Below, piece after piece: positions 1 to 64,000 of a DNA stretch of 64,000 bases. Under the pieces are notes generated by a model, which had not been told where the DNA came from, made no database searches, and saw only the letters and a program-made list of their open reading frames with translations. The position numbers and the translations under genes are program-made. The DNA is from Vishniacozyma victoriae (Eukaryota > Basidiomycota > Tremellomycetes > Tremellales > Bulleribasidiaceae). Where the stretch lies: NCBI GenBank assembly GCA_017654735.1, contig JADPYG010000001.1:1-64000 (forward strand), read 5' to 3'. Position 1 is the stretch's first letter, and each line of letters begins with the position of its first letter.

Positions 1-608
1 GGCGACTTCACTTGGTGATCAAGGGGTAGTGTTTCATATTGCTTCCTTTTAGCACCGCTTTTCCTTTGTTCTCCTTCTAGCTACATCTCTCTCTTGTACT
101 TCATCTTTCTATGTATCTATCACATCGGCTTTAAGTGAATCTCACACTTCACCTATAGACATATATAAATCATGTCAAATATAAATCAAGTCAAAGGGCT
201 TCCTAGGATCTTTTTCTTGAGGCTCAGATAGACCAACGCATACACTCTATTTTCTCAGGCGTAGGCAGCTGTGAGAGTCTCTTCTAGCTAGTCCCCATCA
301 TGTATCCTTCGATCATCTTGTGTACACCTACTTATCACCTAAGCCAAGTACCACAAATTATCCTTCACCGTCTTGACTCATTCACACCTGACTGAACCTT
401 TGCCGTTCCTAGTCTGACAGGGACGGGCTGCGACAATCCGTGTAACAGAAATTGAGATCTCTTTGGTGAGCTCTGACAAGAATAAGCCAAGGGCGTTCAG
501 GTGCTGAGAGGTCAAGCGGTAATCAATCAGGGTAGCATGCAAAGAAATTATGAAAGACCTCGGTGGGAAACAAAGATCGTATAAAAGTATTGAATGGAAA
601 TCGATCGT
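1..608. other. Non-coding stretch, no gene seen
   Basis: No open frame here looks like protein and none can be joined to a neighbour by plausible splice sites. It precedes the first retroelement copy. I see no tRNA, no telomere repeat and no low-complexity array. It could hold the end of a gene that starts outside the window, but nothing supports that. Confidence 0.5.
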
Positions 609-613
609 GAAAC

Positions 614-848
614 TGGTAGAATCCAGCATGGTAACAGCACCAAAACCCCTGGTTACACATATCTAAAGATCGGCGGTTCAACTCCCTGGAGCGGCGGCAT
701 CGATCCTTAGCACAGGCGGCAGCAGACTGCCTCAAAAACGTACTACACCCATGATCTTGGAATGTCGCACGGGGGAGTGTCAGATATAAAGGTTCTGCTC
801 CTTATCCAAGAAGCAAATTGCTTTTTGGTGTAGTGGTAGAATCCAGCA
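614..848 (+). mobile_element. Miniature LTR element, copy 1 (RNA-shaped, lacking most of the 5-prime LTR)
   Basis: This 235-bp copy is identical, base for base, to 1980-2214. It begins with the 15 bases TGGTAGAATCCAGCA (614-628), continues through the 149-bp internal region (629-777) and ends with a full 71-bp LTR (778-848) whose last 15 bases repeat the first 15. It is flanked by a perfect 5-bp direct repeat, gaaac at 609-613 and again at 849-853, as expected of a target-site duplication. Compared with the full copy at 1924-2214 it lacks the first 56 bases of the 5-prime LTR. That is the shape expected of the transcript (R-U5-internal-U3-R) if the 15-base repeat is R plus U5. It has no coding capacity and would depend on proteins made elsewhere. 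Confidence 0.85.
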
Positions 849-1923
849 GAAACAGCATTAGCTGACTTTACTTTACAACATTCGGGGCTTGCCGAAGTTT
901 CTTGAGACTGGACGATTTCTTTTGATAGCGGACAAAACAAGAGACACGACGTCCACAAGAGGGAAAAATGGGGATGGTAGAGATCTGTACAATGCAAAGT
1001 TACGGGACGTCAATTGCGAAATCAAATGTAGCAGCAGAGCAAAGATATGCCAGACTGTGATGAACGAGCCATGCGATGAACGGCTGGTCCAGTGAATCGC
1101 ATATTTATGCAGCCATTACGAGACCAGAGTAAATGCAGTTCATTTCATTCCTTGCACTGTTGTGAGCGTAAGTCGTTCATTGCGGCACCGACATTTTATT
1201 TTGGCCCCTGCTTGTGGACTTTTGCCCATGGAAGCGTCTTGAACCATGACTTTTGTGTTCAAGGGATTCGCATGATTGCATCATTCTCCTCCATCATAGG
1301 AATTTACCTTAGCGCACCCGCATCCGGGAACTGGCTCGCACTAATTCATGCAGGAACCTTCAGCTTAGGTATGATTGCCGCTTGTGTCTGTGGTTGAGAT
1401 TTTTCGGTCTTGCCAATCAAGAACCTGAACTTGTCCAAAAACATTCAGGCCAATGATTGTCTGCTACCTTACTAATTCCTCGCCCAACCTAGTCACAATC
1501 TCAAGCGGATTGAAAGCAGACAGAGTGGTCAGCAAATAATTCTTGTCATCGGTGTATCTTTAGTAAATCACAAAAGGTGGGCGACAGTGGGGCTGTCGCA
1601 AATAATCTGGAAAAGATTGGCATGCGACTTTGCCAGCGAATATCTCTTACACAGCACCCTTCCTGACCCTTTAGGCTTTCGATCGGATCCGCTGCTACCT
1701 GCGTCACCATTCAGCTTACGTCTGAGTTTTTACCTGGACTTCCACCTTGGCTTCTATTCTCACATCGCTAGGATAGGGATTACAGCGCCAATTTTGGGCA
1801 GAAAGGTACGGATAGAACAAAAGAAACACATATGGATTGCCTAGCATCCCAGCCCGCTGTCACACGAGGTTCCTTCAACCGTATCGGCCGGAAGCACGTC
1901 GCTAGTGAGCGACATGACTCTAT
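849..1923. other. Non-coding spacer between the two element copies
   Basis: About 1.07 kb lying between the two miniature elements. The longest frame (about 100 codons near 1092-1397) shows no domain, no signal and no splice partner. This is unlikely to be the inside of a larger LTR element, because each flanking copy has its own, different, target duplication (gaaac and tctat). Confidence 0.5.
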
Positions 1924-1994
1924 TGTCAGATATAAAGGTTCTGCTCCTTATCCAAGAAGCAAATTGCTTTTTGGTGTAGTGGTAGAATCCAGCA
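1924..1994 (+). repeat. 5-prime LTR of the miniature element (71 bp)
   Basis: Begins TGTCAG and ends CCAGCA. It holds a TATA-like box at 1931-1938 and the 15-base segment TGGTAGAATCCAGCA at 1980-1994, which recurs at both ends of copy 1 and is the likely R/U5 part. If transcription starts near 1980, the TATA box lies about 45-50 bp upstream, a reasonable fungal spacing. Confidence 0.85.
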
Positions 1995-2143
1995 TGGTAA
2001 CAGCACCAAAACCCCTGGTTACACATATCTAAAGATCGGCGGTTCAACTCCCTGGAGCGGCGGCATCGATCCTTAGCACAGGCGGCAGCAGACTGCCTCA
2101 AAAACGTACTACACCCATGATCTTGGAATGTCGCACGGGGGAG

Positions 2144-2214
2144 TGTCAGATATAAAGGTTCTGCTCCTTATCCAAGAAGCAAATTGCTTTTTGGTGTAGT
2201 GGTAGAATCCAGCA
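2144..2214 (+). repeat. 3-prime LTR of the miniature element (71 bp)
   Basis: Identical to 1924-1994 and to 778-848. It follows the purine tract gggggag at 2137-2143 without a gap and is followed by the target duplication tctat at 2215-2219. Confidence 0.85.
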
Positions 2215-3028
2215 TCTATAGTGCCTTGCACTGCAATGACAGACTCCATGTAGGCCAAACGCAGACGTAAAGGAATGAACTTCTAAATTTATCAATTTTC
2301 AAATGCCAATCTATCTTTGAGCGCGGAAATTAGATCTAATTATCCGCATGTACTGTTTACATTTGAGTTGTTCCTCACATGGGTTCAAAGAGATCACATA
2401 CATGAAAAAGAGTGATGACTTGTTTCCGTCCGGTTTTAGAGGAGTGCTTCTCATCCAGGATCACCCTGGTCATGCATGGCTTCTGACTTTATCACTAACT
2501 ACTAGTAGGAAGATTGTTCACAACCGACTATGCAACATGTACCGGTTTTATGGCGGCGAAGCGTTTAGTAATGGACTAATGACATGTTGTTGCCCAGACT
2601 GCTGGTCCATCCTGGAAGCTTTGAGATCGAGGCGGCATCGTACGGCGATAGGGAAGATCGGAGAGTAGGTAAGCCTCGGTGGAATAGGCCAGACTGTTGT
2701 CGACCAGTCGCAACAGCTGATCGATGTTAGAGCTTCTAACTGACGTAGACCGGGACTATCAACGATCATTCTACAATGTCTTGTTCCCGAACTACAAGAC
2801 AACAAAGGCCAGTCAGAATTAGCAAGAAAGGAATAATTTCTCACCGTAACAACGGGTCGCCTGATGCCGACTATCTTGACATATACTATATATTTGGCAC
2901 AACACTACGCGGGATCCGAACCAATTCCCTCGTTGTTGTTCGTCAATAGAGTGGTAGATTCTGGCGAGTGATACTCCTCTGCTTTTTTATCTTCGCAATG
3001 ATAGAACCCCATGCATGATCAAAACGTA
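2215..3028. other. Non-coding stretch, no gene seen
   Basis: Short frames on both strands (for example about 106 codons at 2348-2668) have no recognisable composition or splice partner. The right end is the 3-prime flank of the AAA ATPase gene that reads leftward and stops at 3029. Confidence 0.5.
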
Positions 3029-6000
3029 TCACTCCTCGGCCTTGACACGTCCATAACGACTCTGCGAGTCCTTCGACAGATTGCCAAATCCAAATGATTT
3101 ACCGAAACCCTTCCGAGGTGATCTCTTTGAGCCCCCGTCGCCGTACTGCTCAGCCCACTGTGCTGTCAGCCCATATAGCAGACGTCGGATTTTGGATCTC
3201 ACCTTCTTCAGTTCAGGCAACGTGCCATCCTCTGTGGACGACGGGCTGATTTCCGAGAGTGCACTCTCAAAGTGTTGCCATTGGAGCACCCGAGCCGGTG
3301 TCTCGCCTGGATTGTCGACTTTGCTCGCCTCGGGCGCCTCACTTGTTGTCTTGTTGCGTGTCTGAGCCAGCTTTATATCCGGCGATTGCCGCGTGTATGT
3401 CAGAGCGGAGCGCCAGCTGCCTGTCTGAACAAGTGTCGCTTGGTCTGCGACCCTCTGTTGGGTATTGCGAGTCTCGATAGTCTGTCGCTTCGGCTCGGTC
3501 GATCCAGGTGACTCCTCGTTCGTGGCGGCGTGGACTATGCCGTGCTGGACTCCCGACTGTCCTGGTCGTGTTACTGATACAGATCGCTTCTTTGAGTCAG
3601 CGGACCAAGGGAGCTCCACAGTCTGCTTCAAAGCGGCAAGAGCAGCTGCGACGCAGAGATCTATCGATTAGACTGGCTCTGGGTATACAGGCTCAACTCA
3701 CGTTTGAGATCCGAGCCGGAGAATCCGTCAGTCAAGGTAGCAAGCTTGGTCAAGTCTACGTTGGCGGCTAAGTTCTCCTTTTGCAGTAGGATCTCCAGTA
3801 TGGCTTGATTGTCAGCTGCGCCGGCGCAATCTGCTTACCTTTACGATCGTCAAGTCCAGGCAGGTCGATCAAGAGTCGTCGTGGCAGTCGCCGCAAGATT
3901 GCCTCGTCCAGATCGAATGGGCGATTAGTTGCTCCTACAATGACCACTCGCTGCTCGCGGTTGGTGACTGCCGAGTTCAAGCCATCCATCTCTTGCATAA
4001 ACTCGGTGAGCAGCTGATTGTGTGATCGACCACTGCCGGAATCTTTGCCGGATCGCGCGCCAAACAGGGAATCGACCTCGTCGATGAACACGACGCAGGG
4101 TGATAGTCGGCGAGCCAGCGAGAACACTGCGCGTACCCTACGCAATCAGCCGAGTCCCATGTATCGCAGGTAACACGCACAACTTCTCTCCTTCTCCGAC
4201 GTACATGTCGTTGACGTCGCTCGGCTACTGGTCAGCGAAGAACAGTACGGAGTCTCACCTGTATGGCAAGCATACGCGCTCCACTCTCGGCAGCGACAGC
4301 TCGCGCTAAAAGCGTTTTACCGGTTCCCGGTGGCCCAAACAGCAGAGCACCCCCAGCGGAATGTTCTCCCAAAATACCGGTCCTGAACGCCTCGGGGTAG
4401 AGTAGCGGAAGAGAGACCATTGTCCGTATGGCATCGATTGTAGCAGTTGGCAAGTGCACACGAGAGAAATCGGTGGCCGATAGCTTTTGAGCGTCGACGA
4501 TGCAAGGCAAGAGACGCTTCTCGTACTTGTTCAAGTCGGATGACTTGCGGAGAGCGCTGACGACAGGGTCGGGTCCCCCAGAGGACTGCGCCTGAGGCGG
4601 CAGGAGCTGTCCGATTCTTTGAGATAGATCTTGACGATCTTGTTTGTGAGCGTCATCGGCTGACTGTATTTCGGGTATGGTGATTTTCGACCCTTTCTTC
4701 TGCTGCCGGCCTACAGCTTGTATCGCAAGCTCTTGAGCCTGATGCCAGCTGATGGTGTGCTCGGCCCAGGGGCTCGATGACGTTGCGGCTTGAAATTGCT
4801 CTGCGTCGCCCACTGTGGCATCAAGCTGTTCCAGTGCCCTCACTAGCAACTTGGAGCTGACGGTCTGCCGCCACGTCGTGCGTGTCTTTGCTTCTAGCTC
4901 AAGGTCTCTTTCTAGCGGAACGATTGGTAGGGCCTGCCATAGTAGCTTTCGCTCGCTGGTCTCTTCTTCCGACGACTGGGAACCGAGTTTTGACGCAAGT
5001 GCGGCGAGGATAGGGTTGGTAGCAGGAGCGCGGGGTGGGTCGGCAGACGGCATAAGCTGACGCGCACTGACGTCAGTAATCGCCAATCTTGATGACTTAC
5101 TCGAAGTCGGAATCACGAAGCGTTTCCAGTCGGTAGTTGTCCCTCATTTTCCTTCCTTCGCTGTCTGTCTCCACTGATCCCCACCAATTGGCGCCATCGT
5201 CCTCGTGAGGTGCCACATTCGTCTGTGAGTGGGCTGCACCAGTATGAGAGGAGAGTAGCGAGGGTGCACACGATAGAACGATCGCTGTGGGCTTGATCAA
5301 ATCTCGAGCAGCAGATTTGGCGGCAGACTTGCGGCCTGATGTTGGTCGAGGTTGACGTCTCCGATTACGTACAACTTGAGCAAGCGATGGCCACCAGATT
5401 GGGAACGTCGGCAGCATCGTCGCACACGATTCCAATAGAATGATCAAAGGGCGGTCCGACTCGTTCGAATGTATGATGGAATGGAAGAGGTTGACCCATT
5501 CGATGTTTATTCCTGGAGAGGACCGCGCTTGCGTAGGCATGGCACCCAGTGTCATGACCGGAATTTTGACATGTCCACCCCGCTCATCTCCAGGGAAATC
5601 CATGTCCTCCTCCACGTCCTCAATCTCGCCGTCGTTATTCTCATCGGCTAGTAATGGATTCTTGTTTTCTGGGAGTCGAGGTGCCCCTGAAATAAGCTCC
5701 TAGAGCGGCAGAAGGGGTATAGACGTACCTTTGATCCCGAGCGATTCAGACAGTCCAATGGCTAGAGCCAAATCTATCCGCACTACATCGGCTCCCAAAT
5801 GCCCAGCTGTCTCCAATATGGCATTTCGATTGTAGCATTCACCTCCCTCAAACGGCGAGACAATCCCTATCACGGACTCGCCCAACCCATCATCGTCCGG
5901 GAAACTGAAGGTGGCGGAATGTCCTGAAGATCCATCCTCTGATTCGTTGACTATTTGCGAGAGCCGCGGTCCGGCAGATGAAGGAGGGCTCGTCAAGGGC

Positions 6001-6314
6001 TGGTGCAAAGGCAAGAGCGATGCCGCAAGGTGGACCCGGAGATTCTCTAAATGACTAGGTAGGTTGCTTGAAGCAGAGGAAGGCGGTGCATGGTGGGAGA
6101 ATGGTGAAAGGAGTGTAGGCTCGCTGGCTCTGGGCGTAGAAGACTGAGCGTAAAGTCGGTTCTGGTATCGGCTGTCGAGACGGACCGGCAATAGAGGTCG
6201 ATGTGGTAATCTCTTGGAAGGCAAAGATGCAGTAGCGATTGCCCTTTTGGTACTGGTAGCGCTTCGAATGTAATTCCGATACGAGAGACGTGCTCTGCAT
6301 TGGCGAGATAGCAT
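3029..6314 (-). CDS. Mitochondrial AAA ATPase (Msp1/ATAD1/spastin-like clade), 1017 aa
   Basis: Seven exons join in frame: 6314-5729, 5686-5101, 5066-4259, 4224-4184, 4137-3839, 3803-3702 and 3660-3029. The N-terminus (MLSRQCRARLSYRN and on) is rich in Arg and Ser and lacks acidic residues, a typical mitochondrial presequence. The middle is long and poorly conserved. The C-terminal third is an AAA module: Walker A GPPGTGKT near residue 635, a DMYVGEGEK pore-loop motif split by an intron, Walker B VVFIDEVD near 688, then GATNRPFDLDEAILRR with sensor and arginine-finger positions. All catalytic motifs are intact. The family uses ATP hydrolysis to pull on or extract proteins; the substrate is not evident. 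I chose the ATG at 6314 because the frame upstream has no other ATG. The ABC transporter gene lies just downstream of its 5-prime end on the same strand. Confidence 0.88.
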
Positions 6315-6411
6315 GCCCAGGTGTAGAATGATGATATTGATTAGGTCTCGACAGGACAAAGAAGTTGTATTCAACAAGTGGAGGCAGAAATCACGTGGGA
6401 TCTAGTCTAGT

Positions 6412-12306
<5,895 letters not shown>

Positions 12307-12729
12307 CGATGGTCCTGTAGAATATTTAGATTTCCACTCTAGAGTGATTTCGCACAGGACGTCAGGACAAGACGGTAATGCAAAGAAGCAGAGTCGATGA
12401 TAGCAGCGCCAGAAAGTGGGGAGCACGCAAGACTTTATGATTATTGTCGGTCATCTCCGATGAGCTAGGAACCCACCCCGGCGACCGAGGTCACACGCCA
12501 TCTTGGATCCAGATAAGAGAGCTCTAGCGCATTCATCGAATACAACTCAGTGCGGCACTGCAATGAGGACGGAATTTATGATATACATAGAATTCATCAG
12601 GGGTTTGCGCGGCCCTTTCGTCTATCTGCGGCGTCATGTTTCGTACCGCAACCGGCAGCCTTCCTTAGTCCTCAAAGACACATCAGCGCAACGCGCCAGT
12701 CTATTTACTTGTGTCCGTATCTATGATCA
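12307..12729. other. Spacer upstream of the ABC transporter
   Basis: About 420 bp between the start of the ABC transporter gene and the stop of the next minus-strand gene. It should carry the transporter promoter and leader. I see no further exon; a short ATG-led frame near 12510 on the minus strand is possible leader sequence but does not join well. Confidence 0.45.
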
Positions 12730-14834
12730 TCATAATTCAGCCCTCTTAGATTGCAGCACTCCCACTTGACGCTTGACCTCTTCTTCCAGATGGTCCAGCC
12801 TCTCCTCCCGCATCGACAACAGCCTATCCAGTCCATCGGCAGCAGCGTCCGTCTTGGCAACCACACGCGTATCTACGGCCGCAATGAAATCCTCCTGCAA
12901 GTCACCTCGTAGCATGCCGGTCGCACGATCCCACTCCTTCCAGAACTTTCGCTGTGCCGTCGTCCATCGCTTCTGGCCTAGAGCGGCCGCGGAAACGACA
13001 CTGAGCAGACCGAGGGCACCAGCGGTCGATGAGGAAATGGCTGCAACTGGGGGTACGAATGCCCACCAGCTTGAAAAGACTCCAGTGGCGGCAAGAGTGA
13101 AGGCGGTCAAGAGCGCGCGACGTGCCGAGGCCTGCAGTCGAGTGATGGGAATATCAATCAATTGACGGCGACGTTGCTGCAAGGGTGACAGCAGCGTGCT
13201 GGGAGAGAGGTCCGGGATCGAGAGCGATAGTGTTGCAAGGTGATTCACCAGGAGAGGTGATGACAGCGGACGGCTAGAGGTCGTCGCCATTTTGCGTATC
13301 GTATCATCGGCTTCCATGTCTAGATTACGTCGGAGCTGCGACAGCTGGCCAGTCTCGTATACGATCTAGTCATCAGCGGTGCGCTCGAGGGCGACGTACC
13401 TGTCGTTCCAGCTCTCGGCCAAACTCCTGCGCGACATATGCTGCCATCACCGAGCCTACGTCGTCCACTCGCAGTCTTCCGACTAGTCCAAGCCATGATA
13501 GCTTGCCATCAAACATCTGTTGTATGTCGTGACGTGCCCTGCGAAGCTCCTCATCTACGCCGCCCTCGATCCTACCGCCATCGATTCCCCTACTGATGAC
13601 ACTGATGTTCTTGGCATGGATGACTGCCTGACGCGACTTTCTACGTAGATCTCTGACTGTGTCCCAGCCGTCGGTGAGTGCTTGACGGTCTGAAGCCAAA
13701 GTGTTTTCGATATATTCGACGGCTATCTTGAGTGTCGAGATTGCGGTCTGTGTTTGGAATCGTTCGGTATCGGGATTCGACAGAGTGGACTGAAGACGTC
13801 CGACGTTCGATTTCAGGTACGCGTGCTGAAAGACTTCGAAAGCTTTCGACCGACTTGAAGGCGAGGCGTCGGTGCGCTGGAGGCCCTCCGACAGCGCCCC
13901 GAAAGCCTGTAGAGACAGCGACGAGTCGGTAAACAGTATCTCGGCCGCGTTACCAAGACCGACCTGAGCGGAGATGTTTTCTCTGATGGATTCAAAAGAC
14001 GTGGATTGAGGTAAAGGTCCATTGACCACGATAGTCACCGGGCGTTCTGAAGCAAGCAGTGGTTTTAGTGATGTCGCTATGTTGGTCGTTAGAAGCTGTA
14101 TAGGATCGACAACCAAGACAATATGGTCGGCTGCGAGAGCTGCAGTGAAAGCTGATTCTGTGTCGTCGGCGGAAAGTTCGGATAGCTCGCTGCTAGTCTG
14201 TTCGAGCCAGCTCAGCGGCAGGCGTAGTTGCTGGGCAGTTGAATGTATTGTGCGGTCGAATCTGGTGATTAGCCTAAGTCTTGTCTTGCAGCTCACCCTA
14301 TGCTGAGATATTTTCTGTTGGTGTCTGTGTGTCGTGCTAGCAATGCTTGCCGGCTTGCTGTCGTGTCTGATATTGGGTCCTGTAATAACGAAGATACAAC
14401 GTCTCTTGCTCCAGAGATTGCGTCTCCGACGACTATCTGTCAGCGTCTTCAACATTCAACATCGTACCAGCTATCCTGCGAGGTCTCTGCACCTTCAAAT
14501 CATCCTTGACTTGCTGCAACCTCTCCGTCCACACGTCGGATCCTCCTATTCCGCTCCGCAACAGTTCGTCAACAGCCTCGACATGTAGTCGCAAGCCGTT
14601 CGAGGCAACGGTCCCGTGTGCGTTTGGTTGAGATCCATTTGGATGAGCACTACGGGGGTTTACAGGGTCGGCAGCCAAGGATGCCAGTAGTCGGATTCCC
14701 GGTGATCCATTAGGCCGGATCTGAACCTTGTCGAGTATCGGCGAACGAGATACCCCAATAGAAGCAGACAAGGGGATCCTACTGGCTATACGAGCAGATG
14801 CTAGTCTAGCGAGACGAGATGCCCGCATGGACAT
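12730..14834 (-). CDS. Mmc1-like mitochondrial dynamin-related protein, 666 aa
   Basis: Four exons join in frame: 14834-14468, 14432-14297, 14261-13400 and 13365-12730. The start MSMRASRLARLASARIASRI is a clear mitochondrial presequence. The rebuilt segment VVGDAISGARDVVSSLL resembles the nucleotide-binding start of dynamin-like proteins but lacks a GxxxxGKS P-loop. It is followed by HIVLVVDP and TIVVNG strands, a long helical part, and WLGLVGRLRVDDVGSV. The last exon has a hydrophobic pair of segments (about LLTAFTLAATGVFSSWWAFVP) and ends in a coiled coil. This arrangement fits the fungal Mmc1 family, matrix-side dynamin relatives linked to cristae shape and thought not to hydrolyse GTP. 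Assignment rests on remembered family features. It shares a 246-bp divergent promoter with the GTPase at 15081. Confidence 0.72.
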
Positions 14835-14934
14835 GGGCGAGACAGGATATGGGTTGAGTAGTCAAGCAGTGCGAAACATGACTTTGTCCAAGGAAAAGTG
14901 GAGATGGGCAAAGTCAAGTTACGTAAGTGATTCA

Positions 14935-14940
14935 ACGCGT
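14935..14940. promoter_or_regulatory. Possible MCB (ACGCGT) site in the SPG1/Mmc1 divergent promoter
   Basis: A single ACGCGT lies between the two divergent start codons (14834 and 15081). MBF-type factors bind this hexamer in fungal G1/S promoters. One hexamer is weak evidence: about 16 copies are expected by chance in a window this size. Confidence 0.25.
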
Positions 14941-15080
14941 CCATGAGTTCGAGAGGTGTCTGTCTGAAACTACTCCAACCATCAACGTCAACACACATTT
15001 CACCTCTATACATACATTCCCCTACCTTGTCATCACCACACAGCTCTTCGTACTTCAAGACATATCACTAAACGACAATC

Positions 15081-15972
15081 ATGGCAGAGCCAGGCTACGT
15101 CTCGTCCGGATCAGGGAGTGGCAGAGTCTCTGGAGGAGAGGGCGCCGACAGGAACGGGTCAGTACGCGTCCAGGCTTGTCGATGAGGGACTGATCGTATA
15201 GAGTCGTGTTGAAGGTGGGGATGGTCGGAGACTCGCAAATCGGCAAGACCTCGTTGATGGTGAAATATGTGGAAGGCAGCTTCGAGTACGTCTCGATGAG
15301 CTGAGACTGTGCTGATGGGCAGCGAAGATTACATTCAGACCCTTGGCGTCAACTTTATGGAAAAGGCAATCAGCATCAGGAATACCGAAATTACATTCTC
15401 TGTATGTCATCAAAGCCCGGCCATGTCACTGACGCCCAGATTTGGGATCTCGGTGGACAGCGGGAATTCGTTTCAATGTTGCCTCTGGTCTGTAACGACG
15501 CAGTGGCCATCTTGTTCATGTTTGACTTGACACGGAAGACTACACTCAATAGTGTCAAGGAATGGTATCGACAAGCAAGGGGATTCAACAAAGTGAGAGT
15601 CTTTGCTACGTTTATGAATGATAGCTAACGCTCAGACCGCCATTCCCGTCTTGATAGGTACCAAGTACGACACCTTTGCGGGGTTCCCTAGAGAGGAGCA
15701 GGAAGAAATCACCAAGCAAGCTAAGCGCTTTTCGAAAGCGATGCATGCCCCTCTAGTGAGTGTCGGTCAACGAAAACTGCTGACGCCTCAGATCTTTTGC
15801 TCGACATCTCATTCCATCAATGTGCAAAAGATCTTTAAAATCGTCTTGGCCAAGGCTTTCGAGCTGAAAGTGAGTCAAAGGCTCACTTCAAGATACCAGC
15901 GCTAACTCTTAGTGCGTTATCCCAGAGATCGACGAGGTCGGCGGACCAATCCTTTTGTATGTCGATGTTTAA
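15081..15972 (+). CDS. SPG1: SPG1/TEM1-type septation and mitotic-exit GTPase, 216 aa
   Basis: Seven exons: 15081-15157, 15202-15285, 15323-15401, 15440-15592, 15636-15755, 15792-15869 and 15913-15972. After a Gly/Ser-rich leader come the small-GTPase motifs: P-loop GDSQIGKTS near residue 37, switch I with the Thr of QTLGVNF, WDLGGQ (switch II), GTKYD in place of NKxD, and STSHS near the G5 position. The GTKYD box and the stretch [18 protein letters not shown] are hallmarks of the Spg1/Tem1 family, which switches on the septation initiation or mitotic exit network from the spindle pole body. There is no C-terminal prenylation Cys, also as in that family. The ATG context and the fit of all seven exons make the model firm. 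Confidence 0.93.
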
Positions 15973-16253
15973 ATCAGACAATTTTGTATAATTCCGCATT
16001 GTATCCACATTAGCTCCCCTGCCCTCAAGATAAGCTCCCCTGCCACTTGCTTCAAAGTCGAGCTCCTGCGGTGCAGATTATCTCTCCTGCCCTGCTTATA
16101 AGAGTACCTCCCCTGCTTATATCCTGCGATGCATTGCCGAAGGCTCGTCCTGTTGGCGTACAAGTCATACATTCATCCATGTAAACATCATCCGGCCTAT
16201 TGCATCATATATGACGACGAAGTCTAAACCAGATCCACCTATTATCGGCTGCA
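15973..16253. other. Short convergent spacer
   Basis: About 280 bp between two converging genes. It holds a short run of imperfect repeats of the words gctcccctgcc/acctcccctgc (about 16012-16120), which looks like simple sequence drift rather than a gene. Confidence 0.4.
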
Positions 16254-17469
16254 TCAAGAATGGCTTGCTCTCGCCTGATCGTCAGCTGGGATGATCTCAC
16301 GACTTACCTCTTCTAGCATCGTTCGAAGCCGCTTTTCCCGTGCTTCCGCCGCCTTTTCGGCTTTCTCGATTCGCTCCAAGGTCTGCAGCAAGACCGTGTC
16401 GTCAGAGGCTTCAGCCTTACCGTTTGCGCCAGATGTCACTGCCAGCAACTGTAAAAGTGCTTTGACCTGGTCAGCGTCGAATTGCGGTAGAGTGACGCTA
16501 GGTTGGACATGAGGAGGTTGTTCGACAGGATTTGCGGGGTGCGTTGCAGCCGATTTGGAAGGTGAGCTAGTCTGGGGGTGGAGAGTCGAAGTTTTTGTTG
16601 CCGACACGGTTCGGTCCGTCTTCATCAGATGGTGGGGACGACTCGAGCTGCCCAAGAGCTTTCGCATCGCCCCCGTAGGTGTATCGTCCATCTCCGGCAT
16701 ATCCTTGTTTTCGAACGCCAAAGGCCCCTGCGTGTTGAGAGAGCCAAACGTCGAAGCCGATAGATGTCGAGTCGCTATCTTGGACGAGCGTTTAGCAGAG
16801 GGCATGATGGATACCGATCGTCTGAGTGCCGCCATCGATGGTTTGGGTAGCGGGGTTGATGCAGAAAAGCAAGTGGATTGGGATAGAGGCGGTCGGACCT
16901 GATGATCCACTTTCCAGTCCGGTCCTAGGACACCTCCTATAATCCTTTCGAGTTCCTGCTTATAAGTACTGCGCGTAGAGATATCATTGCAGTGACAGAC
17001 TTTGACGTAGACCTTGTATTGCTCGATAGTCTCGTGCTTTTGTTCATTGTCTCTGATTGATTAGCGACAAACACAGACTCACGCACCTCTGAGAGCCCCT
17101 AAGCAAATCCTCGGATGTCTGCCATTCTTCTTGCACACGCTGATGGTCGGCGAGGGGCACACTTGAGTCGGCGTCGGTCTCGAGATCGTCAATTCGTTGG
17201 CGTAGCTATACGTTAGTCGACTCACTTCCATTTTTCAAGACAGCTTACCTTGGCGATCAACTCGGCCTGCTGATATTGATAGTCGTCCTGGCCGTAGACC
17301 TGAATGTTAGATATGAGCAGTCAAGAAGATAGTCGCTTACTGGTCCGCTTCCCAGCTGCTTACTGACCGAGTCGGTCGAGTCACCCTCTTCGAATATCGT
17401 GTTGGTGGTCGTGGTGAGATCAGCCGGATGGAACGAGACTGACATGCGCGATTTGGCTCGAGTAGACAT
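16254..17469 (-). CDS. Orphan coiled-coil protein, 354 aa
   Basis: Five exons join in frame: 17469-17341, 17299-17249, 17205-17087, 17052-16308 and 16274-16254. I do not recognise the family. The first part (MSTRAKSRMSVSFHPADL) is basic. Residues about 45-130 (YQQAELIAKLRQRIDDLE, QEEWQTSEDLLRGSQR) look like a coiled coil followed by GGVLGPDW. The middle is Ser/Pro-rich and basic, and the end is a second coiled coil (LLQTLERIEKAEKAAEAREKRL). The pattern suits a cytoskeletal, spindle-pole or kinetochore part, but that is only a guess from shape. The last intron is 33 nt, a multiple of three and without a stop, so keeping it gives a 365-residue form with the same stop codon. Confidence 0.7.
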
Positions 17470-17701
17470 TCCTGATATAGACTGTGCGATGTTGATAATG
17501 GTGCATACATGTTGTTATGCTTTCTCCTTATCATCTGAAAGAAAGGGAGACGACTGTGGATATCGTTGAATGACTTTCTACTCGACCCCTAGTTATCCAC
17601 GTGCGTGAGGGGCCCCATTCTACAGTGTGTATAACCTGAAGTAACTTGGATGAACTGATCAATCTAAACCTCGCATTCATCTCTCCATTGAATCAGGTCA
17701 C

Positions 17702-20700
17702 ATGGGTAACGATCAGTCTCGAGGGAGCTCAACCCAGGCTCAAGTGGCGGAGAAGACGCCCAATTATTATCAGCTCCTTCAAATAGATGAGGAGGCTGAA
17801 TTTGACGAGATCAAGGTAAGTGTTGCGTACACCTGTCAAGAATCCACGCTGACGGCTTTTAGCGGTCGTACCGCAAACTCGCCGTAAGTCCTTGAAGGGA
17901 TCCAAGAGACTCAATTGATGTCAGCTCTTGAATCACCCGGATAAAAATCCAGACCGCGTGGCTGAAGCTACGAAGCTGTTCGCTGATCTCCAACATGCGT
18001 ACGAGGTGAGTTCAAGAGTCGGACATGGCGTCTAGGAGAGTCAGCGCTGATAAACCAGGTTTTGAGCGATCCCAATGTAATTCTCTTCTCCTCGGTTTCG
18101 GTCTCGCCACTATGCTGACGACCAGGAACGAGCCTTTTACGACAAGAATCTACACACCGCTGCTCCCCCAACCGATGATGATTTGTATGATCATGTTCGT
18201 ACCGGTGCCGAAGGGGACCCAAAATCAAAGTTGAATCGTCGACGAAAAGGCGATCCTGGAGTGAGCTTGGAGCAGTTGATGCGTTTCTTCGATCCAAGCA
18301 TGACGAAGAGGATGGACGATAGCACAGAGGTGAGCGATAGGCGACGGTCAACGCTAACATGGCTAGGGCTTTTTCTCAGTCTATCGAACTCTATTCGCGC
18401 TCTTGGCAGCCGACGAAGTCCTACACACTGATACGCCTTTGGAATACCCCACTTTCGGCAGCTCGACCGATCAGTATGCTCCCCCACCCGGACTCACTCG
18501 AGCACAAAAGGACGGTCAGGTCTGGGCGAGGGACTTCTACACTGTCTGGAGCGAGTTTTCGACCGAGAAGAAGTTTGATTGGGTTGCCAAGTGGGATCTA
18601 AGCAAAGGGGATGACAGGCAGATCCGGCGTCTCATGGAAAGAGAGAACAAGAAGATCCGGGATGATTACAAGCGGGACTACAACGAGGCCGTGCGAGTGA
18701 GTCTCTTCATCTATTTGACCCATGAATTGCGCTGACGCCTCAAGCAACTAGCCCTCTTTCTGCAACATCGAGACCCTAGATATAAGCAGCATCAAGCGAA
18801 ACTTAGGGCATTACGAGCTTCCAGCAAGAAGGCTTCAACAGCTGCACCATCGACGACACCGCCTATCAGATCAGTCGAGACGGAGAAGCAAAAGGAGGAA
18901 GCGAGACTACGTGCAGCGGAAGAATACGAAGAGCAAGAGTGGCAGAGACTGCACCTTGATCCAGTCAGTGGGGAAAGCGAAGACGAGGAGCCAGAAGATG
19001 AGGGTGATGGGACCGGCGTTCGTCTGGATGACGGCCAAGGCGGCGAGATGTTCGATTGCGTAGCCTGTGACAAGACTTTCCTGTCGGAAGCGAGCTGGGA
19101 GAATCACGAAAGGAGCAAGAAACATAAACAAGCGGTCTGGAGGTATGTCTTGAGATCTATATGGGCTGACGTCTAGGTTGAAGAAGGAAATGCAAATGGA
19201 TGATGGCGCCTTTGACCAGGATGCGGATATCATCTCGGGAGCGACGTCCCCCGGATTGGACGAAGAGCTTCAGAACAGCGACGATTCGCTTGCAGCCGAT
19301 CTGATAGCTGAGCTGGACGATTTGGATCTCGACATCGGCAACACAGTCAAGTGAGTACACGATCTATCGAAATTCTGCTTGAAGCTAAAGGACAGATCAA
19401 AGAAAAAGCGCAAAGGTACGCGTCTAGCGCCCGCTGCTACACAGCATGAGGATCTAGCAGAGACGAGTCAAGAAGCGAAAAACGCTCCGGCCGTCCAATC
19501 ACTACCCACGACTCCGGCAGAAGACGACGATGCGCCTAGCGAAATCTCGAAACGAGACAAACGTCGAGCCAAAGAAGCCAAGAAAAAGGCAGCAGAAGAG
19601 GCAGAACATCTCGCTCGCAAAGAAGCCCGCAAAGCTGGCAGAAAGGCCCAAGCTGCCCCAGATACGCTTGCCGAGCAAAATGACAAGCTTCGAAAGGATG
19701 ACGGCCGATCGCGCAATGACGAAGATTTTATGACCCCTCGCACAAAGAAGGGGAAGGGCAAGCAGATTCGATCTCAGCAATTGCCGGATGAGTTCGGCGA
19801 GGATAAGGTAGCTAGAGCTGTACTGGCAATCAAGACGAATCGGGAGAAGATGTTGGACAAGTGGGGTGAGAGCTGGAGTGGTGAGTCAAAACTGCTTGCG
19901 CCCGCTGATTCATAGATATGTGGCAGACCATATCTCGCCTGTACGCTCAAGATGATAGCAGTGAGGATCACGGCCCGATATCAGATCTGCAAATCCTATG
20001 TCTCGGTCTTGGAAAACCCTTTTCAGATCGGAGTGCACAAATACAGCTGGCATTACTGCTGGAACTATCTGCTCGCCTACAGCAAGCGATCGGGATCACG
20101 GCCTTCGACCCAGCAAGTGACGAGGGCGATCGCAAAGTTTATGAGCATTTTGGGATTACATACATGGAGGAGAATCTAGTAAGTCATCTCTGGTCGAATG
20201 AAGCCTCGTCTGACGTCGGCAGATGGGTAGACACAAGCTTGATCCCGCTGCGCCATATCTACTGTACATGCCCCACTGCTCTCGAGCTCTGTACGAATCA
20301 ATCTTACATACAAATTTTGAGCCCACGCTGGCAAAGCCTCCAGCACGCATCGTCCTCGGAAACGACTTGGCCGAGTATATCGACTTTGTCCGCACAGGGC
20401 CCGAAGATCAATCAACGCAGCAGCCTACCGAAGATGAATTCAGCAAACCAAAAAAGAAGCGTAAAGGAAAGACTGGACACTCTCCACCGAAAGATGGAGT
20501 ATTGGAGCGCCTAGGTATGTGGCACATGCGATTCTGAAGCTGATTATCAGTACCTCACATGTCTGTATTACAAATGAGCACGTTACCGGAAACGAATCTT
20601 CCTGGCTTTGCAAGAGCGTTCCTCTCGCTTTGCTTCATGTGGCTTCCTTCAGAGAAGGTTGAGGCGATAGACTGGGAAAAGCCTTTACCTGAGGTTGTTT

Positions 20701-20735
20701 GGCCGGACGACGGCGAGGTTGTGGGGAGACACTAG
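17702..20735 (+). CDS. JJJ1: JJJ1/DNAJC21-type J-protein fused to an SRR1-like domain, 854 aa
   Basis: Twelve exons join in frame: 17702-17815, 17863-17883, 17925-18005, 18059-18076, 18126-18329, 18367-18696, 18745-19142, 19177-19350, 19396-19880, 19916-20178, 20223-20514 and 20551-20735. MGNDQS at the start may be myristoylated. The J-domain (about residues 20-85) keeps HPD in NHPDKNPD. A long middle and a C2H2 finger (CVACDKTF...H...H, about 359-382) are those of Jjj1, the cytosolic J-protein that helps recycle 60S biogenesis factors. The family's second C2H2 finger is missing. Instead the frame runs without a stop into an SRR1/Ber1-like domain (about 580-854): CLGLGKPFSD, YEHFGITYMEENL, YMPHCSRALYESIL and IVLGNDL. 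Exon 9, which carries the junction, is one open frame of 485 nt. Two micro-exons (21 and 18 nt) lie in the J-domain. Confidence 0.85.
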
Positions 20736-20914
20736 CCCAGATGAATTAGAGTCTATAATGCTTGAGCCACCACTATATGTATATTTGGCACACGTGCATC
20801 CGCTTTCTCCGTCCAGTAACAAGAGAGGCATCAATTCATAACATACAGGGAAGAGGCATTAATGGATCGTGATGAGATTAGATACAGCTAAATGACCAAC
20901 CGTTAGGCCAAAAT

Positions 20915-23233
20915 TTACGAGACCACTGTCTTTGAAACCTTCTTCTTCAGCTTCTTGGACCCTGACTTTTTGATCGCCCTTCTCCCCCAATCCCCAGGCA
21001 ACCCACCATCTCGAGCATCCCACTCTTCACCTTCTAAGATCAATTGCCTCGGGGGCAGACCTGCCTCCCACGCTCCGGGGCTTTGGATCGCCAAGACTGG
21101 TGCTTTGGACTTTAAACTAGCCGCCTGTGGAGTAGAAACTTCCTCTGAGGCAGGCTTCATGAATTGAGCGGGGATTTCTGGTACCGGCGGAGCGGCTACT
21201 GGGAGGAGTAGGGCAGCTCGGAGTGATTTTATCGATCTTCGTGCTCGGATTTGATTTTCGGCAGGACGGCTGGAAATTGAAGGTCCGGGTTGGGGAGGTG
21301 TCATGGGCTTATAAAAGAATGATTTTGTATAGTCGATACTACCCTTCAGGTGGAGCGGACCTTTTGGTGGTGTTGCTGGGACAGTCCCTCTCGATGGATT
21401 CTTTGGCTTTCGAGCACTCCAACCCCATCCGGCATACGACTCGCCCTGTTCATCCCAATCAAGCCGAGGCGACAAGACAGGTGAAGAGTCATCGTCCGAT
21501 GTGGGCCTGGCGGGCGCACCGACAGCCTCTCTCAGTCGTGCCATCGATGGACGCAGTCGGAGCGACATGGCGGCTACAGCGCCTTTGCTGGGTGGCCGGG
21601 TGACTACTGGAGGAAGATCGACAGCAGCGTTTGAAGCCGAATCGCACATGACTGTGGATGTCGTGACGAGCGTTGGTGCAGCTGCAGCGGTGGGCGATAT
21701 CCACAAAGCGCCAGCTTGATTGGTTGCTGGTTGCTCGGTCGGTAGGGTTTGGTATGTCGAGTGAGATCCGATCAGAACGGAGCGAATCGAACCAAACCAG
21801 CTCGATTCGGGAGGAGTTGTTTTTAGGACGGGTGTTGATTTGGCGATCCTTAATTTGGTGGCTCGATCAGCGTACTTTTTGGGTCGCTCCACTACCATGG
21901 AGGCCGTTGTTTCCGAAGAGGGAGCATCAAGTTCGGCGGTTTGATCATCGGTAGAAGGTGTGGGCTCGTGTGTGTCGACTGCCGGCAACGCGATCGGCTG
22001 TTTAGGAGGTGTATCGAATTCGTCGTCGTACTCCAGCGCACCCTCCATCACGCGCTTCCCAATAGCATCCAAATCCTGCGACGACTGCCTACTTCCAAAC
22101 ATGACCAGAGAATCATCCACACCATATTCCTCCTCGACAGTGGCCCTTTCTTCGCTGCTTTGTCGACTAGATGACCCCAGGCTATCGATTTCGAAGCGCT
22201 GGTGAGAGAACATGTTATCTTCTTCGTCACATTGCTCGTAATTATCTGGTAGAGGACCGTAGCCGAATGCCTCTTCGTCGAAAACAGGTGGTGCTGGTTC
22301 GTACGCAGCGACTATGCTTTCTGGGGTGCGGATTGCGGCCGAAATACTCGAAGCCGGCTTTGTCGGGGACGATGGCTCTACAGGCGTTGCGGCTCGGCTG
22401 ACCAAAGGTCGTTGCTCCTGAGGAATCGGCTTTCGTAGCGGTGTCGCATTGGCGAGTTCCATGTTGCTTTTAACCTTCCTGATACTCTCTCCTTGGGCAA
22501 TCAAGCTCGATCCCCATTCCGACGAAACTCCTTCATCGACGACAGGACCTTTTGCAGGCGGTGACAGCTCGATGACTGCTTTCGCAGCCCGTCCAAGAGC
22601 GGCCATACCTCCACCCCACCACGATTCCGACTGTTGACTTGTAGACAAGACCTCCTTGTCGGCCAGTCGGATATCTTGCAGTGCCAAATCGCGAAGCATG
22701 GCCGAACTTGATCTGAATGGGATGGTGGGTTCGGTGATATTTTGTATGCGGTGCTCGAGAGGACGGGGAGACGACTCTTTGCGCTTCAGCCCAAATGTAC
22801 CGTACAGATCGTTGATCTCTTCTGATTCCTCTTCCTCAAATGTCTGCTTGATCCGTCTCGTCTTTTCGGCTTCGGGAGTACAGATCCTAGTGTCCTTGTA
22901 GCCTGCCTGCCTGAGAAGATCTTCCAGCGAAGACAGTTCTTTGATACGAATGACGGGATTGGTGGAGGGGGCTAGACGATTTGGGATTGGACGGGATTGG
23001 TAGGACTGTTGATCGATTGAGGGTACGGGATGTTTAGGGCGGCGGTTATTGTTTCTAGACTTGCCCTTGTTGTTGTTGTTTTGGGATTGAGTTTGGGGAC
23101 GTAGCTGGGGCTGAGATCGGTGATTGCGAGATAGCTTGGCGGGGTACCTTGCCATTGGCGTGGGAGTCTCGGGGATTTGAGTAGCCTGATGGTCAGGATG
23201 AGTGGATAGACGTGGGACCGAACAGCTCACCAT
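20915..23233 (-). CDS. Orphan Ser/Pro-rich protein, about 757 aa
   Basis: One long open frame (23185-20915) of disordered, Ser/Pro/Glu-rich protein. I do not recognise it. Short conserved-looking islands are ELSSLEDLLRQAGYKDTRIC, EEEESEEINDLYGTFGLKR, and the basic end WGRRAIKKSGSKKLKKK. The frame has no ATG upstream of a strong donor: the only fit I find is an ATG at 23233-23231 followed at once by a 45-nt intron (23230-23186, gtgagc...catcag) and then GCTACTCAAATC. The intron has no stop and is a multiple of three, so an unspliced form is also possible. A further upstream exon cannot be excluded, since the open frame continues to about 23419 without an ATG. Confidence 0.6.
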   Translation of the reverse strand: MVSCSVPRLSTHPDHQATQIPETPTPMARYPAKLSRNHRSQPQLRPQTQSQNNNNKGKSRNNNRRPKHPVPSIDQQSYQSRPIPNRLAPSTNPVIRIKELSSLEDLLRQAGYKDTRICTPEAEKTRRIKQTFEEEESEEINDLYGTFGLKRKESSPRPLEHRIQNITEPTIPFRSSSAMLRDLALQDIRLADKEVLSTSQQSESWWGGGMAALGRAAKAVIELSPPAKGPVVDEGVSSEWGSSLIAQGESIRKVKSNMELANATPLRKPIPQEQRPLVSRAATPVEPSSPTKPASSISAAIRTPESIVAAYEPAPPVFDEEAFGYGPLPDNYEQCDEEDNMFSHQRFEIDSLGSSSRQSSEERATVEEEYGVDDSLVMFGSRQSSQDLDAIGKRVMEGALEYDDEFDTPPKQPIALPAVDTHEPTPSTDDQTAELDAPSSETTASMVVERPKKYADRATKLRIAKSTPVLKTTPPESSWFGSIRSVLIGSHSTYQTLPTEQPATNQAGALWISPTAAAAPTLVTTSTVMCDSASNAAVDLPPVVTRPPSKGAVAAMSLRLRPSMARLREAVGAPARPTSDDDSSPVLSPRLDWDEQGESYAGWGWSARKPKNPSRGTVPATPPKGPLHLKGSIDYTKSFFYKPMTPPQPGPSISSRPAENQIRARRSIKSLRAALLLPVAAPPVPEIPAQFMKPASEEVSTPQAASLKSKAPVLAIQSPGAWEAGLPPRQLILEGEEWDARDGGLPGDWGRRAIKKSGSKKLKKKVSKTVVS

Positions 23234-23602
23234 ATTGATACCGGCTAAAATGGTACTAGATCTGCGAATGAGCCGATGAAGAGGTGGTCGAAATATGTCT
23301 GAGTCGGAGATGTCCCACGACCCAGGCTGTGAGTCGGGAATGGATATCGAACGAGATGACGTGTTTGATGTTGATATGGCTCGACCTTGTATTGGTCGAG
23401 CTAATTGGGAGTGATACAATAGTGTCTATGCTTAGGTGTATAGATGATAGCACACAGATAGATAGATGGGTAATAATATGGTGGCTGAATGTTTGAAAGA
23501 TAAACAAGTGAGCCGCCCTGAGTACCTTAGATTTGATTCCGTCATTAACAAAGAAAGCAGTCGCGTCCATTTCATGCATTTGATACATTCATGTACAATC
23601 AT

Positions 23603-24838
23603 TCATAGGTTATACGCCGCTATTAATCTCTCCATGCGAAGAGATTGCCGACACAGTGGACACTCGGGCTGAACCATCAGTCATGCTCAAATCCAAGCAA
23701 CAATTCACTCACCTTGTCTAATCCGCCCAGACACCCCCAGCAAAAGACATGCCCACATTCCGTCACTGCTACAGTACCTCCACTCCCCTCGCCGGTGCCT
23801 CTTGGCTCTAGACACAATGTACATTGCCGTTCGTCAACTTCAGACGCCTCCATTGTCAGATAAGTGTTGGGCTCGTCTCCTATCGCGTTGGTGCCTTGAG
23901 CGTTTCTCGATTCCATGGCGGTGGAGGTCGAGCTTGAGTCCTCGGATGTCGACTCGGCAAGACTACGACTTTGACGAGATGTCCATAGTCTAGCAAATAG
24001 AGGAAGGGCGAGAAGGAAAGCCAAAGGTTCGTACGAGGGCCGTTTGGCTTGTCGAGGAGCTGTAGTGGAGATCTAAAGATCAGCTCAATCCGCGGCCGAG
24101 ATCTGTGATACTCACATAGCTCAATCCTGTCAATCGACGTCCGAACTCAAGGTATCTTCCACCGTACAAAAATGCGATGGTGTTCAGCTCGGCTAAGCTC
24201 TGACCAACAGGTGATTCAAGCCAGTTTGCAAGACGATCCCGAAATTTGGATAGACCTGTAGTCCGATTGTTCTCCCCGCGAATGTTGTTGGTGATGGTGG
24301 ACGTCGTCAAAGCCATTGGAGCCAGTAGGAATAAGATGGTAGTGATGCGTCGCTGCGATGTCAGTCAAGCTTGCCGCATCGGAGAGCTGATGACCTGCCA
24401 GTCGAGACAAACGGGCGCTGCGAGACGTCCGAGGCAGAATATCGGTATACTCTTCACCTAACGTCTGCATTGCTCTGCCCAGGGTCAATTTCAGATAAAC
24501 AGCCTTGATCATCAAGTCCACCATGGGCTGCCGTAGAGCTAACCATCTTGTACCTATCTCTCAGCGATGGACGTATAGGAAGGCCTAGCTCACCAGCCAT
24601 AGACCGGATGAGTTCCGATACTAGGTCGACTAGCCTTGCTACTTGTGATGAGTCCCGTTGGTATGATCTCACTGGCGGTAAGTGCCGTCCCCCAACACAG
24701 CCACTCACAGATTTGAGCTTGGGAGGCAGTCGGCAATGACAATTTTGCATAGGGGTCCACTGTCTGGCCGGCCTGGTCGGCCTGTGGGGGTGGAAAGATG
24801 ACATTCGGGGCGGCTAATGAAGAGGATGCTCTCGACAT
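23603..24838 (-). CDS. PEX10: PEX10 peroxisomal RING E3 ubiquitin ligase
   Basis: Several short exons rebuild a peroxin-10. From the ATG at 24838 (MSRASSSLAAPNVIF), exons give IRSYQRDSSQVARLVDLVSE, then LGEEYTDILPR, the membrane part FLYGGRYLEFGRRLTGLSY, and a linker. A C-terminal RING follows: CTLCLEP...TECGHVFCWGCL, then a last exon PECPLCRQSLRMERLIAAYNL ending at 23603. The EEYTDI and YGRYLEFGRRLTGL blocks are family signatures. With PEX2 and PEX12 it forms the ligase that ubiquitinates the PEX5 receptor so it can be pulled back out of the peroxisome membrane. All eight RING metal ligands are visible. Confidence 0.9.
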
Positions 24839-25080
24839 ATTTGGTGTGATTGGTGAGCGGTATGTAGTCAGCGTTGCATAGCTGTTGAAGTATAGCAGAA
24901 CTACTTGACAGGTAGGCCGAGGCAAGAGACGGTTATAGTTGGTAGGCGGGTACTTATATGGTACACCCATTTAAACAAATCAATCAGTATGTATTCAACC
25001 CTTACTGATGTAGTCTACAGTTCATCTACCTCTATTCACTTTACATCTTCTTATGTCTCGATACTCACATTCACATTCCA

Positions 25081-26725
25081 ATGACTGTGGACGTGAAATC
25101 AAAACATACCTTCTCAGATAGTCCATGGTTCTGCGATGGCTCCGCATCATCCCTTCCTCAGCCAGAGCAGAATGTAGTTCAGGTCAGTAACACATCCATT
25201 GCCACATCTCCACATTCTTGCTGACAGTCTTAGGGCCATTTTAAAAAGAGGGTCGCGTACTATCATCCAAAAGATGTTGGAAACTATCATTATGGAGTGA
25301 GTATGAACGACGGTACTGGGAAACTGGTACGGTGAGAGGTCGTCGTAGCAGGCCATGTTGACTAGTAGGAAGAACATCCTATGCGTCCGCACCGCATAGA
25401 ATTGACAAATCAACTTGTAATGGGTTATGGACTTCACAAACGCATGTCTGTGCACTCGCCCAGGATGGCTACGCAAGACGAACTCGCCGACTATCACAGT
25501 CAGGATTATCTCGAGTTTCTCAAGCGGTAAGTATCTTGTCGTAGGAGATGTGACATGCTGAGAAAGCTATAGCGCGACACCCTCTTCGAAAGGTATTCAA
25601 CACTCCGAAAACATCATGAAATACAGCCCTTCGGAGGACTGTCCGATATTCGACAACATGTTTTCCTTTTGTCAACAGTATGCCGGAGCGTCCTTGGCAG
25701 CGGCTCGGAAAATCGGCAATGACGCTACGGACATCGCCATCAACTGGAGCGGTGGGCTACACCACGCCAAGAAGAGTCAAGCAAGTGGGTTTTGCTACGT
25801 CAATGACATCGTGCTAGCTATCTTGCAATTACTTCGGTATGTGACATTTCCGCCTTGGTTATGGACGTATCTGACCCACAGAACACATCCTCGAGTACTC
25901 TACATCGACATCGACGCGCATCATGGGGACGGAGTTCAGGAGGCATTTTGGAGATCGGATCGGGTCATGACAGTTTCTTTCCACAAATACGGGGAAGGCT
26001 TCTTCCCTTTCACTGGTCGACTCGACGAAAGAGGTGACGGAAAGGGCAAATACTTCGCCTTGAATGTACCACTCCGCAGTGGAATTCGCGATCACAATTA
26101 CCTGCGGCTCTTCAAAGCTATCATGGAGCCGACCATCATGAAGTTCAGACCTACGGCTATCGTCCTCCAGTGCGGTGCCGACAGCTTGGCCGGTGATCGT
26201 CTTGGTCCGTTCAATTTGTCGATCAAGGCCCACGGAGAGTGCGTACGTTTCATCAAGACCTACGGTCTGCCTTTGCTGGTTCTGGGTGGTGGTGGATATC
26301 GTCAATCGTCTGTCGCAAGATGCTGGGCATACGAGACAGGGATCCTCACGGGTACATATCTGCCCAACGATCTACCGCAGAACAGCTATTACGAATACTA
26401 TGGTCCCGAACATAAACTTCATCCCGACTTGAAGAGTGAGAACCACAACATCCCGGATGACAATACGCCAACAATCATAGAACGTATACGAATCTTGACA
26501 TTGGAGAAATTGCGTTATTTGGATGGCGCTCCAAGCGTTCAGATGCAGGAGATTCCCCCCGATCTCATGGGCTTGAAAGAGGATGAAGAGCGAACTCTGC
26601 AAGAAAAGCTGGAAGAGGAGATTGGAGCGTTGAGTGGAGAGTACAGGAAGGACAGCAAGCAGCGGGATGGTGATCTTCTCTCAGAAGAGGTCACGAGAGC
26701 AGGAAAGACGTCTCGAAGGTACTAG
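25081..26725 (+). CDS. HOS2: HOS2-type class I histone deacetylase, 476 aa
   Basis: Five exons: 25081-25182, 25234-25296, 25369-25526, 25573-25836 and 25882-26725. The protein carries [29 protein letters not shown], the His pair GGLHHAKK, zinc-binding DIDAHHGDG and GADSL, and the catalytic Tyr in GGGGY. The words [22 protein letters not shown] and [17 protein letters not shown] match Hos2/HDAC3 rather than Rpd3, so it is probably the deacetylase of a Set3-type complex. Two spots are unusual: FFPFTG where the family has FFPGTG, and [14 protein letters not shown] where the family has GGGGYTxRNVxRxW. The fourth intron (25837-25881, 45 nt) is stopless and in phase, so unspliced RNA would add 15 residues inside the catalytic domain. 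Confidence 0.92.
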
Positions 26726-26904
26726 GGGTATTGGGATCATGGGCTCGTGTTTAGGGTTGTATATCACTCATCGCAATAATGTAGACGTATAGACCTGTGT
26801 TGTATAGCGTGCGCCAAATATGTATATCAGCGACACCATTATGGCTTTGCGTTGCAAATTCGGCATCACTGATCTGCTTCAAGATAAGTACATCATACAT
26901 CAAA

Positions 26905-29900
26905 TCATACTTGTACAGCATCGTAGTGCAACCCGGAAATGTGATAACTTTCGCCCAACAATCTGTCATTAGCACCACCACAGAGCGATGCTGGAACTTA
27001 CGTTTTACAGATGACCACTATACGGTCGAGCCGAGCCATGATTGAAAAAGTGGTGGTGACACCGACGGCAAAGCGCATGTACGCTTCCGATTCGAGGACT
27101 AGGGGGGTAAGTAGTGCCTAGCCTGTTCAAGTTCCAGAGCACGCACCTTCCACAGTCACTAAAGTGGGGACCTCTAAACTCTCCGAGTCGGGAAGCTGAA
27201 TTCCTTTGTATTTCCCAGTCCTCTAAAGAATTTAGCCCTGCCGACCAGATTGATGAGACTTACGAATCGCTCGACTAATGGACTTGGTGTAATCTGAGGT
27301 AGGGCAGTACCCGATCTGAGGGCTGTTCCCGACATGGTCAACACAGCCAACACATCGCCCAGGAATCGTAAATCGTTGAGGCGAGTGCGTTCCAATAAAG
27401 CTTTCCTCCACGGCCTGTCCAGTTGAAGGAGGACGTGGCGTAGCTGAGCAAGAAGGGCGAGCAGGTCACTGACGGCAGTCTGCAGAGCCTGATACCTCTC
27501 CTCGGGCCAGCGTCCCTTGAACGAGTACTCATGTAGAGCATTCTGATGTCTCGCGGCCATCTGCCGCGATCAGCAGGTTGATAGCTAGTATTTCTGAAAT
27601 ACACATACCGAATTCAGCTTGGACCGCCAAAGCAAGATCTTCTGACGTGTTTCTTGGTTGTCGTGCATGTGAGTATGGTGGCTGTTTGCGTCCGAAAGAA
27701 CGTCACAAAGTATAACTCCTGAAGCAATGATTGATCGGGAATATGTGTGCCTGATGGCTCGACGGGCGGAGTAAGAGGGCGGGACTGATATCAGCAAGAT
27801 CCCTTGTCGAAGGCTTACGGTAGGCAAAGATCCAAGCTGCGGTGATACCTATAGCAACACTCAGGAAACGACGCCATGCAACGTCCCAACCCCACGTCGC
27901 TTCTGTGAGAGATCCAAGAGTGGCGTTCAGGTACGACTGGACGTCAGCTACGAACAAGACAAGCCAACTCACATATCCCAGCACCAAAGCAAAGGTGACA
28001 GGCCCAAACACCGCAGTCAAGACTGGACCAGGAAAGTAGATCCTGAAGAACATTGCAAGCGGGAACGTGACGGCAGCGATTGCGGCCAGTCCATATGGAC
28101 TGCCTCGACCTGAACCGCTGCCGATATACCTGTCGAATTAGCTCATTGACAACAGTCCAGGTGGTGTACTTGCCAAGCGGCCATGCCACAGACGCAGCCC
28201 CAGAAGGAAGCGACCAATCGGGAGATGAATGCAGATGTCGTGTCGCCCGAGAATGCGGCCAGAGCTGTGTGTCAGGGTGATCTGACACGGAGTGAGCTCT
28301 ACTCACTCAATTGAGCCATAATGAGCACCCAAACACCTCGATGAAGGTAATAGAAATTAGCGGAAGACCTGCGAGACTTTAGCACTTTGATCGCACGGGT
28401 AGACTTACGTGAGGAAACCAGGCAAAGCGGCAAGCGCAGTAATGGCACCAGCCTTCACTGCATACCAAAAACTTCGATTGTGAAGTAAATCGGCAATTTT
28501 GCCAAGATAAGATAAGGCGTTGAGGTATCGGTTGTCGAAAGGGGCGTATTCGGGATCTCTTCTTCTTACTTCACCCAGCAACTCGTCTTCGTAGTCGTCA
28601 TAGGTAGCTGATTGTAAGCTCCGTTATCGTGATACCACTCACCATCGTTGACCTGCTCGTCCTGGTCCGTTTTATCACCCTCTTGCCTATCGGTTCCTCT
28701 GAAATGCCTCCATAAAGCACCCGGTGTTGGATACCAGAATTGGCGACGGGTCCTACAGCTTTCTAACCGCTCGAGCAACCTTAGTAATCGGAGTAAGGTC
28801 TGAGCAAATTCCATCTGGAGTAAGCTGGTGTCTATGTAACAGCCTTACGACGTGATACTCGGCAACGAAGTTCTGGAACAGACCTCGATAACTCATCTTG
28901 TCATTAGCAAGCGGATTGACATACGGTAGTCATGACCCACCTTGTTGGTCAGATCCACTGGGGGATGGTTGGGATCGAAAAGATGGCGGAAAGGCATGAG
29001 GATTTGTAATCTTCCCATTTTAAAATCGTCAAGAGCGCTTTGCAGTGACGAGCTAGCTTCTTCTAATTTCTCTTGTTGAGTCGAGTTAGAGTGGTCCGTA
29101 CGATGAGCATTGTTAAGCCAGCTACATGCAACTTCCAACCCTTTCCGGCAGCATGAGACCACAGGCAATGCAGCTTCTGCCATGAGATCCAGTTGACGAA
29201 CGACGGATTCCGTATCCCTGGTAAAGTCAGCTGACTACTGAATGAGATCAGATGGAGACTGGGCTTACTGCTCAAACACTTTCTCAATGTCCATGTACCT
29301 CTGACTCTCGTAAACCCCGACCGGCTGTTGAGCCTTACGAAGTTGATCAAGCAAGGAACCATGACTGGGCTTTGCGTGTCCATGATGCAGAGCCGCGGAG
29401 CTCTTCTTGGTCGTGAAGAACGGAAAGTGACGATGATTAGACTCCGCGTCCGATGGTGAGTCGGCGGGTGGTGTAGCATCCATACTACGACGAGCGGTAC
29501 CCGGCATCTCTGTCAATTCTACCACAGATGGTGCACGGCTGACAGGGCGGCTAGCCTCTTGGGCCTGGAAAGCGGTCGAGTCGATGTGAGAATGTCGTGC
29601 GTTGCTGACAATGACATCGTAAAACAGCCCTAGTCCTGCTGACCGAATCTGAAGCTGAACCAGCTGCTCAAATATCTCCTTGAGATCGTTACCCGACAAC
29701 CGGCTATAGCTGAAGTCGACGATCAGGTATTTGGCAAGCGCACGAAGTGGAGCTACACCGGATAAGCTCTGTAAGAGCTGTGCTCGAGTGGCTTTGCCCT
29801 CTTCTGCCCAATCGTCCAGCCGGGTCTCGGGTTGGACACCGAGGTCGCTATCTTCTGGAAGAGCTTGATCTCGTGCCTTGGCGAAGAGTGTTTCTGTAGA

Positions 29901-31144
29901 TCGGATGCCTTTCAGTAAGGGGTCGACGATGCCGCTGAATTTGGCTTGGAAGGCGCTGCTGACCGACTGCGGGAAAATGACCAGACTCGCTATTGCCGAG
30001 ATACCGCCTTGAACTGCCATGGGTAAGAAGAACAGGAGACCAGCGGTATAGTATGGACTTGGCATAAACACAGCCGTAGTAATGGCCTGATAGTCAGCTT
30101 TCACGTGATTCTGGTCACATACAATGTCCATCAAGATACACGCCAGAACGATTGGGAAGGTTGCTGGGCTAGGCTGGGTACGCATCTTGTACAACAGCTA
30201 CAATCAGTCAAGCACCCATTAGGTAACCTTACCAGAGTACCGCAGCCGACTGCGAGCCAGATGGCCAGGACGATGGATGACTTGGCTTGTATATAGGTTC
30301 CTTCGAAGATCTAGGCAGGATAAGCGGGAGCAGCATCAACTGCATTATTACCAGACTCACAATCAGTCGCTGATATTGTACAGGGTCCGACATTGCGTAT
30401 GAGCTGTTTGTCAGTCTATGATCATCATTCTATTTGGAGATCAACCACGTACAACCGCTGCTGAGCAGCAGCTACTTTGCTCTGATCGATGGGGTCACGC
30501 GCTTGATGAGCGATAAAGATGCCCAAACAAGACTTCGATGTCAACTTTTCGTTCGTGGAGTAGAGATATACACTCACCCATGCCCAAGCCAGTGCAGCAA
30601 AGAAGTACATGTTGGCATATGCCTCAAACACTTGGATGACAGGTTGATGCGGCGGTATAATGAAGGCGACTATCAAAACAAAGACTACTGATCAGCCATA
30701 TCGCATCGGGCTACTCACAAGCTGCCTGGCCGAGAGCCTTCTGACTTGGATGTATGAGCTGAATAATCCATCCTATCCATACCTGATATCAGTCCCCAAG
30801 CTCCTGTAAGTATTGACACAACTCACAGCTATAGAGCACCGTATGACTGGTTTCAAGAATTTCCATCTTATTTTGGGTCCTATCCAAGCAAACCACCGAT
30901 GCTTCAATATCCTCGCTACGCCAAATCCAGCATACCATGCCGTACCCTTCTCCTTGGACTCTTGTATCGTCACATGCTTCTTGCTAGCTTTATCACCTCC
31001 GAGAATCCCCCATCTGATGGACGATCGAGATGAGGGGAGATGAGCGCTGGGGGTGTCCGGTCTGGATGTCGGCGAAGGGGCGCGAGATCGCGAAGTAGGG
31101 TTGAAGCCCCGGATGGATGGCGGAGGCGATTCGTGCGTAGGCAT
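26905..31144 (-). CDS. BRE4-like ArAE_2 family membrane transporter (ER 6TM / FUSC type)
   Basis: Many short exons from the ATG at 31144 (MPTHESPPPSIRG) to a TGA at 26905. A basic, Ser/Pro-rich leader precedes ILKHRWFAWIGPKIRWKFLK and a first block of membrane helices (VAFIIPPHQPVIQVFEAYANMYFFAALAWAW). Then a cytosolic middle (about 30190-28600), a second helix block (about 28500-27700) and a helical tail: LNDLRFLGDVLAVLTMSGTA, then LVTVEVLESEAYMRF and LLGESYHISGLHYDAVQV. This double 6TM plan is that of the fungal ArAE_2/BRE4 family, related to aromatic-acid and fusaric-acid exporters; yeast Bre4 mutants are sensitive to brefeldin A. The substrate is unknown. The final exons need the acceptor tttag near 27228 to stay in frame. 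It converges on HOS2. Confidence 0.82.
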
Positions 31145-31319
31145 TTCACTTTGTGGGATGCATGACCGGATGCTCGTATACGTAGTAGCAGGCAGAAATA
31201 AGAGTGAGACAGATGTTACAACTTTCGGTTTTGCAAGAAATGACGTTTAGTCATCCGCGGATCATTCTTGGCGTTTGATCTGGTGCAGAGCATTGTTATT
31301 TCATATGTTTACACCTCCC

Positions 31320-31347
31320 ATCCATCTATAGACATCCATCTATAGAC
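31320..31347. repeat. Perfect 14-bp tandem duplication at the SEC8 stop codon
   Basis: The unit atccatctatagac occurs twice, head to tail. In the SEC8 reading direction the second copy is read in another frame and supplies the TAG stop. With one copy the frame would run a few codons further and end in TAA. Confidence 0.85.
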
Positions 31348-34300
31348 ATTGCTAGAGCATGTAGATCTATCAGGTATGTATTGAGGTCCGAAGAAGAGGC
31401 CTCCGACATGTCTGTTTTGCAAATCAAATTTAGCATGCTATTGTAGTCTTCAAAGCTGAATGGCGGTTTTGTCATGGTTCTCAAGTTCTCCAAGATATCC
31501 TATCCGTCAGCTGGGCATTTCCTACACAACTCACCTTTGGATCCTGATTGTACATATCCCAATAGACGCTTGACAGGTGTAAGACTCCGTCCGCTGGTGA
31601 TTGGTTGATGCTGCGCATAGTCTGCTGCAGAGCCAGCATGTTTCGCTGGATCTTGGCGACTCCAGCTGCATTGATGACCTTGAGGGATCGAGCCGAGGAG
31701 ACAAACATGTGATCGATCAGGTGACTCATGCCTCTGAACAAGAAGCTGCCTTGTCAGCGCGACGTTCTATGGGCTTGACTCACTCTCTATCCTCGGCTAC
31801 CAGGGTTCTCGACGCTACCTCCTCGCTTTCTAGCAAGACCGTCGACAGATCAACAATGTCCGCATCCGGTTCCAAAGCCTCGCTCTCTGGACGGAAGTCT
31901 CCCTAGTCGTCAGCTGAAGACTCTGTACACAACACAAACCTTGTGCATCAAAGAGCCTAGATTGCACATAACGCGACATCGGATTTCTAACCGCATAGTG
32001 TTGAGCACCATCTCGGCAAGCTGCTCATACGTTTGGATGATGGCGTCGTATCGTCTGCCAATCAGTTAGGCCCACTTGGTCAGGACGTACTGTTTCATGG
32101 CGCGAGTCAAAGGTAAACGAGGGGGATCAGATCCATCTTGAACGGTCGAGACTGGTTGCAGGGGCTGATGGTCAGCGAATGCTTACTGTCACTCATATGG
32201 TCTTACCGGTGCTTCGGGATCGGGACCATCGCCAGGTGAGGTTGGCTCTTCTGCCATAGTTGGTAGATCCAGCAGAGCATCAATGAACCAGCGCTAGGAG
32301 TCAGCAGCCGTCTTCCACCCTACAAAGTGGCTTACCATGCTTTCGCAGAGCTGACCAAGAGCCTCGAGCTTGCGCTGAGAATTGACTAGTTGGGTCTCGA
32401 TAACGGCAGTGGATCCCAGCATCTTCTGCTCGAGCTCGATTTCTCTCGATGCTATGATTGCAACTTCTGACCTATCTGCGGGCTACAATGTCAGCTGGCT
32501 CTGGGCAAGGTTGATGCGGACGGACCATGACGGAACGCATCTCCGTTAGGACATCAATGAGGTCTTCTCTTTGAGCCCATATAGCGGGGAGGGCGAGAGG
32601 CGAATCACCAAGTGTGTTTGTAGGTACGGGAAGCGAGACCAGTTCTGTTGATCAGCCATCATTCTCTAGCGAGATTCCCGGACTGACCCTTGAACCGTGC
32701 GCTGCATTGCTGGTAGTATTGCACGATCACACCAACGATTAGGCGGGAGTAGTTCTCCTTGTGGAACGGAGTTGTCTGCAGCATGATACACAGGCTGTGA
32801 ATGAGGGTCATGACTCGCACCGACGATTTGAGCGGCGGCCTCTCTGTGAACGGCATACCACGATCGAGTTGGAAAGCATCATAGCCTGACAATCAGTCTC
32901 GGGACCATGTCTGCAGAGATAGACCTACCTGAAACCGCTTGCTGGAAGGATGCCGTAACTTTCTCATCCAGCTGAGGTAAGAACACCTTGACAACGAAGT
33001 CTTCAAGCACGCTAGAGAATGTTCCAGTCTCTTCTTCGAAACCGGGAGGTACAATCGAAGTTGCCCTTTCGATGAACGCCAAGGTGGGCTGGAATAGTGT
33101 CGACACATTGAACGCGTTGGGTGGGATGAGTGTTCGATGCTTGGTTGCGGAAGAGAATCGATCATCCGTACCAGAGGTGTAACCTGGTAAGATGCTTTGT
33201 TGAGTGTTTACGCCCGTTTCGGCGGCCTGCATGTGAACCAGACCGGGAACCGATGATTTGAGAGACTTTTGGAGAGCCTCATCGACCGGCTTAATCTCGC
33301 TGGCCAGCTGACGAGTATCCGTGTCGGCGAACCTAAACATCTGCTGATATCGTCAGCAGTGACCAAGCATAGAACTTACCCTTTGACGATCCCTTGCTGT
33401 CTTGCCATCTCGCAAGACCTCGTTTACAGACATGATCTGATGACGGTCGAGGACAGATCCTTGGCTATCATCCGCCAAATACATGTACAGCAAGTTCCGA
33501 ACTTCCTGCTGTATGGGTTTCCAGACCTCGAGTACGGGTATAGTGGGAGGTGAGTAGTTCTTCTGCCCAGAAGTGTCTTTGAGATCTTTCCGCTACGAAT
33601 CAGCTCCGTTCTGCGGCAGGATAAGGGAAGACATACCGATGGGATCCAGCGAGCAACCTCGTAGATCACACGATGACCTTCCAAAACCGCAGCAAGCTTG
33701 GAGTAGAGAGTCCAGAAGAGGTCTTTCAAAATGGCGGCATGGCGTGGAGGACCCATGGCGTCAAGGGATACAGCTATGCGAATAGTGTCTGAAGGAGTAA
33801 AGACTGATTGCCTTCTAGCTCCTTTCTCGGTCAAAGGGGCGCTTGCCAATGCAAGTTCATCCGGACGGCCAAATGCCTCTTCCTCGCGCCTCTGCTCTGA
33901 CCTACAGATTCAGTCTCCAGTAACTGGCAAGGGATGGACAGCTTACCGTTCCTCGACCTCATCCAGAGTCGCCTCAATCAAGTGATGTATCTCGGTCGAT
34001 ACCCGTTGAGCGACAGTCTCCAATGCTCCCGTCAACTTTCCGAGGACAAACAAAGCCTCCAGCACAGCTTCAATATACCGATATGAGTCCGCCTCGGGAT
34101 TGTGTACTTCGTTAGCCTCTGTATTTCCGCTTCCGATCTGTTGAGGATCGGGTCGAGTCGAGTCGATGGAAGCTTGTGATGGCAAAGTACTGAGATCTGA
34201 CCCCAACTGATCGATTATCTGCTCGGGTGCGGGCCTGACGGCAAGGCTCGACAGGTATCGAGAGAATCGGGACGATGGACCTGGACCAGCCACAGCGTTC

Positions 34301-35855
34301 GATGGGTCTGGGCTCATTGTGGGTAAATGCGAAGGGTCTGATTGGTCTGGACTGTCCTCAGGTGCCATTGTGGGTACTGGATTGTCAATAACGTCTCAGG
34401 CAAACCCAAGTGAATGACATACAGGTCTGCTGGTTCGGCACATAAGCCTGCCAGCGGGAATCACTATAGTAGTTCTTGAGATACAAGTGACTCTGCAGCT
34501 CTTCCACTAAGATGTCCGTGAGGATCTATACCTTCAGCTTGACATCATGACATGATAGCGGAGACATACCGATTCCTGAGACAGGAAGTATGCCTTTAAA
34601 TCAGAGACCGCTCCAATCTGACTAATCTCGGGCTTATTGATTGTCTTGACACTGCGCACAAGAATCAGGGCGGCCGGCAAGAACTTCTTGTCTCCTATCA
34701 AGGCTTCGAGTTGGTCTGGAATCTGTTTTAGTTGATCGCTGCTTGTCAGCGCAACACCGATTTCGTGACTTACATAGTGTCCAAGATCTTGAGCATATCT
34801 CGTACTGTCCTCTCTCGAGCCCTCACACCAGCCAGTTCCGACTTGCCTTTGCCCGCGAATCCATCTCGAGCTTCCTTGAGGGCCGTTTTTGAGGTGCGAA
34901 CTTGGTCTTGTGCTCGACTCAAAGTGGTGAGGAATTGTGCGTGCGCGGGGAGTGATGCTGCGAATGATTGAAAGTGGGCCTGTACCGATGACTGCAGCGC
35001 TGCAGACAGCGAATCGTGAAGTTTAGAAAATGATGATAATGAAGGATGTGGAGGAAGTGATGTAGATTGTGGAGAGAGTAGCGATAGAGCCAAGGTCGAT
35101 GCGGAAAAGTCGCTGCCCGTCACGAAAGGCCAATCGTTCTTGATGGTCCGCATTACAGTATCCAATTCTCCAAATTTCCCTCCATCGGCACTCATGTCCC
35201 AACTCTCATTCTGTCGAGCGACCTTCTGCCTGGCCTCACTCTTCCCGGGTCTCCGAGCAGGCTGATCCGTCTGCTTTCCAGCTGCCATAAATGCCCCGAC
35301 AACATTCCTGAGCTTGTCTGTTCCACTACTAGATCCAGTGATTGGAGTCGATGCCTGCCTCTCTGACATCTTGTACTGATCCCTAAGCTCGCTCCTCTGG
35401 CTCCTATCCATCGCAAACGGATCATTGAACTTGGTGGTGGGGGGCTTCTCTGGCGAGAGAGGCGTTATTGGGGAGTGTCCGCCCTGCCTTACACTGGATG
35501 ACTCAGACGGTATTCGTGTGTCGGCAGTGAGCAGCGGTCTTGGTGCTCTTGCTGGCCGACCGGGGCTTGTGTCGGGTGCTTCCCTCATTCGTGACCGTGC
35601 GGGACGCATGGGGCCGGCGGATGGAGGTGGCTCTGTCCTACTAGAATTACTCGGTATACGGTCCGAGCTATATGATCGACTAGCATCGTAGTCGGATGGG
35701 CGAGATGCGCCGGAGGTCGGAGTGCCGGTAGGCTGTCGAGGTGCGAATGACGGATAAGGACCATTGTCAGCCCCATAGCTTTCGAGCCCTGATGAAGGCA
35801 TCGGCTGCGGGGCGGAGATCTTGTACTTTGACGAGCTGGATGGTTTGCGTGACAT
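31326..35855 (-). CDS. SEC8: Exocyst complex subunit SEC8 (EXOC4)
   Basis: From the ATG at 35855 a Ser/Pro-rich leader of about 230 residues precedes the conserved Sec8 start: LDTVMRTIKNDWPFVTGSDF, LHDSLSAALQSSVQAHFQSF and a long coiled coil (RAQDQVRTSKTALKEARDGF). Next exons give FLPAALILVRSVKTINKPEI and the SEC8 word LVEELQSHLYLKNYYSDSRW. The remaining exons (34368 to 31326) form the helical C-terminal rods, ending NLRTMTKPPFSFEDYNSMLN and MSIDGCL. Sec8 is one of eight exocyst subunits that tether secretory vesicles at bud tips and septa. A Pro/Ser-rich insert (about 34370-34130) separates two conserved parts. The stop codon lies in a perfect 14-bp tandem duplication (31320-31347). Confidence 0.9.
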
Positions 35856-36062
35856 CCTGCCGTTCGAGGGTCCGTACCCGGTCTACAAAGAGTGATTATA
35901 GTGTGTAGTGGGGGATCAATAGGTGAATGGCATCATCATCAATCATCTCGCGCCTGCCTTTAAGACGGAATCAAAAGGTCCCATATGCATATATGCTAGA
36001 GTATAGAGTATGCTGCCTAGCTACATTTCCAAGGTTACAACCATGTCCAATCCTCCATTGCA

Positions 36063-36923
36063 TCATCGAGGCTTCGGTCTGCCCTCGAATGTGTCCATAC
36101 GTCTCTCGCCCACCCGTTCCAAAAAGTCCTTTTTCTGAAGATATCCTCCAGCTTTCCTATTTGCCTCAAGCTCATCGCCTATGGCCCGGTCTCCCGCGGT
36201 GTGTTTCTTCCAATCCATTTGAGACTGATACAAGTCAGCATATGGTATATCAATAGGATTACTACTGACCTTCTCCAATGTTGTCATCTTCTTGCCTTTG
36301 TCTAATGCGGCAGACATTGCTTCGAGTGATTGACGGGGTTTGCGCCTCGGAGGTGGCTTGTTCTTCGGCTTTGATGGTCCAGCATCAGTTATTGCTGCAG
36401 CTTCTCTTGTTCGAGGCTTCGCTGTCTCCTCGACTGGAGCTTCATCGGCTGACCCGCTCGTCGAGCCCTTCTTTAGGTAGACGATAGCGTCCGGATGATC
36501 TGCTGGCAGCATGACTGTCTCGCTAAAATGATAAGCGACATCCACAAGATGAGAGCGGACGTACGTGATTGTCTCTCCGGCAAAGTTTCGCGCTCGCTTC
36601 ACCTCGACCATAGAAGGGCCCGCTGCCGGCGTTGATGGCTTGTCAACAGCTGGTGTAGACCCCATCTTCATGGTTTCAAAAGCCGCTGCCGCCCTCTTCT
36701 TTCTTTCTTCAGATTCTGCAGCTTCCTGTTCGGCCTTCAGCTTTTGAGCCTCGGTCGCATCTATCGTATCGACTTCGTCATCTGAATCAGAGGAGGATGA
36801 GCCGGCCGCCGAAGTTGATCTTGCTCGTTTCCGGCTCTTCCCCTTCGATTTTGGTTCAGGTAGTTGGAAATCGGCATCTCCCTCGTCGTCTGAACTGAGT
36901 GCAGCACTTGCTAATGTCGACAT
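36063..36923 (-). CDS. SWC5: SWC5 (BCNT/CFDP1 family) subunit of the SWR1 complex, 257 aa
   Basis: Three exons with introns at 36564-36523 (42 nt) and a second of 45 nt near 36225-36270. The N-terminal half is acidic and Ser-rich with a nuclear basic run (KGKSRKRAR). The C-terminal BCNT domain, once the introns are out, reads KMTTLEKSQMDWKKH, then AIGDELEANRKAGGYLQKKDFLERVGERR, an excellent match to the family. SWC5 is needed for the SWR1 complex to exchange H2A for H2A.Z. Both introns are multiples of three and free of stops, so the unspliced frame stays open from end to end. The gene is divergent from GCS1, with 157 bp between start codons. Confidence 0.93.
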   Translation of the reverse strand: MSTLASAALSSDDEGDADFQLPEPKSKGKSRKRARSTSAAGSSSSDSDDEVDTIDATEAQKLKAEQEAAESEERKKRAAAAFETMKMGSTPAVDKPSTPAAGPSMVEVKRARNFAGETITYVRSHLVDVAYHFSETVMLPADHPDAIVYLKKGSTSGSADEAPVEETAKPRTREAAAITDAGPSKPKNKPPPRRKPRQSLEAMSAALDKGKKMTTLEKVSSNPIDIPYADLYQSQMDWKKHTAGDRAIGDELEANRKAGGYLQKKDFLERVGERRMDTFEGRPKPR

Positions 36924-37080
36924 GAAGAGCGGTAGTACCTGGGTAATGGCTAATGGTTCAAGGTCAAGACAAAGGAATATTCCACGTGGGAGTGGAGGTA
37001 TTCCGTAAAGGTTCTATTTCACCTGGTTCCTGCCTATACATCCCATTCCTCGCACACTATCAAGCAAGACTCTCAGCTCC

Positions 37081-38628
37081 ATGGCAGACGGTGAATTCAT
37101 AGCATTGTAAACCGAGCTGAAACTAGGCTGGGCTTCCTTCCTTCTTGCCTTAGGCTTTCTTGGGGTATACATCGTCATTTGGAGTGTCTGCCTTCTTGGC
37201 CTTCGCACAGCGTGAGTCCTTGGCACACGCACTCAATCAATTTGCTAAATGGAACAGACGGAACAGATATGGTGGAGTTTCCATACCCTCCAGGCTGGAG
37301 TCAATGCCATCATCATCAGCACCTGGTGTAACCATAATTCGACCCTTATGTGGTCTCGACAATAATCTATACCACACCCTTGAAGCGGCTATGAAATTGT
37401 CCTATCCGAAATACGAAGTCATCTTTGCGCTTCAGGATGAACGAGATGAGGCTGTACCGGTGGTGAAGATGATTATGGAGAAGTACCCAGAAGTCAGTGC
37501 TAGGATTATCACAGGTGCGTCACTTCTGAGTAACTTCGATAGTGGACACTGCTGACAAACAGACGATACGAGAGTAGGCGTCAATCCCAAGATCAACAAC
37601 CTCATGTCTTCTTTCGCCGAAGCTCAGTACGATATACTTTGGGTACTGGACGCTACCATCGCTGTACAGCCTGGAGCTCTAGGTCGAATGGTCGACGCTT
37701 TTGTCAATTCCCCTTCACCTCACCTGGAGTTTGACCATGACCTCGAGTCAACGACTCTGTTGAGCGACGACGTCCGTGGTGCACCCACAGCAGGCGATGT
37801 CGGATTGGTACACCAAGTACCCGTGGCGGTTGTGGGCCTAGTCCATCAGGTACCCTTTGCAGCTGCTCAGCGGAAGACATGGGGCAGTCTCATTGAACAA
37901 GCATTCTTGAATACGACACACGCCAAGATGTATCTCGCGATCGTGAGTAATTCCTTTCCCGTCTTGATCCAGGCTGATAGTAGAACGCCACCGCGATTGA
38001 GTCTTGCGTGATGGGCAAATCAAACATGTACTCTCGTGACAATATCGCCTCCCTCACTTCCCCATCACCAACATTACAGCGCTCGCCTGATCCTCCCAAA
38101 GGATTGGCGGGCTTCGGACCATTCATGGCAGAGGACAACATGATTGCTCTATCACTATGGCACGAACTCGGCCTCAAACATGCCATGACCAGCGATGTCG
38201 CCCTCGACTTCATCGGTAGTCTCACCATACAGGGGTACATTTCGAGACGAGTGAGGTGGCTTCGAGTCCGGAAAAAAATGACACTACCTGCAACGATAGC
38301 AGAACCATTCACCGAATCGCTAGTATGCGGTCTGTACGGTTCTTGGGCTATCGCTCGACTCATTGGCGCATCTCGGCCAGCAATATTCCTTGTTCACATG
38401 CTTGTCTGGCTGTTCGTTGATCTTCGCGTCAAAGGAGCCCTCGAGACGAACGTCAAGAACGCTGGACCACCAACGGATCTACCTACGTTCCTGGCCGCAT
38501 GGGCAGCTCGCGAAGTGCTCGCTCTGCCAATATGGATGTATGCCATGCTAGGAGATGAGGTGACATGGCGGGGCAATAGATATAGGATATTGGCTTCTGG
38601 GGAAGCTGTTCGCTTAGCAGCTACATGA
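37081..38628 (+). CDS. GCS1: Ceramide glucosyltransferase (glucosylceramide synthase)
   Basis: The first exon is only 10 nt (37081-37090, ATGGCAGACG) and joins to 37127, giving MADGWASFLLALGFLGVYIV, an N-terminal membrane anchor. The next exons give RNRYGGVSIPSRLE, then the GT21 catalytic core: VTIIRPLCGLDNNL, ALQDERDEA, a D-D pair after IIT, WVLDATIAV, GFGPFMAEDN (D3 region) and RRVRW (the R/Q-x-x-R-W motif). Three hydrophobic helices follow near the end. The enzyme joins glucose from UDP-glucose to ceramide on the cytosolic face of Golgi/ER membranes; in Cryptococcus neoformans GCS1 is needed for growth at neutral pH and high CO2. The donor-site loop contains a doubled word, VGLVHQVPVAV then VGLVHQVPFAA, where one copy is usual. 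Confidence 0.92.
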
Positions 38629-38785
38629 TGCATGATCCGGTATATACAGCAAAAGATATTGACCACCCCCACCCGGTGATTTCGGATTTCGCCGGTAAAC
38701 TAATGACGCAAAGGATTCCTGCATGTTCACTTGTAACTCTCACTCCCTCCTTACTCCAGGTATATAATTCCACCCATCCTCACAG

Positions 38786-41518
38786 ATGGCAGGTCCTTCG
38801 CCTCTCAGGGCATCAGAGGCACCTGAGGCAACACCTAAGAAAAGCCAATTCACATCCCTCGCGTCATTGATGGAAACTACCCCGAACAACAACAACAAAG
38901 GACGTTTATCCCACGGCGAGTCTGGGCAGGCCAGACCTGATCGACGTCAGCTCAATGTCATTGCGGAAGGCAGTATAAGCAGGAGTCGGGATAAGAGAGA
39001 CAATGCGAAAGATGAGAACGGGGGTGAGAAGAAGAAGGGGAGGTTGAGCGCTTGGAAGATGATGGCTTTGACAGTGTCTATGGGTGGAAGTCAGGTGAGT
39101 TTACGTTCCTGAACTCCAGAAAATAATGTACTGATTTGTTCAGATTGCTTGGACAGTGTATGTACAGCTATATAGGGTGTATGGAGTGACACTGACTTTC
39201 TAGGGAACTAGGCTACGGAACTCCATATTTACTGTCCCTTGGTCTGTCGGAGCAGCTGACATCCCTCGTCTGGCTTGCGGGACCCATCTCCGGACTAGTC
39301 GCTCAACCACTCATTGGAGCCATATCTGACTCATCACTCTCGAAATATAGGAGACGGTATTGGATTGTAGCAGCGACAGTTCTGCTGGTCATCAGCGGAC
39401 TAGGACTAGCATTCACTGAACCAGTTGCTAAAGCCCTTGTGGATCTTTTCGGGGGTGGCCAGGGAGATTGGGATCCGAGAGAGGCTCATCTCGTACGTAC
39501 ATTGATAGATCTAAACTGACGAGCAGGTCAAGGGCACTGCTATCGGTATCGCTGTTGTTTCATTTTATTGTCTAGATTTTGCCTTGAATGGTCTTCAAGC
39601 GTCACTCAGAAACTTGGTATTGGATATTACCCCCGGAGAGCAGCTGGCATCAGCAAACGCATGGCATGGACGATTTAATCATTTCGGAAATATCGTTGGA
39701 TTCACCATGGGTAAGTGAATTGCTGTAATGCCCGGCACCGATGTTGATGAAAAGGTTTCCTCAATCTTGCCGACGTCCCTGTCATTCGGCTTGTAGGGGG
39801 CGGCCAATTCAGAAAGCGTACGTCTCCACATATACTGTTCTCGTCACAGCTGACCTCCAGTCTGTATCGTCGCTCTCCTGCTCCTGGTTGTCACGGTCTG
39901 GATCACCTGCTGGACCCAGGAGGAAGATGCTAGAGAGAGTATATTCGGTGAAAGGCGATCGTGAGTCCTCTTTGCCATGACATGTGGACTTTGCTGATGA
40001 GATAGGAAGCTACGAGATATCGTAGGAACAATCTATGATGCTGCTCGACACCTCCCCAAGCCAGTGCGAAGGGTTTGCATCGTCCAAATCGCCGCTTTCA
40101 TGGGTTGGTTCCCTTACCTCTTCTACTCTACCACCTATGTCGCGGAAGTCATGCGGAACGAACTGGGACATGCTCCAGATATCGACAAAGCGACTAGAGC
40201 TGGAAGTCTTGCGCTCCTGATTTATTCTTTCGGTGAGCCCTCTTGGTACGATATGGAAACCCACTAACAAAGCAGTCGCCATTGCCGCTGGAACGCTACT
40301 TCCATACCTCAATGCTAGAGACAGGCGTCTCTTGAAGCCGACCAACCACAAGCATGTATCCGAGATCGACGAGGATGATTCAGAAGAAGAAGAGGAAGAT
40401 GTCGAGATGGACAAGATCAGGGAGATGGTCAGGGAGTGGAAAGCCGAAGCGGCCAGACATGGTCGTCCCCTCAAGCTTCCTACCAGTGAGTAATTGGTGG
40501 GCATCTGTATGATTACTTATCTCTAGTGCCATTCATGCTGCGAAACATCTGGACTGCCGGATTGGTGCTCTTTGCCCTGATCATGGGGTCCACCTTCTTC
40601 ATTACTAAAGTCTGGCAGGTGAGTCACGTGATGGCAGTCCGAAATGTGCTCGAAGCTAACATCAGGCAACCGTGGCAATTGCTCTTGTCGGAATTTGTTG
40701 GGCCATTGCATGTTGGGTGTGAGTGTGATCGCTCTGTCTCCGAATACAAGCTGACATCGCAGACCATTCGCCATCATTATGGAGGTACGGCCTGAATCAA
40801 AACAAAAGCTGACAACCAGTTCCTCAAAGAGATGGACGATACGGCAAATGCCAGCAACCGTCAAGCTGATAGGTCTGGACCTCGTACGGCACCACCTGTA
40901 GAATCTATCCAGCCCGCCCACGGATCTCACGAGAGGTTCAGGCCAATACACGCCAGAGCCTCTTCAACACCGCTAGGCGGCGGATGGAGAACTAGTCCAA
41001 ACAGTCCCGCTCGGCCGAATGAGCGATCTCATTTGATCCGATCGTACTCTACTGCCGACGTTGAAGGCTCGGGGGAGAGTATGGAGTATACGGGTTCTGG
41101 ACCTGTGGCAGGTGGAACGATCATGGGTATCCACAACTTGGCCATCGTGTTTCCGCAATTCATCGTTAGCTAATTGTCTCTCTGCTTGATCATCAACTGA
41201 TGACCAGGTTGCGATTGTAGCTTCCATAATCTTTAAGCTAGCCGATACTCATCCAGATGTCCAGCCTACCGAAGGTGATGCCGGCGGTAAGAACGGCGTA
41301 GCCTGGGTTCTTCGATTTGGGGGTTTGATGGCCCTGGTAAGCTGTTCTCCATTGCCAAATCGATTGAGCTGATCATAGGTCGGTGCTCTGATCTCGCGAA
41401 AGGTCCCTCCGACCAAGACTGAAAAGGTAAGCTCGCTTGTGTATCAGACATACTAGAGCTAACAGACTAGGCGATGAGGCGAAGATTGGCCGAAATGCGA
41501 GAGGAGAGCGAAGAATGA
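38786..41518 (+). CDS. SUT1/GPH-type sugar symporter (alpha-glucoside or sucrose transporter-like)
   Basis: A multi-exon 12-TM transporter. A basic cytosolic leader (MAGPSPLRASEAPEATPKKS) ends at GGSQIAWTVELGYGTPYLLSLGLS, the first helix of the family. LAGPISGLVAQPLIGAISDSS and KYRRRYWIV give the motif between helices 2 and 3. Other family words are FALNGLQASLRNLVLDITP and AAFMGWFPYLFYSTTYVAE. A Glu/Asp-rich central loop (EEEEEDVEMDKIREMVREW) and a long Ser-rich loop (about 40830-41100) interrupt the second half, which resumes with GGTIMGIHNLAIVFPQF. These are features of fungal proton-coupled maltose/sucrose carriers such as S. pombe Sut1; the actual substrate is not shown. Stop at 41518. 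Confidence 0.88.
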
Positions 41519-41844
41519 TTCAGGTGATTTATCTGGTCGATGTACACGTTGTCGATGAATCTGTTATGTCCAGTAGCAAGCACTAGTCGCTGATGCAACA
41601 AGCGAGGGGCGTGCTTCTCATCTATACTTCTCGGCGGATTGAATGTCTCATTTCCGGGCAGAACCCGCGACGCGTCTAGTCCAGCATTTCCGAAGATTGT
41701 CTGTCTTGTTATCATTACTTTTGCTTCTTTTACACTTGTGTATATTGTTTTGTACATAGTCTCACTGCCTGTTGCGACTGCTGCTTGCTCCTCTTGTCCT
41801 TCGCCCATAATTGTCGATCCGCAGGAATAAGAAGAATTAGAATT
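41519..41844. other. Spacer upstream of the beta-helix gene
   Basis: About 326 bp between two plus-strand genes. It holds a CT/TG-rich tract just before the next ATG and one ACGCGT at 41670-41675. The coding frame of the next gene is open back to about 41785 but has no ATG there. Confidence 0.45.
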
Positions 41845-43904
41845 ATGGACATGGATGACACCTCCCGCCGGCATTCTTGTCGCCCACACAAACGACGCCG
41901 GAAAACATACACAACTTCTGGTTTCACATCAATCTTGCTTCTATGTACGATACTCATCTCCCTACCCCTCGTACGATCCGCACCAACATGCCTACGCTTT
42001 GCCGATGCTGTCACGATAAATCAGCTATTTACGGATGGAGGACCTGGAACAAAAGTCTTGCTCTGCCCTTCCAAGGTGTATCACTTGACTAGTACGATTG
42101 TCTTTACCGCTGCCGATCAAGAATTGGCTACATTCGGTTATCCAACTGGACCTGAGAGGGCGACTTTACGAGTCGAGACACCGAATCTGGCAACGGCTAT
42201 TCAAGGGGATTGTAGGCGATGTGCTCGAATCAAGGTTCAGAGCCTTATCATAGATGGGAACAGGGCAGGCCTGGGACGAATGCTGGAATTCGATCCTAGT
42301 GGATTGATTGTAATTGGAGGAAACGAGGGACAATCAATCAAACAATGTCAAATCATGGACCCGAGAGGATTCACCGCTGTTCACGTCAGGGAGGGAGATA
42401 AACTGTCATGTACTGGAGCGATCATTGAGAAGAATGAGATTGGACCTGTTGGGGATGAGTACAATCCAGCGGTAGATGGGGATGATCCGGAAATGTCCCC
42501 ACTTGGTCGACCACTCGCAGATGGAATCAGTATCGCATGTCGAGACTCGTTTGTCCGCGATAATACATTCTTCGACAACACCGCAGCTGCCATTGTCATC
42601 TATTGTTCACCCGGTACAATCGTTCAAGCAAATCACATTTACGCCAAGAAGGCTTCGATGATGGGTGGGATTCTCATGGTCGATTCAACGCCTTTTGATG
42701 GGGACTACTCGAAAATGGTCGTCAAGTCCAACATCATCAATGCTGTTTCAAGGACTATCCGAGTAGGAATCGGAATCGGAGCAGCGGTCTGGTCGGATGA
42801 TATCGATATGATCCTGAAGGGTGGAAGTGTCATTGCAAACGGGTTCAAGGGAAATTACATGGGATACAGTATCGCTGCTGCTGGTCTGAATGCCTGGACG
42901 ATAAAGGATAATTGGGATGAATCGATACATCAGGGCAAACGGTCGGCTAGGTGTTTTGATGAACCTATCAATCCAGAACCAATGTCGTTTTTGTATTACG
43001 GAGATACAGTCAAGGAGAGTGATATTCAATCCGGATTCACAGATGGAGAGTTCCAATATGGTATGTCAAGGGTCATCCCAGAGGTCCACTCTGATCATTA
43101 GTGGTCTGCATAGACGGCTTGGAGGATAGTTCCAGTCCCGTCAAGGCAGCAGCGACCACCACCCAGACAATCGAAGAAACCACCTCGGCGTCCGCCCAGC
43201 CTACCGAAACACAACCAGTACTTGTGAAAGACGCCGAAGTCGACTACTTCTCCACAGGATCAGAAGTAATGGACGACATCCTCGAGCACTCCCAACAGAG
43301 GATGCTGGAAGCTTTCGCACACCTCTCGAAACGGATAGATGGTCTCGCAGTAGGCCAACCAGCTCCTAGGAGCGCTACAGGTCAACCACCTGCGGATGTA
43401 GGGTATGTCCTTCTCTGCATCGTATATCAACGATCAGAAATCATACGCTGACGAGCAGAACTGCATTAGGCCACTTACGAACCCGGATCGAGACTATCGA
43501 GACCCGCCAACAAGAGGTCATGGAAACTATGAGACAACTCCGGAAAGACATAAAAGCTTGGGACCAAGATCTACATGAACGAAACGTGAGTATCCCGCCT
43601 TTCCTTTCTCAGGCAAAGCTGAACAAAGTAGAGATGGCAAACGGACGCCATCGACTCGGTAGAAGAAAAGTTGTACGTTCTCATGGGGGACAACTCCAAA
43701 GCCAACAAGGGGAAAGTACGAAAGACGGTCTTGGAGACAAAGTCTGGTACCAAAGGATCATCGATATCAGGGCTGTCGGGGACATTGGGCGGGACATTGA
43801 CTAGCATACTGGAGGTGTTCAGTGTAAGTATACTCATAGCACTACTGTGTGAGGTGGTAAAGCGGTATTGGGGTAAACGCCGTACACACCGTAAATCAAT
43901 GTAG
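41845..43904 (+). CDS. Membrane-anchored beta-helix (pectin lyase-like) protein of unknown role
   Basis: Exon 1 (41845-43060) starts MDMDDTSRRHSCRPHKRRRK, then a hydrophobic anchor or signal (GFTSILLLCTILISLPLVRSAP). The body has a parallel beta-helix pattern: LATAIQGDCRRCARIKVQSL, IIDGNRAGLGRMLEF, IKQCQIMDPRGFTAVHV, IIEKNEIGP, SFVRDNTFFDNTAAAIVI and TIVQANHIYAKKASMMGGIL. Exon 2 (43102-43402) adds a Thr/Ser/Gln-rich stalk and a coiled coil. Exon 3 (about 43460-43585) continues the coiled coil (IETRQQEVMETMRQ). The last exon (from about 43632) ends with a second hydrophobic segment (VFSVSILIALLCEVV) and a basic tail (KRRTHRKSM). So a secreted-type domain sits between two membrane segments. No lyase or hydrolase active site is obvious. 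I know no characterised homologue. Confidence 0.75.
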
Positions 43905-44267
43905 ACAAAATAGATGCATCTTGGGTATCAGTGTGACCCGAAGTTTCACGCAGCACGTCAAGTGAGGCAGACTGCAGACGTATACATACTGAACAATCAT
44001 GAAAAGTAGAAAAGATATGATGAAAACACACAACTAGTGAAATGAGCGTGACGTGCATAACGGCACTGGATACTGAAGAGACGAGAATACTATGAACACA
44101 GAGTTGGTGGGGGATACTAGATATAGGTTGTTATATGAATCGAAGGGAACCGTGTTTAGAGTCGAATTGGTATAGCATATTGAGAAAGCGAGCCAAAGAT
44201 TAATGGGTGAGGGTTTGACATCGTCTAGGCAAGTCAGCACACAGTCTACTCAGTGAGGCAAGAGGAC
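43905..44267. other. Convergent spacer; may hold an alternative last kinase exon
   Basis: About 360 bp between the beta-helix gene and the kinase. On the minus strand a frame from 44224 to 44034 (starting DDVKPSPINLWLAF) could be an extra exon of the kinase if the donor that overlaps its stop codon is used. Its composition looks more like untranslated sequence. Confidence 0.4.
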
Positions 44268-47200
44268 TTACTCTATGACGGTCTGGTAGATGAATTTGAA
44301 ACTCCAGACATTACCGCGTAGCCTTTTGATGTCGAGTGAGTAAAGTCCAGGGAGATTTTTGATTCTGCATAATTCAACAGTGAATTTGACTTCATCTCCA
44401 ACATCGATCGAATGTTCACCGTAGATTGGTTCCTTGGTAGGAGGCGAGGACATTCGGGGCGAATTCAAGTTGGTCTCGGATAATGCCGAGTCTGATCGTG
44501 GAAGATGAGTGGATGAACCATATGAAGAACCTCGTCGGAGTAGCATGCCTTTGAGACCGCCCGACAAGCCGCCCATGGAAGGACTTTGAGGCATGGGTAG
44601 TCCACGAGAGTCGACCTGTATATCAGCATCTCACCAAACACTGGACAAAAATGAAGCATACCCTGCTAGTCGAGGCATTGCCCATGAGAGAGAATGATCC
44701 CATCCCAGATCCAACGCTCATAACACTACCCAATCCCAGTCCAGTAGTGGCACCGGCCTTTTTCTTTCGAACCCGAGTACACCTGAACCTATACTCGTTT
44801 TCACGCCTGACATCCATACCCATATCATGCAAGACCTTCAAGACCTCATCAATGACTTCCTTGGGCGGTGTCGACGACAATGCCGATTGATCAACCAATC
44901 CTGCGTGGACTCGCATTTTGGAATCGTCGGAACGTGAAGCAGTTGTTGGGCGGGTGACGGGTCTCTGGCCAAAGACAGCGGTGGAAGGTATAGGAGCAGT
45001 TGCGGGAGGTGGCTGATGCGACATGGAACGTGGAACGCTCGCAGCGGAGGAAGTAGCTCCAGCTCCGGGAGGAAGCATCAGACCGGCAGATTTGGCAGGT
45101 TTCGAAACAGTCTCCTTGACCTCCTTACCAGCAGTTTGTGATTCAGCCTTGACAGTCTTGACCTCGGCTGGTTTCGACGGTTCGGGAACGGTAGCGGGCA
45201 GACTCTCTTCGATAGGAGCAACAGGAGTCGCCTCGGCAGTCTTGGCGACAGAGGTTGTCGATGACATGGCGATATTACTTCGTTGAGTAGCAGTCTGAGA
45301 TTGTCGAGCTGGGCTTTCCGAGACTCGTACAAACGATGTAGTGGAATCGGATCGAAGGTTTGAATTATTGATACTGGACAAAGTATCCTTGGCAATACTC
45401 TTGCGTCGGAACCAGTTCATGACCTTCCTTGCTGGCCCACTCGAAGCGCTCTTGTTCTCTTTGGCGGCAGCGGCCTGTTGAGTAGACATAGCATCGACAG
45501 TGACGACAGAGGGCGAGGATTGGCCGTGGGGATGGTGGACTTGAGTTTGGCTGACTGTAGGTGGTGCAGGCTCGGCCTTGGGACTGACGGCAGGGTTCAA
45601 GTCACGAGGTGATAATGCGCCAGTACCGTCGATAGATCGGGTAGACGACATCGAGTGTTTGCCCTGAGCAGTTGATGGTCTGGTCATTAGCTGAGCTCAA
45701 ACACATTGTTTGAAAGACGTACCGATTAGGAGGGAGCTGCATAGTCGCCCTCTTGCTCTTCTTGTCCGTCTTGACTTCACCTGCAGAGGTAGAGGGTCGG
45801 GAACCAGAGTTGCGCTTGGTGAGACCGCCCGTCTGTCCAAAAGCACTGGGAGGCAGAGGTTTATCCTCCTGTGCTCGAACTTGACCAAGTAGCCTGGATA
45901 ATCCAAGTTTGTCCAAAGACATGCCCTTTCGAGATCGATCTCTCTTTGCAGGGACGGGGACAGGTAGACCAGCCGGTTGACCAGTGGGAGCGGGGTTGAA
46001 CAGAGGAGTAGGAGGCATTGACTCGTGTCGTTTGGAAGCGGTAGGTTGGACAGATGCTCGGGGAGTCTTTTCGACAACCCTTTGTCGAGGCGTAAGCATC
46101 GTCTCCTCTGATTCGACAGGAGCAGTAGCACGAGGGGTAGTAGGCGAAGTGGGCATGGTAGTAGAAGAAGCCTTGGTCGGCGTGGTGGGAACGACGGGCG
46201 CCAGCTCGGGGATAGGAGCAGCCATGGAGGGTGGAGTAGCAACCCTCGATGGATCAGGCGATATTCGGTCCATCATGCTTTCCTCGGTCCTATGATCATT
46301 CTCGGATCCAGAATCCATCTCTATATCACTTGTGACAGGTTGGAGGTTCATGGTCGAAGCTTCAAGTGGGCCAGTATGAGCTTTTGGTGATCCTCTCTCT
46401 TCTTGCATACGTTCGTACGAGGCATTGACATCGTACTCGACCTGAATGGTATGACGATTCTTGTTGGCCGACATGGGTTCCTTCTTTTCGACGTCGTCTC
46501 GAGGAGGTGGGGTATGAGGCCGGGTGGTAGGAGCCGAAGCAAGAGACTCGTCCTCGACCGCCACGGTAGATGGTGTTGGCGTTTCCGAGACTTGACTGAC
46601 CAAGACTGGCTTTTGGGGTTTGGCGGCATCTCCAGTTGCGATAGGCTGCAAGACTGGTTCTGGGACGACAAAGGTATGATGCTCGCTCGAGTCGGCAGAG
46701 ACTGGTGGCAACGAGATAGGGGCGACCAATGTCGTCGATGGAGCCGAGGCGGTGACTTTCATGTCGACAGGGGTGGTGAAAGTATGCGCCAGAGGTGGAG
46801 TCCTTGTACCGCCATTGTTGAGGTGTATCGGCATCGTAGTCGTACCAGACAGAGTAGGCATGGCACTCTGATGTCGTTGATCTTTTCGTCGATTGTGATC
46901 GAGCATAGCTGCCGTAACCGAACCACCGGGCGCACTGGATTGACTTCGTTGCATGGCCTTGTATGCCTTGGCCTCTTCTTGAACTCGCCTTCGTTCCGAC
47001 AACTCTCGCTTGGCCTGCTGGGATTTGTGATACATGGTCTCTTGGAAAATGTACTCGTGGTCGGCAGGTGATCGAGCGAAGAGGTCGGTATATTGTGACA
47101 GCCAGGGGTGTTCCATGATGGCAGAGATGGTACATCGCAGCTCGGGATTGGGAACCAGCATCATCTGCAAGAGGTTCTTGGCGGAAGGCGACATTTGTTC

Positions 47201-48541
47201 GGGGAAGTTGAGTCGGGTGCTCATGATGTACTTGTAGAGGAGGCTGATGTTGTCACCGTCTGGGTTGGAAGGATCGTCGTCGTAAGGCAAATAACCCGAT
47301 AGCATGGCATAGAGGATGACACCACAGGACCAGATATCGACGGCGGACCCGACGTATAGACCCTCGGAAACGACAAGCTCAGGAGCGGCGTAACATGGAG
47401 ATCCACATGATGTTTGCATCAAGTCTTCTTGCTCGTGGTCAAAGCGGTTCGCAAAGCCGAAATCGGTAATGATGATGTTTCGGTGCTTGTCGAGTAACAG
47501 GTTCTCGAGCTTGAGATCACGGTGAACAATGTGCTTCTTGTGGAGATAGTCGACACCAGAGATCAATTGAGCAAATAGCTTCTGAGCATCTTTCTCTTTC
47601 AAATACCGGCTCGCGAGGATATGGTCAAACAGCTCCCCACCTGGAAATCAGCAGTATCCTTGACGTAGAAGAGTGAACTCACCGCCAGCCATCTCGAGAA
47701 CGATGCCGATATACTTTTCCGTATCGATCACATCAAACATTCTGACGATATTGGGGTGTTTCAACGACTGGATGTCAGCTTGGAATCAAGACAAATGACG
47801 TACCTTGAGGACATCAATTTCTCGTTCCACCTTGCTAGCCCTGACCTCATCTTCCAGACTACCTCTCCGAATAAGCTTGATGGCGACTTCAACTCCGTAC
47901 TCGGTGTGTACTCCCAACTTGACTTTTCCAAATTCTCCCTCTCCTAAAGTCTGCAGTAGGACATACGGTCCAAATGCTACCATGGGTCGCCTCGGATGGG
48001 CTTGCTTGTAGGAGTATACCGAAGGATGAAGGACGTACTCGTCGCTCAGGTACTCGGCGCGTGGAGGAGCAGGATTCAGACCGGCTAGAGTCGCGCTTGG
48101 GTTGTGAGATTGCCGATTCCTTTGCCGTTGTGCTGCAGAGCTTGCGTTGGCAGGGGTCGCAGTGTGGGAGTGAGAAGACGCATGAGCAGTGGAGGTAGAT
48201 GCGATAGGCTGAGGAGGCGCGAGCGGCATCATACCAGGTCCAGCCGAGGTCCGTGGACGTGATGAAGTTGTATGATGAGTTGGTACCGAATTCCCCCTTG
48301 CACCAAACTCATCAACGGATGGAGGAGCGAATGGGGAGACATTTGTCCTCGACGTCATTCCGGGTGGTGGAATCGGCTGCTGCGGAGAATAGGATGAGTG
48401 ATGGGTCGATGTCCTTGCCCTTTGGGTATATGGCGGATTCGAATTGTGATCGGTTGAGCGAGACTGACGAGATGAAGTCTCAGAGCCAGTGACCGATGAA
48501 GCGAACGGATCGGATTTTGGGTAGGACAGGACTGAAGTCAT
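44268..48541 (-). CDS. KIN4: KIN4-type (CAMKL) Ser/Thr protein kinase with KA1 domain
   Basis: From the ATG at 48541 a disordered Ser/Pro/Gln-rich leader of about 185 residues ends at [20 protein letters not shown]. The kinase domain (about 190-460) has [11 protein letters not shown], the Lys of [26 protein letters not shown], and [12 protein letters not shown]. The insert [20 protein letters not shown] is typical of fungal Kin4-like kinases. A long basic, Ser/Thr/Pro-rich tail follows, then a KA1-type membrane-binding end in two parts ([40 protein letters not shown]). In yeast Kin4 sits at the mother-cell spindle pole and restrains Tem1 when the spindle is misplaced. The TAA stop at 44270-44268 overlaps a perfect donor, ga|gtaagt. 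Confidence 0.87.
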
Positions 48542-50205
48542 GGAAGGTAGTAGAGTAGTAGGTGGATGACGGGATGTGTATTGATTAGGATTAGAAGCAG
48601 ATTTCTACAGGGTCAGTTGGGTACACGTTGTTTGCACGACACGAAAGGGATGTGGAGGGTTCGTTCGGTTCAGACGCCGAGACAAGGGCGTTGTTTCGAT
48701 CGAGTCAGAGAGGGCAGGTGACGGAGGAGCCTCTCTTAGCTCGAGCATAAGGTAACCACTTACAGTGTTATTACCAAAACTTCACAGTACTACTCAGATG
48801 GTTTCCCGTTGTCTAGTCCTGTCCAATCCTTGAATGATGATAAATCCTTTGTACGAATCCCAACTATCTCCCAGCTTTACCCAGTGATCCTATAATATGG
48901 CGCGAGTTCGAATGACAACGTATCGAGGTTCGAGGTCCGTGATGTTGATCAAAAGGATAGGAACCGGTGTAAAGTGTCAGTGCGTCAGGGAAGATGTGGT
49001 GGGAAAGTGTCGAGATATATTTCGGTACTATGACTAGGGATGGTAGTATGGGCTATGATATGGATATATATGCAAGAAGTCGATTGTCGCTATGGGTAAT
49101 GAGTGGTATGTATTGGATGATAGTCGTAGTCCAATTCGAAGTCTGTTGGATGTGGATGGGACGTATTAAAGGTATCGGATATAATTGACGCGTTGAATCA
49201 AGGTCAACAACGCGGGCATAGGTAGAGGCGAAGGACGGAGAGTGAGGGTAGTGTAGTGTAGATAGTTGGTGTGTTGATACAGTGTATGTGTGCTATAAAT
49301 TTGGGTTACCACTCTCCGTCTTCCCTATAATGTACAGACTGTGTGTTGTTCAAGTTGAATCCTTTGTACAGGGTCACTTGACTCTCTATACTCTTGGCCG
49401 GCTACAACTGCCACAAACACCTTTTGTATTACAACTTACTACAAGTAGCAAGTCGCGACGCGTATAGGGGTCCCCCTTCTCCGAGCAGTAATTAAGTTCT
49501 GTTTACAGCGCAAGCCACAGTGAACGTCAAACGTCATCCCTCAGCAGCGGTAGAGCATCAGGCATGCAAGATGTTCCCTTTTGATGGACAACGGTCCTCC
49601 CAGACCGGCACCGCGTGCCGAAGAGAGTCTTGTTGACATTGCAGCAAACTATAGCTCGATCAACCGAATTTCCCCTTGATCGTCCGGCCCTGACGGCATT
49701 GTGCTGGTTCGGGTCAGCAAGGATTAAATGATGAGACAGCCTAGCGCTCAAAGGTACAGATTGTTGAAAGGTGGCAATCCTTCTTTGCTTCTTTGGGTTA
49801 ACATTCATCTTGACTATCATCTACACACCGTATGCCTTTCTTGGAGTCAACACAGCTCCACCAATTACACTATCTAGTATCGGTTCTTATACAACAAGTC
49901 ATCCCGAAGTCTACCAAGCTGTGCAGTAGTACAACGCCCATGCTGCTCACCTACCGACTGGGCCGAAGAAGAACAAGGGGGCCGATCAGGCACGGGCGTT
50001 CTGTAAAACCAGTCGCGTAAGACTGCTGAGCCTAACTGGCATCATAGGCGCGAAGCTTTTGGAGGCCCCGCGGCTGAAGACGTACAAGTGAGAAGTGAGT
50101 CACTTCCTATCTTCTCATTCCTCTTGTACTTCTGCCGTCTAATACACCAAGTAACGCTCAAGAAGACACGGCTCGCCCTACATGGCAAGATAGCATTGTC
50201 CAGCG
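48542..50205. other. Long divergent promoter region, no gene seen
   Basis: About 1.66 kb between the kinase and RAD18 start codons, unusually long for this window. It probably holds a long kinase leader and both promoters. It has two ACGCGT hexamers (49188-49193 and 49458-49463); RAD18-type repair genes are often under MBF control. A 97-codon minus-strand frame at 49820-49527 has no recognisable features. No tRNA, 5S or snoRNA box pair was found by eye. Confidence 0.45.
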
Positions 50206-51539
50206 ATGGATCCCAACCATCCTCTTCTCGCCAACTCTGACGATCCACCTCCTTTCCCTTCCTCCTATCCCCAGCTTTCCCGCCTGGATCGCAGTGTACT
50301 GTGTCCTATATGCAAGGAACCATTCACCGGGCCTGTGAGCATCCCATGCGGGCATTCGTTCTGCTCCCAGGTAAGCTCCCGACTGTCCGTCGACCAACAA
50401 GGACGAAGCTGAGCTGTAGTGTATAAGGTCATGGCTGGACTCGAATAAAGTATGTCCGAGCTGCAATGAGCCAGCTACAGAAGGAGGCGTAAGACGTAAT
50501 AGGGCATTGGAGGAAACTACAGAAGCTTGGGATAGTGCAAGGTCAACTAGCTTGACTACCACATTCAGTGGACCCAGCTGATGTGCAGACCCATTCTGAT
50601 AACGTTAACAACGACAAAGGCCAAACGCCGTCCGCCGCCAGAACAGGCATTCAAGGCAAGCTCATCCGATTCTCTGAAACGCCTACGAGAAGGGAGTCAA
50701 TCAAGATCTCAAAGTCCAGCGAAGAGGACTCGCGATGGGCAGATTATCGAAATGCCCAGTTCTGACGATATTGAAGCAGTCGAAGAGCTTGAAGAAGAGC
50801 AGGAACTGGCAGAAGATGGTCAGCTATCTTTTTCCGTGGTTGGTATAAGCTGACGAGTAGACGAGACCGAGTGTCCGATATGCCAAGCGAAAATGCCGGT
50901 TGGTGAGATACCTAAACATATCGACAGGCAATGTCCTCCGGTGAAACCTAAATCGAAAACGGCAGCTCATACGGGTAACCAGAAATCTGATTGGAAGAAG
51001 GTCTTCTCGGGTGCTGGGAGTAGTAAGACCAAAGAGTCAGTCTCTCTCAGCTGGAGCCACTTCTTCAGTATCAGCTGACAAGCAGGGTTGAGATGAAACG
51101 GATAAAGAAGCCCAATTACAATCTAACCAGTCCAGCCGATCTACGTACACTTTTGCGGGTCAGTCATGATGGACATTTGGAGTCAAGAGCTGATCAGCAG
51201 GATCACGGCCTCCCGACGCATGGGGACAAAGACGTTATTATAACTCGCGTACAAGATTGGATTCTCCTTTACAACTCAAATCTAGACACCTCTCAGCCTC
51301 GATCACTACCCTCACTCCGAGCAAAATTGGCTGAAACGGAAGCATCACGAAAACGAGACGAGGACAAGGGTCGACTTGAAGCTGTGGAGGAATTAAAAAC
51401 GGTGGAAGGCAGGAGCAAGTACGCCCAGGACAAGAGGAGCGAATTCGAGAGGCTGAAACAGGAAATCGTAGAAAGGGATAAGAGGAGGAAGGTTGAACAA
51501 AAGGGCGCTGGTGTCGACTCAGCTATTGAGATCGAATAA
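50206..51539 (+). CDS. RAD18: RAD18 E3 ubiquitin ligase
   Basis: Five exons begin at 50206-50370 (MDPNHPLLANSDDPPPF). The RING is [28 protein letters not shown]...CPSC, split by the first intron. It is followed by GGVRRNRALEETTEAWDSARPIL, a word found after the RING in Rad18. A Ser-rich linker with a nuclear basic run leads to the UBZ-type finger ETECPICQAKMPVGEIPKHI followed by DRQC. Then comes a SAP-like DNA-binding segment (KPNYNLTSPADLRTLLR, VIITRVQDWILLYNSNLD) and a charged coiled-coil tail. Rad18 with Rad6 mono-ubiquitinates PCNA at Lys164 at stalled forks. To keep frame, the second intron must run from 50541 to the cag at 50585-50587 rather than stop at the nearer acceptor. Confidence 0.9.
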
Positions 51540-51674
51540 TTCCAGAGAGAGGTTTTTAGTTAGGTAACATCATTGCATTGTATAATAATACACCACGTTT
51601 GTAGAAGGCATTTCATTCTTTCAAGATGCATCAATACCAACCTCTACCATTCTACCAATCGGAACTTTCTAGCC

Positions 51675-52834
51675 CTACTCCTGCTTTGCAGCCCTGACGG
51701 CGATGAACTTCCACTCGTTTTTGAATCCCCATTCGACTCCCTTGGCCACTCCCTTCCAAAATCCACCTTTGGTCCACAAGAATTTGGCAAAGCCAGGAAA
51801 GACCTCTTTTGTCCAATCCTCAATCCTCACGTCGACGTACCCAATCTTCTCAAGTTGGGCTTTGTACGCTTCGAGGTCTTTTGGCCGGTTCATCAGATTG
51901 CGGGTGGGTACACCTAGAGCGGTCGGCAGGATCCAGTATCCAAGCCATGAGGGGAGATTTGAGGGAGGTACGATATCTGTGTAGGCGATTACACCGCCCG
52001 GGGAAAGGGATTGGATTGCGGTAGTGAGGAAATGTGGAAGAGCGGGTGGGAAATGATATATCGAGTCCAGGATATAGATGAGATCGTAGCCTCCTGGGGG
52101 CTTTTGTCGTGTCTCGCCACCCACATCATCCTCATCGGCGTAATCGTCTTCGGTAGCTGCAGGTGAGCCGTCCGAAGTACCCATGTACCCCTTCATTGGG
52201 TTTAACGGATGCTCAAGGTTCTTAGGTGAAGTCGAAGATGGATGGAATGAAGCGGAGTTGGTATGCCATGATATCAGATGGGCCAGCTCGGGGTGTCGGT
52301 CCTGAATGAGCTCTTGAGCTTGTGTTGTCTCGCTTCGAAGGGATGTTAGGGCGATTAAGGAAGATGGGGGAGGGTCCTGCGAGAGGTGCATTGCTGCTCG
52401 TCAGCCCTGTCGTACCATCCGTAACATCAAGTGCTTACATAAGGATTCTCCAGACCCATGAGCCATATCTGATGAACTTCAGCTTTGACCAGACGTGACA
52501 GAGGTTACAGACTCACCAAGGACAGACCCGCCTGGCTTGACGTCGGCGAACTCAAGTAGCTTCACAGCTAGAGCTTCTGCAGCTTCTGGGTAGACATCAG
52601 TATCCTATCATCAGTATATTACAGAATTCCTTGGCCCGGACTTGGGCTGAGACTCACTCGCCAGTAACCCTGATTACGCCAGAAAGTAGTCGGTTTATCC
52701 TGCCCCTCCAGCAGGTTCAGGTCTTTCGAACTCCAATACCCATATGGTTCCAGCCATCTTTCTGGTAATACCAATGGCCCTATCCTGAATAGGAGAGGTA
52801 TCAAACCTATAGCCAGTACGAATGGTTGAAACAT
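51675..52834 (-). CDS. Membrane-anchored class I SAM-dependent methyltransferase
   Basis: The first exon (52834 on) gives a hydrophobic anchor, MFQPFVLAIGLIPLLFRIGP, then WRNQGYWR. Short exons give DVYPEAAEALAVKLLEFADV, motif I VLDMAHGSGESL (about 52500), and then the long last exon. That exon has motif II-like YDLIYILDSIYHFPPALPHF, motif III LSPGGVIAYTDIVPP and a C-terminal IGYVDVRIEDWTKEVFPGFA. The order is that of the Rossmann methyltransferases, nearest in feel to sterol or ubiquinone-type small-molecule enzymes. The substrate is unknown. An acidic insert (ATEDDYADEDDVGGE) lies between motifs I and II. Its start codon faces MOB1 across 236 bp containing two ACGCGT boxes. Confidence 0.78.
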
Positions 52835-52930
52835 ATGCTTTGTTGCTTATAGTACAGTCCACGTTCATTAATTCAATTAGATCAAGGTGGAGGTGGATGG
52901 GGTGCACGGACATCCCGCTTAAACTGTTAA

Positions 52931-52944
52931 ACGCGTCAACGCGT
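52931..52944. promoter_or_regulatory. Paired MCB (ACGCGT) boxes between the methyltransferase and MOB1
   Basis: ACGCGT at 52931-52936 and again at 52939-52944, two bases apart, in the 236-bp divergent promoter. Paired boxes are the usual form of MBF sites in fungal G1/S promoters. The 14-base word tgttaaacgcgtca around the first box recurs at 59975-59988, upstream of the dehydrogenase gene. Function is inferred. Confidence 0.4.
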
Positions 52945-53070
52945 CTCTCCTCTCGCCTCTCTACAAGGTTAACTATATACATTCATCTTCTTGCCTCCAT
53001 TTCTTATACACCACCCTATCCGCAATACCCGTCGTCGTCGCTTCCAAGATAAGATCAATATATTCTAGCT

Positions 53071-54197
53071 ATGTCTACCCTCTTCAATCTGTAAGCTAAA
53101 GCGATCTCGAGGCGAGAATGTAGCTGATCGCACCCCGACAGCAAAAACAATCAGTCTAGAAGTACGTCTCAGCTCCAGTTACCGGACGCGTGGAGCGAAG
53201 CTGATTCTCAGCATTCAGGCCAAAGAAGGCAGTCGAAGGAACTAAGCAATGGCAGCTTAAGCAATATGCCCAGCAGACATTGGTAGCTAGGATCGTCTCC
53301 ATATATCGTAAAAAGCTGATTCAATCAGGGGTCAGGTAATCTGAGAACAGCAGTCCAGCTACCCGAAGGAGAAGACCTAAATGAGTGGATCGCTGTACAT
53401 GGTCAGCTTCTTCCTCCGGCCTTTCCACCGGCAAGCTGATGATCAGTCGTGGACTTCTTCAATCACGTCAACATGTTATATGGTACCATCTCGGAATTCT
53501 GTACACCAGAAAAGGTAAGCTGCAAGCAGCTCGACATTGTTCGAGGAAAGCTGATCCGATAGTGCCCTATCATGAACGCTGGTCCAAAGTAAACTTCCAT
53601 GTTTCTTTCGATAGCAAGCTGAAATGAACAGATACGAATTTTACTGGGAAGACGGAGAGGTCTAGTAAGTCAAGTCGAAATCCCCTCGATGAAGCTGATG
53701 GAGTAGCAAGAAGCCAACACACCTGACCGCTCCAGCATATGTCGAAGCATTGATGACATGGACCCAGTCTATTCTAGACGACGAGAAACATTTCCCTCAG
53801 AAGATCGGTCAGTCCCCCTGGTCTTTTGTGGGTACACTGCTGACGACGGGCAGGAGTCAAGTTCCCCTCGACTTTCACCAACACCGCGAAGACGATCTTA
53901 CGTCGTCTATTCAGGGTATACGCCCATATCTACCACCAGCACTTTGATCAAATCTGCGCGCTAGGTATCGAGGGTATGTCTCAAACCTTCATTTGTATCG
54001 TCGTCCGAGAGGATAACTGACGGTATAGCCCACTTGAACACCAATTACCGCCACTTCCTACTTTTTGTCGACGAGGTAAGCTACTAGTTCCTCCCAGCAC
54101 TGTCTGTAGCTGACGAAAGTTCTCTCTTCTGAGCGAAAAGGATCTCACCCCACTCGAAGAGTTCAACAAGAGCATTCTGGAGGAATCGTCAAAGTAG
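53071..54197 (+). CDS. MOB1: MOB1 kinase co-activator
   Basis: A run of short exons starting 53071-53090 (MSTLFNL). The joined protein has QLKQYAQQTLGSGNLRTAVQ, LPEGEDLNEWIAVHVVDFFN and the zinc site: ISEFCTPEKCPIMNAGPKYEF supplies two Cys, and AHIYHQHF supplies two His. WEDGEVYKKPTHLTAPAYVE and NYRHFLLFVDEF complete the family pattern. Length (about 220 residues) is normal. Mob1 binds and activates the NDR-type kinase (Dbf2/Sid2) that acts below the Spg1/Tem1 GTPase to drive mitotic exit and septation; that GTPase is encoded in this same window at 15081. Confidence 0.93.
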
Positions 54198-54380
54198 TCT
54201 CTCTCCATTAGAGAACCGCCAGTTTTTTGTGTAATACTATCCTATCCGTACATGACTCGTATCCGTATCCATAACGCCTGCTGCTTGATGCAATGTGTAT
54301 CTCTGAAGATGCATCTCATTATATTATACTTTCCATCTCAAAACGTCTTTCCAAGCTCCAGGAAATGTCCCTACTTGACC

Positions 54381-56518
54381 TCACCGACGAGCAGAAGCTC
54401 CAGTCCTAGGCTTCTCCGTCCCTTCCATCACTCCTACTACGGACTTCGCTTTTGCGTTCGGCTCCGGGACATCTGCAAGTGCCGTCCTATTTCGTCCCAC
54501 AGGTACAGTTGCGACTCGTGCAGATGTCTTCATGGGTAGGACGGATGATCGACGTGTTTTATTTCGGGTAGACTGAGTGGTTCCTGTACTACCTGCTTTC
54601 CGGGGCGAGGTCCGCAGAGGGGCTGCCGATTGGGAAGCTACCACTTCCAAATGATCAGGATCTTGCGTATTGGGGCGGGAAACAAGATCAACTCCATTCT
54701 CAGTGGGATGGGGATCGGCATGCAGAGGCGGTGTTGGTGTTGGGACTCGCTCGATATCGTCGCGGGAAGAGATGGAGCTAGATAGCATCGAGGGCGGTGC
54801 AGTTAATGTCGATCCGGAAGATGATGAGTCGGGTGACTTTTGTCGAGTTCTGGCATTCGCATCGAGTCCGAGACAAGCGTCAATATCATCCAATTCCCCT
54901 GTATCCGACTCTCCGTCAGACCGAGTCTCAGATAATCTAGCCAAAGAATTGGGCAGAACCGATTTCCGACGCACACCGATAGGATGGCGGAGGATTCCAT
55001 CCTCATTCTCGTTTGTTGACTGCCTTCGTCCAAGCGCTTCGGCAATAGCTACACCGTCGGGTTTACGCATTTTCCTGTTCTGATTAGCTTTGCGCAACTT
55101 GATATGACGGAGTCCACCTACTTTGCAAGACTGGGCTCCTTGTAATTGACACTCATCCGAGAGCGTCGGCCGCGCTTGCCATCCTCATCTACATAGGACA
55201 TGTCCGAGAAGCTGGTCGGGGCGGAGGAGACCGTTGAGCTGGAACTGACGCTTTCGCTTAGGATGTTCTGGGAGGCATTCTCGTAGCGGCCAGGTCCTGG
55301 AGACGACTGCTCGATGGCGTCATGCAGCTGCTCTTTCTCGTTGGCAGAGGGACCAGATGAGACTGGAGCCGGTATTGGGGTGGATGGTAAATCTTCGTTG
55401 ACCGAAGGGACAGGCGGTATCAGCCCACTCTCCCTGCGCCGGCGGGCTTTCTTCTTCGGCGTCGTCGATGTCGTCTTGACCGGGGTAGAAGAAGCTGAAG
55501 AAAGAGGCGAGTCGACACTCATATCGATAGTATGATGTTGAGCCTGCGGTAGCGGTGATCTAGGCATAGCTTTGGAGATTGGGGAACCGGATGATCTGCC
55601 CGTGAGCTCATGTCATTGAACGAATAGCTCTTACCCTTTGGATGAGGTGATAGTGAGGCGTTTTGTAGGTGTTTTGCTGGTTCTGTCAGCTCAATTAAAA
55701 TCGTGGTAACGAGCTGACACACGATTTGACATTAACAGTCCGGCTGTTGGCTACACTGAGCGGACTCGGCTGAGTCGGGGGTCTAGGTTTTAGTACTGTT
55801 CCTTTGGAAAGGAATTGCACTCACCTGACCTGTACGCTACCGCGTGTGTCATGGGTAGTATACTCTTCTTCGTCTTCATCTTCGCCCAACGTATCCAGAT
55901 CCAGGAGATTGCCACCCTGATTTGCCGGTCTGGTTCCGACCGTCATTCCAATGTTCCTCAATATATTCCGTCTCGAGACCTCTGCCTCGAAGACAGGGAG
56001 TGGGCTGGGTACAGGGCTCAAGCTCTGCCGTAGGACATGTAAAGCTGGCATAGCAGCTATTAAAGCATCGATAGCTTGTACAGTAGCCTTTATTGTCAGC
56101 ATCCTCCCAAATTCTCCAGTCATGTTGCTCACCGGAGAACAGCTCCGTTTCTGATCCTCTTTCATCTTCTTCATCTGAAGCGAGAGGATTCGATTGATCT
56201 GTTTGACCTCCATGATCTCCTCTTTCAATGATCCAATCTCGTCGTTCAAGACTTTCATTGCGGTTTTATGTCGGACATTCTCTCTGTGGATGTCAGCTTT
56301 TCCGTAGATGCGAAGTTAGCTGACACGTACGTGATGATCTCTTTATTCTGTCTACTGTGTTTGCGACGAACTTGGATCAGCAAAGAGCAGAGGTAGGTAA
56401 TGGAGTCAGACCTACATTCCACGTCGAATGTTTGTTGACTTGGGCCTTCGGCAAAGAAGTCTTGAGTCTGACCGACTGATGATCGCGGTCTGCGACTCGA
56501 AGTTGCTCCTATGACCAT
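54381..56518 (-). CDS. SGO1: Shugoshin (centromeric cohesin protector)
   Basis: From the ATG at 56518 (MVIGATSSRRPRSSVGQTQD) short exons form the N-terminal coiled coil: RRKHSRQNKEIITENVRHK, then AMKVLNDEIGSLKEEIMEVK and INRILSLQMKKMKED. This is the PP2A/Sgo1-type helix. A long disordered middle follows. The C-terminal basic box is rebuilt across an intron (about 55125-55079, ending at the second cag): SRMSVNYKEPSLAKKMRKPD, a close match to the shugoshin C-box that binds phosphorylated H2A. A Ser/Thr-rich tail ends at 54381. Shugoshin recruits PP2A to protect centromeric cohesin. Only one of several nearby acceptors keeps the C-box in frame. Confidence 0.88.
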
Positions 56519-56814
56519 TATTATGACTGCCTGAGCTGAAAGCAGCTATGGTATCTGTATATTGTATGATATATATGAATATGAGATATGAGCAAGATAC
56601 CTCTAGAGTGTTTACAGAAATCAAGATCAGTCGCGTCTTTTATGCAATTTATCCGGTAACTCCGGCACGTGGCACATAGTAGTATGCTATCCAGGCAGAG
56701 ATGCAGACAAGAGTACTGAGGGATAAGGTATACAGGTATACATGATGATTCACGACGTGTCAAGTAACTAGAGAACCGTATGCAGGAGCGTTTCTTTCAA
56801 TTGTCAGACCTAGC

Positions 56815-57943
56815 CTAAGCTCCACCGCCCATACCTGGACGTTAGTGATGTATACTAGCGGCAGATGGGGTACTCACCTCGCACACCAACAACATCCCTG
56901 ATCTTTGCAGCTTCCCCAGCACTCAGCTTGCCCTTCATTGCACGCAGGAAATGTTCCCATGCCAAATCCGCCTCATCCCCATGTTCAAACTCGGTAACGC
57001 AAAGAGCGTGGATCTTCTGCCAAAACACAGGGTCCGCTATCGACGCGTGGAATGTAGCGGATGTAATCTCGGGTTGAGGTCCAGTAGGAGGAGCAGCGAG
57101 ATCAAAGTTGGTGAGAGGCATCGAAGTTCCTGGGCCATCCTCAACTGAAGTAGTGATGGTCAAAGCGGGAGGTGCGGGAGAGGGGGGTGCGGATGTCGAC
57201 TTGTCGACAGGAGGTGTTGAGGTTGATGCAGATGCGGATGTGGACTCGAGGTTGAGAGCGGGTGTCGGGGCGGCAGCAGCGGCAGGCTTGAAGTACAAGT
57301 GAACAATAGCTCCATCGGAGATGTCGTATTCTTTGAGTAACTTTGAGTCGGTCAAAGCTTTCCCCTTGAGAAGCAGTCGTTGTGAGTCGGCTGGAGGAGC
57401 GGACGTTGATGCTTGCGATATGAGCGATTTGAGTTGAGAGACCGAGTCGGTAAGGCTGATGGTGATGGGCAGGGATAGGGAGGGTTTGAGGGATTTAACG
57501 GTAAGGTTGACTGTCGCGTCTAATATAGTCAGCTTGTATTCGACATGCATATGAGAATGACAGGATGGACTGTGAGAGCAATTTGTGTCCACTGACGGAG
57601 TTCTGATAGACCTCGTGGCTATTCCGATAATCCCTCATTGTCACCGATTGGATACGCGGAAGGAGGAGGCTGTGGTTGGGAATGGAGATAAGCACGTACC
57701 ATGAGCAGCCGACTCCACGTCCATTGACTCGGGCGGATCAGCGACCTCAATCTATTCATCAGCTATTACTGCTACTAAGGCCAGTGAGCTTACCTGGACC
57801 GGTACGACCTTCCTTGGCCTATCGGACAAAGGGGTCGAGAAGTCTTCTGGGTATTCGACCTTGTGAGACCCCAACCCATCCGTATATCGCTTGATAAATG
57901 CCCTCTCTTCATTCAGCTTCTCTCCTGTAAGTTTCGCGTCCAT
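56815..57943 (-). CDS. GET5: GET5/MDY2 ubiquitin-like protein of the tail-anchored protein pathway
   Basis: The first exon (57943 on, MDAKLTGEKLNEERAFIKRY) gives a helical segment followed by KVEYPEDFSTPLSDRPRKV, like the Get4-binding N-terminus of Get5. The ubiquitin-like domain follows: VNLTVKSLKPSLSLPITISL, QLKSLISQA, QRLLLKGKALTDSKLLKEYD, ISDGAIVHLYFKP. A Ser/Thr/Ala/Pro linker leads to a C-terminal helical part (FWQKIHALCVTEFEHGDEAD, LAWEHFLRAMKGKLSAGEAA) and a short last exon (GMGGGA) ending at 56815. Get5 bridges Get4 to Sgt2 in handing tail-anchored proteins to Get3. The long linker and the acidic helical end differ from yeast Get5, whose C-terminus is a small dimerisation domain. Confidence 0.82.
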
Positions 57944-58151
57944 GATGATGATGTATGTAGTGTATATATGAGATGTAAAGTGTTGTAGTTGAGGTATAAT
58001 AGATACAAAGGGAAGTAGGATAGGGTGGGTAATAGGTGGAGGATAACAGCTCCTAGATTAATTTAACAGTTAATCAACAGTTTCCATACGATGACACAAT
58101 TCTACTTAACACCTCTGTTTTCGATACCCATATTCAGAACAACAATACAAC

Positions 58152-58991
58152 ATGGGTTCCTCAGCATCAAAGGCAGCCAGGAAACTACCAACAACCGCCC
58201 CTTCCGCCGCTAGACCGACCCCATCGTGGGCCGGAGCGAGAACCCCCCACCCAGAACCCCTGCATCCAGAAGGAACTTCTGCCGCCCAGCCCAAGCGAGC
58301 TCTCCCATCCCACCTCAATGGACCCCCACCTGAAGCAGAAGCGAGTGCTGGAGGAGCGGTATATGGAAAGGAGGATCGAGCGAGGAATATCGGAGCTGGT
58401 GGAGCGGCTAGACCTGGATTCAGCGGAGAAAAGGACGATGGTGGGTCACCTGGCAAGATCGGGAATCAGATCGAGCGTTTCTAGATTGTTGACATAGTCT
58501 AGCCGTTATACGAGATGCGATGGATCCCCAATTTGCATCCAACCTGAGCAGACTCGGTCAAGTCAAGATCAATGACGCCGGTAAATTCTTTAATGCAGTG
58601 AGTTACCCTTTTTCCAAGTTGCATAGGTCAAAAGGACTTACCGATCTAGCCGGCACAAGCCCAGCGTACTCTCAATGCCCGTACCGAAGAATTCACTTCC
58701 TCATCAGCAGCCCCTCCTCCCAATCACCTTACTGCCACACTCTTGATATCCCTACTCGATCGATTGAAGGCTTTACCAGCAGGATCCGACCCATCCAAAG
58801 TGTACAAGGAGTACAAGATGGAGCCGGCGACCATGGACAAGTTGCGACAATGGGTCAACAGTCCAAGTGTGACGGGGACCGATGAGGTGAAAGTTGTGGA
58901 GGGAGAGGAGATTATCGAGATGAAGGCGGTATGGGTAGACTCGGCGGGACAAGCTCCCCCAAGTAGGATCCCTTCTCCAAAGAGGTCGTAG
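58152..58991 (+). CDS. Small conserved-type fungal protein with predicted N-myristoylation, 241 aa
   Basis: Three exons: 58152-58440, 58503-58597 and 58650-58991. MGSSASKAARK has Gly2 and Ser6, the classic N-myristoylation start. A Pro/Ala-rich linker then gives VIRDAMDPQFASNLSRLGQV. The last exon gives a helical module, LISLLDRLKALPAGSDPSKV then YKEYKMEPATMDKLRQWVNS, and an acidic end (EGEEIIEMKAVWVD). I recall similar short fungal proteins of unknown function with a helix-turn-helix-like end, but cannot name one. A different frame over exon 1 also looks helical but does not join the rest. Confidence 0.7.
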
Positions 58992-59089
58992 ACAGGCCAA
59001 GCACCTGTATGTAAGCAGTAAGCAGCCGGGCTATCGCGAGTATAATCTCGATTGATACCACTCACATTACTTCTGAAACTTACGCTGTC

Positions 59090-59660
59090 TAAAAGACCCT
59101 CTAGACCTCGCCAGCTCGTTCCCACACATTCCCCACAACAAAGATCGACACAGCGTGACCTCACAGACCAGGGATCTATATGTCAGTCATGGCAGGTAGA
59201 CGAGACATGACCTCGATACCCAAAGAGCACACTCAAGATATCCTCCAGACTTATATCGTTCTCAATTTCTCCAGCATTTCGCTTTATCGTCCCAACTTTC
59301 CGCCCAAACCGATCGGTCCTAGGGTTCCACAGACACGGAAGATCTACATGTCAGGAAGGGCTGGTAGGAGCGAGGTACTACAAGCAGCCCAAAGACTTAC
59401 TCAAGATAAAATTCGGTCTCACATCCCTCTCCATACCCCGAGGACTTCACCAGCTCGCCCAAACTTCGCACCCAACGAGATCGGCCTTGCGGCTGATAGA
59501 CACGGAAGATCTGTTGGGCAGCAATGGCTGGCAGGCGTCAGGTGACTCTGGTAGCACAAATACTCACTCAAAATGCACTTCGGTCTGATATCCCTCTACA
59601 CGACTCCAGGACTTCGTCAGCTTGCCCACATCTCGCCATCAAGCCCCTCAACACCCTCTC
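59090..59660 (+). repeat. Degenerate tandem repeat, four units of about 168-170 bp
   Basis: Equivalent words recur at 59117 (cgttcccacacattccccac), 59287 (cgtcccaactttccgccc), 59456 (cgcccaaacttcgcaccc) and about 59624 (ttgcccacatctcgccatc), spaced 170, 169 and 168 bp. Upstream of each of the last three is a variant of atggcaggtagacgag / atgtcaggaagggctggtaggagcg / atggctggcaggcgtcag, and ctcaagata/ctcaaaatg words also recur in step. The copies have diverged to perhaps two-thirds identity. The 2+ kb between the flanking genes' parts has no other gene. The period is not a strict multiple of three, so the frames seen here are unlikely to make one repeat protein. Confidence 0.65.
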
Positions 59661-60034
59661 AAGCCCAGCCGCGCCCCCCAGTCACGTGATCTTCAACGCG
59701 TCAACATTTCTTCATACTTGTCACCGCCACAGCACCTCCTGCGTCAATCGTTATCGAGTATGAGGTCAGGTTGGATATGATGCATTCGGCCTGCCCGGGA
59801 GGGCCAGGGAAATTACAAGTACAAATCATAAAATAGCATCTAATAACAAGGGGTGGGTGGTCGGGAAAACGACTGGAAGTAGAGCTGATTGCCTAATGAA
59901 AGGATGTAAGGATGGTAGGTAATAAAGTTCATTCTTATCCGGTGCAATCAGGCCCTTTACGTAAACTTCCAACTTGTTAAACGCGTCACCTGTCTTCAAC
60001 TCTCAAGTATCTTGTTCATTTCAACTTCGACACC
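59661..60034. other. Promoter region of the dehydrogenase gene
   Basis: About 370 bp with no coding sequence. It contains ACGCGT at 59981-59986 inside the word tgttaaacgcgtca, shared with the MOB1/methyltransferase promoter. Confidence 0.4.
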
Positions 60035-61412
60035 ATGGACATCGACATCTTCATCAACGTAATCAACAATACTCTCCTATCACCAACATTCTGCGCGTTT
60101 ATCCCACTCGCATTTTACGGTCAAGTGCGATCTTTCCTACATCCGACGGTATACGTTTCTACCGCTTGGACCGCTTTGATACTTGTCATTGGTAAGTCTC
60201 TCCATACGTCACTACATCTTTCGACGCGTGCTAACATGCATAGCCATACTCAAATGTATCAATCGAATCTACACCAACCGATCATCATGGCTACTTGCAC
60301 CGCCCAAGCTCGATTGGAGCAAGCAGATTGTCTTGATCACAGGAGGTAAGTCTTTCCTAGAAATCACCATGATGCACACTGACGGTATAGGAGGATCCGG
60401 TATTGGAGCCTTACTCGCCCAAACCCTCGCAATGCGTAATGTCACGACTGTCGTACTGTCGAAAGACCCTGTGTTGGTTGATCCAAGCAATGGTAAGCTG
60501 CTTCACGACGCGTCTTATGCTCATACTAATCAATTCAGACGACATTGTCGACAGCATGTTCACATATACATGTGACGTATCAAATTACAAGGAGGTCGAA
60601 GAGATTGCTGAACGAATTCGTAAAGAAGTAAGTTTCCAATTTCTCATGCTTATTCGATGCTGACAACCAGATCGGCGACCCGACCATAATCATCAATAAC
60701 GCCGGCGTAGTCAAGGGGAAACTCTTGCTAGACCTGACCGAATCTGATATCAAAGAGTGAGCTATACTATGAATCCGATTTGACGAAACTGACAAATTTA
60801 GTACTTTCGGCTCAAATACTCTGGCTCATTTCTGGGTGCTCAAATGCTTTCTTCCTGCTATACTTCGAAATGGCTCAGGCCACATCGTCTCAATTGCCAG
60901 CTTGCTGGGTCTCGTGGGCTGTGCACAAATGAGTAAGTCTCCCCTTTTTCGGGAATCGAGTCGAAACTAATGGTGTAGCCGACTACTGCTCAAGCAAAGC
61001 TGCTGTCGTACACCTACATCAATCACTACGATTCGAACTCGATAACCGGTACATGTCACCACAAATCCGAACTACCCTGTTACTACCGTCATTTGTCACT
61101 ACCACCTTGTTTTCCGAAATTCAATTACCTCGTTCTCGCTTGTGGAATTTCCTCGCCCCCCCTCTGCACCCCCATCAAATCGTCAAAGCCATCATTTCCG
61201 CTCTTGACGAGGATGAATCACGAACTATACGAATGCCATTCTACACCAACTTCGCTAGAATCTGGTCGGTCGGGGTCGGTATCGTACCAAAGTGGCTGGT
61301 CGACTTTGTGCAATGGCTATCTGCTGCCGATTTCGCCATGATTGACTATGGACCGAAACCCGATGCCGCCGAAAAACTCTTGGCCGAGATAAAATCAAAG
61401 CCGGAGAAGTAG
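60035..61412 (+). CDS. Membrane-anchored short-chain dehydrogenase/reductase (RDH/17-beta-HSD type)
   Basis: From the ATG at 60035 two hydrophobic helices (TFCAFIPLAFYGQVRSFLHP, WTALILVIAILKCI) anchor the protein. Then comes the Rossmann core: ITGGGSGIGALLAQ (split by an intron at GG|GGSG), CDV after the second strand, INNAGVVKGKLLLDLTESDI, the Ser of IVSIASLLG and the Tyr-Lys pair in DYCSSKAA. PSFVTTTLF follows, with a helical C-terminal part. Catalytic Asn, Ser, Tyr and Lys are all present. Anchored SDRs of this shape act on retinoids, steroids or long-chain lipid alcohols at the ER or lipid droplets; the substrate here is open. Stop at 61412. Confidence 0.85.
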
Positions 61413-61749
61413 TGCTTGTCACCATTCAAAAAATGAACCTGTCTCTACGAAATAAAGAACAAATAACGCGTCCCTATCCACAATCACGAAAATGTTTATA
61501 CGAAATCATGCGAAACGAAACGGATGCCAAAGAAGTACTCATTACGATACCAAAAGTGTTCATACCAGTAAATTAGTTGCATGCTGCGTCATGCCGTAGA
61601 TAGTATTTGCGTTCATCATGCTGCGTCATGCTTTGCTAGATTCGCTTATTGCCCTGCGTGGTGCTCATATATACTATACTATACTTGTAGATATTTCGAT
61701 CCATGTGGATCATATGAATTCATCATAATCAACTGTTCATCTATTTGGT
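61413..61749. other. Convergent spacer with a 15-bp direct repeat
   Basis: About 337 bp between converging genes. The word catgctgcgtcatgc occurs at 61580-61594 and 61617-61631. AT-rich tatactatactat follows. No gene seen. Confidence 0.5.
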
Positions 61750-63105
61750 CTACAAGTGTACTGTCCGTTCTTCAATCGCGATCTGATGTCTCTGTTTTGG
61801 ATAGATAGCATGCACCTCCTCCCGCTCAATGTAAGCCTTTTGGGTGTTGTCGACCATGAGAGGATCTTGGCGGTGATCTGACGGCAGACCGATCTTTGAT
61901 ACTGGCGTGAGGGTGTAGATGATTTCCAGGGATGATAGCACTCCGCCGTATGCAGAAGAGATTCCTGGTGGTTAGCGCCTATATTTGAAGACGAGTTCTC
62001 TCACCTGTGTCGATGATAATGATGGAGCCGTGACACCGGTCGACAATTTTTTCGAAGTTCGGCGTATGTCCCTAACGGTCAGCATAGATCCACAGAAGCT
62101 GGGATGACTTACGCCAATGACCCTCCTGACTCCCAGCTTTTCCTTCAATTCCTCAGCCCATTGACAAACAACCTGATCATCCTGAACCTCAGCGAGACCT
62201 CTCCACCAATAAGGCCCCCCAGCAGAATACAGGTCCATCTCTTCCTGCGTGGTTCCCCTCGGTAGCCCGGAGTAAGGATTAGGTGGATGTGGAGGAGCGA
62301 TCGGGAGCGTCAGTGCTCGGGTGAGAAGGGAGTGACCGAGCTCGTTGATCTTCTCTGGGTATGGGAGAAGGTTTTCATATGAAGGTCGCAGGGAGCCGTG
62401 GGTGAAGGAGAGGGATGGTGAGAATGGGTATGGGCCGAGAGCGACTTTGGCTGTAGATGAATAGCTGCTGGTCAGCTACTTCCGAACATCTAATGAGGGA
62501 CTCACTTTGCTAGCCATTCCTGACCTAGCCAGCCGTCTACCGAGAGTGCTTTCTGCCTGTCCGCTATTGTGCCAAATGTCCTGATGTCGTCCTTTGTAAC
62601 ATATCTACCTTTGTCAGCGCCGTACAATCTAGGCAAGATATTTAGCTCACCGCCAATCTCCGATAGCATTCATGATCTCGTGGTTCCCAAGCACTGATAC
62701 CACCTGGCCTCCTACGCTACTAGCTTGACCTCTCAACTTCCGCATGAGTTGGTATATCCCACCGGCGTTGGTTCCCCTATCGACAATATCCCCCGTCTGG
62801 ACTAGGATATCGCTTCCTCCTATCCAATTGTTGTAGTCGTCTATCAGCTTTGCATTTCGCATGACCCGCTTTGCATTGTCGATATCTAATATGAGCGTCA
62901 TCCAGCTAAGTTGCTCGAAAAGCCTACCGCCATGTAAGTCTCCGATAGCTACCAGCCGTTGACGGAAAGTCGGTTCGCCATGCCTGGAGCTTGGAGGGGG
63001 GGTGACGTCGACTACTTTTCGAGATCCTCCCAATGAGCGCGCCCCTAGAAATAGTACGAGCACACCAAAGAGCGCCAGCGCCCATGTTGGTATACGTATC
63101 GGCAT
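61750..63105 (-). CDS. Shewanella-like/calcineurin-like metallophosphoesterase, membrane-anchored
   Basis: From the ATG at 63105 an N-terminal anchor (IPTWALALFGVLVLFLGARS) precedes the phosphatase core. Metal motifs in order are AIGDLHGDID (rebuilt over an intron near 62935-62885), ILVQTGDIVDRG, VSVLGNHEIMNAIGDWRYV and RRVIGGHTPNF (rebuilt near 62110-62075). A large insert has EEMDLYSAGGPYWWRGLAEV. The end gives IIIIDTGISSAYGG and STLEIIY-like strands. This order and the NHEIMN and YWWRG words are those of Shewanella-like protein phosphatases found in bacteria, plants and fungi. They are phosphoprotein phosphatases of uncertain target; the anchor suggests a lumenal or extracytosolic place. 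It is divergent from the SEC39-like gene, 135 bp apart. Confidence 0.83.
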
Positions 63106-63240
63106 GATGAAAGTAAGTGTACAAAGGAGTTCGACTTTTTGGCTGTCTTGACTGGACTTGACAATTCAACTCGTACCTGATTTCAACGTCATCCTTCAAG
63201 TGACCGTTGATCATTCACCCACTCTACATATTTGTACATC

Positions 63241-64000
63241 ATGGACGATCCCATGGACGAGGCCACGCCAGCCATCTCCCATGAGGAGCAGCTTGCCAAG
63301 ATTGAACGACTTCCCGACTCGGACGCACTCGCTAAATGTGTCGACATCATTTACGCCGGAGATATCAATGACCGGGTATGGGCGAGGACCGTCATAGATA
63401 CAGGACTAGAAAGAGGGAAGGCACAAGCGACGGAGTTCGAGAGGAATATATGTGGAAGTGATGGGGATCGAGAATGGAACGAGTGTAGCGAGAAGGAGAT
63501 CAAGGAAGCGCTGGATAAGGTTGTCGGACTGGATGAGGATCTGCGCAAACTAGTGATCAATTATGGTTTACTCTATCAAGCGAGCAGTCGTCTTTACACC
63601 TACGATGTCTTCTTTCCAGAACTCGGCCAAGCTCCATCCTACGCTCAGCCAGCGAGCGTAGACGCGGGTGTGTTGGATGCACCGGAAGGAAATGTCATGG
63701 ATCTGGACGATCCTTGGGCGGAGCGGAATGACGAGGATGTCGACGAAACGACTGTTGCTCCAACGATAGACGATCCTTGGGAAACGAATTCAAACAGATC
63801 AGCTCCTGCATCGAGCTCAAACCTTGAACTAGCGATTCCAAATGTCGAATCACAATCAATCAAACTCGAGCCAATCTCTCTGACTCTGCAAGACTTCCTA
63901 TCGCAGTCGATATTAAGCATCGCTCTTGAATTCGCTAGCTCGGCAGACCTCCATGCGCTCGGAGTCGTCTCCGATGTTCACTATTCCGAGCTTTTCCCCT
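63241..64000 (+). CDS. SEC39-like protein (Dsl1 tethering complex), 5-prime part only
   Basis: An uninterrupted frame from the ATG at 63241 to the end of the window, about 253 residues. MDDPMDEATPAISHEEQLAK leads to helices, an acidic linker with two NDPWxxN/DDPWE words, then LTLQDFLSQSILSIALEFAS and ADLHALGVVSDVHYSELFP. This last block resembles the start of the Sec39 domain, the helical rod that with Dsl1 and Tip20 tethers COPI vesicles at the ER. The match is moderate because most of the gene lies outside. Confidence 0.6.
   Translation, partial: MDDPMDEATPAISHEEQLAKIERLPDSDALAKCVDIIYAGDINDRVWARTVIDTGLERGKAQATEFERNICGSDGDREWNECSEKEIKEALDKVVGLDEDLRKLVINYGLLYQASSRLYTYDVFFPELGQAPSYAQPASVDAGVLDAPEGNVMDLDDPWAERNDEDVDETTVAPTIDDPWETNSNRSAPASSSNLELAIPNVESQSIKLEPISLTLQDFLSQSILSIALEFASSADLHALGVVSDVHYSELFP

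Follow-up and report, generated by a model that had tools for sequence, protein, structure and literature searches.

Introduction

LTR retrotransposons driven by RNA polymerase III (Pol III) form a small and only recently named group. According to Kojima (2024; PMC10886601) a single lineage of such elements, Cassandra, counts as validated. A second type, Helenus, is linked there to Copia elements in its fungal representatives through the likeness of their primer-binding sites. The fungal host species given for Helenus in Table 1 of that paper belong to the Pucciniales and the Agaricomycetes, and the string "tremell" is absent from its text. Among open-licence publications no Helenus-like element or Pol III TRIM from Tremellomycetes was found, although some genome papers on fungi do mention TRIMs, and a term search of PMC3248453 and PMC12262581 returned nothing on TRIMs. 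An exact 21-nt pattern from the LTR described below was likewise absent from a viral-contig and a genome-contig collection, a result of little weight as both collections are non-fungal.

Miniature LTR elements of the SMART type, which also leave solo LTRs (PMC3281118), are the closest systems with respect to size. The plant elements FRetro129 (292 bp, 85-bp LTRs, 5-bp duplication; PMC3281118) and CcaRetroS9 (233 bp, 52-bp LTRs; PMC4717578) fall in the same size class as the 291-bp element presented here, and the parts of these papers that were available mention no Pol III boxes for either. The first-pass annotation of the present sequence had called its size extreme, which the published elements contradict; small size was accordingly dropped as a new feature, equal and smaller elements being on record.

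The window, i.e., the whole stretch of DNA analysed, is the first 64 kb (64,000 nucleotides) of contig C1 of Vishniacozyma victoriae, and the genome searched comprises 11,579,354 bases on 17 contigs. For a histone deacetylase ORF in the window, the best named relatives among the matches listed (120 of 8000) are from Tremellomycete fungi, namely Tremellales sp., Saitozyma and Kwoniella (64-68% identity); the same matches include two closer, partial proteins, at 93 and 89% with a query coverage of 68%.

Results

Structure of the Element

The TRIM-like structure proposed for positions 1924-2214 is borne out by sequence comparison. The unit measures 291 bp, is bounded by identical 71-bp repeats of the form TG..CA, carries a purine tract and is enclosed by a TCTAT duplication (Table 1). 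Features of TRIM/SMART elements seen in it are two TG..CA LTRs, a length below 1000 bp, a noncoding sequence, a target-site duplication in the range of 4-6 bp and the polypurine tract GGGGGAG. The claim that coding capacity is lacking also stands, the longest ATG ORF in the element being 34 aa. A scan for exact direct TG..CA repeats with a 4-6 bp duplication, covering both strands of 19 stretches including the window (~220 kb, the all-N start of contig C12 being omitted), returned this element as its sole match.

No tRNA was found in the element by ARAGORN or by Rfam (E<=10), and the element is not a tRNA. Between positions 500 and 2500 of the window the Rfam matches at E<=10 included no ribozyme family, and the hammerhead of retrozymes was among the features not found. 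A hairpin at 2084-2097, suggested earlier to be a packaging or dimerisation signal, does occur in the predicted fold, with a stem of 5 bp and a loop of 4 nt. The suggested role is without support, as the internal region folds like shuffled sequence (z -0.97; 32 of 200 shuffles equally or more stable). Downstream of the element, Rfam weakly matched the plus strand at 2405-2492 to SNORD33 (E 1.5; 21 bits, gathering score 44), which may reflect a C/D-box snoRNA or chance.

Table 1. Features of the miniature element and its copies. Positions are those of the window unless a contig is named.
Feature	Position	Strand	Basis
Left target-site duplication TCTAT	1919..1923		Sequence comparison
5' LTR, 71 bp, TG..CA	1924..1994	+	Identical to 2144-2214 and to all 7 genome LTR matches
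TATAAA, 41 nt upstream of A box	1931..1936	+	Pattern position
A-box-like TGGTGTAGTGG, start of 13-nt word common to tRNA gene L054	1972..1982	+	Pattern and word comparison
Primer-binding-site candidate TGGTAACAGCACC, TGG start, directly after 5' LTR	1995..2007	+	Position only
B-box-like GGTTCAACTCC, internal region, 69 nt from A box start	2041..2051	+	Pattern
Small hairpin GGCAG-CAGA-CTGCC	2084..2097	+	Predicted fold
Polypurine tract GGGGGAG, abutting 3' LTR on its 5' side; kept in C2 copy	2137..2143	+	Sequence
3' LTR, 71 bp	2144..2214	+	Identity to 5' LTR
T5 run, putative Pol III terminator; first run of at least 4 T past B box	2188..2192	+	Sequence
Right target-site duplication TCTAT	2215..2219		Sequence comparison
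Left duplication GAAAC of second copy	609..613		Exact edge of homology
Second copy, 235 bp, without first 56 bp of left LTR	614..848	+	100% identical to 1980-2214
Right duplication GAAAC of second copy	849..853		Exact edge of homology
Near-full copy, 289 bp	C2:515736-516024	minus	Genome search
Lone LTR, exact LTR boundaries	C2:516825-516895	plus	Genome search
Piece cut by contig start	C10 1-127		Genome search

A tRNA-Gene-Like Promoter Layout

The first-pass annotation recognised the core of a non-autonomous LTR retrotransposon correctly but overlooked a promoter layout like that of a tRNA gene. Pattern comparison with the tRNA genes of the same genome places a TATA sequence, an A box and a B box at tRNA-gene spacing, followed by a T5 run in the 3' LTR. 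TGGTGTAGTGG fits the consensus of the tRNA A box and GGTTCAACTCC that of the B box, both forms having been picked with the element sequence already known. When the 220-bp unit was shuffled with its dinucleotides kept, 3 of 20,000 shuffles gave a strict A..B pair. A scan of 440,496 bases (19 stretches, both strands) found just three such pairs, all of them copies of the element. The strict pattern is specific rather than sensitive, because a tRNA-Leu gene (L027) lying within the scanned stretches was missed.

The tRNA genes used for comparison are 20 of the 26 places listed and make up an incomplete set; ARAGORN calls an intron in 16 of them. The distance from A box to B box is 69 in the element vs. 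42-73 in the 13 of 20 genes where both boxes were found by pattern. The element has ATAT at -42 from the A box, TATAAA beginning one base closer. In the range of 36-48 nt upstream of the A box, which was fixed after the positions had been seen, ATAT starts in 14 of the 20 tRNA genes and in 4.3% of random 16-bp stretches; it is absent there in the other six genes. ATAT is frequent upstream of the tRNA genes of this fungus (L066-L085; 14/20), as if a TATA sequence belonged to their promoter. TTTT occurs within the last 14 bases of 15 of the 20 tRNA gene stretches. A T5 run is also found in the 5' LTR directly upstream of the A box, where it might cause an early Pol III stop, and TTTT stands at the same place in a tRNA-Cys gene (L050). 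The 220-bp unit has a 13-nt word in common with one of the 20 tRNA genes, L054, which is Ala(TGC) by ARAGORN. Of 1000 random stretches of 220 bp, 4 had a match of this length and none a longer one. A derivation of the element from a tRNA gene would rest on this one word.

These data have to be weighed against the possibility of a conventional TRIM with a TATA in U3 at which Pol II acts, the A and B boxes being a coincidence or a relic. The LTR structure alone needs no Pol III, the TATAAA could equally serve Pol II, the element is maintained without a tRNA fold, and a T5 run directly upstream of the A box fits Pol III poorly. On the other hand, chance would seldom supply the A..B pair, as the shuffles indicate, and the TATA stands at the distance found in tRNA genes while the spacing of the two boxes lies inside the range of this genome's own tRNA genes. 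Transcription by Pol II is regarded as the clearly less probable explanation, though still a serious one.

Copies and Marks of Insertion

Five loci of the element were found in the genome. This count, like other repeat counts here, is a lower bound, contig C10 starting within the element. All seven LTR matches genome-wide are 100% identical over 71 bp. The first-pass annotation had asked for such a search and named the finding of no other copies as grounds for abandoning its reading; further copies do exist. It had also noted a second identical copy nearby. The identity holds at 100%, but the copy is only 235 bp long (614-848) and 56 bp of its left LTR are absent, so that the TATA and most of the A box are missing upstream of its internal region. 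This copy is a separate insertion, since it has a perfect GAAAC duplication of its own exactly at the ends of homology. Its start, TG at position 57 of the LTR, suggests that the shortening preceded its insertion.

In its internal region the near-full copy on contig C2 differs from the window copy by four substitutions and two one-base deletions (96% identity). The piece at the start of C10 has both deletions and lacks the first of the substitutions. These internal differences imply at least two sub-lineages that share one LTR.

It was predicted that copies would be flanked by different 5-bp duplications, and this holds in part. TCTAT at the given element and GAAAC at the 235-bp copy are seen directly and lie exactly at the ends of homology, the chance of a given 5-bp match being ~1 in 1000. 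Neither of the two C2 copies, which lie in opposite orientation, has a duplication as it stands. When the 800-bp spacer between them is turned back, the solo LTR gains TGCGT on both sides, a third duplication reached by way of an inferred inversion. The full C2 copy (289 bp) has unlike flanks even after the inversion is undone, and the C10 copy is cut at the contig end. The flanks of the pair suggest an inversion of 800 bp between the full copy and the solo LTR. Taken together, the five loci, the two different 5-bp duplications, the lone LTR and the identity of the LTRs throughout support the earlier claim of recent movement of a small non-autonomous LTR retrotransposon.

Could the element instead be a SINE of tRNA origin that entered by target-primed reverse transcription and has an incidental terminal repeat? 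The A and B boxes would fit this, and the copy at 614-848 is truncated at its 5' side and abuts its duplication at both ends, a pattern that LINE machinery yields. The TG..CA ends, the purine tract, the lone LTR with exact boundaries and the 5-bp duplications speak against a SINE. An A-rich or simple-repeat tail is absent, and the single RVT_1 match in the assembly lies behind an LTR and offers no LINE partner. Such an origin is very improbable. Equally hard to credit is a segmental duplication of subtelomeric or repeat-junction sequence with no mobile element involved: the loci are only five, near contig ends or in repeat-rich stretches, and the C2 pair sits in an apparently inverted stretch, but two different perfect 5-bp duplications mark the exact ends of homology and, among the stretches compared, the flanks of the loci have only the element and a second LTR family in common.

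Priming and Possible Helper Elements

The primer-binding site proposed in the first-pass annotation is confirmed in position, TGG standing directly after the first LTR at 1995, but it matches none of the tRNAs compared. An uninterrupted 12-nt match to the site was sought throughout the genome and gave six matches: four lie in copies of the element, and the other two, outside it, were judged by eye not to be tRNAs. Comparison of 20 tRNAs (of 26 listed) with the complement of 1984-2034 yielded one 7-nt word in one tRNA 3' tail and nothing more. The tRNA 3' end TGCTGTTA behind a T loop was matched twice, neither match being a tRNA by ARAGORN or Rfam. A D-arm pattern for the initiator Met tRNA found none in the genome. 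A pattern of the tRNA-Asn anticodon loop plus intron gave six matches, including one in a Gly(TCC) gene called by ARAGORN and one in an Ala gene (L049); two others of the six were inspected, neither of them a tRNA. Self-priming was also considered, as TTTTGGTG of the LTR could pair by eye with the adjacent internal CACCAAAA, and was dropped because synthesis would start 9 nt off the LTR edge.

The plant SMART FRetro129 has internal sequence in common with an autonomous element (PMC3281118); none was found for the 291-bp element. An autonomous element sharing LTR ends or primer site, as anticipated in the first-pass annotation, did not emerge among the resident LTR-element pieces compared, contigs breaking within those elements. 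With blastn-short at E<=1 the element gave no match to the Copia-like LTR, the Gypsy-like LTR, part of the Gypsy-like internal region or the C10 contig end.

The assembly has one RVT_1 match (two candidates scored), at the extreme end of C12 behind a 651-bp LTR, and the contig ends inside the match. The element concerned appears to be Gypsy-like. Gypsy-like pieces with a 651-662-bp LTR are seen at the C12 end (L032, L033), the C13 start (L027) and the C7 start (L021).

A second family has LTRs of 156-157 bp (TGTGAGA..TCTCACA) and was found on C1, C2 (twice), C4, C10 and C16, one copy being flanked by ACCTT on both sides. It lies at several contig breaks (window 1-146; L006 3722-3878 and 8209-8335; starts or ends of L018, L024, and L030). 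The start of C15 (L029), with its TAACCCCC-like repeats, is probably a telomere end; repeats common to C8 and C9 come next. Read in one orientation, the 156-157-bp LTR is followed by GGTTATGAGCC on C16 and preceded by GAGGGGAGG on C10. GGTTATGAGCC is a possible primer-binding site complementary to the anticodon loop of initiator Met tRNA, and with these two sequences the family would fit a Copia element. The sole RVT_2 match in the assembly is a fragment beside such an LTR (C10:13141-13245, plus strand, in L024), scoring 22.7 bits against a cut-off of 31.6, and its strand is opposite to the LTR orientation implied by the primer-binding site and the purine tract. The integrase domain (rve) had no match in the assembly. 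The Copia-like LTR ends (GAGGGGAGG before, TGTGAGA, GAATCTCACA) appear faintly similar to the ends of the miniature element, whose primer-binding-site candidate differs from the Copia-like one.

Discussion

The element is interpreted as a non-autonomous LTR retrotransposon of the TRIM/SMART type that would carry a tRNA-gene-like Pol III promoter, a reading given a probability of roughly 0.7 on the strength of its sequence. Its best reading is that of a Pol III-type TRIM resembling Helenus ("TRIMp3") with a promoter that would be split, TATA and A box lying in the LTR and the B box in the internal region. Its RNA would probably be made by the enzyme that transcribes tRNA genes, and its mobility would depend on the machinery of another retrotransposon. 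Pol III transcription may begin in the 5' LTR, near its position 35-40, and terminate in the 3' LTR at the T5 run (2188-2192). The resulting RNA would be ~230 nt long and end in a repeat of ~10-15 nt usable for first-strand transfer. Reverse transcriptase and integrase for producing and inserting the cDNA would come from a different LTR element, for which the resident Copia-like family is a possible source.

It is tempting to go further and propose that the promoter is divided in a functional sense, the 5' LTR being completed by the internal B box and the identical 3' LTR acting as terminator only, and that this arrangement, along with a Pol III TRIM in a Tremellomycete, is undescribed in the literature searched. 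This proposal is tentative, and its chances are put slightly below even. With the B box placed outside the LTR, the 5' LTR alone would gain a complete promoter, and neither a lone LTR nor the left-truncated copy would have one. A family of 291-bp elements, low in copy number and housed in a compact fungal genome, would be a tractable case of how Pol III RNA enters the LTR pathway. The shortest terminal RNA repeat that supports strand transfer, and the recognition by a helper without evident shared sequence, could be studied in it as well.

Among the described systems Helenus, as presented by Kojima (2024; PMC10886601), comes nearest. It too is a miniature LTR element that leaves solo LTRs, has 5-bp duplications in its fungal members and carries tRNA-like A and B boxes; a functional tRNA is absent. 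The lengths given there are 311-1263 bp vs. 291 bp here, and the primer-binding sites of fungal Helenus match tRNAs, whereas the present candidate matched none of those compared. Helenus has both boxes in the LTR and the present element has only the A box there, the B box being internal. By its anatomy the element may be called TRIMp3-like, yet it lies outside the definition of Helenus and is classed here as a TRIM whose promoter anatomy is of the Pol III type. Cassandra, in the same source (PMC10886601), differs in being a plant element of 565-860 bp with a 5S rRNA promoter that lies entirely in the LTR. The predicted route of transcription is nevertheless alike, with a Pol III start in the 5' LTR, a stop in the 3' LTR and a short terminal repeat in the RNA, 18 bp in Cassandra and an inferred ~10-15 in the present element.
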